Positions 1-64,000 of a stretch of 64,000 nt of DNA are shown piece after piece. Source of the DNA: a bacterium (GTDB lineage Bacteria > Bacillota > Bacilli > Lactobacillales > Streptococcaceae). Positions within the stretch are counted from its first letter, which is position 1, and every line of letters begins with the position of its first letter. The notes under the pieces are model-generated. The model was not told the DNA's origin and did not search any database. It worked only from the letters and a program-made list of their open reading frames with translations. Made by a program: the position numbers and the translations under genes. The stretch covers positions 62,001-126,000 of the forward strand of contig CAJNDF010000004.1 in assembly GCA_905221455.1 (NCBI GenBank), given 5' to 3'.

Positions 1-564
1 CACACGCATTTGACTTGTTAGCGTATTGACATGGTGGTTGTAGCAAACATAGAGCTCATCAAAAAGTTCATTTTGGTACATTTCAACAGTTTTTGAAATA
101 ATCTTACGAACTTCATCAAAGCTAGGTTGGTCTGCCAAGCCACGTAGTTCATAAAGTGGTTGAATACCACGAGCCTTAAAGAAGTCCGCTCCCATTCCAC
201 CGATACAGATCATTTCAAAGCCTTTACCGTCTGGATGGTATTCTTCTTTCAACTCCATAACGGCTTTCAAAATAGAAGAATTATACCCTCCCACCAAACC
301 GCGGTCTGAAGTAATGACGATATAGCCTGTCTTTTTCACAGGACGGCTAATCAACATCGGATTGGTTGAACCACCAGCTCCATTACCATGAAGAATATCT
401 GTCAAGAGCTTGCGAACTTTCTGAGCGTAAACTTGGAAGTTGCGAGCAGCTTCTTCAGAACGACCTAGCTTAGCAGCTGATACCATTTGCATGGCATTAG
501 TGATTTGACTCGTATTTTTTGTTGAGGCGATTTTTGTTTTAATATCATTTAGAGATACTGCCAT
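1..564 (-). CDS. atpG: ATP synthase F1 gamma subunit, 3' end cut by window edge
   Basis: The first 188 codons are present, starting [12 protein letters not shown]; family members are about 290 residues, so roughly the last third lies outside the window. Gamma forms the rotating central stalk that couples proton flow through F0 to catalysis in the alpha3beta3 head. The N-terminal helix (about residues 1-55, with [11 protein letters not shown]) and the Rossmann-like segment with [12 protein letters not shown] near residue 90 are typical. It follows atpA by 15 bases in the same operon. The frame is open throughout. Identity is secure; only completeness cannot be judged. Confidence 0.96.
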
Positions 565-579
565 CTGACACCTCTATTC

Positions 580-2635
<2,056 letters not shown>

Positions 2636-2636
<1 letters not shown>

Positions 2637-3130
2637 TAAGCTTCTCCTAGCTGATCGATATACTGATCAATGAGTTCTTTATGGGCATGACCGTCAAGGT
2701 TTTGTGAGATGATTTTACCAGCCAAGCTGATTGTCAAATCTGCTACCTCACCCTTAACGCTTTGTAAAGCTTCAGCTTTGTTTTGAGCAATTTCTTGGTT
2801 TGCTTTTTCTTTTAAGCGTCCTGCTTCTAGTTTAGCATCTGCTAAAATACTAGCTTTACTTTTCTCAGCTGTTTCTTTCGCATTCTCAATGATTGTCTTA
2901 GCTTCTTTACGGCTACCAGCCAATTCATCTTCGCGTTTTTGAGCCAATACTTCTGCTTTTTGACGTGCTTCTTCGGCTCTATCAATATCTGAAGCAATTT
3001 TTTCAGCTCTTTCTTCGAAAATGCTTGTAATATTAGACCATGCAAATTTTTTAATCAAGACTAGCAAAAGGATAAAAGAGCCAGCGATTAAAATAAAATT
3101 ACCAATTAATTCACCTACTGTTACGTGCAT
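2636..3130 (-). CDS. atpF: ATP synthase F0 b subunit
   Basis: A 164-residue b subunit. One membrane helix near residues 9-27 ([19 protein letters not shown]) is followed by a long charged Ala/Glu/Lys-rich helix that dimerises to form the stator stalk. AGGAG lies six bases before the ATG. It is between atpB and atpH and shares one base with atpH. The length is typical for Gram-positive b subunits. Confidence 0.97.
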
Positions 3131-3143
3131 CAGTTACTCCTTT

Positions 3144-3857
3144 CTACTCTTCATCATTAATTTTATTTCCTAGGTACATAGAGGATAATAGTGTAAAGAC
3201 ATAGGCCTGAACACAAGAAATGAACACGGAAAATGCAGTCCAAACTAAGTTTGTCCCAAATGCGATTGGGTACCAAAAAATAGCCTGATGTGAAAGTACA
3301 AGAAGCAAGCTTGTCATTACTTCACCTGCAAAGATATTCCCAAAAATCCGCAAAGCAAGAGAAAGGAAATTCGTGACTTCTTCAAGTAGATTCATCGGTG
3401 TCATAAATGCAGGAGTTACAAAACCTTTGAGGTATTGTTTAATCCCACGGCGACGAATCCCCTCAATATGCGCCATCACAATAATACAGAAAGACAAGAC
3501 AAGGTCAAATGAAAGATTTGCAGTTGGCGATGTCCAAAGGTTTGTCCCATCTGTTGTTTGAAGTTTAGCCATCAAACCAAGATTATTGGCGATAACCATA
3601 AAAAGAAATAAGCATAAGTAAAAGAGTGAGTAATCTTTCATGTAGTGGGAACCAAGGTTAGGTTCTGTAAATCCAATTACAAAATCATAGAGATACTCTA
3701 GTACATTTTGTTTACCTTTGGGTTTCAATGTCATATTACGACTTGCCCAATAGATAAATGCAAAAATCAGAAACACAGACAGCAAAGTCAAGGCTGTCAA
3801 AGTTAAATCAAAGGTAACAGGACCAATATTGATGGTTGGATTGATACTTTCTTCCAT
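3144..3857 (-). CDS. atpB: ATP synthase F0 a subunit
   Basis: A 237-residue integral membrane protein with about five hydrophobic helices. It forms the proton half-channels of F0 against the c-ring. The conserved Arg needed for proton transfer is in the segment [14 protein letters not shown] (about residues 165-178), and the C-terminal segment [16 protein letters not shown] is also typical. The gene lies between the c and b genes: streptococci have c-a-b, whereas most bacteria have a-c-b. Confidence 0.97.
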
Positions 3858-3889
3858 CTAACATTCTCCCTTCTCCAATTTATATTTCG

Positions 3890-4090
3890 TTATTTAATAA
3901 TAAATGAGAAGACAAGAGTTACGAAGAAAGTTCCTTCAATAAAGGCAACCCCTAAAAACATCAAGCTACGAAACTCAGCGATAATATCTGGTTGGCGAGC
4001 TACTGATTTCAACAAACCATTCATCAACATACCCTCACCAAGAGATACACCCATACAGGCAAGACATAGACCGAAAAATGTTAAATTCAT
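3890..4090 (-). CDS. atpE: ATP synthase F0 c subunit (proteolipid)
   Basis: A 66-residue hairpin of two membrane helices that oligomerises into the c-ring. The proton-carrying acidic residue is Glu52 in helix 2 ([10 protein letters not shown]), and the polar loop has RQP at 32-34. The streptococcal c subunit is shorter than the usual 70-80 residues. It is the first gene of the operon, with AAGGAG just upstream and a promoter at 4126-4154. Gly14, Gly20, Met23, Val48 and Ala49, positions where I recall optochin-resistance changes in pneumococci, carry the susceptible residue. A few loop residues (Ile36, Ile37, Ala38) seem to differ from the pneumococcal protein I remember. Confidence 0.97.
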
Positions 4091-4125
4091 GACGAATTCT
4101 CCTTTTAATTAAAATTTACTTACTT

Positions 4126-4154
4126 AGTTTAGTCCTAAAAATTAGATTTGTCAA
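4126..4154 (-). promoter_or_regulatory. Promoter of the atp operon
   Basis: On the minus strand TTGACA (4149-4154) is followed after exactly 17 bases by TAAACT (4126-4131). Transcription would start near 4119, giving a leader of about 30 bases before atpE. The -35 is a perfect sigma-A hexamer and the -10 matches four of six. Confidence 0.75.
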
Positions 4155-4168
4155 CTTTTTACTAACAT

Positions 4169-4182
4169 TGAAAGCGTTTAAT
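4169..4182. promoter_or_regulatory. Near-match cre (CcpA) site upstream of atp promoter
   Basis: TGAAAGCGTTTAAT matches the cre consensus TGNAARCGNWWWCA except at the final CA. It sits about 15 bases upstream of the atp -35 box, where CcpA could act as an activator or repressor. Degenerate matches of this kind occur by chance in AT-rich DNA. Confidence 0.35.
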
Positions 4183-4286
4183 GAAAATTATTTACAATTT
4201 TACTATTTTTGCGCTTATTATATGGAAAACTTTGTAAAAAACTTGTAATAAATTCGACCATTATCTAGACCTTTCTGAAAAATATT

Positions 4287-4313
4287 GAAAAAATCCGAGA
4301 TGAAATCTCGGAT
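4287..4313 (-). terminator. Rho-independent terminator after the U32 gene
   Basis: A perfect 9-bp stem (ATCCGAGAT/ATCTCGGAT, three-base loop) is followed on the minus strand by a run of T. It lies about 80 bases after the stop at 4392 and insulates the atp promoter region. The remaining gap between atpE and the U32 gene is AT-rich with nothing else evident. Confidence 0.85.
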
Positions 4314-4391
4314 GAAAATTGATATATTTTTAAACAAATGCTCTTTTAGTAAGTAGAATTAAAGGGGAAGCTTTCATCTCCTACATGTTTA

Positions 4392-5678
4392 TTAAGCACG
4401 AACTGTGACGCTGGTCCCATCTTCCTTATAAAGATTAATAAGCCCCTCTTTAAGAGCGCGAACCATATCTCCTGCTTGAACAGGTTGAGGAACCTTAATA
4501 GTCAATAGTTCCATTGGATTTGGAGCGCGATCAATTTTATTGCCTTTGGCATCATGCAAATCTTCAATATAAGTTTCAAAATGACGGAAACCTGGACCGT
4601 AAAACTCTACTTGGTCCCCTTCGTTAATAACGTTCCGTTGACGAATGGTTGCGGTTTGTGTCGTATCATCATAAGAAACCACTTCAGCGACAAATTTGTA
4701 CTCAGGAATTTTACGACGAGCACCAAACAACTGCTCATTTTCAGATGGTGTACCGTAGTAGAAACCTGTTGCCAATTCACGTTGGGCAACCTTCCACATC
4801 TCATCAATCAAGTCTTGCTTGATAGCTTCAAATTTTTCTGGACTTTCTAAATAAGCATCAACAGCTGCCTTATAGCAGTTGGTTACTGTTGAAACATAGT
4901 GAATAGACTTCATACGCCCTTCGATCTTCAGACTGTCCACACCGTTTTCAATCATATCTGGGATATGGTCAATCATAGACATATCAACGGCTGACATTGA
5001 AAATTCTTCTGGAATCTCTCCCTTAAGGCTCTTACGTTCTTTCCCGAATGGCATATCGTAAAGGTCGTATTTCCAACGGCAAGACTGAGAACATCCACCA
5101 CGGTTGGCATCACGCATACTCATATGATTTGATAGAGTACAACGACCAGAGTAAGAAATACACATAGCTCCGTGGACAAAGGCTTCAATCTCAACATCTG
5201 TACGCTTGCGGATTTCAGCTAATTCTTCCATAGAAACCTCACGCGCCAAAACGACACGAGTCAAGCCCAGTTCTTTCCAGAACTCAAGTGTTTCATAGTT
5301 AGTGGCACTGGCTTGGGTAGAGAGGTGGATTTCAAGACCTGGTGCTTCTGTTGCCGCAATCATAATCAAGGCTGGGTCAGACACGATAACTGCCGCGATT
5401 CCGATATCACGCAGTTTACGGAACCACTCACCAGCACCAGCTTCATTACCTTCGTGCATAACCATGTTGGCAGCTACATAGACCTTAGCTCCGTACTTAG
5501 CCGCAAACTGGACGCCTTCTTCCATCTGTTCAAATGTAAAGTTTCCGGCACGGCTACGGAGACCATAGGCCTGACCACCGATAAAGACAGCATCTGCTCC
5601 ATATTGAACAGCTACCTTTAGCTTCTCTAAAGTCCCTGCAGGTGATAAAACCTCAGGACGTTTTAATGTTTTTGTCAT
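4392..5678 (-). CDS. Peptidase U32 family protein (TrhP/YrrO-like)
   Basis: A 428-residue protein starting MTKTLKRPEVLSPAG; an in-frame start 18 bases upstream lacks a proper ribosome site, whereas GGAG lies seven bases before this ATG. The U32 signature is clear: EAFVHGAMCISYSGRC followed by TLSNHMSMRDANRGGC and SQSC, giving the conserved Cys cluster near residues 168-197. These proteins were named collagenase-like peptidases, but members with this Cys set in E. coli and B. subtilis (TrhP) act in prephenate-dependent hydroxylation of tRNA uridine 34. A role in tRNA wobble modification is therefore more likely than proteolysis. It is monocistronic, with its own terminator. Confidence 0.88.
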   Translation of the reverse strand: MTKTLKRPEVLSPAGTLEKLKVAVQYGADAVFIGGQAYGLRSRAGNFTFEQMEEGVQFAAKYGAKVYVAANMVMHEGNEAGAGEWFRKLRDIGIAAVIVSDPALIMIAATEAPGLEIHLSTQASATNYETLEFWKELGLTRVVLAREVSMEELAEIRKRTDVEIEAFVHGAMCISYSGRCTLSNHMSMRDANRGGCSQSCRWKYDLYDMPFGKERKSLKGEIPEEFSMSAVDMSMIDHIPDMIENGVDSLKIEGRMKSIHYVSTVTNCYKAAVDAYLESPEKFEAIKQDLIDEMWKVAQRELATGFYYGTPSENEQLFGARRKIPEYKFVAEVVSYDDTTQTATIRQRNVINEGDQVEFYGPGFRHFETYIEDLHDAKGNKIDRAPNPMELLTIKVPQPVQAGDMVRALKEGLINLYKEDGTSVTVRA

Positions 5679-6117
5679 GATTTCTCCTATTTGCAATATA
5701 AAAGTTTGACGTTTTTCCTTCTCATTTTATAGTAAATAAGCCATAAAATCAAGCCTAGACAAATTGTTTTGACAATTCTAATCTTTTAGACTGTAGATAA
5801 CAGAGTTCTAAAAGCTTTGACTTATAACAAACTTCTCAGACCATCATCTCGTGAAAAATTTATACTCAATGAAAATCAAAGAACAAACAAGGCAGCTAGG
5901 CGTATAGCAAGGAGAAGCTAAAAATATCCTCCGATACACTACTTTCATCTAGCATATCGGAGGGTTAGCTCTCATAGCAATATTCTTATAGAACACCTAC
6001 AATCTGGCAACCATAATTAACTATCTTAAACCATTAAAAGCAAGTAAGCATCTGAGGGATTTGCACCTTCTATACTCTATCCCACTTTTGATAAACTAAA
6101 AGCGAAAAATTTAGCTT
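5679..6117. other. Intergenic region with degenerate BOX and an inverted repeat
   Basis: No convincing gene lies in this 439-base gap. From 5861 to about 5890 it matches the conserved BOX end (TACTCAATGAAAATCAAAG followed by a degraded AACAAAC core), but the rest of the BOX is missing. Immediately after is an inverted repeat with arms AGCTAA/TTAGCT (5916-5921, 5965-5970) and CCTCCGATA/TATCGGAGG (5928-5936, 5955-5963). The remainder is AT-rich and has no T-run placed to make a clear terminator for the surface-protein gene. Confidence 0.6.
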
Positions 6118-9100
6118 CTAGTCTTCTTTTCTTTTGGCTGCATAAAGAGTAAGCAAGATTCCACTTCCTAAAAGAATTGAAATGACATCTGTTTGGCTTC
6201 CAGTATTCGGTAAGGCTACTCTTGTATGATTCGTCATTCTAGAAGTTCCATTATATGGGATTTGAGTATTTGTTTCAGATGTTACTGGAACTGCGTTTGG
6301 AATCTCTACAGTGTCAGAGGTATGTGAATCAAGTACAGTTTGATTATTTGTACTTTGGTTGCCTGTTTCTGGTGCACCTGTTCCTGGTTTGTCCGTTCCT
6401 GGCTTCCCTGTATTTGGAGTACCTTCTCCTAGAGTGTCTGGTGTTCCGGTTTCTGGCGTTCCCGTATTTGGAGTACCTGAACCCGGAGTGTTTGGTGTGC
6501 TTGTACCTGGTTTATCCGTTCCTGGTTTAGTTGTTTCAGGAGTTGGTTTATCCGTTGATGGTCTTTCCCCAGGTTTAATTGGATTTGGTTTCGGTTGTTC
6601 TGGTGGTGTTGTTCCAGTATTTCCTGGTTGTACAGGGGTTGGATTCACAGCACAATTACATGTTCCATCCTTACCATCTTTACCATCTTTTCCGTCCTTA
6701 CCATTCTTCACAACGATTTCTTGTTTTGTTCCATCTGGATTTGTGATGACAATTGTATGACTTCCATCTGCATTCTCTTTCGTTTCAATTGTAGGAGATT
6801 TACCGTCTTGGCCATTTTTCACTACAATCTCACGTTTTGATCCATCTGGGTTGGTAATAACAATTGTATGGCTTCCATCAGAGTTTTCTTTTGTTTCAAT
6901 TATCGCTGATTTACCATCAATACCATCACGACCGTCACGGCCATCTACTCCGTTATAGATATCTTCCTCACTAATCAAAGTATCTCCAGCAGTATAGGTT
7001 AAACTATTATCATTATCGTAATAAACTGTAATATGAACGCCAATTGGCTTCGTTGCTGGTTGAGTAGTTGCACTGTCTTCATCCACACTTCTTGCTCTTC
7101 TAGCGCTTCGAGGTTGTGCAGGATAAATTGGTTTTAATTCAATTCTTGGAGAACGTCCATCTTTTCCGTTTTCTCCATTTTTAACCGTTGTTGCAATTGG
7201 TTCTTTACCATCTGGTTGAGTAATTGAAATTGTATGACTTCCATCTGGATTTGTCACTACACTTACTTCTGGTGTAAAGCCGTCTTTTCCGTCGCGGCCG
7301 GCTACTCCAGCTTCACCTTTATCACCTTTTGGTCCGGCTGCTCCAGTTTCACCTTTGTCACCTTTAGCTCCATCGACTCCGTCTTGACCATCTTTAATCA
7401 CAGATGTTCCTAGAACTGTATCTGTTCCTTCATCAAACTGATTATTGGCATTCTTGTCACTATAGAACGTTAATGTCGTTTCTTTTTTAGTCTCATCACG
7501 GTCTACTTTCACTTTTGGAGTCTCACCATCTTTACCATTCTTAATAACGGTTGATACTGGTTGTCCACCTGGTTGTGAAATCGTAATTGTATGCGTTCCA
7601 TCATTGTTTTCTGCCACAGTTACAGTTGGTGTAGCCGGCGTTAAGTCTACAACATCTATAGTGATGTCTTTGGTAATTGATTTAGTTTTACCTGCATTTG
7701 TCACCGTTACTGGAATATCAAATGCTCCAGCTACTGTCGGTGTTCCAGAGATGGTTTTAGCAGATTCATCATATGTTACACCATTTGGAAGTTTTGTTGT
7801 ATCCACAGTAAGAGTAACTCCATCTGGAACTGTGAACGTAATTGGACGAAGACTTGTTTTTCCTAGTGCAATCATTTGACGATCATTTTTAATGTCTAAT
7901 GATACTGGATCATCTACTACCGTTACAGTGATAATCTCTTCCGCACTACCTTTACCTAATGTTTCAGAATCTAATGTTGCTTTTAAACGAACTTTATAGA
8001 CACCTGGCTTGGTTGGAGTTCCGCTAATTGTACGATTTGCACTGTCATAATGCAGACCAGCAGTTGATTCAAGATAAGAATCTAAGTCTGTTTCTGGTAA
8101 ATCCACACTTAAATAACGAGCACCTAAATCTGAATGTTCACTGTGAGAAACCACCATATTTTTAATCGTTTCACCCAGACGAATCGTTTGTTCTTTTTCT
8201 GTAACATTAATACTTATCGGAAGTGGGCGAACATTAATTTTAATATGTCCCCCATCTACTGGAGATTCTGCCATTTCTGGGAAAGTCGCTTTATATGGAA
8301 TTAAGTATTCTCCTACTTTAGATGGTGTGCCAGAAATGGTCCTTGTAGCTGAATCATAAGTAACTCCTGGTGGAAGTTGACTTGTATCTACTTCTAATCT
8401 AGCTTTAGCATCTGAAGGAGTTAAAACCACATTGTCTATAGCAGTTAGAACAGTCTTCTCTTGTTCCTTATTATCGACCGCTACAGTTAAATCACGCGGC
8501 TGCACATCTATCGTTAAGGTTGCACTTGCTGTTGAGTTACCACTAATAGTTGGACTTGTCGCTGTGAATGTTGCTGTATAAGTTCCTACTTTTGTAGGAG
8601 TACCTGAAACTGTTTTAGTCGTAGCATCATAGTTCACACCTGGAGGTAACTCTCCAGAAGTGATTGTTAACAAGGCTCCATCAGCTTGTAACTTAATCGG
8701 AGGAAGGTCATCTAAAGCTTTTACTGTTTTTGTATTATCAGGAATAGAAAAGTTTAGTGGTACACTGTTTACTGTAATATTGACATACGCATAGGCATAC
8801 TGGTTATTCCCCGATTTGTCAGTTCTGTATACATAAGCATATGTTTGGAATGTCCCTACTTGAGTTGGAGTTCCTGTTATAGTTTTATTATCTGAGGACC
8901 AATTTAGACCATTTGGTAAACTGCCCCCTGTGTAACTTACTGTCGCATTTTTAGGAATTTTAAGAGTAATCGGTGGTATCGCTTCACCTGCAGTATAAGT
9001 GTAACTAGCTTCTGGAACACTAAAGTTTCCTGGAGTTACGGTCAAATCAACTACTTTAGTAATGGAAGCTCCATCTTTTGTAGCAGTAACTGGAATCACA

Positions 9101-11931
9101 TAATGTCCTTCATATAATCCAGTACCTGATAATGTTTTGCCATTGCTATCATACAAAACACCATCTGGCAGTGTTCCTACTGTAACCGTTGCGCCTTCAG
9201 TAGCTGTTACAAGCATATCTGCGAACTTAGTTCCTTCTGAAACTGTTTGCTTATCATTCGTTATAGATAAAGTTAAATCAGAAACTGGTGGAGGGGTAAC
9301 TGTATAGGTAAAGCTTGTCTTAATCTGACGACTTTGACCTTCATTATTGGTATAAGTAGCTGTTACAATCGCTCTTTGTGGCGCATCTGTATGTTTTAAA
9401 GCATAACCTGTTAGTCCTGTATTGTCAGCATTAGGACTTAGGTAGAGATGTTCTCCATCAGACTCAACTGATAGACTCGTAATCTTACTACCATTTGTCA
9501 TCGAAACAGGAATAGTAGGGATAGCTTGTCCTTCTTGCCAGCTTTGATTAGAAATAGGATTTAACCCATCCATTACCTCGAACTTATAGGTACGAGCTGG
9601 GACATTGGCTCCAAAGTGTCCATCCTTTGCTGTAGATGTAATCGTATAGACACCTGCAGCTAAAGTCTTACCATTTTGTTTGATAATCTTAAATCTAGTA
9701 GGATTCTCAGTGTCTTTTGTAATCTCAACCCCATCAGGTTTACTATCAATCGTTAAAGTCGCATTCGCTTTATTCAATACCAAATTTCCTAGATTCTGCT
9801 CCTTATCCGAGATAGGTACAGCTACTGGAATTGGATTCGTTACGCGATACAGCTTGTCCGCATCAAACATAACATCAGCATTGGTTAAAGTATGATTACC
9901 AGCAGAAGAATTATATTCATTTGGGGTAGATCCATTTGGCGTTGTTTGTGATACTTCCCTAGTAACAATATTTAAATGATGATTGGTTACTCGTCCAAGA
10001 TTATCCGTCACTTGAAAATCAAGAAAATAGGTTCCAGCTTTATCTGGAAGGTTTTTGAAGTTTAAACGATAGGGTGATTTTTGGTTACCATAGACTCCAG
10101 TTATATCGTAGTAATAAACAGTAGTACCATTTGTTAGCATATCACTTCTGCTATAACCAAAGTTGCTGGCAAAGACATTATCTGCTGTTGCAGGGCCATC
10201 TTTTACAAATTCAACCTTAACACCTGGACTAGCTCCGGTTTGCTCGAGTTTAGTAATGGTTACCGGCGCAGTATTACCTACAATATTATATTCAGTTCTA
10301 CTACCTGGTAAAGACAACCAAAGATTAGAAGTATACTGAGGACTATCTGGAGTCGCATCAGCTATCGTTTGTGCTTTAGTAGTAGAATCTAAAAAATAAC
10401 CAAATGGAGTCACTGTCATATAAGCTGTGTGGCTACGTTCATCGTAGTCAACAGAATTTTCTTCTTTACCCTGACCATAAGCTTCAACCAACTTGTAAGT
10501 AGGTGGCTCTTCTATTGTTAAGTTAGCTGTAATTCTAGTGTAGGGATCTGCTTTGGACTGAACTCCAATTGTATAGGTTCCACTTTGAAGCGTATTATCC
10601 AAGGTAACAGTCTTGGTCAGATACCGTTCATCTTTACCACCGTCATTAAATACAAACCCTAAGCGTTTCGCATCTGGAGTTAGTTCAACTTCATTGGGTT
10701 CAATATTTGTCAAGCCCACCTTATACTTCAATTCTACTGTAGAACCATCTTTTTTAAATTTGTAGTCAGGAATATTACGACCTGTTTCTGCTCCAAAATA
10801 CCGCTCCAGGGTCATATACGGAGCTTCATTAACAGGCTTTACTGTAACTGTAGTCGTATAGGTTTGATTGTTATAAGTGAAGCCAACATTGTAAGTACCA
10901 GGCTCTACCGTAGTTGGAACATTTCCAGATAGGGTGAGAATGTAATCGCTATTTCCTGACGGATTCGTAATATATTTATCTATAATACTTAAACCCAGTT
11001 TTTGGGCATCTTCATTTAATGTTGAGCCATATTTTACTGCTGAAAATCGAGAATAATCGGTATTATTTGACGGTGCAAGATCGGTAGAAATATCAAACTC
11101 GATTTTAGGTGCAGTTGCTGCTCCGTAGGAATAAACCGTTTTTGATCCTGTTGTCGGGATTAGCACAGCTGGTTGACTCGTCGTCTCTGCATCCAACATA
11201 TAACTAAGATTGCCTGAATGCCCCATCTTTTTGAGTTGGTTCCAGACTGCCTCGATGGCTTCTGCTAGATTGGTACGAGCTGTTTCAAAGGCTGCATTCG
11301 AAGCATCTATTGACTTGAGGGAAGTTCTGGCCTCTGTTAGAAGTTGGTTAGAGCGATACAAAGCTTCTTCGATGGTAGCTTTTTGATTGGAGTCTGTTAG
11401 ACCGCTCAGATATTTTTCAGCTTCCTTCGTTACTACCTCTGCTTCAGTGATTGTTGTTCCCAACTGGTCCTTGTCAGGATTTGTAACTTCTTCCTTTTCC
11501 TCCAATTTCGTCAGAGGAGCCTCTACTAACGGTTTTCTATCGGCTTCTTTATGAACAGTCTCTGCCACTTCTTTAGGCAACATTTCTGGCTGAGCTTTTG
11601 AATCCTTTTCTGTAGAAACTTCTTTTCCTGAATTTGAAATGCTTGCTTCAACTGACGGTTGAGTTACAACTGGTTTTTCTGCCCGTTGATCTGACTCAGG
11701 TTTAGGAACAACTTGATTTTTATCAATGTCTACAGTAGCTGCTTCTACCTTGGGTTGAGCTACTTCAGCATCTAGGTCCTTTTGCTTTTCCGTATGGACA
11801 CCTATCACTTCACTGGCGCGTACAACTGGCGCATTGTTTACAGCACCAATAAAGAATTGCCCAATCAAAACAGATGCCACACCGACACTGAATTTTCTAA
11901 TGGCAAACTTTTGACGTTTTTCGGATTTCAC
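6118..11931 (-). CDS. Large LPXTG-anchored surface protein with Ig-like and collagen-like repeats
   Basis: A 1937-residue cell-wall protein. The N-terminus has a YSIRK-type signal (FAIRKFSVGVAS near residues 9-20; cleavage probably near 39). Residues about 40-230 are charged and helical. Residues 880-1430 hold six Ig-like (He_PIG-type) modules, each with a core like LPxGVxYDSxxKTxSGTPTxVGxY. Residues 1430-1755 hold four copies of a unit NxDGSHTIxITxPDGxxxxxxVKNGxDG, with a short collagen-like Gly-X-Y stretch at about 1514-1552. Two Cys (TCNC) are near 1757. A Pro/Thr/Gly wall-spanning region runs to about 1860. The sortase motif LPNTG is at 1907-1911, followed by a hydrophobic helix and KRKED. 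A role in adhesion is inferred from architecture; no ligand can be named. Confidence 0.93.
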   Translation of the reverse strand: MKSEKRQKFAIRKFSVGVASVLIGQFFIGAVNNAPVVRASEVIGVHTEKQKDLDAEVAQPKVEAATVDIDKNQVVPKPESDQRAEKPVVTQPSVEASISNSGKEVSTEKDSKAQPEMLPKEVAETVHKEADRKPLVEAPLTKLEEKEEVTNPDKDQLGTTITEAEVVTKEAEKYLSGLTDSNQKATIEEALYRSNQLLTEARTSLKSIDASNAAFETARTNLAEAIEAVWNQLKKMGHSGNLSYMLDAETTSQPAVLIPTTGSKTVYSYGAATAPKIEFDISTDLAPSNNTDYSRFSAVKYGSTLNEDAQKLGLSIIDKYITNPSGNSDYILTLSGNVPTTVEPGTYNVGFTYNNQTYTTTVTVKPVNEAPYMTLERYFGAETGRNIPDYKFKKDGSTVELKYKVGLTNIEPNEVELTPDAKRLGFVFNDGGKDERYLTKTVTLDNTLQSGTYTIGVQSKADPYTRITANLTIEEPPTYKLVEAYGQGKEENSVDYDERSHTAYMTVTPFGYFLDSTTKAQTIADATPDSPQYTSNLWLSLPGSRTEYNIVGNTAPVTITKLEQTGASPGVKVEFVKDGPATADNVFASNFGYSRSDMLTNGTTVYYYDITGVYGNQKSPYRLNFKNLPDKAGTYFLDFQVTDNLGRVTNHHLNIVTREVSQTTPNGSTPNEYNSSAGNHTLTNADVMFDADKLYRVTNPIPVAVPISDKEQNLGNLVLNKANATLTIDSKPDGVEITKDTENPTRFKIIKQNGKTLAAGVYTITSTAKDGHFGANVPARTYKFEVMDGLNPISNQSWQEGQAIPTIPVSMTNGSKITSLSVESDGEHLYLSPNADNTGLTGYALKHTDAPQRAIVTATYTNNEGQSRQIKTSFTYTVTPPPVSDLTLSITNDKQTVSEGTKFADMLVTATEGATVTVGTLPDGVLYDSNGKTLSGTGLYEGHYVIPVTATKDGASITKVVDLTVTPGNFSVPEASYTYTAGEAIPPITLKIPKNATVSYTGGSLPNGLNWSSDNKTITGTPTQVGTFQTYAYVYRTDKSGNNQYAYAYVNITVNSVPLNFSIPDNTKTVKALDDLPPIKLQADGALLTITSGELPPGVNYDATTKTVSGTPTKVGTYTATFTATSPTISGNSTASATLTIDVQPRDLTVAVDNKEQEKTVLTAIDNVVLTPSDAKARLEVDTSQLPPGVTYDSATRTISGTPSKVGEYLIPYKATFPEMAESPVDGGHIKINVRPLPISINVTEKEQTIRLGETIKNMVVSHSEHSDLGARYLSVDLPETDLDSYLESTAGLHYDSANRTISGTPTKPGVYKVRLKATLDSETLGKGSAEEIITVTVVDDPVSLDIKNDRQMIALGKTSLRPITFTVPDGVTLTVDTTKLPNGVTYDESAKTISGTPTVAGAFDIPVTVTNAGKTKSITKDITIDVVDLTPATPTVTVAENNDGTHTITISQPGGQPVSTVIKNGKDGETPKVKVDRDETKKETTLTFYSDKNANNQFDEGTDTVLGTSVIKDGQDGVDGAKGDKGETGAAGPKGDKGEAGVAGRDGKDGFTPEVSVVTNPDGSHTISITQPDGKEPIATTVKNGENGKDGRSPRIELKPIYPAQPRSARRARSVDEDSATTQPATKPIGVHITVYYDNDNSLTYTAGDTLISEEDIYNGVDGRDGRDGIDGKSAIIETKENSDGSHTIVITNPDGSKREIVVKNGQDGKSPTIETKENADGSHTIVITNPDGTKQEIVVKNGKDGKDGKDGKDGTCNCAVNPTPVQPGNTGTTPPEQPKPNPIKPGERPSTDKPTPETTKPGTDKPGTSTPNTPGSGTPNTGTPETGTPDTLGEGTPNTGKPGTDKPGTGAPETGNQSTNNQTVLDSHTSDTVEIPNAVPVTSETNTQIPYNGTSRMTNHTRVALPNTGSQTDVISILLGSGILLTLYAAKRKED

Positions 11932-11974
11932 TTCTATTCTCCCTTATTATTTTTTTAAGTTCTTTTATCAAACA

Positions 11975-12003
11975 ATAATAAACATATACTAAATCATAAG
12001 CAA
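11975..12003 (-). promoter_or_regulatory. Promoter of the LPXTG protein gene
   Basis: Minus-strand TTGCTT (11998-12003), a 17-base spacer and TATTAT (11975-11980) place the start near 11968. That leaves a leader of about 35 bases containing AAGGGAG before the ATG at 11931. Confidence 0.6.
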
Positions 12004-12360
12004 ATGTGTATATTATTGCCTATTTTACTATTTTAATACTTTCTAAATAAAAATCAATAGATATCCACAGTTTCCTTTCACACCCAAAGTAAGAATAACC
12101 ACTAATAATAAATTTATCACAAAATAAAATACACAAAAATAATAACTATTTATTTTATTAAGTATTTTTCTCGTTATACGCATATTTACCCCCCCCCATG
12201 AAATATTGGGAGTTCTTTGTGAAATATAACATTTTTATTACAAATTTCAATTTCTAGACTCAGAGATAGATAAAGTTCACTTCACAATTATTGTAGAGTG
12301 AAAGTTCTTTCTATTTCCCATTTACTGAGTAGCAACTTCATTTCACGCTTGATAGCAAAC

Positions 12361-12417
12361 AAAAAAAGACTCCATAAAATCTGAGATGGATTTTAGCCAC
12401 TACAGATTTTATGGAGT
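12361..12417 (-). terminator. Rho-independent terminator of guaA
   Basis: A perfect 15-bp stem pairs ACTCCATAAAATCTG (12369-12383) with its complement at 12403-12417, with a 19-base loop. On the minus strand it is followed by TCTTTTTTTG. It lies about 55 bases after the guaA stop. Confidence 0.9.
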
Positions 12418-12473
12418 TTTATTATCTTCATGCTGTTACATCAAGGATTCTTAGCCTAAGTTACTCTTATCTA

Positions 12474-14036
12474 TTATTCCCACTCAACGGTTGCAGGTGG
12501 TTTACTTGTAATGTCGTAGACGATACGGTTAACGTGATCCACTTCGTTTACGATACGTACAGAGATTTTTTGAAGGACATCCCAAGGAATTTTGGCAAAG
12601 TCAGCTGTCATACCATCGATTGAGGTGATAGCACGGATTGCAATCGTGTAGTCGTACGTACGACCGTCACCCATAACACCAACTGAACGAACACCTGTGT
12701 TAACAGTGAAGTATTGCCAGATATCGCGGTCAAGACCAGCCTTTGCAATTTCTTCACGAAGGATAGCGTCTGACTCACGAACAGTTTCCAGTTTCTCCTC
12801 AGTTATTTCACCCATGACACGGATAGCAAGACCTGGTCCTGGGAATGGTTGGCGCCATACGATATGGTCTGGCATACCAAGCTCTGTACCAAGGGCACGA
12901 ACTTCGTCTTTATAGAGAGTGTTGAGTGGTTCAATCAATTCAAACTGCATGTCTTCTGGAAGACCACCAACGTTGTGGTGTGACTTGATCGTCTGAGCTG
13001 TGTCTGTGCCAGACTCGATAACGTCTGTATAAAGCGTACCTTGAGCAAGGAATTTCACATCTTTGAGCTTGCTTGCTTCGTCATCAAAGACATAAACAAA
13101 CTCGTTACCGATGATTTTACGTTTTTGTTCAGGGTCAGAAACGCCAGCAAGTTTGTCAAGGAAACGCTTAGCTGCATCTGCTTTGACGATATTCAAACCA
13201 AACTTACCACCAAGCATGTCCATAACTTGATCCGCTTCTCCTTTACGAAGAAGACCGTGATCCACGAAGATACAGATCAATTGATCGCCAATTGCTTTTT
13301 GGAGAAGAACCCCAACAACTGAAGAGTCAACACCACCTGATAGGCCAAGAAGGACACGTTTATTACCGACTGTTTCACGGATTTTTTGAATTTGCATGTC
13401 GATGAAATTATCCATTGACCAATCGCCTTTAGCCTTACAAATGTTAAGAGCAAAATTACGAAGGATATCATTTCCGTATACAGAATGACGAACTTCTGGG
13501 TGGAATTGAATACCGTAAATGTGTTTATCTGGGTTTTCAATGGCTGCATAAGGACAATCAGCTGATGTTCCAGTACGAACAAAGTCAGCAGGAATCTTAG
13601 TAACTGCATCACCATGACTCATCAAAACAGTTTGTTCATCAGGGGTTGATTCAAAAAGAGCTGATGGTGTATGAGTAAGAGTTGATTGACCGTATTCGCG
13701 ATTTCCAGCGTCACCTGCAGGGACAACTTTTCCTCCAAGTTTATGAGTCAATAACTGCATACCGTAACAGATTCCCAAAATAGGAATTCCCAGTTCGAAG
13801 ATTTCTGGGTCAATATCAAATGAACCATCTTCGTATACAGAGTTTGGTCCACCTGAAAGGATAATTCCTACAGGATTGATTTCACGAACTTCAGCAGCTG
13901 AAATTTTATGGCTTTTTAGTTCTGAAAACACACCAATCTCACGGATACGGCGTGAAATCAGCTGGTTGTATTGGCTACCATAGTCCAGCACGATGATTTT
14001 TTCTACATCTTGCAAATCAGTTGAAATGTTGCTCAT
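12474..14036 (-). CDS. guaA: GMP synthase (glutamine-hydrolysing)
   Basis: A 520-residue GuaA that converts XMP, ATP and glutamine to GMP, the last step of guanine nucleotide synthesis. The N-terminal class I glutamine amidotransferase has the nucleophile in [10 protein letters not shown] (Cys90) and the FHPEVRHS motif with its catalytic His. The ATP-pyrophosphatase domain has the PP-loop [10 protein letters not shown] near residues 234-243. The C-terminus ends with KPPATVEWE, as in the family. Length is normal. It stands alone, with its own promoter and terminator. Confidence 0.98.
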
Positions 14037-14072
14037 CTTTTTCCTTTCTCAAAAGAAATATCTTTTTCCAAT

Positions 14073-14102
14073 ATTCTATCACAAATAAGGGCAAATTACC
14101 AA
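14073..14102 (-). promoter_or_regulatory. guaA promoter
   Basis: Minus-strand TTGGTA (14097-14102), an 18-base spacer and extended TGATAGAAT (TAGAAT at 14073-14078). A BOX element begins only five bases upstream of the -35 hexamer. Confidence 0.55.
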
Positions 14103-14106
14103 CTAA

Positions 14107-14219
14107 TACTCAATGAAAATCAAAGAGCAAACTAGGAAGCTAGCCGTAGGTTGCTCAAAGCACTGCTTTGAGGTTGCAGATAGAGCTGACGTGGTTTGAA
14201 GAGATTTTCTAAGAGTATA
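14107..14219. repeat. BOX element between guaA and the GntR gene
   Basis: About 113 bases running from TACTCAATGAAAATCAAAG to the terminal GAGATTTTCTAAGAGTATA. It keeps the conserved boxA end (GCAAACTAGGAAGCTAGCCG), a short CAAAGCACTGCTTTGAGG hairpin and the boxC end, but no full boxB. BOX elements are non-coding, structured repeats found in many copies in pneumococcus and relatives. Confidence 0.85.
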
Positions 14220-14291
14220 AACAAGGCGAAGTTTGACTTTTTCTTGTTTATTAGGGTACAATAGAGAAAAGATAGAAATGAAGTGAAAAAT

Positions 14292-14990
14292 ATGCTACCT
14301 GCTTATATGAAAATCCACGATCAGATTAAAAAGGATATTGACGAGCACCGTTGGGCTATTGGAGAAAGACTCCCAAGTGAACGAGATTTAGCAGAACAGT
14401 TTGAGGTTAGTCGCATGACCCTCCGCCAAGCCGTATCTCTATTAGTTGAAGAAGGCGTCTTAGAGCGTCGTGTAGGAAGTGGCACCTTTGTTTCCAGTAC
14501 TCGAGTACAAGAAAAGATGCGAGGGACAACCAGTTTTACTGAAATTGTTAAGTCCCAAGGCAAAGTTCCCTCTAGCCAACTCATTTCCTACAGAAAAACC
14601 ATTCCTAATGAGCAGGAAGTTGCCAAGCTAGGAATCTCTCCAACGGAGAATATTATCCGAATGGAGCGTGTCCGCTATGCCGACCAAGTCCCTCTGGTTT
14701 ATGAAGTTGCTTCTATTCCTGAAAAATTCATTAAGGACTTTAAAAAAGAAGAAATCACCAGTCATTTCTTCCAAACCTTGCAAAAACATGGCTACCGTAT
14801 TGGTAAATCACAGCAGACCATCTATGCTCGTCTCGCTAAAGAAAAGATTGCCCACTATTTGGAAGTTGAAAAAGGACATGCTATTCTTGGTTTGACTCAG
14901 GTTTCCTACCTAGAAGATGGGACAGCTTTTGAATACGTAAAAAGTCAATATGTAGGCGAACGCTTTGAATTTTATCTTGAAAACAATTAA
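14292..14990 (+). CDS. GntR-family transcriptional regulator (HutC/UTRA type)
   Basis: A 232-residue regulator starting MLPAYMKIHDQIKKDI; a GTG nine bases upstream (14283) is an alternative start with no better ribosome site. The N-terminal winged helix-turn-helix is typical: LPSERDLAEQFEVSR then MTLRQAVSLLVEEG and the wing GSGTFV, about residues 30-75. The C-terminal 150 residues form a UTRA ligand-binding domain (NIIRMERVRYAD, HAILGLTQVSYLEDG). Such regulators sense sugar phosphates or amino sugars; the effector cannot be read here. No gene is co-transcribed: a BOX and a terminator follow at once. Confidence 0.9.
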   Translation: MLPAYMKIHDQIKKDIDEHRWAIGERLPSERDLAEQFEVSRMTLRQAVSLLVEEGVLERRVGSGTFVSSTRVQEKMRGTTSFTEIVKSQGKVPSSQLISYRKTIPNEQEVAKLGISPTENIIRMERVRYADQVPLVYEVASIPEKFIKDFKKEEITSHFFQTLQKHGYRIGKSQQTIYARLAKEKIAHYLEVEKGHAILGLTQVSYLEDGTAFEYVKSQYVGERFEFYLENN

Positions 14991-15185
14991 TACTCTTCGA
15001 AAATCTCTTCAAACCGCGTCAACGTCGCCTTGCCGTAGATATGGTACTGACTTCGTCAGTTTCATCTGCAACCTCAAAACGGTGTTTTGAGCTGACTTCG
15101 TCAGTTCTATCTACAACCTCAAAGCAGTACTTTGAGCAACCTGCGGCTAGTTTTCTAGTTTGCTCTTTGATTTTCATTGAGTATA
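14991..15185. repeat. BOX element, A-B-B-C arrangement
   Basis: About 195 bases beginning directly after the GntR stop codon. The middle contains two tandem 45-base boxB units (15047-15091 and 15092-15136), each beginning CTGACTTCGTCAG and ending with TTTGAG. The outer ends are TACTCTTCGAAAATC and TTTCATTGAGTATA. This is the fullest BOX in the window and lies in the 3' region of the GntR transcript. Confidence 0.92.
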
Positions 15186-15200
15186 AAATACTACATAAAA

Positions 15201-15236
15201 CCTCTCTGTCACAGACAAAGAGGCTTTTTTATTTTT
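15201..15236 (+). terminator. Terminator between GntR gene and DMT transporter gene
   Basis: CCTC-TCTGT-CAC-ACAGA-caaa-GAGG folds as an interrupted hairpin and is followed by CTTTTTTATTTTT on the plus strand. The converging DMT gene ends inside the T-run (stop at 15229-15231), so the structure may serve both strands. Confidence 0.75.
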
Positions 15237-16125
15237 CTAAGAGTAAATCTTTCAAAGAAATCAGAGTTACTGCAAATAATATCATTGCCATACCAAGAAA
15301 ATCAATGGGATAAAATTGTTCATTCATAATCAGGAAGGCAAAGAAAACTGCCGAAATTGGCTCAATTGAAGCCAACAAACTTGACTTAACCGGTCCAATC
15401 AGACTGGCTCCTTTTAGGAAAGCTGTATAGGCAAAGACAGTCCCGATAAGGATAATACCCGCAAAAGCAAGGAGAAAATCAAGACTAGTCGGGATAGTGG
15501 TCTGTAAAACCCCTGTAAAAGGAAGGGCGACCAAACCTGCTATCACCATTCCCACACCAATGACCAAACTGCTCCCCCACTTCTTAATCAAGGCTATGGG
15601 CAAAATAATATAAAGGGCGTAAGTCCAGGCAGAAAAGAGACCCCAGAATAGGCCAGAAGGTGTAATGGATAACTGGTCAAGTTGCCCATGGGTCGCAATG
15701 AGGAAGGTCCCTCCAATGGCTAATATAATGGAAATAATCTCTGCCATGGTCGGTGCCACCTTATCCTTGATACAGCTATAAATCAAAATCCCAACAGGGC
15801 AAACATACTGAAGGACCGTTGCGGTCCCTGCATTGGTTTCCTGAATAGCAGTTAGATAGGCAAATTGATTGAGGAATAGACCAATCAGAGCAAAAATAAG
15901 AAGAGACAGCAAACTCTTCTTATCCGTTAAAAAGGCCAGCATTTTATCCTTTGCAGTAGCATAAACCAAGAGCATGAGAATCCCACCAGCGATTAAAAGA
16001 CGCAAGTTGGTCAAGACCAGAGACGAAATCCCGTGTGCCATCAGGTATTGGCCACTCGTTCCTGACAAGCCCCAAGCAATACCAGCCACAACTGTTAATA
16101 GAATCCCTTTTAAACTGTTTGACAT
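15229..16125 (-). CDS. DMT superfamily (EamA) permease
   Basis: A 298-residue protein with about ten hydrophobic helices arranged as two EamA repeats (roughly residues 5-140 and 150-292). The first repeat begins KGILLTVVAGIAWGLSGTSG and the second ends with AVFFAFLIMNEQFYPIDFLGMAMIL, a typical EamA closing motif. Such carriers move metabolites or drugs across the membrane; the substrate is unknown. It starts eight bases after the serine-hydrolase gene, so the two are probably co-transcribed with cppA. Confidence 0.88.
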   Translation of the reverse strand: MSNSLKGILLTVVAGIAWGLSGTSGQYLMAHGISSLVLTNLRLLIAGGILMLLVYATAKDKMLAFLTDKKSLLSLLIFALIGLFLNQFAYLTAIQETNAGTATVLQYVCPVGILIYSCIKDKVAPTMAEIISIILAIGGTFLIATHGQLDQLSITPSGLFWGLFSAWTYALYIILPIALIKKWGSSLVIGVGMVIAGLVALPFTGVLQTTIPTSLDFLLAFAGIILIGTVFAYTAFLKGASLIGPVKSSLLASIEPISAVFFAFLIMNEQFYPIDFLGMAMILFAVTLISLKDLLLEK

Positions 16126-16133
16126 GTCTCTCC

Positions 16134-17069
16134 TTACTCTTCTTTACGAATCAAGTTCATCACTTGATTACGGTCTAAAATCCATTGAGCCCGCTCATCC
16201 TTTTCATAGGTACGATTCGATAGGAAAATGGCCGCTTCTTGCTTCTGACGATTCCACATGATAAAGGTACCCGTATAGCCCGTATGGTCTAGCCATTCTC
16301 CTTCCAAATTCCATGCTAAAGAACGTTCCTTGTCATCCAAAGGTGAAAAATTTTGACTCAAATCTCTTGCAAAATCATCTGCTAAATAGTGTTCTAAAAA
16401 GATTTGTAAGTCCTTTACGGTCGAAAATAAACCAGCACTACCTGCATGTTTGCCCAGGAGACGAGCCTTGGGATCATGCACTATTCCTGCCTTCACACCT
16501 CTGACTGTTGGAACAGCACGCTCAACAGGCCCAAACTGGGTATCCGCCATTCCCCAAGGTTTCCAGACTTGCTCCTGTAAAATCTCATCCAAATCCTTAT
16601 CAAAGATTCTTTCCAAAATAAAACCCAACAGCAAAAAATGGACATCCGAATAAAGAAAGGCTGGCTGACTTCGTCTATTGAGATGAAACATTGCTTCCTT
16701 TAATTCTGAGGCTGTTAAAAGATCACGATTGGGAATAAACGGATCAAGATTTGTAGCGTGGGTTAAGAGCTGGCGAATAGTGATGTCTGGATAATCACTC
16801 TCAGTTAAAAAATCTATTACAGGTCTGTCAATATCTAATTTGCCTTTTTCCCACAAAAAAGTAAAAACAGTGCCAACCCCAACAACCTTGCTGACACTAG
16901 CTAGGTCATAAACGAGTCCTGGCTCAGTATCCAAGCCATGCTCTGGGTCACTCTGGCCTAAATAGAACTCCGTCCATTGATTGTCCTTAAAATACGCAAA
17001 AGAGGCTCCGGGATAAATCCCTGCCTCGATTTGTTCTTCTATTTTTTTAATAATCTTGGTCCACTTCAT
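16134..17069 (-). CDS. Beta-lactamase-like serine hydrolase (class C/PBP4* type)
   Basis: A 311-residue protein of the serine beta-lactamase/transpeptidase-like family. The SxxK motif is in YDLASVSKVVG (about residue 60). YSDV near residue 140 replaces the usual YxN tyrosine motif, and HTGYTG near 260 stands where KTG normally is. There is no signal peptide or membrane anchor, so it is likely cytosolic. That argues for an esterase or peptidase acting on small molecules rather than a penicillin-binding protein. Its ATG overlaps the cppA stop (ATGA), indicating coupled translation. Confidence 0.85.
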   Translation of the reverse strand: MKWTKIIKKIEEQIEAGIYPGASFAYFKDNQWTEFYLGQSDPEHGLDTEPGLVYDLASVSKVVGVGTVFTFLWEKGKLDIDRPVIDFLTESDYPDITIRQLLTHATNLDPFIPNRDLLTASELKEAMFHLNRRSQPAFLYSDVHFLLLGFILERIFDKDLDEILQEQVWKPWGMADTQFGPVERAVPTVRGVKAGIVHDPKARLLGKHAGSAGLFSTVKDLQIFLEHYLADDFARDLSQNFSPLDDKERSLAWNLEGEWLDHTGYTGTFIMWNRQKQEAAIFLSNRTYEKDERAQWILDRNQVMNLIRKEE

Positions 17070-17791
17070 ACTGCTTCAAACCACAATTCAACATTATTTC
17101 TATCTTTACCAAGGAAGAATTTTTCAGACTTAGGAATAAAATATTCGGTAGACTCAAATTTTTGGCGCAGACTTGCTATATCTAGTTCATTGACCAGGAA
17201 CTTGAGCATAGACAAGTCCCAGGTAACCGTATTATCCACAGTCAGATCCTGCCCCTGAGCTGGGATAAAACCAAGTGATGTCCCAACTTCAGATGGTTCC
17301 AAGTAACTATCGACATCAGTTGGGAGATGTAATTCCATAGAAATCTCAAATTCACTTAAAGAAATTGATGCCAAATCTGTTTGAAATTCAGGTTTTTCTT
17401 CTACTTCTACTAGACTTGCTCTGTCATCTTCTGCATGAATCAAAATCAAATCATTTTCTGGTGAAAAAATTTCAAAAGCGTAGCCATTTTGACCTTTATA
17501 TAATTGATGAATCGAATCTGTTTTAGATAAGAGGCCTTCGATTTCCAAGGGATTTTCTACCTTGACAATCAATCTAGCTAGTTTTTTTCTGCCTTCTACC
17601 TTACGAGTACGCATGCTTGGTGCTTCTTCCAAAACCAGCTTTTCAAGCCCTGTTTGGTCCCCTAGTGACAGAAAGGCAGACTCTTCTAATAAGGCCTTCA
17701 TTCCAAGGGTTTCAATATAAAATGTTTCATTTAATTTTCTATTATTAACTTTTAAAGTAGGAATAATCCGTACAATCTGATTTACATTCAT
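17066..17791 (-). CDS. cppA: CppA family protein
   Basis: A 241-residue protein starting MNVNQIVRIIPTLKV; GGAGG lies five bases before this ATG. An in-frame GTG 15 bases upstream places that ribosome site inside the coding region and is rejected. The N-terminal half resembles a glyoxalase/VOC fold (NETFYIETLGMKALLEE, SLGDQTGLEKLVLEE) and the C-terminal half is the streptococcal CppA extension. CppA was described as a complement C3-degrading protease, but I see no protease motif and no export signal here. It heads an operon with the serine hydrolase and the DMT permease. Confidence 0.82.
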   Translation of the reverse strand: MNVNQIVRIIPTLKVNNRKLNETFYIETLGMKALLEESAFLSLGDQTGLEKLVLEEAPSMRTRKVEGRKKLARLIVKVENPLEIEGLLSKTDSIHQLYKGQNGYAFEIFSPENDLILIHAEDDRASLVEVEEKPEFQTDLASISLSEFEISMELHLPTDVDSYLEPSEVGTSLGFIPAQGQDLTVDNTVTWDLSMLKFLVNELDIASLRQKFESTEYFIPKSEKFFLGKDRNNVELWFEAV

Positions 17792-17884
17792 AAATTCCTC
17801 CGTCACTTTTTATTTTATAGGATTTTAGAATTTTTTACAAGATATTATGCTCAAATTTACAGATTTTTCGTAAAAATTTCATCT

Positions 17885-17908
17885 AAAAAACCGAGGATTT
17901 CCCCGGTT
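17885..17908 (-). terminator. Terminator of glpF
   Basis: A minus-strand hairpin AACCGGGGA/TCCTCGGTT with one mismatch and a short loop, followed by six T. It starts within ten bases of the glpF stop. Confidence 0.85.
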
Positions 17909-17916
17909 TCAATTTC

Positions 17917-18786
17917 TTATAGGTAAAGGAATTTGAAGATAGCTACTGCCGCAATTGCTGCTGCGATAGGTGCTACTACTGGTACCCAAGAATACCACCA
18001 TTTTGAATCGCCTTTGTGCTCACCAAGAACTGATTTTGGAAGGAAAGCATGAAGGAGACGTGGTCCCAAGTCACGGGCAGGGTTCAAGGCAGGTCCTGTA
18101 GGTCCACCAAGTGATGTTACTAAGGCCATAACAAGGAAACCAAGCGCCAAGTGAGCTACTGAAAGTCCTGAAGCAGTATGTGGTGCTACTTGGGCTTTGA
18201 TTGCTAAATCAGAAAAATCAACATTTTGACCTGCTTGACTAGCCATTTGTTTCATGTATTGAAGCACTTCAGAACCAAAGAAGTTTTTAGTCATACCAAG
18301 GGCTGCAAAGAAAAGAACAAATGAACCAACAAACTCATTTACAAAACCATTAACAGTTGCTGCAAAATGTGATTCTTTTGTACCATTATCCAAACTTGAA
18401 ATTGTTGAGAAAGTACCCAAGATGTTGTTTGGATTTTCAGTTTTCAAGTAATATGGGCGGTGTGTTGCCACAACCAAGGCTTGACCAAAGATAGCACCCA
18501 AAACTTGGGCGATAATATAAGGCGCAACTTGTGCCCAAGGGAAGAGACCGCTGATTGCAAGTCCAAGAGTGAAGGCTGGGTTGATGTGGTTTCCAGATAC
18601 GTTACCAAACATCAAGGCTGGGATCATAACCCCCATACCGTAACCAACAGCGATAACGATCCAGCCACTTTGGTGACCTTTCGTACCTTTAAGTTCAACG
18701 TTGGCAACTGCACCATTTCCAAGAATGATCAAAATAGCAGTTCCCAAAAATTCAGTGGCATATTTAATTGCCCATGTGAAATCCAT
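17917..18786 (-). CDS. glpF: Aquaglyceroporin (GlpF/Gla type)
   Basis: A 289-residue MIP-family channel with six membrane helices. The two pore motifs are GNHINPAFTLG (NPA 69-71) and TGPALNPARDLG (NPA 235-237). The Asp after the second NPAR is the hallmark of glycerol-conducting members, so glycerol and other small polyols are likely substrates. A long insert at about residues 112-145 and 175-205 matches the lactococcal/streptococcal Gla subfamily. It is monocistronic; there is no glpK or glpO nearby in this window. Confidence 0.94.
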   Translation of the reverse strand: MDFTWAIKYATEFLGTAILIILGNGAVANVELKGTKGHQSGWIVIAVGYGMGVMIPALMFGNVSGNHINPAFTLGLAISGLFPWAQVAPYIIAQVLGAIFGQALVVATHRPYYLKTENPNNILGTFSTISSLDNGTKESHFAATVNGFVNEFVGSFVLFFAALGMTKNFFGSEVLQYMKQMASQAGQNVDFSDLAIKAQVAPHTASGLSVAHLALGFLVMALVTSLGGPTGPALNPARDLGPRLLHAFLPKSVLGEHKGDSKWWYSWVPVVAPIAAAIAAVAIFKFLYL

Positions 18787-18823
18787 TTGATAGATTCTCC
18801 TTAAAATTTTTTAGACAATCCTT

Positions 18824-18852
18824 ATTCTATCAATTTTTACATCTTTTAGCAA
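18824..18852 (-). promoter_or_regulatory. glpF promoter
   Basis: Minus-strand TTGCTA (18847-18852), 17-base spacer, TAGAAT (18824-18829). The leader of about 30 bases includes AAGGAG before the ATG. Confidence 0.65.
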
Positions 18853-18899
18853 CTACTTTCCCAAAAGATTATATAAGAAAGCGGTTTTATTTCTTATAA

Positions 18900-18936
18900 A
18901 AAACAAAAGGATTAAGAAAGTCATTATCCTTAATCC
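18900..18936 (-). terminator. Terminator of the esterase/ATP-grasp operon
   Basis: GGATTAAG and CTTAATCC form an 8-bp stem with a 12-base loop, followed on the minus strand by TTTTGTTTTTT. It begins nine bases after the ATP-grasp stop codon. Confidence 0.8.
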
Positions 18937-18944
18937 AAAAATTC

Positions 18945-20111
18945 TTATTCTTGACGTTGTCCGAAATCTGCAATCATCTGCTCCATTTCTTGTCGACTCG
19001 GAGTTGTCAGCATATAAAGGTAATCTCCTTGAAGTTCTGCGAAGGCCGCTGGCATGATTTTTTTAACCTTGAACTGCTGGCTATATTTGGCAAGCAAGTC
19101 CTCCTCAGAATAGACATAGTGAGCATTTGCACGGCGAGAAGTAGCCAAACAATACTGCGGTTCAAACTCTGACACTGGGAACTCTTCTCCTACGACAATT
19201 GCCGCATAGCCTCGGTAGAGGTCCAAGGAATGAGCAAAGTTATAAACATCAATGGTAAAACCACCTGCAGGACGGTTATTGTACTCAATGGCAATGTAAT
19301 CGTCTCCTTCGCGGAAGAACTCGATATGGAAAAAGCGCTCTTTCATACCAAATTCCTTGACAATGGCCTCACCATATTTACGTAATTTAGGATCCATATC
19401 CTTGAGAACGTAATAAGAATTGTCCATCTTATACATCATGAGATCAAGCGGTGTATAGGCGTAGTCGAAGGTTGTTGAGAAGACGATGTTGCCATCCTTG
19501 TCCACGAGCCCATCAAAGGTACAGATTTCACTAGAAGTGACAAATTTTTCAAAGAAGTAAACGGTCGAATGATCCCATTCTTCTTTGAAGTGATGGATAT
19601 CGTCTTCTGTCTCAAGCTTAAATGTTGCGGCTGCTCCCACTCCATTATCTGGTTTGGCAATCATTGGAAGGCCGATTTCTTTCACTGCTTGATCCACATC
19701 TGCTTCCGTTTTGATAACAGCTCCAGGGACTACAGGGACACCTGCTTTTTTGAAAAGTTTCTTCATTTCAGACTTATATTTCGTCTTTCTGAGATCCTCT
19801 GGTTTGGCACCAAAAACATTGAATTGCTCACGAAGACTTGCATCCAACTCAAGCCAATATTCATTGTGAGATTCAATGCGGTCAATTGGGCCATGCTTAT
19901 AAAAGAGAAAAGCAACTGCACGTTTGACTTCGTCTATGTTCTCAAGATTGTCAACGCGGAAATACTCGGTCAGGCTATTGCGTAAAGGCTCATCCAATTG
20001 CTCGTAAGGTTCCTGACCAATTCCCAAGACGGTAATGCCTTTATTGGCTAGTTCGATGGTAAACTGTTGAAAGTTTTGTGGATAGTAGGGAGAAATAACA
20101 AGGTAATTCAT
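18945..20111 (-). CDS. ATP-grasp domain ligase, unknown substrate
   Basis: A 388-residue ATP-grasp protein. Residues 1-90 form a pre-ATP-grasp fold (MNYLVISPYYPQNF), residues 105-300 the ATP-grasp core with the nucleotide loop MIAKPDNGVGAAATFKL, and EYNNRPAGGF carries the metal-binding Glu and Asn. It resembles carbamoyl-phosphate-synthetase-like or peptide-ligase-like members that join a carboxylate to an amine or thiol. It is the last gene of a three-gene operon, 12 bases after an esterase. The substrate cannot be inferred; the context suggests making or modifying a small amide or ester compound. Confidence 0.85.
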   Translation of the reverse strand: MNYLVISPYYPQNFQQFTIELANKGITVLGIGQEPYEQLDEPLRNSLTEYFRVDNLENIDEVKRAVAFLFYKHGPIDRIESHNEYWLELDASLREQFNVFGAKPEDLRKTKYKSEMKKLFKKAGVPVVPGAVIKTEADVDQAVKEIGLPMIAKPDNGVGAAATFKLETEDDIHHFKEEWDHSTVYFFEKFVTSSEICTFDGLVDKDGNIVFSTTFDYAYTPLDLMMYKMDNSYYVLKDMDPKLRKYGEAIVKEFGMKERFFHIEFFREGDDYIAIEYNNRPAGGFTIDVYNFAHSLDLYRGYAAIVVGEEFPVSEFEPQYCLATSRRANAHYVYSEEDLLAKYSQQFKVKKIMPAAFAELQGDYLYMLTTPSRQEMEQMIADFGQRQE

Positions 20112-20123
20112 AGGTAACTCCTT

Positions 20124-20864
20124 TTATAAATAGAGATTGCCGAGGAAATAAGGCATTTGTTTGCGCCACCATTCCCAGTCGTGGGCGACATCATGTCCCC
20201 ATTCAGCAAACCAGGCTGGAATTTGTTTCTGGTCAAAGGCTTCTTTGAGCTTGTAAAAGGATGGCAAGCCGTCTTGTTCCCAGGCTCCAAGACCCGTACA
20301 CAGCACAATCTCTGCCTGACGGTAGCGGTCAATAAACCAGCCGTCGTTTTGGTTCCAGATATAATCTACTGGCGAATTTTGGTAAATAGCATCATCATTG
20401 TAGTAATCGCCAACGAAGAAACGTGCGTCGTAAACACCACTGAGGGCAATCACCTTGGTAAAGACATCTGGATGCTGGAGGAAGAAATTGAGTGCATGGT
20501 AGGCGCCCATTGAGCAACCTGTCGTCATCATGCCATCAAACCAACCTGTCTTGTGCTTGATAAAAGGAATGGCCTCCTCAATCACATAACGCTCGTAGGC
20601 ACGATGCATCTCCGCCTGATCATGACCATTTTTCCAAGTGGCCAACCAGCTCTCACTATCCACACTAGATAAGGTAAAGAACTGAACACGGCCTTCCTCG
20701 ATAAAGGAAGCACAGGCATCAATCATACCAAAATCATAATATTCATTGTGACTACCACCAGATGAAGCAAAGACCACAACTGGAATCCCAGCATGACCAT
20801 AACGGTTAAGGTACATTTCACGGTTAAGATTGCCACTCCAGTGGCTAAGATGTTCAATATGCAT
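20124..20864 (-). CDS. Esterase family protein (alpha/beta hydrolase), upstream of ATP-grasp gene
   Basis: A 246-residue alpha/beta hydrolase of the Esterase-D/Fes-like group. The nucleophile elbow is TTGCSMGAYHA (Ser118), and the likely catalytic His is in EWGHDVAHDW (His224 or His228). The N-terminus (HLSHWSGNLNREMYLNRYG) shows no signal peptide. It lies 18 bases after a second esterase and 12 before the ATP-grasp gene, so all three form one transcript. Hydrolysis of a small ester or thioester is likely; the substrate is unknown. Confidence 0.85.
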   Translation of the reverse strand: MHIEHLSHWSGNLNREMYLNRYGHAGIPVVVFASSGGSHNEYYDFGMIDACASFIEEGRVQFFTLSSVDSESWLATWKNGHDQAEMHRAYERYVIEEAIPFIKHKTGWFDGMMTTGCSMGAYHALNFFLQHPDVFTKVIALSGVYDARFFVGDYYNDDAIYQNSPVDYIWNQNDGWFIDRYRQAEIVLCTGLGAWEQDGLPSFYKLKEAFDQKQIPAWFAEWGHDVAHDWEWWRKQMPYFLGNLYL

Positions 20865-20882
20865 ATTTTCTCCTTTCTTACT

Positions 20883-21707
20883 TTACCAGTTTTCTGCAAA
20901 AAATCTCAGACAATCTGGTAAATTCTCCGACCAAGGGATTTCACTATGGATGGCACCAGACTGAACTTTTAAGACAAGATTGCCCAAGTGTACTCCTCCT
21001 GCTATCAAATCATGGTAATAGCGAAGCGAAGAATCGATATAGGCTTGTTTGATATTGCCAGCCATCAAGGTCTTGTCTGTATCATCTGCTTCTTCCGTTC
21101 CCACATAGATGAAGATACGCTGATCAGGCGATAGTTTCTTGCGCTCGATATAGCGGTTAAAGGCTTCTTGGTGGAGCCAGTTGGCAGATGAAAAGACACC
21201 CAAGCAACCAATTTGGTTTTGGTATTCCAAACCGATAAACTGGGTAATATTGCCTCCTAGTGAGGAACCAATCATGGCTGTATGCTGGCGGTCTGCTTTT
21301 GTACGATAAGTTTCATCAATAAAAGGCTTGACCACCTCCATGACAAACTCGGCATACTCCACACCCTTACCGCCAAACTGCTGCCCTGGGATTGGAGATT
21401 CTTGGAACTTCCAAGCTGCATACTCATTCATCCGCCCCATTCCATCATTGTCAATGGCTACGACAATCATGCGACTGATATCAGGATTACGCTTAATAGC
21501 TGGGATAATCTTCCATGAATGACCAATGAAAGACTCCTTACTGTAAAAAACATTTTGCCCGTCATGAAAGTATACAACAGGATAGGAACGATCCGTGTCT
21601 TTCTCATAATCTTTAGGTAGAAGAACACGCACACGGCGCTCCTTACCTGTATAAGGAACCTTGAGTTTGTGTTCTTTCATTTTTAGATAAAAGTAGGATT
21701 GATTCAT
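20883..21707 (-). CDS. Esterase family protein (alpha/beta hydrolase), first gene of cassette
   Basis: A 274-residue alpha/beta hydrolase starting MNQSYFYLKMKEHK. A longer reading from TTG at 21731 has no ribosome site, while AGAG precedes this ATG. YPVVYFHDGQNVF is the typical oxyanion strand, and MIGSSLGGN carries the nucleophile (second Ser, residue 149). No export signal is seen. It is distantly related to the neighbouring esterase, so the operon encodes two dissimilar hydrolases of one superfamily. A -10 at 21743-21748 (TGATATAAT) supports transcription from here. Confidence 0.84.
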   Translation of the reverse strand: MNQSYFYLKMKEHKLKVPYTGKERRVRVLLPKDYEKDTDRSYPVVYFHDGQNVFYSKESFIGHSWKIIPAIKRNPDISRMIVVAIDNDGMGRMNEYAAWKFQESPIPGQQFGGKGVEYAEFVMEVVKPFIDETYRTKADRQHTAMIGSSLGGNITQFIGLEYQNQIGCLGVFSSANWLHQEAFNRYIERKKLSPDQRIFIYVGTEEADDTDKTLMAGNIKQAYIDSSLRYYHDLIAGGVHLGNLVLKVQSGAIHSEIPWSENLPDCLRFFAENW

Positions 21708-21842
21708 TGTCAGAAAACTCTCTATATTCAAAATTTATTCTTATTATATCACAGTTTAAGAAAAAAAGTCAGCTTTTCTTCCATTTTTGGATTAAAAACT
21801 AACTTTTTCATTTAATTTTCTAAATTCTTTTGGATTTTCTGA

Positions 21843-23057
21843 TTAGAGCAGATTGTCAATCAAGTCATCTACTTCATCTTTTTCAGCCTGCGGTGTGATC
21901 TCAGTAATAATAATCCCTGCTACTGCTCGTTCAACCAAGCCTTCAACATCCATACGGGCTTCATACTGCTCTGCGTTCTTAATTTTAGGATTGGTCTTAG
22001 GACGGTCAGGTGCAAAAATGGTACAACAGTCTTCAAACGGTTGGATTGAAATGTCAAAGGTATCAATTTCCTGGGCGATGTCAATGATTTCCAACTTGTC
22101 CATGGTAACCACAGGACGAATGATGGGAGTATTGGTCACAGCGTTAATCGCCTGCATACTTTCAAGAGTTTGGCTGGCTACTTGACCAAGACTTTCCCCA
22201 TTGATGATAACCAAACCATTTCGGACCTCACGGATACGGTCGGTAATCCGCATCATAAAACGACGCGTCAAGGTCATCAAATAAGCTTCTGGCGCCTTGG
22301 CCTTAATTTCCTCTTGAATCTCTGTGAAAGGCACTTCGATAAACTGGATATTTCCCCCAAACTTGGTTAATTTACGGGTCAAGTCTTGGGCTTTTTTAAG
22401 GGCTCCAGGACTCGTGTAAGGTGGGCTGGCAAAATGAACAGCCTCAATATCCACTCCACGTTTCAAAGCAAGATAACCTGCTACAGGGGAGTCAATCCCT
22501 CCTGACAACATAAGCATCCCTTTGCCTGATGTTCCTACTGGTAATCCACCAGCCCCACGAATGGTTTCATAAGAAATATAAGCAGCTTCCTCACGAATCT
22601 CCACCTGAAGATTGATGTCAGGACTTTTCATTTGAGCTTGCACGTTTGGAATTGCTTCGAAAACAGCCCCTCCAAGTGTTTGATTGAGTTCACGACTATC
22701 GAGTTCAAAATTGTGGTCGCTGCGCTTACTTGAGATTTTAAAGGTCATTCCTCCCTTGTAGATGTCCTGCATAATCTCTTGAACAGAAGACTTCAGAACT
22801 TCTACAGACTTTTCGACCTTATAAACAGGAGAAAAATTTTGAATCCCGAAAACTTGTTTGAGTGATTCTGCTACTGCTGTGTAATCCGCCCCATTGAGGT
22901 AAGCGTGGGCACGGTCGCGATCAGCGGTTACTTTTACTTGGGGATAGATAGACAAAACGTCTGAAATATTATTGCGAAGTTTATTGATGAAACGCATACG
23001 GTTTTTACCCTTGGTTGACAACTCTCCGTAGCGAATCATAATTTCTGAATACTGCAT
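21843..23057 (-). CDS. thiI: tRNA 4-thiouridine synthetase
   Basis: A 404-residue ThiI: an N-terminal ferredoxin-like and THUMP region (about 1-165) and an ATP-pyrophosphatase domain with PP-loop SGGIDSP starting at 185. The C-terminal rhodanese domain of the E. coli enzyme is absent, as in most Firmicutes. The persulfide must therefore come directly from the desulfurase encoded eight bases upstream. The products are s4U8 in tRNA and possibly the thiazole sulfur of thiamine. [17 protein letters not shown] is the usual C-terminal motif. Confidence 0.96.
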
Positions 23058-23065
23058 GAATGCTC

Positions 23066-24208
23066 CTATCTTACTTTTCTAGTTTGATTGTAAATTAATT
23101 TTAGCTTGGTCAAAAACTGCTCGACCTGACTCATATCATTTTCCAGGTCTAGGCTAAGACGTACAGCTGACTGGGCCTTATCTTTGTCCACTCCCATGGC
23201 AATCAGAGTTCCTGCAGGTTTCCCAGCCTTGGACGAACAAGCAGAGGTCGTTGAAATAAAAATATCATAGTCTTCAAAGGCGTGAACAATGACCTCACCA
23301 CGAACACCCTTAATTCCAAAAGTTAGGATATGAGGGGCAAAATCTTCCTCATCTGAAAAGACAAAAATATCTGGATAGTCGAGAAGAGCTTGGCGAATCA
23401 CTGCCTTCATCTGCCCAGTCTTGCTAGTAAAGATATCTAGCTTTTCCATAGACAAACGGAGGGCCTTAGCTGTCGCAGCAATCCCTGCTACATTTTCAGT
23501 TGTCGAACGATAATCGTGCTCCTGACCACCACCTGTTAAAAGGGGCGTAATTTTCTTACCAGACTTGATATAGACAAAACCAACACCACGGATACCATGA
23601 AACTTATGACTCGAGAAGGTCGCGAAATCCACTCTATCAGTTAGATACTTTTCAGTTGGAATCTTAGCAAGTGCTTGAACCGCATCAACGTGGAAGGAAA
23701 TAGTTGGCTTGTCTGCCAATAGTTTTGAAATAGCCTCAATGGGCTGAACAGAGCCGATTTCATTGTTCACAGCCATGATAGAAATGAGAGTCGTATCAGG
23801 TCGTATCAAACCTGCTAGAGCTTCAACATCCACAAATCCTTTCTCATCTACTGGAGAAAAATCCACTTCAAAACCTTGAGATTTCAACCAGAGAGCTGAC
23901 TCTTTGACTGCCGGATGTTCAATGGCTGATACGATGATGTGCTTGCCAAACTGGGCTTTTTCAAAGGCCACACCTTTGAGAATCCAGTTATCCCCTTCTG
24001 TTCCACCAGAAGTAAAGAAGATTTCCTCACTTTTCTTGCCAATCAAATCTGCAATCTGTTGACGGGAAGCATCTAAGATTCGTGTTGCCTGGTCTCCCAA
24101 ACGATGGAGACTAGATGGATTTCCTAAAATTTTTGAAGCCACCTGCATATAGGTTTCAAGGGCTTCAGGATAAGGCTTGGTCGTTGCCGAATTATCAAAG
24201 TAAATCAT
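23066..24208 (-). CDS. Cysteine desulfurase (NifS/IscS class), partner of ThiI
   Basis: A 380-residue PLP enzyme that removes sulfur from cysteine as an enzyme-bound persulfide. The PLP Lys is in [12 protein letters not shown] (Lys202), and the active-site Cys is in [11 protein letters not shown] (Cys324). SGGTEGDNW and HVDAVQA are conserved cofactor contacts. It is eight bases upstream of thiI, the arrangement of B. subtilis nifZ-thiI, so its likely job is sulfur supply for tRNA thiolation rather than general Fe-S assembly. Confidence 0.93.
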
Positions 24209-24346
24209 GTTTTCTCACGCTTTCTAAAATCACTCCTTCTATTGTATCATGAAACGGAGCCTGCGACAAGAAAGGGCAATTCCTCTTTTTTTAAGATTTT
24301 TTTAAAGAAATGCGGTATAATAAACTTTAATTAAAGGAGAGAATGT

Positions 24347-24781
24347 ATGTCTAATTATCGTAGAACTTCAAAACCAAAAACAGAACACATCAAAAAAGGC
24401 TTCACGGTCTTTCAAAAAACCGTTGCTACAATCGGTAGTATCCTTGGCTTGATTACTGCGACTATCACGATCATGAACGCCTTGGATAATAACAAAAATA
24501 CTAAAAAAGAACCTACGACAAGCCAGACGACAACCATTGTCAAAGAAATTCAAAAGGAAGCCCCTAAGGAAAACACCAGTCCCAATAAGGAAACTAACAC
24601 TACCCAAGAAAAAACACAACAAGAAGAAACGCCAAAATCTAGCGTCAAGGAAGATAAAAAAGAAGAGCAGAAAACATCAACTCAGGACTCTACTACTCCT
24701 GCTCCTACTCCAAGTAAACCTGCCGCTGATAATGAAAAACAGTCCAATACTCCAACTTCGGAAAATAAAACAAATCAATAA
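24347..24781 (+). CDS. Small single-pass membrane protein with Lys/Thr/Glu-rich tail
   Basis: A 144-residue protein I recognise only as a streptococcal family of unknown function (DUF6556-like). One membrane helix (about residues 26-46, VATIGSILGLITATITIMNA) follows a basic N-terminus. About 95 residues of low-complexity Thr/Lys/Glu/Pro sequence come after it, probably disordered and outside the cell. GGAG lies seven bases before the ATG, and TATAAT occurs at 24316-24321. It is transcribed alone, convergent with ftsK. Confidence 0.8.
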   Translation: MSNYRRTSKPKTEHIKKGFTVFQKTVATIGSILGLITATITIMNALDNNKNTKKEPTTSQTTTIVKEIQKEAPKENTSPNKETNTTQEKTQQEETPKSSVKEDKKEEQKTSTQDSTTPAPTPSKPAADNEKQSNTPTSENKTNQ

Positions 24782-24787
24782 TCACTA

Positions 24788-24828
24788 AAATAGCCTCCTT
24801 CCAAACTTGGAAAGAAGCTATTTTTTTT
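24788..24828. terminator. Bidirectional terminator between small membrane protein gene and ftsK
   Basis: A long imperfect hairpin (AATAGC, TTCCAA / TTGGAA, GCTATT with bulges) is flanked by A- and T-runs. Eight T follow on the plus strand. The ftsK stop codon lies at its edge. Confidence 0.88.
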
Positions 24829-27130
24829 ATTGTTGTAAAACTTTTCTTGGTTTGGTACCTTCAGCTGGACCAATGACACCTGCCATCTCCAGTTCTTCCA
24901 TGAGACGGGTCGCACGGTTAAATCCAACTGATAAACGACGCTGAATCATGGAGGCGCTGGCTTTCTGGGTTTCGATCACCAAAGCCTTGGCTTCTTCAAA
25001 AAGCGGATCCCCACCAGATTCACCATCTGAAAATTCACCTTCATTTTCAGAAACCTCACCTGGATCAAAACTCTCATCGTAGTCCGCATCTGCCTGAGCC
25101 TTGATGAAGTTTACAATGCGTTCGACATCATCATCCGAGATAAAGGATCCTTGCAGACGAACTGGATGATTTTCATCAATCGGTTTAAAGAGCATGTCGC
25201 CTCGACCAAGCAGTTTTTCTGCTCCATTTTCATCCAAGATAGTACGGGAGTCTGTCCCTGATGAAACCGCAAATGCCACACGTGACGGAACATTGGCCTT
25301 AATCAGACCAGAGATGACATCAACGGATGGACGCTGGGTTGCAAGAATCATGTGAATCCCAGCGGCACGCGCCTTCTGTCCAAGTCGGATAATAGCATCT
25401 TCCACTTCCTTGCTAGCCACCATCATAAGGTCAGCCAACTCATCCACAATCACAACAATGAGTGGCAGTGGAATCTGCTTGTAGTCAGATTGAGCATTGA
25501 ACTCTTCTACCTTGGCATTAAAGCCTGCAATGTTACGAACTCCCACCTTGGCAAAAAGTTCATAACGATTTTCCATTTCATCCACAACCTTTTGCAGGGC
25601 CTTGCTGGCCTTGCGTGGATTGGTTACAACTGGAATCAAGAGATGAGGAATGTCATTGTAAACCGATAACTCAACCATCTTGGGGTCAACCATCATAAAT
25701 TTGACTTGGTCTGGTCTTGCCTTCATGAGAATGCTAGCGATAATACCGTTAACTGCTACTGACTTCCCTGAACCCGTTGAACCTGCGACTAGCAAGTGGG
25801 GCATTTTAGAAAGGTCAAAAGCTCTTGCGGTGCCATTAACCGCCTTCCCTAAAGGAATTTCCAAGAGATTTTCTGCTTTCGTTTGAGATTGTTCCCAAAG
25901 TTCTCGGAAAGATACAGTGGCAATCTCGGAGTTGGGTACTTCTATTCCAACTAAGGATTTCCCTGGGATAGGTGCTTCGATTCGGACATCCTTGGCAGCC
26001 AAAGCCAGAGCAAGGTCATCTGCTAGATTGGAAATGCGGTTGACCCGTACACCCACTGCAGGCTTGACTTCATACTTGGTCACTGATGGCCCAATTTCGG
26101 CCCGTTCAACCGTTACCTTGATACCAAAGCTAGCAAAGGTTTCTTCTAGAATTTTGATGTTTTCTCGGACGATTTTCTTTTCTTTAGACTGGTCCTTTGG
26201 TTTATCTGGGGCAAAGAGTTGTAAGCTTGGAAGTTTGTATTCAAGGGCTTCCTTAGCTGAAAAATCAACCTGTACATCTTCATCATCAGAGCTATCTTCC
26301 TCTTCAGCGAATTCAAGCTCTGGTTGAGGCAGGATGATTTCTGGTTCCACCCACTCTTCTTCAGGTATAGGTGGAAGATCCTGCACAACTTCCTCTGTCA
26401 GAATTTCGCCCGTTTCCATATCGACAGGAGGAAGATTGAGCAAGTCTTTCTCAGCCGCTTCTTTTTCTAATCTAGCCTCTTCCTCAGCCTTTTGACGAGC
26501 TTTTTCTTCTTGTTTGACAAATCGTTCCTCTTTTCGACGCTCATGCCCTTCCCGCCATTTGGCAAAGCCTCTGCTGAAAAATTCAGCAATATCGTAAACA
26601 GACCAAGGACTAACTATGAGAGCGCCTGCTAAAATCAAGATAGAACCAATAAAGTAAGTACCGATATTTGAGAAGAGAAAGGCGATTGGCATATAAAGAG
26701 CAACACCAATCAATCCTCCTCCAGCAAAACTGGTCGTTCGAAAACCTGTCAAATCAGTCACAACCTGAGCCATAGTTCCTTTTAAGACCGACTTGTCCAA
26801 ACCATATTTCCAAACTAAGTAGGCTTCAAAAATCAGGAGCAAGCCCGCAAATATAGTGAAAAAGCCAGATAGAAGCCCTTCCTGTTTTCGTATCCACTTA
26901 AAAAAGAAGAGATAGATCAAGAGGGCAAATATTGCCAGATAAGCTAGGCTACCCACCAGCAAGCGAATTAAATTATAAAGGGTTATACCTGCAGCCCCTA
27001 ATTTAAAGGCTGCGAAAATCAATAAAATCGCGATTCCAAGCGAAATCAACATTCGTTGAATCGCTTCTTTTCTTTCGAGTTCTGCTTTAGACGGTCTCCG
27101 TCTTGTTTTACTTGTATTTTTGTTTGCCAT
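24827..27130 (-). CDS. ftsK: DNA translocase FtsK/SpoIIIE
   Basis: A 767-residue septal DNA pump. Four hydrophobic helices occupy about residues 27-175. An acidic linker runs to about 300. The RecA-like motor has Walker [10 protein letters not shown] (449-457) and Walker [15 protein letters not shown] (557-570). The C-terminal winged-helix gamma domain (about 700-767, [20 protein letters not shown]) would read KOPS-like DNA polarity signals. It clears chromosome termini from the closing septum. Length and domain order are normal. A separate terminator precedes the neighbouring fru operon. Confidence 0.96.
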
Positions 27131-27170
27131 TCTTCTATTATACCATATTTGACAGACATTTCGGAAAGAG

Positions 27171-27201
27171 AAAAAGACTGCACCAAACGGTACAATCTTT
27201 T
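27171..27201 (-). terminator. Terminator of the fru operon
   Basis: A minus-strand imperfect hairpin, AAAAGATTGTACC / GGTGCAGTCTTTTT with a GTTT loop, 18 bases after the fruA stop. Two mismatches interrupt the stem, but the flanking A/T runs are typical. Confidence 0.7.
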
Positions 27202-27218
27202 CATTTTCTATCTAATTT

Positions 27219-29171
27219 TTATGCTTGTGGTTTGCGGAGGTAACCATAAACCACACCACTTACGATTGCTCCTACCAAGACAGAGGCAAGGTAAAGAAGA
27301 GCATTTGAAGTAAGGGCGATAACGAAGATTCCTCCGTGTGGCGCCATGAGTTTGATCCCAGCAAGACCAACGAGTCCACCTGCTACTGCTGAACCAAGGA
27401 TGAAACTTGGAATCGCACGAGCTGGGTCTGCTGCACCAAATGGAATCGCTCCCTCAGTGATAAATGACAAGCCCATGATGATGTTTGTCAAACCAGAGTT
27501 GCGTTCTTCTTTGGTAAATTTATCTTTGAAAAGAAGAGTTGCGACAAAGATAGCAAGTGGTGGCACCATTCCTCCAGCCATAACTGCTGCCATAGCTACA
27601 GAACCACCTGAAGAAACAGTTGCTGCAAGCGTACCTGTACCAAAGACATAAGCAGCTTTGTTGACTGGCCCACCCATGTCAACAGCCATCATTCCACCAA
27701 GGACGATACCGAGAAGGACAGCTGAACCGCCTCCAAGACTACCAAGGAAATCATTCATAGCAGTGTTGATTGCTGCCATAGGGATGTTAACAGCCAACAT
27801 GACAAATCCTGTCAAGATTGTTCCAAGAAGTGGCAAGAGAAGGATTGATTTGGCACCTTCAAGTGAACGAGGAACTTTAACGTATTTCTTGATAGCAAGC
27901 ACCAAAGCACCTGCGATAAATCCACCCACAAGGGCACCTAGGAAACCAGATGAGACACCTGCAAGAGTTGAAGTTGCTTCACCACCTGCGGCATAAGGGA
28001 TTTTACCAAAGGCAAAACCTTCTTTGGCAATAGCACCAGCCACGAAACCAGCTACCAAACCTGGTTTTTCAGCGATAGAGTAGGCAACATAACCTGCAAA
28101 GACTGGAAGCATCAAACCAAAGGCTGCACCACCGATTTTCATGAACATAGAAGCTAGCTCATGGTAAGAACCAAGATTTCCAAGGTTTTCATTTGGCACA
28201 CCCAAAGCACCATCAATCAAGAAGGCAAGTGCAATCATGATACCACCACCGATAACGAATGGCAACATTTGAGATACACCACTCATCAAGTGTTTGTAGA
28301 AAGCACCACCAAGGCTCTGTTTTTCATTACTTGTTGTTGCAGCTTTTGCTCCATTTGCGGCACGGTAGACTTCCGCATCCCCAGAAAGAGCCAAGTTAAT
28401 CAATTCTTCCGTTTTACGGATACCATCAGCAACTGGACGATTGATCAATGGTTTGCCATCGAAACGATCCATTTCAACAGCCTTGTCTGCTGCGATGACA
28501 ACAGCTTTAGCCTTGCGGATATCTTCTGCTGTCAATTGGTTCCCAACACCACTGGCACCGTTGGTTTCAACCTTGATCCCAACACCCATTTCAGCAGCCA
28601 CTTTTTGAAGGGCTTCTTGGGCCATATAAGTGTGGGCAATACCTGTCGTACAAGCTGTAACAGCTACGATAAAGTCACCAGATTCATTGGCAGGCGCTTG
28701 AACAGGCTCCTCAGTTTTTTCTGAAGCTTGGTCAAAAAGTTCAATAACTTGGTCAGCTGACGTTGCTTGACGAAGCTTGTCAGCAAAACCGTCTTTCATC
28801 AAGTATTGAGACAATTCTGCCAAGGCAGCCAAGTGAGTGTCATTTGCACCTTCTGGAGCCGCAATCATAAAGAAGAGATCAGTTGCTTGTCCATCCAAGC
28901 TCTCATAGTCAACTCCCTTGTTTGACTTAGCAAAGAGAACAGTCGCTTCTTTGACAGCAGCGTTTTTGCTGTGAGGCATAGCGATTCCGTCACCCAAACC
29001 AGTGGAAGTCAGAGCTTCACGCGCCAAAATACCTTCTTTAAATGTTTCAAAATCTGTCACATAACCGTGATCTACCAAACTTTTAATCATCTCTTCGATG
29101 ACAGCTGTTTTTTCAGTTGCCTGCAAATCCAGCAACATGACATCTTTTCTCAATAGGTCTTGAATTTTCAT
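27219..29171 (-). CDS. fruA: Fructose PTS transporter, EIIABC
   Basis: A 650-residue fructose-specific permease. The N-terminal EIIA has phospho-His67 (GIAMPHSKN), EIIB has phospho-Cys174 (VTACTTGIAHTYMA), and the EIIC membrane domain (about 290-645) has the GGAxxF-type and PFGAADPAR signature stretches. Fructose enters as fructose 1-phosphate, the substrate of the neighbouring kinase. Its ATG overlaps the fruK stop by four bases. Expression should follow FruR and CcpA through the shared upstream control region. Confidence 0.97.
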   Translation of the reverse strand: MKIQDLLRKDVMLLDLQATEKTAVIEEMIKSLVDHGYVTDFETFKEGILAREALTSTGLGDGIAMPHSKNAAVKEATVLFAKSNKGVDYESLDGQATDLFFMIAAPEGANDTHLAALAELSQYLMKDGFADKLRQATSADQVIELFDQASEKTEEPVQAPANESGDFIVAVTACTTGIAHTYMAQEALQKVAAEMGVGIKVETNGASGVGNQLTAEDIRKAKAVVIAADKAVEMDRFDGKPLINRPVADGIRKTEELINLALSGDAEVYRAANGAKAATTSNEKQSLGGAFYKHLMSGVSQMLPFVIGGGIMIALAFLIDGALGVPNENLGNLGSYHELASMFMKIGGAAFGLMLPVFAGYVAYSIAEKPGLVAGFVAGAIAKEGFAFGKIPYAAGGEATSTLAGVSSGFLGALVGGFIAGALVLAIKKYVKVPRSLEGAKSILLLPLLGTILTGFVMLAVNIPMAAINTAMNDFLGSLGGGSAVLLGIVLGGMMAVDMGGPVNKAAYVFGTGTLAATVSSGGSVAMAAVMAGGMVPPLAIFVATLLFKDKFTKEERNSGLTNIIMGLSFITEGAIPFGAADPARAIPSFILGSAVAGGLVGLAGIKLMAPHGGIFVIALTSNALLYLASVLVGAIVSGVVYGYLRKPQA

Positions 29172-30079
29172 CGTTTTTCTACCTCAACTTTTTCATATGT
29201 TTCTTTAATAAATTCTGCTGTTGCCAAGTCATCCGAGAAGGTCGTTGCCGTTCCGCAAGCCACTCCCCATTTAAAGGCTTCTACTGCGTCTTTTGATTTG
29301 ATAAATTCACCTGTGAATCCAGCCACCATAGAGTCACCAGCTCCGACTGAATTTTTCACTGTTCCCTTAATTGGTTTAGCAAAGTAAGCTCCCTCAGATG
29401 TGACAAGAAGGGCACCATCCCCAGCCATAGAGATAATGACGTTTTGAGCACCTTTAGTCAGCAATTCTCGAGCATATTTCTCGATTTCATCTAAACTTTC
29501 AAGTTTCACTCCAAAGATAGCTCCAAGCTCGTGATTATTTGGTTTGACCAAAAGTGGCTGGTAGTCCAAACTATCAATCAAGGTCTGACCTTCGAAGTCA
29601 CAGACCACTTGAGCACCCGTCTGGCGCGTTAAGGAAATCAAGTCCTTATAAATGACATTCCCTAGATTTTTAGCACTTGAACCCGCAAACACAACTGTAT
29701 CTTCTGCAGTCAAACTAGACAAAATAGCTTTCAATTCTTCTAACTGAGCTGGTTCCACGTTTGGACCCGTTCCGTTGATTTCTGTTTCTTGATCCGCTTT
29801 GATTTTAACATTGATACGAGTATCTTCTGCCACTTGGACAAAACGTGTCTCGATTTCTTCCTCTGCAAGGGTATCTGTGATAAATTTACCAGTAAATCCT
29901 CCGATAAATCCAGTCGCTGTATTAGGAATATCCAAGCGTTTCAAGACACGACTGACATTGATTCCTTTCCCACCAGCAAACTTATCATCACTGTCCATAC
30001 GATTGACACTACCCACTTGGACTTGGTCCAAGCGCACGATATAGTCAATGGATGGATTAAGTGTGACTGTATAAATCAT
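29168..30079 (-). CDS. fruK: 1-phosphofructokinase
   Basis: A 303-residue PfkB-family kinase that phosphorylates fructose 1-phosphate to fructose 1,6-bisphosphate. The signatures are GGKGINVSRVLKRL (about residues 36-50) and the catalytic motif NSVGAGDSMVAGF (Asp near 253). It overlaps both fruR and fruA by four bases, giving a fully coupled fruRKA operon, the usual order in streptococci. The gene is sometimes called fruB. Confidence 0.97.
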   Translation of the reverse strand: MIYTVTLNPSIDYIVRLDQVQVGSVNRMDSDDKFAGGKGINVSRVLKRLDIPNTATGFIGGFTGKFITDTLAEEEIETRFVQVAEDTRINVKIKADQETEINGTGPNVEPAQLEELKAILSSLTAEDTVVFAGSSAKNLGNVIYKDLISLTRQTGAQVVCDFEGQTLIDSLDYQPLLVKPNNHELGAIFGVKLESLDEIEKYARELLTKGAQNVIISMAGDGALLVTSEGAYFAKPIKGTVKNSVGAGDSMVAGFTGEFIKSKDAVEAFKWGVACGTATTFSDDLATAEFIKETYEKVEVEKR

Positions 30080-30816
30080 ACTTCTATTACCTCCGTTTTC
30101 TCCTTAATAACCTGCAAGAGCTCATGCCCTTGACTTGTGATAACAATTGCTCGTTTAAGTGGTGCTACCTTGGCAAAGCAAGTTTGTCCAATTTTTGACG
30201 AATCCACCAAGACATAAGTCTGTTTAGCATTCTCCAAAATGGCTCGCTTCACAGCTCCCTCCTCCATATCAGGAGTCGTATAATAACCATCGTCTACACC
30301 ATTCATCCCGATAAAGGCACGGTCAAAGTGCAATTGGTTAATCTGGTTAAGAGCAACGCCCCCGATACTAGCATCCGTCGCTGTCTTGACGCTTCCTCCA
30401 ACCATGACAGTCGGAATCTGCTTTTCAACCAACTGAGCTGCATGGTGAATGGAGTTGGTCACGACTGTAACATTCTTATTGACCAATTCATGAATCAAAA
30501 AGGCTGTCGTTGTTCCAGCATCGATAAAGATGACATCTTGTTCCTTAATCAGAGAGGCTGCCTTCTGAGCAAGCAACTTCTTCTCTTGAAGGTTTTTGAC
30601 AGATTTTTCTTGAATGGTTTCTTCTTCCTGTAAGGAGTGGGGGAGTTCTGCTCCACCATGCACGCGACGAAGCTTGTTTTCTGCTTCCAACTCATCCAAG
30701 TCTCTTCGAACCGTTGATTCTGACGTTTCTAGCAAACTAACTAATTTTTCTAGAGAAACTACATGATGTTGATTTAACTCCTCTAAAATCAGCTGCTTCC
30801 GCTCTGTTTTTAACAC
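30076..30816 (-). CDS. fruR: DeoR-family fructose operon repressor
   Basis: A 246-residue DeoR-type regulator. The helix-turn-helix is TSESTVRRDLDELEA (about residues 28-42). The C-terminal DeoR sensor domain (IFIDAGTTTAFLI, VVTNS) binds phosphorylated sugars, most likely fructose 1-phosphate. The start is GTG at 30816 with a strong AGGAGG seven bases upstream. As first gene of fruRKA it probably represses its own operon through the paired repeats at 30858-30901. Confidence 0.94.
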   Translation of the reverse strand: MLKTERKQLILEELNQHHVVSLEKLVSLLETSESTVRRDLDELEAENKLRRVHGGAELPHSLQEEETIQEKSVKNLQEKKLLAQKAASLIKEQDVIFIDAGTTTAFLIHELVNKNVTVVTNSIHHAAQLVEKQIPTVMVGGSVKTATDASIGGVALNQINQLHFDRAFIGMNGVDDGYYTTPDMEEGAVKRAILENAKQTYVLVDSSKIGQTCFAKVAPLKRAIVITSQGHELLQVIKEKTEVIEV

Positions 30817-30828
30817 CGAACCACCTCC

Positions 30829-30842
30829 TGTTATCGTTTACA
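30829..30842. promoter_or_regulatory. Consensus cre (CcpA) site in the fru leader
   Basis: Minus-strand TGTAAACGATAACA matches TGNAARCGNWWWCA at every position. It lies just downstream of the fruR -10 hexamer, around the expected start of transcription, where bound CcpA would block expression during growth on preferred sugars. Confidence 0.8.
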
Positions 30843-30848
30843 CTATTC

Positions 30849-30876
30849 ATTCTATCACACTTTCTTTCAAAGTCAA
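30849..30876 (-). promoter_or_regulatory. fruRKA promoter
   Basis: Minus-strand TTGACT (30871-30876), a 16-base spacer and extended TGATAGAAT (TAGAAT at 30849-30854). A strong sigma-A promoter whose spacer is largely filled by one copy of the FruR-like repeat. Confidence 0.8.
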
Positions 30877-30901
30877 GCATTTTTTATCACTTTCTTTCAA
30901 A
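30858..30901. promoter_or_regulatory. Paired direct repeats, candidate FruR operators
   Basis: CACTTTCTTTCAAA occurs at 30858-30871 and again at 30888-30901, exactly 30 bases apart, i.e. on the same helical face. Each is preceded by TATCA on the plus strand. The first lies in the promoter spacer and the second just upstream of the -35. Direct-repeat operators are usual for DeoR-type sugar repressors. Confidence 0.7.
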
Positions 30902-30933
30902 TTCTATCATTTTTCTTATTTCCAGAATTTTTA

Positions 30934-30962
30934 TTGCAAGATAAGAGCCTTTATGGTAGACT
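30934..30962 (+). promoter_or_regulatory. tRNA-Ser promoter
   Basis: TTGCAA (30934-30939), 17-base spacer, TAGACT (30957-30962). The start would be about ten bases before the mature tRNA 5' end. Confidence 0.65.
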
Positions 30963-30977
30963 ATTTGAGTAAGTATT

Positions 30978-31065
30978 GGAAGATTACTCAAGAGGCTTAA
31001 GAGGCCGTGTTGGAAACGCGGTAGGCGTGTAACAGCGTGCGTGGGTTCGAATCCCATGTCTTCCG
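30978..31065 (+). tRNA. tRNA-Ser (GGA anticodon)
   Basis: An 88-base cloverleaf. The acceptor pairs GGAAGAT with GTCTTCC, with G as discriminator base. The anticodon stem CCGTG/CGCGG encloses loop TTGGAAA, giving anticodon GGA for UCC/UCU serine codons. The long variable arm is typical of class II tRNA, and the T-arm contains GGGTTCGAATCCC. CCA is not encoded. The gene stands alone and faces ssrA across about 208 bases. Confidence 0.95.
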
Positions 31066-31273
31066 TGGAAAAACATATTTTCGGATGCGACAAATGTTGT
31101 ATCCTTTTTTGTATCCCTTTTTTAAAAAAGAGGGTCTGCTTTAGGGTCTGTTTCTGACTCCTTTTGTGACTCCCTTTTTAGCAAAAGAATACCAAGGAAT
31201 ACCAAAAACAAAAATAAAAAACGTTGATTTAACAACGTTTTACCAAGGAATGCGAAAGAATGCAAAGGAATAA
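31066..31273. repeat. Gap between tRNA-Ser and ssrA with five sets of short adjacent direct repeats
   Basis: The gap contains doublets in close succession: TGTATCCTTTTT/TGTATCCCTTTT (31098 and 31110), AGGGTCTGCTTT/AGGGTCTGTTTC (31131 and 31143), TGACTCCTTTTG/TGACTCCCTTTT (31155 and 31167), GAATACCAAG/GAATACCAAA (31187 and 31197), and GAATGCGAAA/GAATGCAAAG (from 31248). The first three repeat every 12 bases and the last two every 10. No intact gene is present. Tandem short repeats beside tRNA and tmRNA 3' ends resemble integrase arm-binding sites, so this may be a scar of an integrated element; that is inference. Confidence 0.55.
31211..31240 (-). terminator. Terminator of ssrA
   Basis: Minus-strand AAAACGTTG/CAACGTTTT with a six-base loop, followed by TTTATTTTTG. 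It is about 35 bases past the mature 3' end of tmRNA. Confidence 0.8.
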
Positions 31274-31618
31274 TGGAGCCGGTGGGAGTCGAACCCACGT
31301 CCAAACACCTGCCAACATATTTGTCTACAACCATAGGTTATGTATTAGTTTAACAATCCCTCGACACATAACTCAAGCCTAGAAACTGCGAGTCTATCAA
31401 TCTCTTATCAAGTCGCTAGACAAGACTTGATCGTATCTCGCTAATAATAAGACCTGTCATTGAACACGAGCAATCCAAATCGGGTCACGCCTGCTGGTTT
31501 TTAGGCAGCTAGAGCGTAAGAAGTGTTATTTTTTGCAGTTATATTTAACTGAGCGTTTACGTCGCCACACGAGTCGCAAAATATGCCTCATAATGCCTGT
31601 CGAATCCGTAACGACCCC
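31274..31618 (-). ncRNA. ssrA: tmRNA (SsrA)
   Basis: A 345-base tmRNA that rescues stalled ribosomes. The 5' end GGGGTCG pairs with the 3' CGGCTCC of the tRNA-like domain, and a T-arm (GTGGGTTCGACTCCCAC) lies near the 3' end. The tag frame is at 31501-31536 and encodes AKNNTSYALAA, the streptococcal degradation tag read by Clp proteases. The CCA is not encoded. The sequence between has the complementary stretches expected of pseudoknots. Confidence 0.97.
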
Positions 31619-31634
31619 AAAAGACAGTAAAACC

Positions 31635-31663
31635 ATTATACCTTATCTAACACAAAAATGCAA
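31635..31663 (-). promoter_or_regulatory. ssrA promoter
   Basis: Minus-strand TTGCAT (31658-31663), 17-base spacer, perfect TATAAT (31635-31640). The start falls about ten bases before the mature tmRNA. Confidence 0.7.
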
Positions 31664-31679
31664 AAAAGAAATCAACTAA

Positions 31680-32315
31680 CTACACAAGATAGTCTTTCAA
31701 AGCTTTTGTCAAAACCTGATAACCAGCAATACTGAGGTGCAGTCCATCAGTTGTATAGTCTTTTTTTAGTTGGCCTGCCTGGTCTGTCAAACTATCAAAA
31801 ACTGACACAAATTCTACCTGCATATAGGCAGAAGCAAGCTCTTGATAGGCTTGATTCCACTCCTGAATTTTTTCATTTGTGCGGATATAGACAGTCTGCT
31901 TGTACTCTTCTCCCTCATTGACAGGCAAAATGGAAAGCAATTTAATCTCTGTCAATGGATAATCGCGAGCAATGGATTGAATGATCGCTTCGAGATTATT
32001 GAGAGCATCATTCAAAGGCACATCTTTTCCGATATCGTTCGTCCCAATCAGAAGGACAATTTTATCTATCGCTCCACCATAAAGATGAGCATCAAGGTTA
32101 TCTAGCAACAGCCCTGTCTGATATCCTCGAATGCCTCAATTGACAATCGTCTTTGCATTCCCAAACAACTCCTGCAGAGGGTAATATTCGACAATGGAAT
32201 CCCCAATAAAGAGAATATCTGGCTCTACAACTGACACTTGATTTAGGTAACGATACTTGATTTGGATTTTTTCTTGTTCCTTTAGGAGCCAATTTTCTAA
32301 TAACTGTACTGCCAC
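31680..32315 (-). pseudogene. SGNH/GDSL-type lipase/acylhydrolase interrupted by an in-frame stop
   Basis: Read from GTG at 32315 (GGAG eight bases upstream), the frame begins MAVQLLENWLLKEQEK and contains the block I serine in FIGDSIVEYY. It then meets TGA at 32136-32138, codon 60. The same frame continues in perfect family register (GIRGYQTGLLLDNLDAHLYGG, block III GTND, block V DGLHLS) to codon 211. The stop replaces what I recall as Arg (CGA) in relatives, a single C-to-T change. The catalytic Ser and the Asp/His pair end up on separate fragments, so function is probably lost. A restart at TTG 32108 is possible but would lack the Ser. A sequencing error cannot be excluded. Confidence 0.85.
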
Positions 32316-32316
32316 T

Positions 32317-33144
32317 TCATTCTCCTTTTTCTAACCAATTTTCCAAGACTTGATAAACTCCTCCTTGGCTATTGGCTGGCGCTAGAGCAGTCGCCACAGC
32401 TTTGGCCTTATCATCAGCATTTTCCATCGCATAGGCAATTCCAGCCATTTCAAGCATTTCAACGTCATTTTCACTGTCACCAAAAGCCATAATTTCTTGG
32501 GAGTTCAAGTCCCAACGCTTGAGTAATTCTTCCAAGCCCCATGCTTTATGAATTCCCGCTTGGAGGATATCAATGCAACCATATCCACTCGATACAGCCC
32601 GGACACGACCATCAAAGAGGTCATTAATCTCTTCCAAGACCGAACTCAAACGCTCCTCGCCAACAACCATGCTCATCTTGAGAACACCACCAAAGAGGTC
32701 AGAGGTTAACTCATCCACAAACTGCATCCGTTGGTAGAATTTTTCAATCATTTCTGGAGTCATAAAACTTTCAAGTTCTGTAAAAATCGTTCCTTCCTTG
32801 ACGAAACCACCCTTCATACCCGTTACAACAAATTGATTTTGACACTCTAGATCCTTGAAATGAGCCAAAGCCTTGTCGACAATGGCATCATCCCAAGTCT
32901 GAGCTTGAATCAATTCGTTGTTTTCAAATATACGAGCACCGTTGGCAACAACCAGAACCACTCGATCCACCAAGTGCCCCAGTAATTGCCTCATGCGGTG
33001 AATTTCATTGCCCGTCGCAATGACAAAACGAATACCCTGTTGATCCAACTGATCTAAAATCTTTTCCAAGCGCGGGAGATCCAGCTGGCCTCTAGCATCC
33101 AGCAAGGTCCCATCCATATCCGTCGCAATTACCTTAATAGTCAT
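32317..33144 (-). CDS. Cof-type HAD hydrolase
   Basis: A 275-residue HAD phosphatase of the Cof/YidA class. Motif I is ATDMDGTLLD (nucleophile Asp9), motif II is in RFVIATGNE, motif III Lys lies near 205, and motif IV is AFGDSENDVEML. The C2-type cap between motifs II and III fits sugar-phosphate or flavin-phosphate phosphatases; the substrate is unknown. It lies 21 bases after the CapA-like gene, and its stop is two bases before the GDSL start, so the three are one operon. Confidence 0.92.
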   Translation of the reverse strand: MTIKVIATDMDGTLLDARGQLDLPRLEKILDQLDQQGIRFVIATGNEIHRMRQLLGHLVDRVVLVVANGARIFENNELIQAQTWDDAIVDKALAHFKDLECQNQFVVTGMKGGFVKEGTIFTELESFMTPEMIEKFYQRMQFVDELTSDLFGGVLKMSMVVGEERLSSVLEEINDLFDGRVRAVSSGYGCIDILQAGIHKAWGLEELLKRWDLNSQEIMAFGDSENDVEMLEMAGIAYAMENADDKAKAVATALAPANSQGGVYQVLENWLEKGE

Positions 33145-33165
33145 TTCATTTCCTCTGGATTCAAG

Positions 33166-34485
33166 CTAATCCCACTTCAATCCCACATGTTCGTTCATTT
33201 CTTTGTAGGCTGTATCAATTCGTTCCTTAGTTGCTTCATCTAACTGGTCACGATGACTACCACCCTCTATGAAATCTTCCAAGATATAGGTTTGATAATG
33301 ATATAAAGGATAGCCTTCTGGTGAAAAGGTTCCCTTTGGTGTTCGATTGACCCAAGTAGGATGAGCTTTAGCTGTTCCGATAGTTGTTTTTCCATCCTTC
33401 TTCTTAATGGTCACGTCCATGAGAACGCCACGTTCAGTCCACTTAGCATTTTCTTCATCTCCCATAGATTCAATCCGTTGATTGGAAATGAAGTTCCCCA
33501 TTGAATAGATAATGAGTTTCTTGTCTCCATCTTTTTCAACCGTTTCAGATGGTTCAACAACGTGAGGATGCCCTCCAAAGATGATATCCGCCCCCCAATC
33601 AATCATCTTGTGATAAAGAACTTTTTGTTCTTCAGTTGGTTCCAATCGATACTCGACACCCATTTGAGGCATGATAATGGTGATATCCGCTTCCTTTTCC
33701 GCCCGTTCAATTTCAGCCTTCATCTTATCTTCGTTTAAATCTGAAAGATAACGATTATAGTCTTCCTGAGAAATATACTGCTCAATTCCATTAAATCCAT
33801 AAGAATAAGCCAAAAGTGCAACCTTAATACCATTCACTTCCTTAATGACCAGCGGAGCCTGATCACGTGGTTCGTGCGTATAAACTCCTATTGGAGTGAT
33901 TCCAGCTTTCTCAATAATATCGGCCGTTGAAATAACTCCCTCAATTTGCGAATCCAAAATATGATTATGAGCCAAATCTAGCACATGATAACCTGCATCC
34001 TTAATGGCATCCATAACTTCAGCAGGAGCATTAAATAGAGGATAACCTGCTAAATAATGATCCTTATTGATGGTTCCTTCAAAATCACCAATAGCTAAGT
34101 CTGCTTGCTTAAGCCAAGGTGTCACATACTCAAAATTCTCATGAAAGTCATAGGTACCGTCTTCTTTTTTAGCTGAAAAGAAAAGTCCATCGTGGTAGAG
34201 CAAATCCCCGTGAGCCATAATTCTGGCAGTTTTTTCCTCTTCCTGCTCCTGAGACTTTTGCTTAGTCCCTTCTTGAGAAATGGTATCCTTTTTTTGACTG
34301 GTCAAGGGAATTCCTTGGAAGCTTTCAAACAACAAGACCAAGCCCATTGATAAAGCAACTGCTAGCAAGAGTACCGCCACAAAGCCTTTATTGCTCCACT
34401 TGCGATAACTCCTAAAAAAGTTTACCAAGCCCTTCATAAAACGAAAAGCTAAACCACCCTGATTTCTATCTTGTCTTCTTTGCAT
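33166..34485 (-). CDS. CapA family protein (poly-gamma-glutamate synthesis-like metallophosphatase fold)
   Basis: A 439-residue protein starting MQRRQDRNQGGLAF, with GGGAG seven bases upstream; longer readings run into the promoter. A basic N-terminus and one membrane helix (about residues 35-55) anchor a large external domain. The CapA motifs are AHGDLLYHDG, FEGTINKD, LDLAHNHILD, PQMGVEYR and FGGHPHVVEP, the last giving metal-binding His residues. No capB or capC is present, so polymer synthesis is not implied; such orphan CapA proteins in streptococci have unknown function. Extended -10 TGATATAAT lies at 34526-34534. Confidence 0.88.
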   Translation of the reverse strand: MQRRQDRNQGGLAFRFMKGLVNFFRSYRKWSNKGFVAVLLLAVALSMGLVLLFESFQGIPLTSQKKDTISQEGTKQKSQEQEEEKTARIMAHGDLLYHDGLFFSAKKEDGTYDFHENFEYVTPWLKQADLAIGDFEGTINKDHYLAGYPLFNAPAEVMDAIKDAGYHVLDLAHNHILDSQIEGVISTADIIEKAGITPIGVYTHEPRDQAPLVIKEVNGIKVALLAYSYGFNGIEQYISQEDYNRYLSDLNEDKMKAEIERAEKEADITIIMPQMGVEYRLEPTEEQKVLYHKMIDWGADIIFGGHPHVVEPSETVEKDGDKKLIIYSMGNFISNQRIESMGDEENAKWTERGVLMDVTIKKKDGKTTIGTAKAHPTWVNRTPKGTFSPEGYPLYHYQTYILEDFIEGGSHRDQLDEATKERIDTAYKEMNEHVGLKWD

Positions 34486-34659
34486 CTTCATTCTCCCTAC
34501 TTTCTTATGCAAGCCTTTTCTTTTTATTATATCACAGATAAGTAATTCTTTCACAATTAAATTGAACTTCCTATCTATTTTCTATAAATCCTAAAGGCTG
34601 TAATACTTTCAATCCTTGTCATTTTGTGTTATCATGTAGAGGTAATGAAAGGAGAGAAA

Positions 34660-35271
34660 ATGTCTGCTATAGAACGTATTACAAAAGCTGCTCACTTAAT
34701 TGATATGAACGATATTATCCGCGAAGGGAATCCGACTCTTCGCGCAGTTGCTGAGGAAGTCACTTTCCCCTTGTCTGACCAGGAAATCATTCTCGGTGAA
34801 AAAATGATGCAATTCCTTAAACATTCCCAAGATCCTGTCATGGCTGAAAAGATGGGGTTACGCGGTGGGGTTGGACTTGCTGCTCCTCAATTAGATATCT
34901 CAAAACGCGTTATCGCTGTTTTGGTACCAAATATTGTTGAAGAAGGTGAAACTCCACAGGAAGCTTACGACCTGCAAGCCATTATGTATAATCCAAAAAT
35001 CGTCTCTCACTCTGTTCAAGACGCTGCTCTTGGCGAAGGAGAAGGTTGCCTGTCTGTTGACCGCAACGTGCCTGGCTATGTTGTTCGCCATGCCCGCGTT
35101 ACTGTTGACTACTTTGACAAGGATGGAGAAAAACACCGTATCAAACTCAAAGGCTATAACTCCATCGTTGTTCAGCATGAAATTGACCATATTAACGGAA
35201 TCATGTTTTACGATCGTATCAATGAAAAAGATCCATTTGAAGTTAAAGATGGTTTACTGATTTTGGAATAA
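34660..35271 (+). CDS. def: Peptide deformylase
   Basis: A 203-residue type 2 (Gram-positive) deformylase that removes formyl from nascent protein N-termini. Motif 1 is [10 protein letters not shown], motif 2 EGCLSVD with metal-binding Cys, and motif 3 [10 protein letters not shown] with the two His and catalytic Glu. The start at 34660 has GGAGAG just upstream and gives the N-terminus [16 protein letters not shown] that I recall for pneumococcal Def; an upstream ATG-like reading is rejected. It diverges from the CapA gene. Confidence 0.97.
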
Positions 35272-35276
35272 AGAAA

Positions 35277-35301
35277 ATCCCGTTGCAAGACGGGGTTTTG
35301 T
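35277..35301 (+). terminator. Weak terminator after def
   Basis: CCCGT (35279-35283) and ACGGG (35290-35294) form a five-base stem ending in GTTTTG. It overlaps the presumed -35 region of rlmB, so read-through into rlmB is plausible. Confidence 0.5.
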
Positions 35302-35303
35302 GT

Positions 35304-35309
35304 TATAAT
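35304..35309 (+). promoter_or_regulatory. -10 element just before rlmB, possible leaderless start
   Basis: Perfect TATAAT at 35304-35309. A transcript would begin about seven bases later, at 35316, which is the A of the rlmB ATG. TTGCAA at 35283-35288 is a possible -35 with a short 15-base spacer. Confidence 0.5.
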
Positions 35310-35315
35310 AGAGGC

Positions 35316-36044
35316 ATGAAAACAAATGATATTGTCTATGGCGTCCACGCCGTTACCGAAGCCCTCCTTGCAAATACTGGAAACAAACTCTACCTACAAG
35401 AAGATCTCCGAGGTAAGAATGTTGAGAAAGTCAAAGAACTGGCTACAGAAAAAAAGGTATCCATTTCTTGGACTTCAAAAAAATCCCTCTCTGAGATGAC
35501 CGAAGGTGCTGTTCACCAAGGTTTTGTTCTACGAGTGTCCGAATTTGCCTATAGCGAGCTGGATCACATCCTTGCCAAAACACATCAAGAAGAAAATCCA
35601 CTGCTATTGATTCTGGATGGTCTAACTGATCCTCACAACCTAGGCTCCATCCTGAGAACAGCCGATGCGACCAATGTTTCAGGTGTCATCATTCCCAAAC
35701 ACCGTGCTGTCGGAGTGACTCCTGTCGTTGCCAAAACGGCCACAGGTGCTATTGAACACGTTCCAATTGCTCGAGTAACCAATCTAAGCCAAACTCTGGA
35801 CAAACTCAAGGATGAAGGTTTCTGGACCTTTGGAACAGATATGAACGGTACTCCTTGCCACAAGTGGAATACAAAAGGAAAAATCGCCCTCATCATCGGA
35901 AATGAAGGAAAAGGCATCTCTAGTAACATTAAAAAACAGGTCGATGAAATGATTACCATTCCCATGAATGGGCATGTTCAAAGTCTCAATGCCAGCGTTG
36001 CTGCAGCCATCCTCATGTACGAAGTTTTCCGAAATAGACTATAA
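35316..36044 (+). CDS. rlmB: 23S rRNA (guanosine-2'-O-)-methyltransferase, SpoU family
   Basis: A 242-residue TrmH/RlmB-type methyltransferase. The N-terminal substrate-binding domain (IVYGVHAVTEALLA) precedes a SPOUT knot domain with the three family motifs: LDGLTDPHNLGSILRTADA, LIIGNEGKGIS and NGHVQSLNASVAAAI. Ribose methylation of 23S rRNA near the peptidyl-transferase centre is the expected role. The start MKTNDIVYG is family-consistent, but GAGG is only one base before the ATG, so initiation is unusual. A tRNA target cannot be ruled out. Confidence 0.92.
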   Translation: MKTNDIVYGVHAVTEALLANTGNKLYLQEDLRGKNVEKVKELATEKKVSISWTSKKSLSEMTEGAVHQGFVLRVSEFAYSELDHILAKTHQEENPLLLILDGLTDPHNLGSILRTADATNVSGVIIPKHRAVGVTPVVAKTATGAIEHVPIARVTNLSQTLDKLKDEGFWTFGTDMNGTPCHKWNTKGKIALIIGNEGKGISSNIKKQVDEMITIPMNGHVQSLNASVAAAILMYEVFRNRL

Positions 36045-36080
36045 AAAAGTTTCCAGTCATCTGATTGGAAACTTTTTTAT
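36045..36080. terminator. Bidirectional terminator between rlmB and trxB
   Basis: AAAAAAGTTTCCA and TGGAAACTTTTTT form a 13-bp stem with a ten-base loop, with A- and T-runs on either side. It directly follows the rlmB stop and precedes the converging trxB stop. Confidence 0.92.
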
Positions 36081-36082
36081 GA

Positions 36083-36994
36083 TTAACTATGTTCTGTAAT
36101 AAACTTGTAAGCTTCTTGACCAGCGATAGCGCCATCTCCAACTGCTGTTGTTACTTGGCGAAGGTCTTTTTGGCGAACATCTCCAACTGCAAAGATACCA
36201 TCAACTGCAGTTTTCATGTGGTTATCTGTCACAATCCAGCCTGCCTGATCTTGAATATTCAATTCTTTAACAAAATCGCTAACAGGGTCCAAACCAACAT
36301 AGATAAAGACACCACCAAAGGCTTGCTCTGTCACTTGACCTGTTTTCACATTTTCAAAAACAACAGATTCTACTCGGTTTTCACCCTTGATTTCCTTAAC
36401 TACAGAATCCCAGATAAAGCTGACTTTCTCATTAGCGAAAGCACGGTCTTGCAAAACCTTTTGGGCACGAAGTTGGGCACGACGGTGAACAATGGTGACA
36501 GTCTTAGCAAAACGAGTCAAGAAGAGGGTTTCTTCGACAGCTGAATCTCCCCCACCAACTACCAACAAATCTTGGTCACGGAAGAAAGCACCATCACACA
36601 CAGCACAGTAAGAAACACCACGACTGTTCAGTTCTTCTTCTCCAGGCACTCCCAAAGGACGGTGTTTAGAACCAGTCGCTACGATGACTGTACGTGTTTC
36701 ATATGTTTGGTCATCAGTAATCACTTTCTTAAAATCACCATGATCTTCAACATTTTCAACATAACCATAAATGTGCTCAACACCAAAATTTTCAAGCGGT
36801 TCAAACATCTTTTCAGCCAATTCAGGTCCACTAATATTAGCGTATCCTGGGTAATTTTCGATATCCGATGTATTATTCATCTGACCACCTGGCAGACCAC
36901 CTTCAATCAAGCCTACTTTAAGATTGCTTCGAGCAGCATACAAGGCTGCAGTCATACCTGCGGGTCCAGCACCGATAATAATAGTATCGTACAT
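36083..36994 (-). CDS. trxB: Thioredoxin reductase
   Basis: A 303-residue low-molecular-weight thioredoxin reductase. The FAD-binding GAGPAGMTAALYAAR (about 8-22), the redox pair Cys130/Cys133 in VSYCAVCDGAFF, the NADPH site VVGGGDSAVEE, and GIFAVGDVRQK are all present. It keeps cytosolic thiols reduced and supports ribonucleotide reductase and peroxidases. It is followed by a terminator and is 66 bases downstream of the DUF4059 gene, probably a separate or weakly linked transcript. Confidence 0.96.
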   Translation of the reverse strand: MYDTIIIGAGPAGMTAALYAARSNLKVGLIEGGLPGGQMNNTSDIENYPGYANISGPELAEKMFEPLENFGVEHIYGYVENVEDHGDFKKVITDDQTYETRTVIVATGSKHRPLGVPGEEELNSRGVSYCAVCDGAFFRDQDLLVVGGGDSAVEETLFLTRFAKTVTIVHRRAQLRAQKVLQDRAFANEKVSFIWDSVVKEIKGENRVESVVFENVKTGQVTEQAFGGVFIYVGLDPVSDFVKELNIQDQAGWIVTDNHMKTAVDGIFAVGDVRQKDLRQVTTAVGDGAIAGQEAYKFITEHS

Positions 36995-37059
36995 ATAGAT
37001 TCCTTCTTTCTTGTTGTAACTATCTTTATTCTAACTCTTTCTTGTCAATCAAGCAAGGA

Positions 37060-37284
37060 TTATGCCTTGAAAACAAGAATTAAACTCATAACCGCAAAGG
37101 ATAATACTGGAACTACCAATACTCCAATCATAATCATATCATAGAGATGGGCTTGGCGAGCCTTGGCTGTCTTATCAACTCCCGACATGGCTCTTAGTCC
37201 AATCCAAATCCCTAAAAAAATCAGGACGAGGATGGTGGTCAAGATCAAACTCTCGAAATATAAAGAAAATAGTTGCAGTAGCAT
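37060..37284 (-). CDS. DUF4059 small membrane protein
   Basis: A 74-residue protein with two hydrophobic helices (about 10-32 and 50-72) joined by a polar loop with MSGVDKTAKARQ. I recognise it as the streptococcal DUF4059 family, function unknown, found beside trxB in pneumococcus as I recall. The start at 37284 has GAGAG upstream; an ATG four codons earlier (37296) is also possible. It is located between the amino-acid transporter genes and trxB. Confidence 0.82.
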   Translation of the reverse strand: MLLQLFSLYFESLILTTILVLIFLGIWIGLRAMSGVDKTAKARQAHLYDMIMIGVLVVPVLSFAVMSLILVFKA

Positions 37285-37361
37285 GATTTCTCTCATTTCT
37301 ATCTTTTTTAAAGAGTAAACTCAGCTAGTCCAGCTAACTGAGTTTTTCTTTATCTATTATA

Positions 37362-38105
37362 TCAAATATAAGTCCGTTTGTAACTAGCAAAGAATTCTTT
37401 TGTCCGCTCTTCTTTAGGATGGTGGATAATCTCATCCGGAGTGCCAGACTCGATGATTTTCCCCTTATCTAAGAAGAGAATCTTATCAGCAACTTGGGCT
37501 ACAAAGGACATATCATGACTGACCAAAATCATGGTCTGACCTGACTTCGCAGCATCTGCAATAGACTTTTCTACTTCTCCGACCAATTCTGGGTCAAGGG
37601 CTGAAGTTGGTTCATCTAAGAGCAAGACATCTGGTTTCATCGCAAGTGCACGCGCTAGGGCAACCCGTTGCTTCTGTCCACCTGATAAATGGCGAGGGTA
37701 ATGGTTTTCACGGTCAGAAAGCCCAACCTTAGCCAACTCTTCCTTGGCAATCTTAGTTGCTTCTTGGTCAGATAATTTCTTAACCACAACCAAGCCTTCT
37801 TTCACATTATCAAGTGCTGTGCGGCGTTCAAACAAATTAAACTGTTGGAAAACCATTGACAGCTTACGACGTAGGGCAAGGATTTCTTCTTGAGTGATTT
37901 TAGAAAAATCAACTGAGAAATCATCAATCTTAATCGAGCCACTATCAGGAGTTTCAAGATAATTGAGACTGCGAAGGAAGGTTGATTTTCCAGCTCCTGA
38001 AGAACCAATCAAGGCTACGACTTCTCCTTTTTGGATATCCAAGTCCAGATGATCCAAGACAGTCTGTCCTGAAAAGGATTTACTTAAATTCGAAATCTTA
38101 ATCAT
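37362..38105 (-). CDS. Polar amino acid ABC transporter ATP-binding protein
   Basis: A 247-residue ABC ATPase of the GlnQ/HisP class. Walker A is GSSGAGKSTFLR (about 33-44), the Q-loop is in VFQQFNLF, the signature is LSGGQKQRVALARAL, and Walker B is VLLLDEPTSALDPE followed by the switch His in VSHDMSF. It shares one base with the permease gene upstream. Amino acid uptake is likely; the specific substrate is unknown because no binding protein is encoded here. Confidence 0.94.
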   Translation of the reverse strand: MIKISNLSKSFSGQTVLDHLDLDIQKGEVVALIGSSGAGKSTFLRSLNYLETPDSGSIKIDDFSVDFSKITQEEILALRRKLSMVFQQFNLFERRTALDNVKEGLVVVKKLSDQEATKIAKEELAKVGLSDRENHYPRHLSGGQKQRVALARALAMKPDVLLLDEPTSALDPELVGEVEKSIADAAKSGQTMILVSHDMSFVAQVADKILFLDKGKIIESGTPDEIIHHPKEERTKEFFASYKRTYI

Positions 38106-38905
38106 TAACGAAGGTCTCCTTTCACATCCGTTTGCACTGTATCAGGTGCAGAAATAGCCATTTTTCTCTCGATGAAACGACCGAGGCTTTCAATTCCGAT
38201 ATTGACTACCCAATAAACAAGGGCAACGGAGATGAAGCGTTCAAAATAGCGGTAATCAGCTCCACCCAAAATCTGAGCTTGGGCAAAGACTTCCACAACA
38301 CCCGCACTAAAGGCTAGGGACGTGCCCTTGGTCAAGCCGATTAGGGAATTGATCAAAGTTGGAGTCGCTACAACGGCCGCATTTGGAATAATCACGCGAC
38401 GATAAACTTGTGCTCGAGTCATACCCAGACTGCGTGCCGCCTCAATCTCACCAGGATTAACTGAGAGAATCGCTGCACGAATGGTTTCACTGGCATAAGC
38501 TGCCTCATTGAAAGCAAAGGCTACAATCGCAAAAGCAGCCGCTGGAATCGCATTGATATTGAGACCAGTACCCCATTGCTGATTGAGGGCTTTCAAAGCC
38601 AAAGGAATCCCGTAGTAGGTCAGCATAAGCTGAACCAAAATCGGTGTTCCTTTTAAGAAACTAACAAAGAAGGCCTGTAAGGGATATAAGATCTTGACAC
38701 GATTGATTTTCACAATGGCAAAAATCAGCGCCAAAACCAAGCCAAAAAGGGCCCCACCAATGGTCAACATAATTGTTGTTGGAAGTTGTTGGACAATTCT
38801 TGGAATCCCATCAAAGACCGAACGCAGGCTAAACAGCTTGCCATCCGGAATCAATTGCATCAAGTTCTGGTACCAATCTGATGCTAAAATCGTTGTAACA
38901 TTCAT
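38105..38905 (-). CDS. Polar amino acid ABC transporter permease
   Basis: A 266-residue permease of the His/Glu/Gln/Arg family with about five membrane helices. The cytoplasmic EAA loop is EAARSLGMTRAQVYRRVIIPNA (about residues 155-176), which docks to the ATPase. The family entry segment ALIFAIVKINRV is near 58-69. The gene lies directly upstream of the ATPase. The system lacks a linked solute-binding protein, which must be encoded elsewhere or be absent. Confidence 0.93.
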   Translation of the reverse strand: MNVTTILASDWYQNLMQLIPDGKLFSLRSVFDGIPRIVQQLPTTIMLTIGGALFGLVLALIFAIVKINRVKILYPLQAFFVSFLKGTPILVQLMLTYYGIPLALKALNQQWGTGLNINAIPAAAFAIVAFAFNEAAYASETIRAAILSVNPGEIEAARSLGMTRAQVYRRVIIPNAAVVATPTLINSLIGLTKGTSLAFSAGVVEVFAQAQILGGADYRYFERFISVALVYWVVNIGIESLGRFIERKMAISAPDTVQTDVKGDLR

Positions 38906-39062
38906 AAAAACATCCTCTCCTGATAATGATTCATTCTACCATACTTCTGCCGTCAATGAAATTATTTGCTACGGTCAGATACAGACTTTGTCTACCTACT
39001 AGTTTATCATACTTTGAAACAGGGAGGTTATATATTTTATCTATCAAAGAGATAAGTAAAAA

Positions 39063-39419
39063 CTATTTCAGTCCCAATTCTTCGTAAGCTTTTCGATAAC
39101 CGATTTGCTTAACAGTTCCATTCTCCACTAAAATCGGACGTTTTAATAACATACCGTCGCTTGCTAGCAATTGAGCTGCTTCTTGGTTTGACAGACTTCC
39201 TACCTTATCTTTTAGTCCAAGTTCCCGGTATTTGATTCCACTAGTGTTGAAAAATTGTTTCAATTCGAAACCTGAGGTTTCTAGCCAGTTCAAAATCACT
39301 TCTTGGCTTGGTGTTTCTTCGACGATGTGAACAGCTTTGTAGTCCACACCGAGTTGGTTTAATTCTTGTTTTGCTTTTTTACAAGTTGAACATTTTGGGT
39401 ATTCGATAAATTCTAACAT
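39063..39419 (-). CDS. ArsC/Spx family thioredoxin-like protein
   Basis: A 118-residue protein starting MLEFIEYPKCSTCKKAK; a GTG three codons upstream lacks a ribosome site. CSTC near residues 10-13 is the redox motif and LLKRPIL provides the conserved Arg-Pro of ArsC/Spx proteins. It resembles the YffB/arsenate-reductase-like group more than Spx itself, because the Spx-type RNA polymerase contact residues are not obvious. It ends an operon with ogt and an acetyltransferase. Confidence 0.87.
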   Translation of the reverse strand: MLEFIEYPKCSTCKKAKQELNQLGVDYKAVHIVEETPSQEVILNWLETSGFELKQFFNTSGIKYRELGLKDKVGSLSNQEAAQLLASDGMLLKRPILVENGTVKQIGYRKAYEELGLK

Positions 39420-39431
39420 GTGTTTCACTTT

Positions 39432-39941
39432 CTATTTTATATCTTTAAAATCTGCGCCTTCATGCTCCAGAAGCCAAGCTTTCTTTTCCACTCCTGCAGC
39501 ATAACATGTCAGACGCTTACCTGCTCCCAGCACACGATGACAAGGTACTAGGATAGACCACGGATTGCGACCTACAGCTCCACCAATTGCTTGAGCAGAA
39601 GCCACTTGCAGGTCTTGTGCTATTTGTCCATAGGTCACTGTCTGACCATAAGGAATTCCCTGTAAATAGGACCAAACTCGCTTTTCAAAATCCGTACCGA
39701 TTGGAGCCAAAGGTAAGTTGGATAAATCCTGCGACTTTCCTTTAAAATAATTATCTAAGCAAGCAATAACTGTATCTAAAATAGGATGACTAACAACTTC
39801 GTCTATTGTTTCATCTCCCAATCCCCTCTCAAAATGCTTCTGGTCCTGCACCCAAATGCCATACAGATATTGCTCGTCGGCAACCAAAGACAAGATTCCT
39901 ATTGGCGAAAAGTAGAGCATTTTTACGTACTTCTTTTGCAT
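39432..39941 (-). CDS. ogt: Methylated-DNA-[protein]-cysteine S-methyltransferase
   Basis: A 169-residue suicide repair enzyme that takes methyl groups from O6-methylguanine. The acceptor Cys134 is in ILVPCHRVLGAG, and the DNA-binding helix is TYGQIAQDLQ. The usual LTGYAGGL stretch reads LTCYAAGV here, a small departure near the active site. Its ATG overlaps the preceding stop codon (TAATG), so translation is coupled to the acetyltransferase. A second Met at residue 8 is an alternative start. Confidence 0.93.
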   Translation of the reverse strand: MQKKYVKMLYFSPIGILSLVADEQYLYGIWVQDQKHFERGLGDETIDEVVSHPILDTVIACLDNYFKGKSQDLSNLPLAPIGTDFEKRVWSYLQGIPYGQTVTYGQIAQDLQVASAQAIGGAVGRNPWSILVPCHRVLGAGKRLTCYAAGVEKKAWLLEHEGADFKDIK

Positions 39942-40435
39942 TATTTCTTTAATTTTTGATAGGCCAAGCGTTCACCATCAACCGGAACTTTACCAACTTG
40001 TTTAAAACCAAGTTTTTCAAAAATATGTTGCATGGCCTTATTTTCTACATGTGTATCCGAGCGAAAATCTAGATAATCAAAACCTTCAATCAAGCCTTCT
40101 AAGAAAGTCTGAGCAACCCCCTGTCCCTGCACATCTGCAGCCACAGCAATACGGTGAAAGACTATGTACTCTGACTCTCTCCCTTGCCAATTTCCCTCAT
40201 AAATAGCTTCATAGGCTTCCTCTGGACTCTTGGTCACAGCAGCATAAGCTAACAGTTCTCCCTCTTCCAAGGCTACATAGGCTTGACCTGAGATAATATC
40301 AGCAATAATAATGTCTGTATTTGGATAGCCATTCTGCCACTGGTCACTACCAGCATCTGCTAAACATTTTTTAGCATCCTTAATTACCTGCATAATGGCA
40401 TCTACTTCATTTGGAAAAGCTAAACGAATCTCCAT
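39941..40435 (-). CDS. GNAT family N-acetyltransferase
   Basis: A 164-residue GNAT protein starting MEIRLAFPNEVDAIM, with GAGG six to seven bases upstream; a longer reading from 40471 is rejected. The acetyl-CoA loop is VAADVQGQGVAQTFLEG (Q/R-x-x-G-x-G/A near residue 110), and the closing motif is EKLGFKQVGKV. The substrate is unknown. It heads an operon with ogt and the ArsC/Spx-like gene. Confidence 0.88.
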   Translation of the reverse strand: MEIRLAFPNEVDAIMQVIKDAKKCLADAGSDQWQNGYPNTDIIIADIISGQAYVALEEGELLAYAAVTKSPEEAYEAIYEGNWQGRESEYIVFHRIAVAADVQGQGVAQTFLEGLIEGFDYLDFRSDTHVENKAMQHIFEKLGFKQVGKVPVDGERLAYQKLKK

Positions 40436-40506
40436 CTTTTGTCCTCTTTTCTGACTAGTTTCTCTCATCATAGCATAATTTAAGCCTTTTCACAAGCAGT
40501 TAAAAC

Positions 40507-40535
40507 TTGACTTTCTGTTTTTGTTATTTTATAAT
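40507..40535 (+). promoter_or_regulatory. Promoter of the DUF1836-hemolysin III operon
   Basis: TTGACT (40507-40512), 17-base spacer, perfect TATAAT (40530-40535). The best plus-strand promoter in the window. Confidence 0.85.
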
Positions 40536-40554
40536 CTAGTTATTAAAACTAGAT
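40534..40554. promoter_or_regulatory. Palindromic operator overlapping the DUF1836 promoter
   Basis: Perfect 8-bp arms ATCTAGTT (40534-40541) and AACTAGAT (40547-40554) around a five-base AT spacer. The element starts in the -10 hexamer and covers the expected start site, so a bound protein would block initiation. The first gene of the operon encodes a DNA-binding-type protein, which makes autoregulation likely. Confidence 0.65.
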
Positions 40555-40569
40555 AAAAAGGAGTTGGAA

Positions 40570-41013
40570 ATGAAAACTACCTTTTCCTACCCAAAATGGG
40601 TAGAAATCCCAAATATTGACCTCTATCTGGACCAGGTTTTGCTCTATGTCAATCAGGTCTGTGCCCCTATCTCTACTGATAAAGACAAGGGCCTGACAGC
40701 ATCCATGGTCAATAACTATGTCAAACATGGTTACCTGACAAAGCCTGACAAGAAAAAATACCAACGCCAACAGATTGCCCGTCTGATTGCTATCACAACC
40801 CTAAAATCTGTCTTTTCAATTCAAGAAATAGCTCAGACACTTAATACTCTCCAAACTCAAGCAAGTTCAGACCAACTCTACGATGCCTTTGTGGACTATA
40901 TGAACCAAGGAATTGATCCAGCTAACCCCATTATCCAAACCAGCTGCCAAACCGTTAAACTCTATAATCAAACTCTAGCCTTAATCCATCATACCGAAGA
41001 GGAGAAAATCTAA
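40570..41013 (+). CDS. DUF1836 domain protein, probable helix-turn-helix regulator
   Basis: A 147-residue protein starting MKTTFSYPKWVEIPNID, with AAGGAG upstream of the ATG. DUF1836 proteins have an N-terminal MerR-like helix-turn-helix; here LTASMVNNYVKHGYLTKPDKKKYQ reads like the recognition helix and wing. The target is probably its own promoter, which carries a perfect palindrome at the start site. The stop overlaps the hemolysin III start (TAATG), so the two proteins are made together. Confidence 0.85.
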   Translation: MKTTFSYPKWVEIPNIDLYLDQVLLYVNQVCAPISTDKDKGLTASMVNNYVKHGYLTKPDKKKYQRQQIARLIAITTLKSVFSIQEIAQTLNTLQTQASSDQLYDAFVDYMNQGIDPANPIIQTSCQTVKLYNQTLALIHHTEEEKI

Positions 41014-41660
41014 TGAATACCAGTCTTAAACTCAGTAAACAACTTAGTTTTGGAGAGGAAATTGCTAATAGCGTGACCCATGCCGTAGGTGCAGTCATCA
41101 TGCTCATCTTACTCCCTATTTCATCCACCTATAGTTATGAAGCACACGGATTTTTATCCTCTATGGGGGTTTCCATTTTTGTTATTAGTCTCTTTCTCAT
41201 GTTCCTCTCGTCAACCATTTACCACTCTATGGCCTATGGTTCAACCCACAAATACGTCTTGCGGATCATCGATCATTCTATGATTTATGCGGCTATCGCA
41301 GGCTCTTATACGCCAGTCGTATTGACTTTGATGAATAACTGGTTTGGCTATCTGATTATTGGCATTCAATGGGGAACGACCATCTTTGGTATTCTCTATA
41401 AAATCTTTGCTAAAAAAGTCAATGAGAAATTTAGCCTTGCTCTTTACCTGATTATGGGCTGGCTGGTTCTAGCTATCATTCCTGCCATTATCAGTCAAAC
41501 AACGCCAATTTTCTGGAGTCTCATGGTAACTGGCGGACTCTCTTATACAGTTGGAGCTGGATTTTACGCCAAGAAAAAACCTTATTTCCACATGATTTGG
41601 CATATCTTTATCCTAGCCGCGTCTGCCCTCCAGTACATTGCCATTGTTTATTACATGTAA
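41013..41660 (+). CDS. Hemolysin III family membrane protein (PAQR/YqfA type)
   Basis: A 215-residue seven-helix membrane protein. The family motifs are SVTHAVGAV near the N-terminus, SSTIYHSM, IIDHSMIYAAIAGSYTP and HMIWHIFILAASALQY, which supply the conserved His, Ser and Asp metal site of the PAQR fold. The name comes from a Bacillus cereus haemolysin; in most bacteria the role is unclear and may concern membrane stress or fluidity. It is coupled to the DUF1836 regulator. Confidence 0.92.
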   Translation: MNTSLKLSKQLSFGEEIANSVTHAVGAVIMLILLPISSTYSYEAHGFLSSMGVSIFVISLFLMFLSSTIYHSMAYGSTHKYVLRIIDHSMIYAAIAGSYTPVVLTLMNNWFGYLIIGIQWGTTIFGILYKIFAKKVNEKFSLALYLIMGWLVLAIIPAIISQTTPIFWSLMVTGGLSYTVGAGFYAKKKPYFHMIWHIFILAASALQYIAIVYYM

Positions 41661-41692
41661 AAAAGTTGAGAAACTCAGTCTCAACTTTTTTC
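41659..41692. terminator. Bidirectional terminator between hemolysin III gene and pdxT
   Basis: AAAAAGTTGAGA and TCTCAACTTTTT form a 12-bp stem with a seven-base loop. It overlaps the pdxT stop codon and follows the hemolysin III stop directly. Confidence 0.9.
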
Positions 41693-42262
41693 TTTACACA
41701 TTTCGATAAAATACTGGTGCAAGCCAACATCATCAGTCAATTCTGGATGAAAAGAAGTTACCAGCATATTTTTTTCTTGGGCTGCAACGATTTGATTATC
41801 AACTGTTGCTAGAATTTCTACACCCTCTCCAACACTGCTGATAATTGGACCACGGATAAAGGTCATTGGAATATGACCAACTCCCTTACATTCAGCTTCT
41901 GTATAAAAACTTCCTAGTTGGCGCCCATAGGCATTTCGCTCGACCACCATATCCATAGTTCCTAGATGACTCTCTTCATGAGAAGTAATTTCCTTAGCCA
42001 GCAAAATTAAGCCCGCACAGGTTCCAAAGGCTGGTAAACCAGATAGAATGGCTTCTCGAATGGGAATCAGCATGTTCTGATCTCGTAAGAGCTTGCCCAT
42101 GGTTGTAGACTCACCACCAGGTAATATCAAACCCGACAAGTCACTCTGATGTTGCTGAAAATCATCTAGATTTCTGATTTCGACACTAGTGACACCTAAT
42201 TTATCTAGTACTTTTGCATGTTCTGCAAAGGCACCTTGCAAGGCCAATATTCCAATTTTCAT
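41681..42262 (-). CDS. pdxT: Pyridoxal 5'-phosphate synthase glutaminase subunit
   Basis: A 193-residue class I glutamine amidotransferase that supplies ammonia to PdxS. The nucleophile is in [27 protein letters not shown] is the family oxyanion motif, and FHPELTDD has the catalytic His and Glu. The gene begins directly after the pdxS stop codon. The pair makes PLP de novo from ribose 5-phosphate and glyceraldehyde 3-phosphate. Confidence 0.97.
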
Positions 42263-43138
42263 CTATTTTCCTCGCTCAGCCATGAGGATTTGGATCTCAT
42301 TTTCATTGATACCAACCATAGCCTCCCCTAAATCTTCAGAGATTTGTGCTAGGATTTGAGGATTGCGGAAGTTAGTAACAGCCTTGACAATGGCACTTGC
42401 TCGTTTAACAGGATCACCTGACTTGAAAATACCTGAACCGACAAAGACACCTTCTGCCCCTAATTGCATCATCAGCGCAGCATCTGCTGGCGTTGCAACG
42501 CCTCCAGCCGCGAAATTTACAACTGGCAATTTTCCATGTTCATGAACATATTGGACCAATTCTACAGGGACTTGCAAGTCCTTAGCAGCAACATAAAGTT
42601 CGTCCTCACGTAGATTTTGAATGCGGCGAATTTCCTGATTCATCATACGCATATGGCGAACAGCTTGGACAATATCTCCTGTACCCGGTTCTCCTTTTGT
42701 ACGAATCATAGAAGCACCTTCAGCGATACGACGCAAGGCTTCACCCAAATCCTTAGCGCCACAGACAAACGGAACTTGGAATTCTTTCTTATCCACATGG
42801 AAACGGTCGTCAGCTGGAGATAAAACTTCACTCTCATCGATATAGTCAATTTCAATAGCCTCTAAAATCTGAGCCTCCACAAAATGCCCGATTCTGACCT
42901 TGGCCATTACTGGAATACTAACTGCTTCTTGGATTTCCTTAATCATCTTTGGATCGCTCATGCGGGAAACTCCACCAGCTGCACGAATATCTGCTGGAAT
43001 CCGCTCCAAGGCCATCACAGCTGCCGCACCAGCAGCTTCTGCGATACGGGCCTGTTCAGGATTCTGAACATCCATGATAACCCCACCTTTGAGCATCTGT
43101 GCCAAGTTTTTATTTAATTCATATCTATTTTCAGTCAT
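42263..43138 (-). CDS. pdxS: Pyridoxal 5'-phosphate synthase subunit PdxS
   Basis: A 291-residue TIM-barrel synthase starting [20 protein letters not shown] lies eight bases before this ATG, and the extension to 43174 is rejected. [21 protein letters not shown], the catalytic Lys in [10 protein letters not shown] and the phosphate-binding [14 protein letters not shown] are all present. It partners with PdxT and supplies cofactor for enzymes such as the cysteine desulfurase in this window. A BOX element lies about 100 bases upstream. Confidence 0.97.
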
Positions 43139-43241
43139 TTCTTTTTCCTCATCATTTGTATTGGTAGCTACCATTTCATTTTAAGGCAGATTAGAAGGAA
43201 TCACAAGATAAAAAAAGGATAATTGTATGGGGACAGATTGA

Positions 43242-43391
43242 TACTCAATGAAAATCAAAGAGCAAACTAGGAAGCTAGCCGCAGGTTGCTCAAAGCACTG
43301 CTTTGAGGTTGTAGATAGAACTGACGAAGTCAGTAACATATATACGGTAAGGCGAAGCTGACGTGGTTTGAAGAGATTTTCGAAGAGTATA
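43242..43391. repeat. BOX element between pdxS and nox
   Basis: About 150 bases from TACTCAATGAAAATC to TCGAAGAGTATA, with one boxB-like middle (CAAAGCACTGCTTTGAGG, CTGACGAAGTCAG) between the conserved ends: an A-B-C arrangement. It lies 13 bases beyond the nox terminator. Confidence 0.9.
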
Positions 43392-43394
43392 ACT

Positions 43395-43430
43395 AAAAAA
43401 CTATCTGACCGTTAATCAAGGCCAGATAGC
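43395..43430 (-). terminator. Terminator of nox
   Basis: Minus-strand CTATCTG/CAGATAG, a 15-base loop and TTTTTT. It begins about ten bases after the nox stop. Confidence 0.82.
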
Positions 43431-43440
43431 TCATTCCTTT

Positions 43441-44820
43441 TTATTTTTCAGCTGTAAGTGCAGCCATTGTGATGTAGTTGTATGGTTTGTTAAAGTGTGG
43501 CAAGAAGAAGAGGTCTGTCAATGCCAATTTATCAATTGTCACATGCTCTTGGATAGCAAGAGAGAACATGTGAATTCCCATGCTGATTGAAATATCATGT
43601 GAAACCATTTGGGCACCAAGAATTTCACGACTATCTTTGTCAAAGACAATCTTAATCGCTACTTCATGGTTATCATGTTTCATGAATTCTGGTTTTTGAA
43701 GATCGTTAAAGCCTGTTTCAGTTGCATTGTAACCAGCAGCTTTAGCTTTCTCAAGAGTCAAACCAGTTGAAACCATATGAAGACCGTAAATAGAGATACC
43801 GTTTGATCCTTGCACACCGATTCCTTCCAATTCATGTCCACAAGCGTTGTAAGCACCAACGATACCAGTACGAACAGCATTTGAAGCAAGGGCGATGTAA
43901 CTTGTATCTTTACGAGCATTGTCATAAACAGTCGCACAGTCACCAACGGCAAATACACCTGGAAGTGAAGTTTCTTGTTTTTTATCTACAAGGAAGGCAC
44001 CGTTACGGAAGAGTTCAATCTTACCATCAGCAAGGGCTGTATTTGGACGGAAACCAACCGCAAGGATAACCATGTCCACATCAAAGCTTTCTTTGTCAGT
44101 AATCAAGCGTTCAACTTTACCGTCACCTTCGATTGCTTTGACAGTTTGACCAAGTGCCAAGCGAATGTTGTGGTCTTCCAAGTTCTTAGCCATCATTTGT
44201 GTGAAGTCTTTGTCATAGTAACCGTTCAAGACAGTATCTACTATGTCAACAAGGACAACTTCTTTTCCAAGACGCTCAAAGGCTTCAGCAAGTTCAACAC
44301 CGATATAACCACCACCAACAACGGCGATACGGTCAAGGTGTTGGCTCTTGTCAGCAAGTTTATTGATAACTTCTTCAGCATTTTGGTACAATTTCACGAA
44401 TTGTACGTTTTCAAGAGTTGCTTTAAATTCGCGGTTTCCTTTAACAATTTCAACACCTTCGATTGGTGGCAAAATTGGTGTAGAACCTGTAGCGAAAATC
44501 AATTTTTCGTATGATTCTTTGTGCTCTTTTCCTTCAACTTCGGCTGTAACTACTTTGTTATCATAGTCGATTGAAAGAACTGGCGAGTTCATGTAAACCT
44601 TAGCGCCTTTAGCTTCCAATTTTTCTTTATCAGAATAGAACAAGCCTTCAGCACCGTCAATTTGCTCCCCAATCCAAAGGGCCATTCCACATCCTAGGAA
44701 AGAGATGTTAGAGTTTTGGTCAAATACAACGATTTCGTTCTCATTACCAAAATTATCCAACATCGTATTAATACATGCTGTACCAGCGTGGTTAGCACCG
44801 ACTACAACGATCTTACTCAT
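43441..44820 (-). CDS. nox: Water-forming NADH oxidase
   Basis: A 459-residue flavoprotein that reduces O2 to water with NADH. The FAD-binding N-terminus is [12 protein letters not shown], the redox-active Cys44 (single, sulfenic acid type) is in [11 protein letters not shown], and the NADH site is [17 protein letters not shown] near 163-179. The C-terminal dimerisation domain begins near 340. It regenerates NAD+ and lowers oxygen stress; in streptococci it also affects competence and virulence. Its promoter overlaps a consensus cre site, so sugar status probably sets expression. Confidence 0.96.
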
Positions 44821-44857
44821 AAAAAATTTCCTACCTTCATTCTAAATTTACCCTACT

Positions 44858-44886
44858 AGTATAACATTTACTGTTAGCGTTTACAA
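44858..44886 (-). promoter_or_regulatory. nox promoter
   Basis: Minus-strand TTGTAA (44881-44886), 17-base spacer, TATACT (44858-44863). The leader is about 30 bases. Confidence 0.75.
44872..44885. promoter_or_regulatory. Consensus cre site overlapping the nox -35 box
   Basis: Minus-strand TGTAAACGCTAACA matches TGNAARCGNWWWCA throughout. It covers the -35 hexamer and part of the spacer, so CcpA binding should interfere with RNA polymerase. The divergent apbE promoter lies about 120 bases away. Confidence 0.75.
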
Positions 44887-45008
44887 GAGTTTGGCTGATT
44901 TTTCCTATTTTTTTGTAAAAAATTGTAAATAATCTGTATCTTAACACGGATTCTTGCAATTTTTCTTCATTTCCTGAGCATATTTCTTGACATCTTTACA
45001 AATTTTAT

Positions 45009-45037
45009 TTGTGAAAACGCTGACTTTATGGTATGCT
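45009..45037 (+). promoter_or_regulatory. Promoter of the apbE-flavoreductase cluster
   Basis: TTGTGA (45009-45014), 17-base spacer, TATGCT (45032-45037). The leader of about 80 bases before apbE shows no clear riboswitch fold. The rest of the nox-apbE gap (44887-45008) is AT-rich with nothing recognisable. Confidence 0.55.
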
Positions 45038-45126
45038 AGTATCATGGAAAGAAAATGTAAGGGGTTCATTTTTCATAAATTTACTATATTTCAACCTTCT
45101 TTTCATAAGAGAAAGGAGTTGGTAGC

Positions 45127-46050
45127 TTGCCTCTTAGTTCACATTCTGAACGCCTAATGGGAACCACTATCACTATTTCATTAGTGGATGAACGAGCAGA
45201 TAGCTTGCTCCAAAAATCCTTTGATTTACTCAGAGAGCTAGAATACCGCTTCAATGCCAATAGTCAAGAATCTGAGTTGATGGAAATCAATCACCAAGCT
45301 GGAATAGCCCCCGTCAAGGTTCATCCAGACCTGTTTGAACTGATTTCACTTGGGTTAGAGCATAGCCTAACGCCCTCTAGCCATCTCAACATCAGTATTG
45401 GTCCCTTAATTCAAACCTGGCGCATCGGTTTTTCGGATGCCAAAGTTGCCCAACCTCAAGAAATTGAATCCGTGCTCCCTTTAATCAATCCTCATTTTAT
45501 CGAGTTAGATTCTTCTACTTCGACTGTGTTTCTAAAACAGAAAGGAATGAAGATAGACCTAGGTTGTTTAGCCAAGGGTTATAGTGCGGATAAGGTTGCC
45601 CAATTTCTGAGAGAAGAGGGAGTGACTTCTGCCTTGATCAATCTAGGAGGAAATATCCTGACCATTGGAAAAAATCAGGCAAGAGGAAATCAGCCTTGGC
45701 AAATCGGGATTCAAGATCCAGCCAATCCTCGGGGAAATCACTTAATGACTATCCCTGTTGTCAATCAATCTGTCGTGACTTCAGGCATTTATGAACGTCA
45801 CCTGACAGTCGATGGAAAAGATTACCATCATATTTTTGACAGCCAAACAGGATATCCTGTTGAAACGGAACTTGCTAGTCTCACAATCATCTCTGATAAA
45901 TCAGTCGATGGTGAAATCTGGACAACTCGACTCTTTGGAGAAAGACCTGCTTCTATCCTTTGGCAAGTCGAAAGTTTGGAGGGGATTGAAGCGATTCTGA
46001 TTGATAAGGAAGGTCACCTAAGTTGTTCGTCAGGAATTCCTACTCTATAG
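45127..46050 (+). CDS. apbE: FAD:protein FMN transferase without export signal
   Basis: A 307-residue ApbE that moves FMN from FAD onto Ser/Thr of target proteins. It starts with TTG, eight bases after AAAGGAG. Key motifs are LMGTTITISL, GCLAKGYSADKVAQFL (about 147-161), INLGGNILTIG and HHIFDSQTGYPVE (His235, Asp238, Thr241). Most ApbE proteins are lipoproteins or exported; this one begins directly with the catalytic domain and has no lipobox, so it should act in the cytosol. Two reductases follow, the second bearing two target motifs, so the cluster probably contains both enzyme and substrate. Confidence 0.93.
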   Translation: MPLSSHSERLMGTTITISLVDERADSLLQKSFDLLRELEYRFNANSQESELMEINHQAGIAPVKVHPDLFELISLGLEHSLTPSSHLNISIGPLIQTWRIGFSDAKVAQPQEIESVLPLINPHFIELDSSTSTVFLKQKGMKIDLGCLAKGYSADKVAQFLREEGVTSALINLGGNILTIGKNQARGNQPWQIGIQDPANPRGNHLMTIPVVNQSVVTSGIYERHLTVDGKDYHHIFDSQTGYPVETELASLTIISDKSVDGEIWTTRLFGERPASILWQVESLEGIEAILIDKEGHLSCSSGIPTL

Positions 46051-46109
46051 AAACAACTGTTTCAATGGAGTTTTAAAATCGTATTATGTAAAAAGAGAAA
46101 GGAAATCTC

Positions 46110-46715
46110 ATGTTAAAACTTATTGCTATTGTTGGAACAAATTCAAAACGTTCTACAAACCGTCAATTGCTTCAATACATGCAAAAACACTTTGCTGACA
46201 AAGCTGAAATTGAACTTGTTGAAATCAAGGACATTCCTGTCTTCAACAAACCAGCTGACAAGCAAGTACCTGCTGAAATCTTAGAAATTGCTGCTAAAAT
46301 TGAAGAGGCTGATGGTGTTATTATCGGTACTCCTGAATATGATCACTCTATTCCAGCTGTTTTGATGAGCGCTCTTGCTTGGTTGTCTTATGGTATTTAC
46401 CCACTTTTGAACAAACCAATCATGATTACAGGTGCTTCTTACGGTACACTTGGTTCATCACGCGCCCAATTACAACTTCGTCAAATCTTAAACGCACCAG
46501 AAATTAAAGCAAGTGTACTGCCTGATGAATTCTTGCTTTCACACTCTCTTCAAGCCTTTAATCCAAGTGGCGACTTGGTTGACCTTGATGTTATTAAAAA
46601 ACTGGATGCCACTTTTGACGACTTCCGTATCTTTGTAAAAATTACAGAAAAATTGCGCAACGCACAAGAACTACTTCGCAAAGATGCTGAAGACTTTGAC
46701 TGGGAAAATTTGTAA
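46110..46715 (+). CDS. NADPH-dependent FMN reductase family protein
   Basis: A 201-residue flavodoxin-like protein. The phosphate-binding loop is VGTNSKRSTNRQLL (about 8-21), the flavin-ring loop is IIGTPEYDHSIPAVLMSALAWLS, and ITGASYGTLGSSRAQ follows, as in the YieF/azoreductase-like group. It binds FMN and passes electrons from NAD(P)H to flavin, quinone or an unknown acceptor. It is a clear paralogue of the N-terminal domain of the next gene, 18 bases downstream, so the two may form a heteromer. AAAGGAAATC precedes the ATG. Confidence 0.9.
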   Translation: MLKLIAIVGTNSKRSTNRQLLQYMQKHFADKAEIELVEIKDIPVFNKPADKQVPAEILEIAAKIEEADGVIIGTPEYDHSIPAVLMSALAWLSYGIYPLLNKPIMITGASYGTLGSSRAQLQLRQILNAPEIKASVLPDEFLLSHSLQAFNPSGDLVDLDVIKKLDATFDDFRIFVKITEKLRNAQELLRKDAEDFDWENL

Positions 46716-46733
46716 GATAGGAGACCAAAAAGA

Positions 46734-47972
46734 ATGAAATTTGTTGGACTTGTAGGATCAAACTACGATCAATCATATAACCGTAAACTCTTGGAATTTA
46801 TCCGCCGTCACTTCAAACTCAAATTTGAATTAGAAGTTCTTGAAATTGACGAAGTTCCAATGTTTAACCAAGACGAAAAATGGGACGAAAGTTTCCAATT
46901 GCGTCTCTTGTATAACAGAATTACACGTGCTGACGGTGTCATTATCGCTACCCCTGAGCACAACCACACAATCTCAGCTTCTCTTAAATCTGTTCTTGAA
47001 TGGCTTTCATATGAAGTTCATCCATTTGAAAACAAACCAGTCATGATTGTGGGTGCTTCTTACTACGACCAAGGTACTTCTCGTGCCCAAGTTCACCTTC
47101 GTAAGATTCTTGACGCTCCAGGTGTCAATGCCTACACACTTCCAGGTAACGAATTCCTTCTTGGTAAAGCCAAAGAAGCATTTGACGCAGAGGGTAATAT
47201 CACGAACGAAGGAACTATTAATTTCCTTGAAACCTGCTTGGACAACTTTGTAAAATATGTGGGAGTCGTTTCAAAATTGAAAAAACCAAAACCAATTGAA
47301 CCAGAAGATTTATATTGTACAAATTCAATTGCAACTACCATTCAAGGTGTTGACCCTGATGATCCTGAATGGGTAGAAAAAGCAGCTGAACTTGTTGGAG
47401 CTGTTTCAGGAGATACTTACGTTAAATTAGACCACGGTATCTTAACAGTTAACCAAATTGATATGTTCTTGAAAGCAATGCCATTTGAATTGACATTTGC
47501 AGACGATAATAACCAATTCTTGTACTTTAATGACGCACACCAAGATCCAAATACAATGTTTGGTAAACGTGTACGTGCTCAATCAGGAAACCGTTTAGGA
47601 ACTGTACACGGTTCATTGCCAGATTCTAGAATGAAAAACGTTGAATGGGTTGTCGGCGTATTGCGTAACGGGGACCAAGAATATGTCCGTACAATTGTTC
47701 CAGGAACACCAGAAGGCGTTATTAATACCCATAATTACCAAGCAATGTACTATCCAGATGGTTCATATGCTGGAATCAATGAAATCATCTTTAATTTCCA
47801 ACCATGGCTTGACTGGTACCTTAATACAACTGGTCAACGTCTAGTCGGCGGAAATGCTGCAGCTCCTGCTGGTGGACATGGCGGAGCAGATGCTACATCT
47901 GGAGCTTCTGATTCAGGTGATACTGGAGGCCACGGTGGTGGCGCAGACGCTACATCTGGTGCAAGCAACTAA
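46734..47972 (+). CDS. Flavodoxin-like reductase with PAS-like domain and two C-terminal flavinylation motifs
   Basis: A 412-residue modular protein. Residues 1-185 are an FMN-reductase domain (VGSNYDQSYNRKLLEF, IIATPEHNHTISASLKSVLEWLS). After a linker, residues about 225-360 look PAS-like (MPFELTFADDNNQFLYFNDA) and resemble the C-terminal part of DUF438 proteins. The tail, 380-412, is Gly/Ala/Asp-rich and holds DATSGAS twice (386-392 and 405-411), each a perfect ApbE target motif with acceptor Ser392 and Ser411. The gene is three cistrons from apbE. I infer a soluble protein carrying one non-covalent and two covalent FMNs. There is no signal peptide. The redox partners are unknown. Confidence 0.87.
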   Translation: MKFVGLVGSNYDQSYNRKLLEFIRRHFKLKFELEVLEIDEVPMFNQDEKWDESFQLRLLYNRITRADGVIIATPEHNHTISASLKSVLEWLSYEVHPFENKPVMIVGASYYDQGTSRAQVHLRKILDAPGVNAYTLPGNEFLLGKAKEAFDAEGNITNEGTINFLETCLDNFVKYVGVVSKLKKPKPIEPEDLYCTNSIATTIQGVDPDDPEWVEKAAELVGAVSGDTYVKLDHGILTVNQIDMFLKAMPFELTFADDNNQFLYFNDAHQDPNTMFGKRVRAQSGNRLGTVHGSLPDSRMKNVEWVVGVLRNGDQEYVRTIVPGTPEGVINTHNYQAMYYPDGSYAGINEIIFNFQPWLDWYLNTTGQRLVGGNAAAPAGGHGGADATSGASDSGDTGGHGGGADATSGASN

Positions 47973-47983
47973 TAGTAGTTTTA

Positions 47984-48006
47984 GGAACCATTTTGGTTCC
48001 TTTTTT
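47984..48006 (+). terminator. Terminator of the apbE-reductase cluster
   Basis: GGAACCA/TGGTTCC with a three-base loop, then TTTTTT, starting 11 bases after the stop codon. Confidence 0.92.
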
Positions 48007-48012
48007 AGTGAC

Positions 48013-48045
48013 AAAAGACTAGCAGTTTGTATCTGCTAGTCTTTT
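48013..48045. terminator. Second, bidirectional terminator before DUF896
   Basis: A perfect 13-bp stem, AAAAGACTAGCAG/CTGCTAGTCTTTT, with a seven-base loop. It backs up the plus-strand terminator and serves the converging DUF896 gene on the minus strand. Confidence 0.9.
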
Positions 48046-48087
48046 GATTATTATTTCACCTATCTTTGTTAAAAGAAAGAATAGTTT

Positions 48088-48345
48088 TTATGAATTTGGA
48101 TCATCGAGACTACGACCGTGTAAACCTTTTTCACGTTGTACTTGGCGTAGTTTTTCTGGTGTGACATCGTTTCCTTCTTCATCCACAATTTTGATTCCTT
48201 CAATGTGGTGACGAACAGCCCGACGATAACCTTCGATGTACTCCTCACGTAGTTTAGCTTGTTCCACTTTTTCTTCTGGGGTCAAGCCTTCTTCTTTTTT
48301 CTTTTTAGCAAGCTCATTGATACGAGCAATTTTTTTCGGATCCAT
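48088..48345 (-). CDS. DUF896 (YnzC-like) small protein
   Basis: An 85-residue charged helical protein of the DUF896 family. [26 protein letters not shown] is the conserved helical hairpin (about residues 8-33), and [11 protein letters not shown] closes the protein. The function is unknown; the B. subtilis homologue YnzC lies in an SOS-linked operon. It is 41 bases after glyS and may be read with it. Confidence 0.9.
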
Positions 48346-48386
48346 TTCTTCTCCTTTGTGATAAGATAAAGTCCGTTTGACTGAGT

Positions 48387-50423
48387 TTATTTAGTGTTAA
48401 TTTGGTTAAAACGAGCAAGGTTAGCTGCTTTTTGAGTTAATTGCGACAAGATTGCCAAACGATTTTGACGGACTGCCTCGTCTTCAGCCATAACCATGGT
48501 ATTCTCAAAGAATGCATCAATGACTGGGCTAAGAGCAAAGAGTTGGTTCAATTGTTGACTTGCAGTCCCTGACAAAACAAGTGATTCTACAGCTTCTGCC
48601 AAAGCTTTCTCTTCTTCATTCTCAAAAAGTGCTGAATCAACTACAACAACTCCTTCTGCCTTCTCAGCCAAGTTAAAGGCACGAGAAAGTGATTCAACTG
48701 AAGGTTTGAAGTTTTCTTCCTTGCTTGCTTCTACGAGAGCACTTGCTACTTCCAACATCTCTGCCACAACAAAGTTTGAACCCGCAAGAACTGCTTCCTT
48801 GATATCTTTTGGAGTAGAACCCATCATCTTATCAACACGAGCCTTGATAAAGTCCATAACCTCTGCCTTATTTTCATAAGTCAAGCTGTCAAATGTTAAA
48901 GCATAAAGGCTATCAATCAGCTCATCCATAGCAATGTGCCAACCAAAGGCATCCAAGATACGAACTACACCTTGAGTCGCACGACGAAGGGCATAAGGGT
49001 CATTAGAACCTGATGGAATCAAACCTACTGAAAAGAAACTCAAAATTGTATCCAATTTGTCTGCAATTGCAAGCACTGCGCCAACCTTGCTCTCTGGAAG
49101 TTCTCCTTCAGCTGATGTAGGCATGTAGTGTTCACGAATAGCAGCTGCAACTGCTGGAGTTTCCCCAGCAAGAAGGGCATATTTTTCACCCATAATTCCT
49201 TGTAGTTCATCAAACTCACCAACCATACCTGTCAACAAGTCAAACTTGTAAATGGCTGCTGCACGGGCTAGGTCAATCGTTTCATCAGCTGACAAACCTG
49301 CTTTTTCTGCCAAGAGAATAGCAATCTGGCCTGTACGAATCATGTGTTCACGCAGGGAACCAATTTTCTCATGGAAGGTTACATTGTTTAATTTTTCAAC
49401 AAGGTCTGAAATCACCAATTTTTGGTCTTCACGCCAGAAGAATTCTCCGTCTTCCAAGCGGGCTACCAAGACTTTTTCATTTCCTTTAATGACATTTTCC
49501 AAATGCGCTGCATTTCCATTACGAACTGAAATGAAGTTTGGCAATAATTTTCCATCTTGATCACGAACAACAAAGTAACGTTGGTGTTCCTTCATCGAAG
49601 TCACCAAAACTTCTTCTGGAACTTCAAGGTATTTGGCATCAAAACTTCCCATAAAGGCAGTTGGGTATTCAACCAAGTTCAAGACTTCATTAAGCAAATC
49701 AGCATCAATCTCGATGCGTACACCATGTTCAGCTTCAATTGCCTTGATTTGGTCAACAATCATTTGCTCACGTTCACGTGGATCTGCAATTACAAACTGT
49801 GCACGAAGGTCTTCTTCATAGCTCAATGCTGACTGAATCTTAGTTTCTTGTCCCAAGAAACGATGACCACGGCTCACACGACCGCCCTTAATATCAAGGA
49901 AATCCAAATCAAACTCTTCTTCATCTAAAAGAACAGTTAAAGTGTGAACAGGACGAATGTATTCAAAGCTATTTCCAGCCCAGTGCATGCTGACAGGGAA
50001 AGTCAAGGATTTCAAGACATCTACAACACCAGGAACAATGGCTTCAACTGCTTGACCAATTTCTTCCTTAGTGACATAGACATATTCTTCACCCTTGATT
50101 TCACGGAATTCGATATCTTCAACTGTCAAGCCTTTTCCACGGACAAATCCTTGAGCTGCTTTGGTGAAGTTTCCATCACTATCCAAGGCAATTTTCTTTG
50201 CTGGGCCCTTGAAATCTTCTGTCAAATCAGACTGTTTGTCTGCAAGACCAGTAACTCGAACAGCCAAACGACGTGGTGTTGAGAAGGTTTGAATAGCTTC
50301 AAAAGACAGGCGGTTTTCCTTGAGGAAGGCTACCATTTTTTCGCCTAGTTGTTTTTCACTTGGTGTGACAACATAGGCTGGTAATTCTTCAAGACCGAGT
50401 TCTACTAATAAGTTTTTTGTCAT
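48387..50423 (-). CDS. glyS: Glycyl-tRNA synthetase beta subunit
   Basis: A 678-residue beta subunit of the bacterial alpha2beta2 Gly[17 protein letters not shown] at the N-terminus and the HD-type stretch around [20 protein letters not shown] (about 385-405) are family hallmarks, with a C-terminal anticodon-binding DALR-like region near 570-678. It binds tRNA-Gly while GlyQ holds the catalytic site. A 365-base gap with a BOX separates it from glyQ, which is unusually large. Confidence 0.97.
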
Positions 50424-50788
50424 GTTTTTTCCTTTACATTTTCTTCAATCTTTTTTGATATGCACCTTAGGTACTGGGGACGTCGCTAACTAACTTTGTG
50501 AGTCTGTATGGAAATCTAATGCAAAATTGATCAAGATTTCCAACAGTCTCATCAAAGTGGATTTAGCTGACTGATTTTTGAACCTAATACTCAATGAAAA
50601 TCAAAGAGCAAACTAGGAAGCTAGCCGCAGGCTGTACTTGAGTACGGCAAGGTGAAGCTGACGTGGTTTGAATTTGATTTTCGAAGAGTAAAAGGTTTCA
50701 AAAATCCCCACATAACAGTACGGCGGTGCATATCCCTCTAGCAAGTCTTCGACTTGCCTCTAACGATTTTAGAGCACAGTATTACTCA
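50424..50788. repeat. glyQ-glyS gap: nested inverted repeats around a BOX
   Basis: The left side carries GATATGCACC (50457-50466), GTACTGGGGA (50471-50480) and GATTTTTGAACCT (50573-50585 region). The right side carries the complements in reverse order: AGGTTTCAAAAATCCCC from 50692, CAGTAC (50716-50721) and GGTGCATATC (50725-50734). A BOX (50588-50691) sits between the inner arms. About 90 extra bases in the left arm break the symmetry. Further right are a hairpin GCAAGTC-TTC-GACTTGC (50741-50757) and CTCTAA/TTAGAG. No coding sequence is seen. Confidence 0.65.
50588..50691. repeat. BOX element, shortened, in glyQ-glyS gap
   Basis: About 104 bases: the boxA end (TACTCAATGAAAATCAAAG) is joined to the boxC end (GTGAAGCTGACGTGG and TCGAAGAGTA) with boxB missing and a short GTACTTGAGTACGGC junction. 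It is placed between two protein-coding genes of the same operon. Confidence 0.85.
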
Positions 50789-51706
50789 CTATTCTGCGTC
50801 TTCTGCTAAGAGTTTAGCTCGTGTTGCTTCATCTAAGAGTGGGTAACCTAGGCGTTTGCGTTCTGCGACAAAGGTTTTAGCTACGACACGGGCCAAGTTA
50901 CGGATACGGGCGATATAGCCTGCGCGCTCAGTTACAGATACGGCACCGCGCGCGTCAAGCAGGTTAAAGGTGTGTGAACATTTGAGAACATAGTCATAGG
51001 CAGGGTGTACCAAGCCTTCTTCTAATGCACGACCAGCTTCTTTTTCAAACTTATCAAAGTTTTCAAGCAACATTTCTTGATCAGAAATTTCAAATGAATA
51101 TTTTGAGTGCTCATACTCAGGCTGAATAAAGATTTCTCCGTATTTTACACCATCAGCCCACTCGATATCATAGACAGAGTCTACTTCTTGGATGTAAGAA
51201 GCCAAGCGCTCCAAACCATAGGTAACTTCCGCAGTCACAGGGCCAGTTGCCAATCCACCAACTTGTTGGAAATAAGTGAACTGTGTGATTTCCATCCCAT
51301 CAAGCCAAACTTCCCATCCAAGACCAGCTGAACCAGTAGATGGATTTTCCCAGTTGTCCTCAACAAAACGAATATCATGTTCCAAAGGATTAATTCCCAG
51401 TTTTTCCAAAGATTCAAGGTAAAGTTCTTGGATATTTGACGGAGAAGGCTTCATAACCACTTGAAATTGGTGGTGTTGGTAAAGGCGGTTAGGATTTTCC
51501 CCGTAACGACCGTCAGCAGGACGACGTGATGGCTCTACATAAGCCGCATTCCATGGCTCAGGTCCGATAGCGCGAAGGAAAGTGTAAGGACTCATAGTTC
51601 CCGCACCTTTTTCGTTGTCATAAGCCTGCATAAGCATACAACCTTGATCATTCCAAAATTGTTGCAAAGTCAAAATAATTTCTTGAAATGTTAATTTCTT
51701 AGACAT
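50789..51706 (-). CDS. glyQ: Glycyl-tRNA synthetase alpha subunit
   Basis: A 305-residue class II synthetase subunit that activates glycine. [25 protein letters not shown], the motif 2 region [23 protein letters not shown] and [14 protein letters not shown] are all characteristic. The expected order glyQ-glyS is kept, and the GFA gene lies 34 bases upstream. Transcription should come from the T-box-controlled promoter at 52337-52365. Confidence 0.98.
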
Positions 51707-51740
51707 TTTTTACTCCTTTAATTATATTATCTTCTTAGAT

Positions 51741-52112
51741 TTATTTATCAAGCAACCAAGAAAAGTCTGGATCCTGAAAAATATGACGTTTGGGAATAGT
51801 TTGTAAATTCTGATCGCATTCATCTATTGTACCTAATTTCAAAGCACAGACTTCTGGTATATTTTCTTGAACAGTGAAAATTTGACTATGACAGTTCTGG
51901 CAGTAATAACGCTGTTTTCCTGGAGAAGAACTATAAGTAACAAGCTTTTCTTTTCCATGCAACACTAGCTTTTTACTGCTAACTTTGGCATTAACTGTAT
52001 AGGCAGACGCAGTTGCCTTCCGACAGAATGAGCAATGGCAAAACACTAATTCAGATAATTCTTCATCTAGAGTGTAGGTTACTGCTTTACATAAACAAGA
52101 TCCTTTAAGCAT
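51741..52112 (-). CDS. GFA family zinc-binding protein, first gene of the glycine T-box operon
   Basis: A 123-residue Mss4-like protein of the GFA (glutathione-dependent formaldehyde-activating) family. Zinc ligands are visible as GSCLCKAV (Cys6, Cys8), CHCSFCRK (near 25-32) and YYCQNCHS. Such small members mostly have no proven substrate; streptococci make little or no glutathione-dependent formaldehyde enzyme, so the family name is not a function. It sits between the T-box leader and glyQ, so its expression should rise when tRNA-Gly is uncharged. Confidence 0.86.
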   Translation of the reverse strand: MLKGSCLCKAVTYTLDEELSELVFCHCSFCRKATASAYTVNAKVSSKKLVLHGKEKLVTYSSSPGKQRYYCQNCHSQIFTVQENIPEVCALKLGTIDECDQNLQTIPKRHIFQDPDFSWLLDK

Positions 52113-52147
52113 TAAGCTCCTTTCTACTTAGGCATTAGACGAAATTC

Positions 52148-52330
52148 AAAAAGAACCGAATTTCAACACCCAAGCCTTGCGACTAGGGGCGTCAGAAACG
52201 CGGTTCCACCCTAATTTATTACTTCATTGTTTTTGAAAATACTACAGAAAGCGCCAGTTCCTTATTTTGCCCTACTTGGCTCCCACTATCCCAAGCTCGC
52301 TTGAAGAACGCCGTAAGACTTTCTTTCCTG
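52148..52330 (-). promoter_or_regulatory. T-box riboswitch, glycine specific
   Basis: The minus-strand leader carries the T-box sequence AGGGTGGAACCGCG (52199-52212). GAACCG in this motif can also pair with CGGTTC (52153-52158), which is followed by TTTTT, giving the alternative terminator. The stem I specifier reads GGC (52253-52255) in GAACTGGCGC, a glycine codon. Uncharged tRNA-Gly would favour the antiterminator and let transcription continue into the GFA gene, glyQ and glyS. Confidence 0.92.
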
Positions 52331-52336
52331 CTGACT

Positions 52337-52365
52337 ATTATATCAAAAATTAGAACAATGTACAA
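52337..52365 (-). promoter_or_regulatory. Promoter of the T-box-glyQS operon
   Basis: Minus-strand TTGTAC (52360-52365), 17-base spacer, extended TGATATAAT (TATAAT at 52337-52342). Confidence 0.75.
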
Positions 52366-52381
52366 TTCTTTTTATGATTTT

Positions 52382-53224
52382 CTAGAAATCCATATCATCA
52401 ACTCTTGGAGCACCAGACTGAACAGCAATCTTCTTTAAGGTTTCACGCTCCTCATGACTCAGCTCAATTCCGAAACAATCAAGATTAGCCTGAATACGAG
52501 AGGCTGTAACAGATTTCGGAAGTGGCAAAAATCCTTCTGCCAAGCTCCAAGCCAAGGCTATCTGGGCAACCGATTTTGCATGATTTGCTGCGATTTCTTG
52601 GACTTGCTTACTATCAAATAGTTCTCCCTGGCCAAAAGGCCCCCAAGCTTCCAATAAAATTCCTTTTTCTCTACAGTAAGCTACGACGTGATCTTGATAC
52701 ACACCTGGCGCCAAGCGTACCTGATTGACAGCTGGGACGATTCTTGATGTTTCAAGCAAAGCATCCAAATGATGGGGAAGAAAATTACTAACTCCAATAG
52801 CACGGATTTTCCCTTCTTGATAGAGGTCCTCCATAGCTCTCCAAACTTCCGAATTTCGGATTTGCCATTGGTCATTTTCTCTGAGCGGATTTGGATTTGG
52901 CCAATGAATCAAATACAAATCCAAATATTCCAAACCCAGCTTCTCTAAAGACTCTTCAAAAGCCTGACGAGCTTGCTCATAGCTATGGTTTGTATTCCAG
53001 AGTTTACTGGTAACAAAAATTTCCTCACGCGGAACGCCACTGTCTTGAATAGCACGACCAACGCTTTCTTCATTTTTATAGATAGCTGCCGTATCGATAT
53101 GGCGATAGCCCGCCTTTAAAGCCTCTAGGACAGCTTGGTAAGCAATCTCTCCATTTTCAGCTTTCCAGGTTCCAAAACCCAGAACTGGAATTGTAACGCC
53201 ATTATTTAAAGTATAAGATTTCAT
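52382..53224 (-). CDS. Aldo/keto reductase
   Basis: A 280-residue AKR barrel enzyme. The catalytic tetrad is visible: Asp and Tyr in GYRHIDTAAIYKNEESVG (about 39-56), Lys in FVTSKLWNTNH, and His in LDLYLIHWPNP. SNFLPHHLD and the C-terminal QIALAWSL and PKSVTASRIQAN are NADPH-site motifs. It resembles the 2,5-diketo-gluconate/YvgN-type reductases that detoxify aldehydes such as methylglyoxal. It lies 76 bases after pgdA; no terminator separates them, so they may share a transcript. Confidence 0.92.
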   Translation of the reverse strand: MKSYTLNNGVTIPVLGFGTWKAENGEIAYQAVLEALKAGYRHIDTAAIYKNEESVGRAIQDSGVPREEIFVTSKLWNTNHSYEQARQAFEESLEKLGLEYLDLYLIHWPNPNPLRENDQWQIRNSEVWRAMEDLYQEGKIRAIGVSNFLPHHLDALLETSRIVPAVNQVRLAPGVYQDHVVAYCREKGILLEAWGPFGQGELFDSKQVQEIAANHAKSVAQIALAWSLAEGFLPLPKSVTASRIQANLDCFGIELSHEERETLKKIAVQSGAPRVDDMDF

Positions 53225-53300
53225 TATTTTTCCTTTCTATGAGAAGAAAATCCAAAGAAACAAATTCTCAATGAAAACTTATCTCTTCAGATTTTTTGAA

Positions 53301-54692
53301 TTATTGATTGCGATCGTAATAGAGCTGATGGGCTTTGAGACGAGCATCTAACAAATCTGGTACGGTTACAAAGTCATAACCTTGCTCTTTCAAATAGTCA
53401 ATAACCTTCGGCAAAGCATTTACTGTCTCAGCATGGATATCATGCATGAGAATAATAGAACCATTCTTGACTTCACGCTGAATTTCTGTCAAAATAGCTG
53501 CTTCATTTTTACTCTTCCAGTCCAGACTATCCACATCCCACATAATAAAACTCAAATCGAGGCTATTGCGAATATCGTCTGTAATGGCTCCATAAGGCGG
53601 ACGCATAAGTTTAGAACTAGAGCCCAGGACCTTAGTTAGCGCATCCTCAGTATCAGTTATTTGTTTTTTAGCGTCATCAAGAGAAAGTTTTGAAAGCACT
53701 GGATGGCTCCAACTATGGTTTCCAATGACATGGCCATCTGCTTTCATGCGTTTCAAAATCTCTTCATTGCCAGAAACATTCTTACCCAAAACGAAGAAAG
53801 TTGCCTTAATACCATACTTAAAAAGCGTATCTAATGCTTGATTTGTCGTTGCAGGATTTGGTCCATCATCAAAAGTCAAGGCTACTACTTTACGATTTTT
53901 CTTTTCAAAATAAGCTTTATAAAGTTCCGCATCCTTATCTAGCAAATATGAGGACTGAATAAGCTCAAAGAAACTAGATACTGGCAAGGCAATCTCATCC
54001 AGATTTTCCACTGATTGACTTGGATAAAGAATAATTTGGCTATCCTTATAATCAAAGTTCCATGCAGACAAGTCTTGGTCAGACAAGCCTTTAACAATCT
54101 GATCAATCTTTTCTTGTTCCAATTTCTTATCCTGTAAAAAAGAAGTCAGTTCTTTTAACAGCTTCTCTTTAGCCTTACTAGCATCTGAAAATAGTTGATC
54201 AAGGGTAAAAGTTTTACCATCTTCTGTCAAATGCACTTTCGCTAGACTAGTTTTTTCAGTCTCTTCAACTTTTGACGAAGTTAAATCATAGACTTGTTTT
54301 ATCACACTTCGGTTGACAATCCCTTTTAAAGTCGAATCCTGTTTCTCCGTATAATAAAAAACCAGATTTTCCTTATCCTCTAGATTGTCTTTAATATCCT
54401 GTGTCATAATTCCCTTTATAGACGAAATCACTTGCTCCCCTTGGAGAGGATAATAGGCAATCACTTCGGCTTGCCCTTTACGAAAATGATCTTTCTGATT
54501 TCCCTCACTCAATTGATCATCTTTCTCTTTTTTGAGCGATTCAATCTTTTGCTCAAAACTTTGCTTTGTATAGACTTTATAACCAATAATTGATCCAAGG
54601 ACACAAATGCTTACTGAAAAGACAGCTACTATGGCTATTAAACTCATTCTTATCTTATCGTGATTCTCACGTTTAGTTCTACTTTTATCCAT
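53301..54692 (-). CDS. pgdA: Peptidoglycan N-acetylglucosamine deacetylase
   Basis: A 463-residue membrane-anchored polysaccharide deacetylase, the same length as pneumococcal PgdA. A membrane helix lies at about 17-39. The NodB domain has [10 protein letters not shown] (Asp275, Asp276), NHSWSHP (His326, His330), [15 protein letters not shown] (Asp391) and ILMHDIH (His417), which are the known metal and catalytic residues. By deacetylating GlcNAc in the wall it gives resistance to host lysozyme. The middle region (about 75-260) matches the extra domain of the pneumococcal enzyme. Confidence 0.96.
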
Positions 54693-54751
54693 AAGACCAT
54701 CATATCAAATTCAAGCTATAATTTCAATGATTTTGGAGGAAATAGTATATT

Positions 54752-54774
54752 AAAAAAGAGGGGAAGTCCCCCTC
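54752..54774 (-). terminator. Terminator of metK
   Basis: Minus-strand GAGGGGGACTTCCCCTC followed by TTTTTT, eight bases after the metK stop. Confidence 0.93.
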
Positions 54775-54782
54775 TCAAGATT

Positions 54783-55973
54783 TTATTTGACTGCTTCTTT
54801 CAAAGCATATACCTTATCCAAACGTTCCCATGGAAGGTCAACATCTGTACGTCCCATGTGTCCATAAGCCGCTGTTTGACGGTAGATTGGACGTTTAAGA
54901 TCCAACATTTGGATAATTCCTGCAGGACGAAGGTCAAAGATTTGACGAGCCGCTTTTTCAAGCTTGCTTTCAGCTACTGTTCCCGTACCGAAGGTATCGA
55001 TACGAACAGACACAGGTTGCGCAACACCGATAGCATAGGCCAATTGTACTTCTGCCTTCTTAGCCAAACCTGCTGCAACGATATTCTTGGCAATGTAACG
55101 AGCCGCATATGACGCAGAACGATCCACCTTAGTCGCATCCTTACCAGAGAAGGCACCACCACCGTGACGAGAGTAGCCACCGTACGTATCCACGATAATC
55201 TTACGACCAGTCAAACCTGAGTCCCCTTGAGGCCCACCGATTACAAAACGACCAGTTGGATTGATAAAGAATTTTGTTTGCTCATCCAAATAAGAAGCTG
55301 GAATAACTTCTTTGATAACCTTGTTAATCACATCTTGATGAATTTGTTCATTAGTGGCTTCTGGATCGTGCTGAGTAGAAATAACAACTGTATCCACACG
55401 TACTGGACGATCATTCTCATCATACTCAACTGTAACTTGTGATTTAGCATCTGGACGAAGATAACTTATTTCACCAGATTTACGAAGTTCTGCCAAACGA
55501 CGAACCAATTTATGACTGAGTGAAATTGGCAAAGGCATAAGCTCTTCTGTTTCATCAACCGCAAATCCAAACATGAGACCTTGGTCTCCAGCACCAATCA
55601 AGTCAAGTGGATCTTGATCAGCATTTCCACGAACCTCCAAGGCTTCGTTAACACCTTGGGCAATGTCTGGTGACTGCTCAACAAGTGACGGATGAACTCC
55701 CACCGTCTCAGCAGAAAAACCATACTCTGTATTGGTGTAACCAATCTCTGCAATGGTATCACGAACTACACGGTTAATATCCACATAAGCATTTGTAGAA
55801 ATTTCACCAAAAACGTGGACTGAACCAGTATAGACAGCTGTCTCAGCAGCAACGTGCGCCTCTGGATCCTTGGCTAAAATAGCATCCAAAATCGCATCTG
55901 AAATTTGGTCTGCAATCTTATCTGGATGCCCCTCAGATACAGATTCAGACGTGAATAATTTACGTTCTGACAT
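54783..55973 (-). CDS. metK: S-adenosylmethionine synthetase
   Basis: A 396-residue MetK that makes SAM from methionine and [21 protein letters not shown], the signature [12 protein letters not shown] and the P-loop-like [17 protein letters not shown] are all present at family positions. Translation should be controlled by the SMK-type leader directly upstream, whose anti-Shine-Dalgarno covers the GGGGGGA site. It is monocistronic. Confidence 0.98.
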
Positions 55974-55977
55974 AAAA

Positions 55978-56075
55978 ATGTCCCCCCTTAAAAATAGTGT
56001 TATAGAGTTACAAAGTACTGATAGGAAAACTCTTAGTTATAAATACCTACCATCTTATCGGGACTATATAACTCC
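55978..56075 (-). promoter_or_regulatory. SMK box (SAM-III) translational riboswitch of metK
   Basis: The minus-strand leader has the outer stem GAGTTA (56069-56074)/TAACTC (56005-56010). TCCCGATAAGATGG resembles the conserved SMK core. GTCCC (56060-56064) is complementary to GGGAC formed by the Shine-Dalgarno GGGGGGAC (55980-55987). SAM binding would stabilise this pairing and stop ribosome loading, the known mechanism for metK in Lactobacillales. The promoter -10 is TGATATAAT with TATAAT at 56079-56084. Confidence 0.85.
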
Positions 56076-56154
56076 ATCATTATATCATTTTTTAGCGCAA
56101 TTTGCAGTCTTTAATGTAGTGTTCACTTTAGATATTTCGTTCTTATAGATTAAT

Positions 56155-56183
56155 TAAAAAAAGTTGGAGCTCAGTACTCCAAC
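56155..56183 (-). terminator. Terminator of the DEAD helicase gene
   Basis: Minus-strand GTTGGAG/CTCCAAC, seven-base loop, then TTTTTTT, eight bases after the stop codon. Confidence 0.92.
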
Positions 56184-56190
56184 AATTGCC

Positions 56191-57534
56191 TTAAAATGTT
56201 TGGCGTTTTGCTTTACGCTCGGCACGACCACGAGCACGATTTTCAGCACGCTTGGTCTTGCGGCGTTTTTCATCAACCGCCCATTGAATTTTCTTCTTAT
56301 ATCCTGGTTTGACTTTTTTCTTTTTCTTTTTAACCAAGCCAATCATTTCAATATCAAGCTTATCTTGTTTTTTCTCACGATTTGCACGACGATCACGGTC
56401 ATAGGTATCTTGAAATTCTCCATCTTTAACCACTTTCGGAGTAAACTTGATTCCCAATTTCTCCAACTCACGGATATCCGAGTCATCACTTGGCTGATAA
56501 AGAGTGATAGCTGTACCTGGTAGGCCATTGCGTCCGGTACGACCAACACGGTGCACAAAGAAAGATAGGTCTTGCGGAATGGCATCATTGATGACATGAC
56601 TAACACCTTCAATATCAATTCCACGCGCTGCCAAATCTGTTGCGACAATATACTCAAAATCCAGATTTTTCACCTGGTTCATGATACGTTTGCGTTCACG
56701 AGGGGCAATATCTCCATGGATTTTTGCAACCTTCAAGCCTTGAGCAGTCAGATATGAATGCAATTCATCAGCACGCGTTTTAGTATTAACAAAAATCATT
56801 GCTAAATAAGGTTGCATCAACTGAGTCAATTGATAAATTTGAGCATTCTTGTCACGTCCCTTGGTAGAAATCAACCAATTATCAATGGTGTCAGAAATAA
56901 CCGTTTTGGTCTTGATTTTCTCCATAACAGGATTTGACAAGTATTTTTTCAAGAATGGTTGCAACTTTTGTGGAATAGTCGCTGAGAAGACCATGAATTG
57001 CAGTTCTTTTGGAAGACTACCAGCAATCTTATCAACAGTTTCCAAGAATCCCATATCCAAGGTCATGTCTGCCTCATCGACCACAAAGGTCTTGGCCTTG
57101 TGAATAGCCAGATCACCAGACTTAACCAAGTCGTAGATACGGCCCGGCGTTCCAATAACAATATGAGGCTGATTGCTTGCCAATTTCTCAATTTGGCGAG
57201 CCTTATCCGTACCACCCACATAATTAACCACACGAACTTCCACTTCTGAGTGGGCAGCAATCTGACGGGCTGCTTGGTAAATTTGAGTAGCCAACTCACG
57301 GCTCGGTGCAGTAATGACTGCTTGCACACTATCGCTAGCTTCATCTAATTGCTGGAAAATCGGTAACAAGAAAGTATGAGTTTTACCTGAACCTGTTTTT
57401 GATTCACCTACTAGGTCACGACCTGCCAAAACAATAGGAATTAACTTATCTTGTACCTCTGTTGGAGTTGTAAATTTCAACTCCTGCAAGGCTTCTCTAA
57501 TATAGTTTTTAAATTGAAATTTCGTAAATGACAT
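56191..57534 (-). CDS. DEAD-box RNA helicase (CshB-like)
   Basis: A 447-residue helicase. Q motif FKNYIREALQELKFTTPTEVQ, motif I ESKTGSGKTHTFLL (where AxTGSGKT is usual), Ia APSRELATQ, motif II VDEADMTLD, motif III SATIP, motif V ATDLAARGID and motif VI HRVGRTGR are in order. The C-terminal 70 residues are strongly basic (Lys/Arg-rich), likely for RNA binding. It resembles B. subtilis CshB more than CshA. A role in ribosome assembly, mRNA decay or cold adaptation is inferred from the family. Confidence 0.94.
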   Translation of the reverse strand: MSFTKFQFKNYIREALQELKFTTPTEVQDKLIPIVLAGRDLVGESKTGSGKTHTFLLPIFQQLDEASDSVQAVITAPSRELATQIYQAARQIAAHSEVEVRVVNYVGGTDKARQIEKLASNQPHIVIGTPGRIYDLVKSGDLAIHKAKTFVVDEADMTLDMGFLETVDKIAGSLPKELQFMVFSATIPQKLQPFLKKYLSNPVMEKIKTKTVISDTIDNWLISTKGRDKNAQIYQLTQLMQPYLAMIFVNTKTRADELHSYLTAQGLKVAKIHGDIAPRERKRIMNQVKNLDFEYIVATDLAARGIDIEGVSHVINDAIPQDLSFFVHRVGRTGRNGLPGTAITLYQPSDDSDIRELEKLGIKFTPKVVKDGEFQDTYDRDRRANREKKQDKLDIEMIGLVKKKKKKVKPGYKKKIQWAVDEKRRKTKRAENRARGRAERKAKRQTF

Positions 57535-57633
57535 AATATCCTCGCTTCTATCTATCCTATCAATTATACCATATTTTATTTCATTTCAGTAGTCTCACTT
57601 ATAGAGCTTACTTGCAGTAGCTTTTCTAGTCAG

Positions 57634-57668
57634 AAAAAGGCTGGAATTTGAGAATGCCAACCTCTTTT
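57634..57668 (-). terminator. Terminator of the EEP phosphatase gene
   Basis: Minus-strand GGTTGG pairs with CCAGCC (one G-T pair) around a loop, flanked by AAAAGA and TTTTTC. It overlaps the region just after the stop at 57675. Confidence 0.7.
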
Positions 57669-57674
57669 CAGTTA

Positions 57675-58490
57675 TTATTTCCAATTTAAAATAGCTTTCA
57701 AGCCATAGTGGTCACTGACTTGTGGACTCTTGTTACCATCAAATACGACATGTAAATTTTCCACCGCTAACTCTTTGGTAGTAAAGACATAATCGATTCG
57801 AAGGGGTTCAGTGTTCCCTTTCCAGCCATCAATTTCTGGTGGAACGGTATAGCTACCGCTTTTCTCTTGAGCAACTTCAAAAGCGTCTTGTAAGCCTAAT
57901 GGACTAGCTAAAATAGCTTGGTAGCCTTCCTGACCTGCTGGATTGTTGAAATCTCCAGCTAGCAAAAGTGGCTTGTTCAATTCTTTCAAGACAGCCTCAA
58001 ATCGTGCCCATTCTTCTTGGAACCCTTTATTCCACCAAGAAAGGTGGACACTAGCAACTGCAAGCTCCTTACCATCGACTACAGTTTCAGCCAAGGCAAC
58101 GCGACGAGTATGATAGTCTGTTGGATCATCCACATCTGAAACCAAAATTTCTCTAGCTTCAATCGGTGTTTTAGACAAGATAGCCACACCTTCGTGGTAG
58201 CGATCATAACCGATATGGTTATAAGCCCAAGTCCAGTAGTAATTTTTCCCTTGCTCAGACAACTTTTCAACCAAGAGTCTAACATAGTGGTCTTGGTGAA
58301 TAGGCTCAGCTGCTGGCAAAGCTTGATAAAGATCATTAACCTCCACCTCTGGCGAAGTGATTTCCTGATTGATTTCTTGGAAACAAATCAAATCATAGTC
58401 CTTTTCAAGAATATCTTCAAGCAATAGATGGAATTTTTCCTCAGCTTCTTTTTCCATCCAGCTATGAGTATTGAGTGTTAAAAATTTCAT
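57675..58490 (-). CDS. Endonuclease/exonuclease/phosphatase fold protein, candidate maltose 6'-phosphate phosphatase
   Basis: A 271-residue EEP (DNase I-like) protein. FLTLNTHSWM, DLICFQEINQE (metal Glu), HEGVAILSK, VASVHLSWW, LLAGDFNNPAG and the closing VSDHYGL give the complete active site. It has no signal peptide. The gene lies 51 bases after a glucose/maltose-type PTS permease. In Enterococcus, the EEP protein MapP beside the maltose PTS removes phosphate from maltose 6'-phosphate, so that is the likely role here. A DNA endonuclease role is less likely from context. Confidence 0.85.
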   Translation of the reverse strand: MKFLTLNTHSWMEKEAEEKFHLLLEDILEKDYDLICFQEINQEITSPEVEVNDLYQALPAAEPIHQDHYVRLLVEKLSEQGKNYYWTWAYNHIGYDRYHEGVAILSKTPIEAREILVSDVDDPTDYHTRRVALAETVVDGKELAVASVHLSWWNKGFQEEWARFEAVLKELNKPLLLAGDFNNPAGQEGYQAILASPLGLQDAFEVAQEKSGSYTVPPEIDGWKGNTEPLRIDYVFTTKELAVENLHVVFDGNKSPQVSDHYGLKAILNWK

Positions 58491-58508
58491 GCTTTTCTCC
58501 CAAAATAA

Positions 58509-58534
58509 GAGGTTGGAATACAGCTTCCAACCTC
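58509..58534 (-). terminator. Hairpin between PTS gene and EEP phosphatase gene, partial terminator
   Basis: A perfect 10-bp stem GAGGTTGGAA/TTCCAACCTC with a six-base loop. The downstream T-tract is interrupted (TTATTTT), so some read-through into the phosphatase gene is expected. This would lower its expression relative to the permease. Confidence 0.75.
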
Positions 58535-58541
58535 AAGTATA

Positions 58542-60722
58542 TTACAATTCTACTTTAGCAACTGCTGTTTTAGCTGCAAGAGAACCTGTTTTTTCTAATT
58601 TAACTGATTTAATTGCATCACCATTTGTGAAGACAACTACTGTTGAAGTTTCACGTCCTGCTGCACGGATAGCATCCAAGTCAGCTGTGACAAGGAGATC
58701 TCCTGCTGCAACTTTTTGTCCTTCAGCAACATGAACTGTAAATGGTTTACCTTCAAGACTTACTGTGTCCAAACCAATGTGAACCAATACTTCAAGACCT
58801 GCTTCAGTCACAATACCAAGAGCATGTTTTGTTGGGAAGATGCTTGATACAGTACCTGAAACTGGAGATACAATGTTTCCATTTGCAGGTTCTACTGCAA
58901 ATCCATCACCCATCATTTTTTGAGCAAATACTGGATCTTTTACTTGTTCCAAAGCAACAACTTGACCGTCTGCTACTGAGTAAACTTCCTCAGTAAGACC
59001 TTTGAAGTGAACAGCGTTTTGTTGCGCTTCTGTCATTTGACTTGGAAGAGTTTCAGGAATGACTTCACCTGAATCAAGGATATCTTGGATATCAGATTTC
59101 AATACGTCAGCTTTTGGTCCGTAGATAGCTTGAACCCCTTGTCCTTTCATGACAAGACCCATAGCTCCTTCTGCTTTCCATTGCTCTGCATTTCCTACTT
59201 TATCTGCATCTTTAACAGTTACACGAAGACGAGTCATACATGCGTCAACATCAACGATGTTTGCACGTCCACCAAGAAGGTTAATAATGTTTACAGCTTG
59301 AGAACCAGCTGCAACTTTCACTTCACTGCTAGCTTCTTCTGAACCTTCAGCAGTTTCGTAGTTTCCGTTACGCCCTGGAGTTGCGTAGTTGAATTTTTGA
59401 ATCATGAAGTTTGCAATAAAGTACATGATTACGGCAAAGAGAACAGTTACCCAAACGAAGTTAACGATATCCATACCGATACCAGCACTGATTGCAATAG
59501 GTGTACGAGTTAAGAACTCGATTGAACCGAATGAGTGCATACGTAGGTTTACAACGTCAGCCATAGCGAAGGCAGCACCTTGAACAAGTGAGTAAACAAG
59601 ATACATAGGTGTTGCGATGAACATGAACATGTATTCGATTGGTTCAGTAACCCCTGTCAAGAATGTTGCAAGAGCTGTCGCAATCATCATACCTTTGTAT
59701 TTGTGTTTTTTGTCAGCATCAACATTACGGTAGATAGCGACGATCACACCCATCAAGATACCGAATGAACCAATCATTTGTCCAACTTTGAAACGAGCTG
59801 GATGTACTGTATCTAACAAGTGTTGGTATTGAGTTGCATCAGTACCTTTAAGGTTTACAAGGTCTGTTACCCATGCAAGCCATAGTGGGTCTTGACCAAA
59901 TACTTGAGTACCTTTAGCTGCACCAGTTAAAATGTCATAAGTACCACCAAGAGCTGTGTAGTTCATTGGGATAGTCAACATATGGTGAAGACCAAATGGC
60001 AAGAGCAAACGTTCCAAAGTACCATACAAGAATGGTGCAAGGATTGGTGCAGTTTCTTGTGAGTTGGCAATCCAGATACCAAAGCTATTGATACCTGTTT
60101 GAACTACTGGCCAGAAGGCAGCAAGTAGAATTGCAGCGATTGCTGAACGAAGAATAACTACAAATGGTACGAAACGTTTCCCGTTGAAGAATGAAAGTGC
60201 ATCAGGAAGTTTACGGAAGTTGTAGTATTTGTTGTAAGCAGTTGCCCCTACAAAACCTGAGATGATCCCTACGAATACACCCATGTTCAAGGCTGGAGCT
60301 TCAAGAACACTGATAAAGTAATCAGCAACTTTGATTGAACCACCAAAGAGAGTAGTTACCATAGCATCTGGATTTTTCAACATATCGCCTGATACACCAA
60401 AGATTGTACCAGTGATACGGTTAATCAAGATGAAGGCAAGACCAGCAGCGAAAGCACCACCAGCACGTTCTTTAGCCCAGCTTCCTCCAATGGCTAGGGC
60501 AAACAAAATGTGAAGGTTACCGATAACCCCCCAACCGATTTGCTCAAGAATTCCACCTGTGATTACAAGTGGTGCAAAGGTTGGGTTAATCATCACGATA
60601 GACTTACCGATTGAAATCATCAAACCAGCAGCCGGCATAACCGCGATAACCACCATCAAAGCCTTACCGAATTTTTGCCAAAATTCGAAAGACAAGACAT
60701 TTTTGAATGTATCTTTCATCAT
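58542..60722 (-). CDS. PTS glucose/maltose-type transporter EIICBA
   Basis: A 726-residue PTS permease. EIIC (about 1-445, ten or so helices) includes LLPFGLHHMLTIPMNY and GVTEPIEYMFMF. EIIB (about 473-555) has phospho-Cys495 in VDACMTRLRV. EIIA of the Crr type (about 580-726) has His633 and phospho-His648 in VLVHIGLDTV. It is annotated as PtsG in many streptococci, whereas characterised S. pyogenes and S. mutans relatives take up maltose (MalT). The LacI-type operator and the phosphatase gene nearby favour maltose. RNA start and GGAGAT lead the ATG. Confidence 0.93.
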   Translation of the reverse strand: MMKDTFKNVLSFEFWQKFGKALMVVIAVMPAAGLMISIGKSIVMINPTFAPLVITGGILEQIGWGVIGNLHILFALAIGGSWAKERAGGAFAAGLAFILINRITGTIFGVSGDMLKNPDAMVTTLFGGSIKVADYFISVLEAPALNMGVFVGIISGFVGATAYNKYYNFRKLPDALSFFNGKRFVPFVVILRSAIAAILLAAFWPVVQTGINSFGIWIANSQETAPILAPFLYGTLERLLLPFGLHHMLTIPMNYTALGGTYDILTGAAKGTQVFGQDPLWLAWVTDLVNLKGTDATQYQHLLDTVHPARFKVGQMIGSFGILMGVIVAIYRNVDADKKHKYKGMMIATALATFLTGVTEPIEYMFMFIATPMYLVYSLVQGAAFAMADVVNLRMHSFGSIEFLTRTPIAISAGIGMDIVNFVWVTVLFAVIMYFIANFMIQKFNYATPGRNGNYETAEGSEEASSEVKVAAGSQAVNIINLLGGRANIVDVDACMTRLRVTVKDADKVGNAEQWKAEGAMGLVMKGQGVQAIYGPKADVLKSDIQDILDSGEVIPETLPSQMTEAQQNAVHFKGLTEEVYSVADGQVVALEQVKDPVFAQKMMGDGFAVEPANGNIVSPVSGTVSSIFPTKHALGIVTEAGLEVLVHIGLDTVSLEGKPFTVHVAEGQKVAAGDLLVTADLDAIRAAGRETSTVVVFTNGDAIKSVKLEKTGSLAAKTAVAKVEL

Positions 60723-60747
60723 TCAAATCTCCTTTATTTTTATTTAG

Positions 60748-60772
60748 GCAAACGTTTTACGAAAACGTTTGC
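60748..60772. promoter_or_regulatory. Palindromic MalR/LacI-type operator of the PTS gene
   Basis: A perfect inverted repeat: arms GCAAACGTTTT (60748-60758) and AAAACGTTTGC (60762-60772) around a three-base centre. The AAACGTTT core matches the operators of streptococcal MalR and other LacI-family regulators. It begins about eight bases after the likely transcription start, where it would block elongation or initiation. Confidence 0.75.
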
Positions 60773-60787
60773 ACCTTCTATGATTTA

Positions 60788-60815
60788 ATTATACCACTTT
60801 AATTTTTTTTGTAAA
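60788..60815 (-). promoter_or_regulatory. Promoter of the PTS gene
   Basis: Minus-strand TTTACA (60810-60815), 16-base spacer, perfect TATAAT (60788-60793). The -35 is inside an imperfect palindrome TTGTAAAAGCCTTTACAA (60809-60826), which lacks the central CG of a cre site. Confidence 0.7.
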
Positions 60816-60860
60816 GGCTTTTACAAAAAAAATTACACTTTTTTCTAAAATTCTTGTAGT

Positions 60861-60884
60861 AAAAAAGGAGATATTAAAATCTCC
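60861..60884 (-). terminator. Terminator of ftsX
   Basis: Minus-strand GGAGAT/ATCTCC with a six-base loop followed by TTTTTT, about 22 bases after the ftsX stop. Confidence 0.88.
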
Positions 60885-60906
60885 TCAAATATACATCTAT
60901 TCAAAT

Positions 60907-61833
60907 TTAAATTTTTAAGAATCGACGCATTGAAATTCCTGATCCCAGTGAACCGATGAAAATCCCAATCACAAATAATAGGGCAATCATCAGAGGAGTA
61001 AATACCTCTGGCGCAATCATAGAAAGATTTTGACCTACCAATGACTTATTGACAGATTGGTAAACCATTCGATAAACAATAAAGACCAACACTGATGGCG
61101 CAGTTGCTCCAAGTAAACCAATGAAGGCACCTTCAAGTAAGAAAGGTCCACGGATATAACTGTTCTTAGCACCAACCAAGCGCATGATTTGAATTTCACG
61201 ACTGCGGGAAATAATGGTGATACGAATGGTATTTGAAATCAAGAAAACTGCAATGAAAATCAAAAGTCCTGCAATAACTAATCCCCAAACACGGATAAAT
61301 GATGCTAGTTGGAATAGGCGTTCTGTATTGGCACCACCATCCTGAACCTCAGACACACCTTCAATTTTTTTAGCATCTTCAGCCACAGTTTTTACATCAC
61401 TTGGCGCTTTGGTATCAACGATATAGGCATCATAGAGGGGGTTGGCATCTCCTTCGAAGATTTTCCAGTTGTCACCCATTGTCTCGGTTAATTTTTCATA
61501 TTGTTCCTCTTTACTTGAAAAGGTAACACTTTTAACAGTAGACATCCCCTTCAAGGCATTGTATACCTTATGGTAGTCATTATTTGTAACAGTTTGACCT
61601 TCTTTTTCAATAGTCTCACTATTATCAGCTACATCCTTACGAATATAAACCATCACCCGAACATTATTTTCAATATCTGTAGCTAGTTTCGCTGTATTGA
61701 AAATAACAGAAGCAAATATGGCAACCAAGGTCAAAGTAATCATGACTGAGCTGACAGCAGCCACTGTCATCCAACCATTTCGTTTCAAACTTTTTAGTGA
61801 TTCAAATAAATGGCGAAAAAATCTACTAATCAT
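60907..61833 (-). CDS. ftsX: Cell division protein FtsX
   Basis: A 308-residue membrane protein starting MISRFFRHLFESLKSLKRNG; this start overlaps the ftsE end by eight bases and matches the pneumococcal N-terminus I recall. An in-frame ATG three codons earlier (61842) is also possible. There are four membrane helices, with a large outer loop (about 48-175) between the first two and the permease-like C-terminal core (REIQIMRLVGAKNSYIRGPFLLEG). With FtsE it activates the wall hydrolase PcsB at the septum; the genes are essential in pneumococcus. Confidence 0.96.
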   Translation of the reverse strand: MISRFFRHLFESLKSLKRNGWMTVAAVSSVMITLTLVAIFASVIFNTAKLATDIENNVRVMVYIRKDVADNSETIEKEGQTVTNNDYHKVYNALKGMSTVKSVTFSSKEEQYEKLTETMGDNWKIFEGDANPLYDAYIVDTKAPSDVKTVAEDAKKIEGVSEVQDGGANTERLFQLASFIRVWGLVIAGLLIFIAVFLISNTIRITIISRSREIQIMRLVGAKNSYIRGPFLLEGAFIGLLGATAPSVLVFIVYRMVYQSVNKSLVGQNLSMIAPEVFTPLMIALLFVIGIFIGSLGSGISMRRFLKI

Positions 61834-62518
61834 CGTATCCATACTCTCCTTTTGATTCGTCACGAACGACACGGCCATTTTCAATGGCAATGACACGGTG
61901 GCGCAAGGTATTTACAATCTGGCTATTATGAGTCGCCATTAAAATAGTTGTCCCTTGTAGGTTAATCCGTTCCAAGAGATTCATAATTTCCCATGAATTA
62001 TCTGGGTCCAAGTTTCCTGTTGGTTCATCGGCTATCAATACTTTGGGATTGTTTACAATAGCACGCGCAATCGCAATCCGCTGTTGCTCTCCACCTGAGA
62101 GCTCATTTGGGAAAGAACGAACCTTATGCTTCAATCCAACCAAATCCAAAACTTCCATCACACGTTTTTTGATATTACGGCGATTTTCTCCGATTACTTC
62201 CATAGCGTAAGCAATATTTTCATAGACCGTTTTCTTTGGCAAGAGTTTATAGTCTTGGAAGACAACCCCAACACTACGACGTAGAAGCGGGACATCTTTC
62301 TTTTTAATCTTAACCAGATTAAAACCAGCAACTGATAGACTTCCTTTATCGATTTTTACTTCACGATATAGAGAACGAATAAAGGTTGACTTCCCTGCTC
62401 CTGAAGGTCCTACGATGTAAGCAAATTCCCCTGGTTGAACACTGACCGAAACACCGCGTAGAGCAGTCGTTCCGTTGTCGTATTTTTTGACGACATCTCT
62501 CATTTCAATGATTGACAT
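61826..62518 (-). CDS. ftsE: Cell division ATP-binding protein FtsE
   Basis: A 230-residue ABC ATPase. Walker A is GPSGAGKSTFIR (about 37-48), the Q-loop VFQDYKLL, the signature LSGGEQQRIAIARAIV, Walker B VLIADEPTGNLDPD and switch His in MATHNSQ. It drives conformational change in FtsX rather than transport. It is 17 bases after prfB and overlaps ftsX, the conserved prfB-ftsE-ftsX order. Confidence 0.97.
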   Translation of the reverse strand: MSIIEMRDVVKKYDNGTTALRGVSVSVQPGEFAYIVGPSGAGKSTFIRSLYREVKIDKGSLSVAGFNLVKIKKKDVPLLRRSVGVVFQDYKLLPKKTVYENIAYAMEVIGENRRNIKKRVMEVLDLVGLKHKVRSFPNELSGGEQQRIAIARAIVNNPKVLIADEPTGNLDPDNSWEIMNLLERINLQGTTILMATHNSQIVNTLRHRVIAIENGRVVRDESKGEYGYDD

Positions 62519-62535
62519 GTGACTTCCTTTCTATC

Positions 62536-63631
62536 TTAGCTGATTCGCCACTTGAGATAGGCATCGATAAAACCATCTAGGTCCCCATCCATAACCTTAT
62601 CTACCTGAGCAACCTCAAAGCTAGTTCGGTGATCTTTTACCATAGTATAAGGTGTGAAAACATAAGAACGGATTTGGCTTCCCCATGTGATTTCCTTTTT
62701 CTCACCTTTGAGGGAATCAACTTCCGCAGCTTTCTTTTCTTGCTCCATTTGATAGAGCTTAGCCTGCAACATCTTCATGGCACGATCTCTATTTCCATAC
62801 TGGGTACGATCCACTGTTGATTGGACAACAATTCCAGTTGGAATGTGGGTCAAACGCACACCTGTTGAAACCTTATTGACGTTTTGTCCACCGGCACCAC
62901 CTGAACGGAAGGTATCCATCTTGATATCATCTTCCCGGATTTCCACTTCAATGGTATCATCCAACTCCGGCATCACTTCTACAGATGTGAAAGAGGTATG
63001 GCGACGTTTGGCAGAGTCAAATGGCGAGATACGGACCAAACGGTGAACTCCCATTTCCGACTTGAGAAGGCCATAGGCATTAGGCCCTTCAAATGATAAG
63101 GTTACTGACTTGATACCAGCCTCATCACCTGCTTGATAATCCAATACTTCCACTTTAAAGCCTTTAGCATTACCATAACGAGTGTACATACGAAGTAACA
63201 TATCTCCCCAGTCCTGAGCCTCTGTACCACCAGAACCTGGATGGATTTCCAAGATGGCATTATTATGGTCATAAGGTTCTGACAAGAGAAGGGTCATCTC
63301 GTAACTGGTCATCATCTTATCAAGTTCTGACAACTGTTCAACCAATTCTTCATGCACCGACTCATCTTCAGCTAAAAAGTCTAATAAAATTTCGACTTCA
63401 TCCTGCAACTCTTCCATTTTGTGGAAGGTATTGTAGGTGTTTTTTAATTCATTTAATTCTTGCGACGTTTTTTGGGCCGCGATATTATCGTTCCAAAAAT
63501 CAGGTTCTGTCATCTTGTTTTCCAAGATGGCAATCTCTTCCTCTAAGCCTTCGAGGTCAAAGAGACCCCCTGAAAGAAGCTAATTTTTCACGATTTGCAT
63601 CAATTTTCTGACGAATTTCTGAAATGTCCAT
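62536..63631 (-). CDS. prfB: Peptide chain release factor 2, with programmed +1 frameshift
   Basis: A 364-residue RF2 read in two frames. The first 24 codons run from ATG 63631 ([16 protein letters not shown]) to CTT, followed by in-frame TGA at 63557-63559. The shift site is AGGGGGTCTCTTTGAC: an internal Shine-Dalgarno-like AGGGGG, slippery CTT, stop TGA and C. Ribosomes move +1 and continue with DLEGLEEE. The catalytic GGQ is in [12 protein letters not shown], and SPF in [11 protein letters not shown] reads UGA/UAA. Low RF2 increases shifting, so the gene regulates itself. Length is normal only if the frameshift is used. Confidence 0.97.
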
Positions 63632-63713
63632 AAATACTCCTTTTTTACATCATTTCATTATAGCATATTTTATCATTTCTTTCCATCTTTTGCTCTAATC
63701 CCTTATTACACGT

Positions 63714-63734
63714 AAAAAGAAGCCTTTCGGCTTC
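63714..63734 (-). terminator. Terminator of the ACT-domain protein gene
   Basis: Minus-strand GAAGCC-GAAA-GGCTTC, a GNRA tetraloop hairpin, followed by TTTTTA, five bases after the stop codon. Confidence 0.92.
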
Positions 63735-63739
63735 CCTTC

Positions 63740-64000
63740 TTACAAGACTTTTGCTGAAGTACGAGTGATTTCTTCTACTTGAATATTCTCTGATTCAAAT
63801 TTTTCTTTCAAGGCTGGTAAATCAATTGATCCATCGATTTGAACTTCGATAATCACCTTACCATCTTTACGCGGAATATTGACTGTATGCGAGATATTCA
63901 AATTTTCTTCTACAATCAAAGAAACAATTTTTCCAAGAACACCAACTTCATTTTCCGTAACAAAGCGTACACGAATCCCTTCTTCGCCATAACCTGCAAT
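63740..64000 (-). CDS. C-terminal part of an ACT-domain protein (probably CBS-ACT, AcuB-like)
   Basis: Eighty-six codons plus stop, open to the window edge. The fragment IRVRFVTENEVGVLGKIVSLIVEE followed by NLNISHTVNIPRKDGKVIIEV has the beta-alpha-beta pattern of an ACT ligand-binding domain. In pneumococcus, as I recall, the gene before prfB encodes a CBS-pair protein of the AcuB type with such a tail, so that is the best guess. The N-terminal CBS domains are outside the window, and the call depends on that recollection. Confidence 0.7.
   Translation of the reverse strand: MAGYGEEGIRVRFVTENEVGVLGKIVSLIVEENLNISHTVNIPRKDGKVIIEVQIDGSIDLPALKEKFESENIQVEEITRTSAKVL

Follow-up and report, generated by a model that had tools for sequence, protein, structure and literature searches.

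Gene run and domains

The window, by which we mean the whole 64-kb stretch of DNA that was analysed, contains a run of three genes on the forward strand that we refer to as apbE, SMALL and BIG. The first, apbE (45127 to 46050), lies two genes upstream of BIG and is predicted to encode an FAD:protein FMN transferase of 307 amino acids (Pfam ApbE, E 1.2e-76). SMALL (46110 to 46715) encodes a 201-residue FMN_red protein (Pfam FMN_red, 4e-35) and is the presumed FRedA-like partner of BIG, which follows after a gap of 18 bases as an ATG frame for 412 amino acids (46734 to 47972). A terminator-like hairpin with an 8-pair stem and then a T run is present 3' of BIG (47983 to 48009, forward strand), three such hairpins being found in the 64-kb stretch against 2.5 expected by chance. 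A plasmid search with apbE, SMALL and BIG gave no match. The gene for a water-forming NADH oxidase (43441 to 44820; NOXase_Strep, 762 bits) adjoins apbE divergently. We rejected this nox gene as a functional partner of BIG; it is found beside only 5 of 63 clustered loci, all of them streptococcal, so that the neighbour is probably lineage-specific.

The product of BIG starts with an FMN_red domain of flavodoxin-like fold (residues 1-147, 46734 to 47174; Pfam E 7.7e-34), continues with a PAS_10 domain (PF13596; residues 242-355, 47457 to 47798; E 6.8e-21, 75.4 bits against a cut-off of 22.1) and ends in a disordered Gly/Ala/Asp/Ser tail with variable linkers (residues 372-412, 47847 to 47969), for which the AlphaFold2 model gives a pLDDT below 50, about 30-45, at residues 373-412. 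The tail carries DATSGAS twice, at residues 386-392 (motif 1, 47889 to 47909) and 405-411 (motif 2, 47946 to 47966), with Ser392 and Ser411 as the expected acceptors. The original prediction had described BIG as a soluble protein with FMN-reductase-like and PAS-like domains, two such motifs in a flexible tail and apbE in the same cluster, and in all these respects our analysis agrees with it. BIG in this way combines FMN_red with a disordered C-terminal extension containing D-x-x-[ST]-G-A-[ST], the combination that marks ApbE-flavinylated FMN_red proteins. Pfam listed neither FMN_bind (PF04205) nor FAD_binding_2 for BIG at E values up to 10, nor any output domain. Residues S9, S14 and S109 were 96-100% conserved in an alignment of 69 sequences, and they resemble, matched by description only, the pocket residues Ser9, Ser14 and Ser106/111 named for FRedA/B in the text of PMC4500961. 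When SMALL and BIG were predicted as one fused chain the pTM was 0.39, with no confident arrangement.

Tail motifs and their link to ApbE

We searched for motifs with a strict pattern, D-x-x-[ST]-G-A-[ST], following the review PMC12052999, and with a relaxed one that also permits Ser or Ala at the fifth position. Both copies in BIG are strict. When the 41-residue tail was shuffled 200,000 times, one motif or more arose in 1.2% of trials and two or more in 0.0015% (1.5e-5), and no motif was found in the other stop-to-stop frames of at least 90 codons in the window (26,066 residues scanned). The two copies in BIG differ at six bases, every one synonymous. Two D..[STA]GAS motifs were present in 77 of 80 streptococcal loci; these used 48 distinct codon pairs, and motif 1 differed from motif 2 by a mean of 3.8 synonymous and 0.10 non-synonymous codons. 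The majority residue accounted for 80% and 74% in the motif columns, compared to 31% and 21% in the linkers (69 sequences). Strict or relaxed motifs, 1-7 per protein, were found in 57 of 58 diverse Lactobacillales loci. A chance origin of the paired motifs is excluded because of the shuffle rate, the synonymous-only differences and this presence in orthologues, and on these sequence comparisons the motifs are under strong purifying selection.

The 58 diverse loci were chosen for spread, 44 from the genomes with BIG in the order search and 14 from the family search, G060 among these 14 belonging to the order sample as well, and proportions in this hand-chosen set are not population estimates. 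Strict motifs numbered none in 10 of these loci, one in 7, two in 20, three in 17, four in 3 and six in 1; among the 80 streptococcal loci there were two in 71, one in 8 and none in 1. Absence of the tail or motif from orthologues, which the original prediction had named as grounds against itself, was mostly not seen, as 79 of the 80 streptococcal and 48 of the 58 diverse loci have a strict motif. Nine of the ten diverse loci without one retain relaxed copies, and L235 has neither. Given the range of 1-7 strict or relaxed copies, no fixed number seems to be needed. The position is more constant: in a tally that left out one streptococcal locus interrupted by N (L063), the distance from the end of the last strict or relaxed motif to the C terminus was 1-5 residues in 129 of 136 motif-bearing proteins and 20 residues in the other 7, which is also the number with DATAGAS as the last copy, and none of 137 proteins had a motif within its first 350 residues.

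Some tails depart from the pattern. At L005, L016 (S. pneumoniae), L012, L036, L037, L039 and L040 the second motif is DATAGAS, with Ala at position 4, so that they keep only one strict motif. The tails at L204, L209, L210, L212, L213, L215 and L219 contain only copies of the D-x-x-[ST]-S-A-[ST] type and have apbE nearby. As apbE is near 7 of the 10 diverse loci without a strict motif, ApbE may there accept Ser at the Gly position, which hints at a wider motif. Changing Gly to Ala in a flavinylation motif left about 50% modification in one study, according to the text of the review (PMC12052999), and some of the tails without a strict motif may therefore be poorly modified. Five motif-like repeats, of which three read D-x-x-T-G-S-S, are present in an FMN_red tail protein at L153:1072-2049.

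The best solved relative of the apbE product is the Listeria structure 7esa (E 1.5e-76), whose entry is titled FAD:protein FMN transferase and which we take to be FmnB. The gene starts with TTG and no signal sequence is apparent in the 307 residues. The stop-to-stop frame has 313 amino acids in G043, G092 and G170, which are near relatives, leaving little room for an N-terminal signal, and the ApbE of the window looks like a cytosolic type. The strongest ApbE matches among those listed in the order sample were mostly in longer frames of about 350-410 amino acids, a length expected for exported ApbE.

At the diverse loci apbE was within the fetched flanks of BIG in 36 of 58. Of the 22 genomes without a flanking copy, 14 were in the order sample and all 14 had ApbE elsewhere. 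In that sample at least 120 of 295 Lactobacillales genomes had a match of BIG length among the matches listed, and ApbE was found in all 120 of these compared to 144 of the 175 others (Fisher p 5e-8, with BIG taken from the matches listed and kinship ignored). Five streptococcal genomes that were searched had one ApbE each; FMN_bind proteins were absent from three S. mitis-like genomes and numbered one in each of the two others. G092, a single-contig S. mitis-like genome, contains one ApbE and no FMN_bind match. A degenerate motif pattern gave 12 DNA matches there, compared to 5 for a reversed control pattern, and only two of the 12 were protein motifs in frames of at least 80 codons, both in the BIG tail. 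With a single ApbE, no FMN_bind and no other strict motif, the BIG tail is the only visible substrate in this genome.

The presence of BIG is patchy, and some streptococci, G040, G046 and G077 among them, gave only weak FMN_red matches. Four loci chosen for a short large frame proved to be tail-less pairs of SMALL and an FMN_red protein; two of their genomes (G234, G316) were without ApbE and two (G332, G411) had one each, in frames of 375 and 369 amino acids. By match score alone, G365 and G377 also seem to be without a tail, with no ApbE in the former and one in the latter.

Huang et al. 2024 describe, in the article text, FMN_red proteins with 1-2 C-terminal motifs near apbE, and two of these, from Lactococcus lactis and L. 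taiwanensis, carried covalent FMN on gels in a manner that required the Ser/Thr of the motif (PMC11334425). Together with the motif and the selection on it, these experiments indicate that the BIG tail is very likely flavinylated. The opposite reading, in which the tail stays unmodified in the host and the motifs serve another purpose, would fit the degenerate motifs of a few relatives and the fact that attachment to BIG is so far a prediction, but selection acts at the level of the motif and the one ApbE of G092 has no other visible substrate, and we consider it most improbable.

The partner subunit and the neighbourhood

SMALL lies immediately upstream of BIG, on the same strand, in all 58 diverse loci. 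The earlier interpretation of BIG is right about the domains, the motifs and the linkage to apbE, but it overlooked this partner, and the layout it describes is common. A quick tree was built from 103 FMN_red domains, for which a subsample of 36 rows each was taken for SMALL and BIG in addition to those of the window. Groups were taken from clades and loci, the initial labels being crude (L257 and several PAS-bearing proteins were labelled TAILONLY, and two rows of the tail clade SMALL). SMALL and the PAS-less tail proteins were split from BIG and the proteins of FMN_red-FMN_bind-FAD_binding_2 order (99% SH-aLRT). The SMALL genes of both kinds of module clustered (96%), as expected if the pair predates the split of the large subunits. 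SMALL and BIG are two adjacent FMN_red paralogues from distinct clades, as expected of a FRedA/B-type reductase, and the functional unit of BIG is very likely a heterodimer with SMALL.

The PAS-less tail proteins formed a clade of their own (98%) on the SMALL side, which makes more than one gain or loss of tails probable. The relatives of these proteins belong to Lactococcus, Lactovum and Weissella as well as other lactic acid bacteria, and some genomes have both kinds of tail protein (L145 and L156, both in G053). A separate PAS_10 gene followed apbE in 3 of 14 PAS-less tail loci, an association that in BIG takes the form of a fusion. At L269, L270 and L272 the PAS-less tail gene, apbE and the PAS_10 gene are consecutive; the FMN_red gene of L272 (G061) is broken into two frames.

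Apart from SMALL and apbE, no constant partner gene was found beside BIG among the 63 clustered loci, and the commonest further neighbour family, resembling XRE-type regulators, was present at 17. A regulator judged XRE-like by eye, of about 275-330 amino acids, is directly upstream of apbE or SMALL at 15 loci (L205, L206, L208, L210-L213, L215, L217, L219-L224), and a relative of it is 4 kb downstream at L228. Directly 3' of BIG, 7 of the 63 loci (L042, L243, L244, L246, L247, L253, L255) have a transporter-like gene, presumably of the formate/nitrite (FNT) family.

These neighbourhoods bear on two further functions that the tail could have. As a docking arm it might deliver electrons to a partner reductase, comparable to the FMN_red fused to FMN_bind and FAD domains in the HcrB/fumarate-reductase-like paralogue. 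The sister branch of BIG, which consists of SMALL and FMN_red-FMN_bind-FAD_binding_2 modules (about 810 amino acids; L114, L120, L257), is consistent with this, as are the FNT-transporter-like genes and the description of HcrA/HcrB as a heterodimer in the text of PMC10295242, but no partner gene beside BIG is constant, the commonest further family reaching only 17 of 63 loci, and electron delivery of this kind is improbable. The HcrAB-type systems share with BIG the pairing of SMALL with a large FMN_red protein, whereas BIG is without FMN_bind and FAD_binding_2; HcrB itself, judging from its size and description, would have the FMN_red-FMN_bind-FAD_binding_2 order. At L120 a LysR-like gene (by eye) adjoins the module, like HcrAB.

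PAS domains are common sensors, and the one in BIG might sense whether the tail flavins are oxidised or reduced and signal it. A separate PAS protein, LjPAS, alters the rate of FRedA/B assembly (PMC4500961), which points in the same direction. However, with no output domain in BIG and no constant regulator at the 63 loci, a redox sensor is a very unlikely function. The genes and domains, the selection on the motifs, the pairing of the subunits and the co-occurrence with ApbE are established here.

Proposed electron path and known relatives

According to Valladares et al. 2015 (PMC4500961), FRedA and FRedB (LJ_0548/LJ_0549) of Lactobacillus johnsonii form an obligate heterodimer, which has two FMN sites. 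In the text of that paper the pair oxidises NADH, reduces FMN or FAD with a Km of about 20 uM and forms H2O2; its Kd for FMN is about 2 uM, it was purified with 0.58 FMN per dimer, and LjPAS slows assembly of the active complex. By this description it shares with SMALL and BIG the two adjacent FMN_red paralogues and the PAS partner, and differs from BIG in having subunits of about 21 kDa and PAS as a separate protein. The H2O2 and NADH data belong to this tail-less relative of BIG. The same genes were reportedly also studied by Hertzberger et al. 2014.

The enzyme, from an oral Streptococcus, is soluble, probably receives its electrons from NADH and probably has two covalent flavins on a floppy tail; the original proposal of NADH as the likely donor is retained on the strength of FRedA/B. 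For BIG we infer covalent FMN, an electron path, an acceptor and a role of PAS. The best explanation, which we hold at about an even chance, is that SMALL and BIG together make up a soluble NADH:flavin oxidoreductase, a heterodimer like FRedA/B, in which FMNs on the tail replace free FMN. Both FMN_red domains would, as in FRedA/B, hold exchangeable FMN at the SMALL/BIG interface that is reduced by NADH, and the cytosolic ApbE from the same run would transfer FMN, from FAD, onto Ser392 and Ser411. Electrons could then hop from the pocket FMN to the tail FMN, the tail supplying in tethered form the flavin that FRedA/B reduces free. The active site would thus always face a millimolar local FMN concentration; a rough ideal-chain estimate gives about 4-14 mM at 2-3 nm and 20-40 residues, far above the FRedA/B Km. 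That the tail flavins act as tethered acceptors in this way comes close to an even call. From the reduced tail flavins electrons may go to O2, with H2O2 as the product, or to a different small acceptor, which would dispose of NADH and O2, although O2 as the main final acceptor is on the unlikely side. The fused PAS domain would replace the separate LjPAS and might tune assembly or access of the tail.

Alternatively, the covalent FMNs may bend back into the pockets of the FMN_red domains and merely hold the catalytic flavin there, as proposed by Huang et al. 2024. AlphaFold models of the Lactococcus proteins put the tail close to the pocket (PMC11334425), the FMN binding of FRedA/B is weak and its FMN content on purification low (PMC4500961), and the two pockets per heterodimer equal the two motifs of most streptococci. 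However, at least three strict or relaxed motifs are present in 36 of the 58 diverse proteins, which exceeds the two pockets and argues against simple one-to-one filling, and the tail of BIG, which the model shows as disordered, follows the PAS domain. Furthermore, prevention of flavin loss is the main role argued for covalent FMN in extracytosolic proteins in the text of PMC11334425, whereas the SMALL/BIG system looks cytosolic. Cofactor anchoring is a rather unlikely reading.

BIG poses the question why FMN would be covalent in the cytosol, where prevention of flavin loss does not apply. If the tail is a carrier arm, covalent flavin would serve catalysis by tethering and not retention outside the cell. 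The predicted substrate of the single ApbE in S. mitis-like streptococci is the BIG tail, and the relatives form a natural series for experiments, with 0-7 motifs, tail-less pairs (some without ApbE) and PAS as a separate gene; the DATAGAS orthologues are a natural variant for comparison.

Several other known systems can be set beside BIG. In the soluble fumarate reductase of Klebsiella, FMN is carried in a folded FMN_bind domain, unlike in BIG. The C-terminal domain of SMU_1151c (PDB 2qkp) is also among the closest known systems; the remainder of that protein is unlike BIG and we know of no flavin tail in it. The Klebsiella enzyme is similar to BIG in that a cytosolic ApbE serves a soluble flavoenzyme (PMC12052999). 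Pneumococcal FlaR was rejected as the same protein, being described as a flavin reductase of 17.2 kDa that has conserved cysteines (PMC5762878). We found no literature on DUF438/PAS/hemerythrin or on a cinnamate reductase with covalently bound FMN, and no paper joining a PAS fusion, a FRedA/B pair and flavinylation, in a search that mainly covered the article text of papers outside subscription journals.

The earlier statement that no characterised protein has this layout needs correction on two sides. It misses FRedA/B with LjPAS, for which fusions to PAS had been named by 2015 from other lactic acid bacteria, EF1227 and Lp2732 (PMC4500961), and it misses the ApbE-modified FMN_red proteins of PMC11334425, which resemble BIG in FMN_red, the disordered C-terminal extension with 1-2 motifs and the nearby apbE. 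The main text of the former contains no word beginning with apbE, flavinyl or covalent, and the text of the latter lacks the phrase 'PAS domain'. The PAS-less Lactococcus tail proteins in our tree form a clade apart from BIG, and as some genomes contain both kinds of tail protein, those of PMC11334425 may be of either kind. BIG joins these two literatures, on H2O2-forming FRedA/B flavin reductases and on ApbE-modified FMN_red tails; each half is already known by itself, but their combination, which many lactic acid bacteria have, seems not to have been investigated as a unit. The new part is this union, a cytosolic FRedB that is fused to PAS, has an ApbE of its own and, by prediction, is flavinylated at several sites. 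Tentatively, it can be regarded as a cytosolic NADH oxidase, widespread in Lactobacillales, that possibly brings its own acceptor flavins, in which a swinging tail on a PAS-fused FRedB, loaded by ApbE with one to several FMNs, would convert a reductase of diffusible flavin into a self-contained, PAS-gated system for reducing O2 or another acceptor, in the manner of lipoyl and biotin arms.
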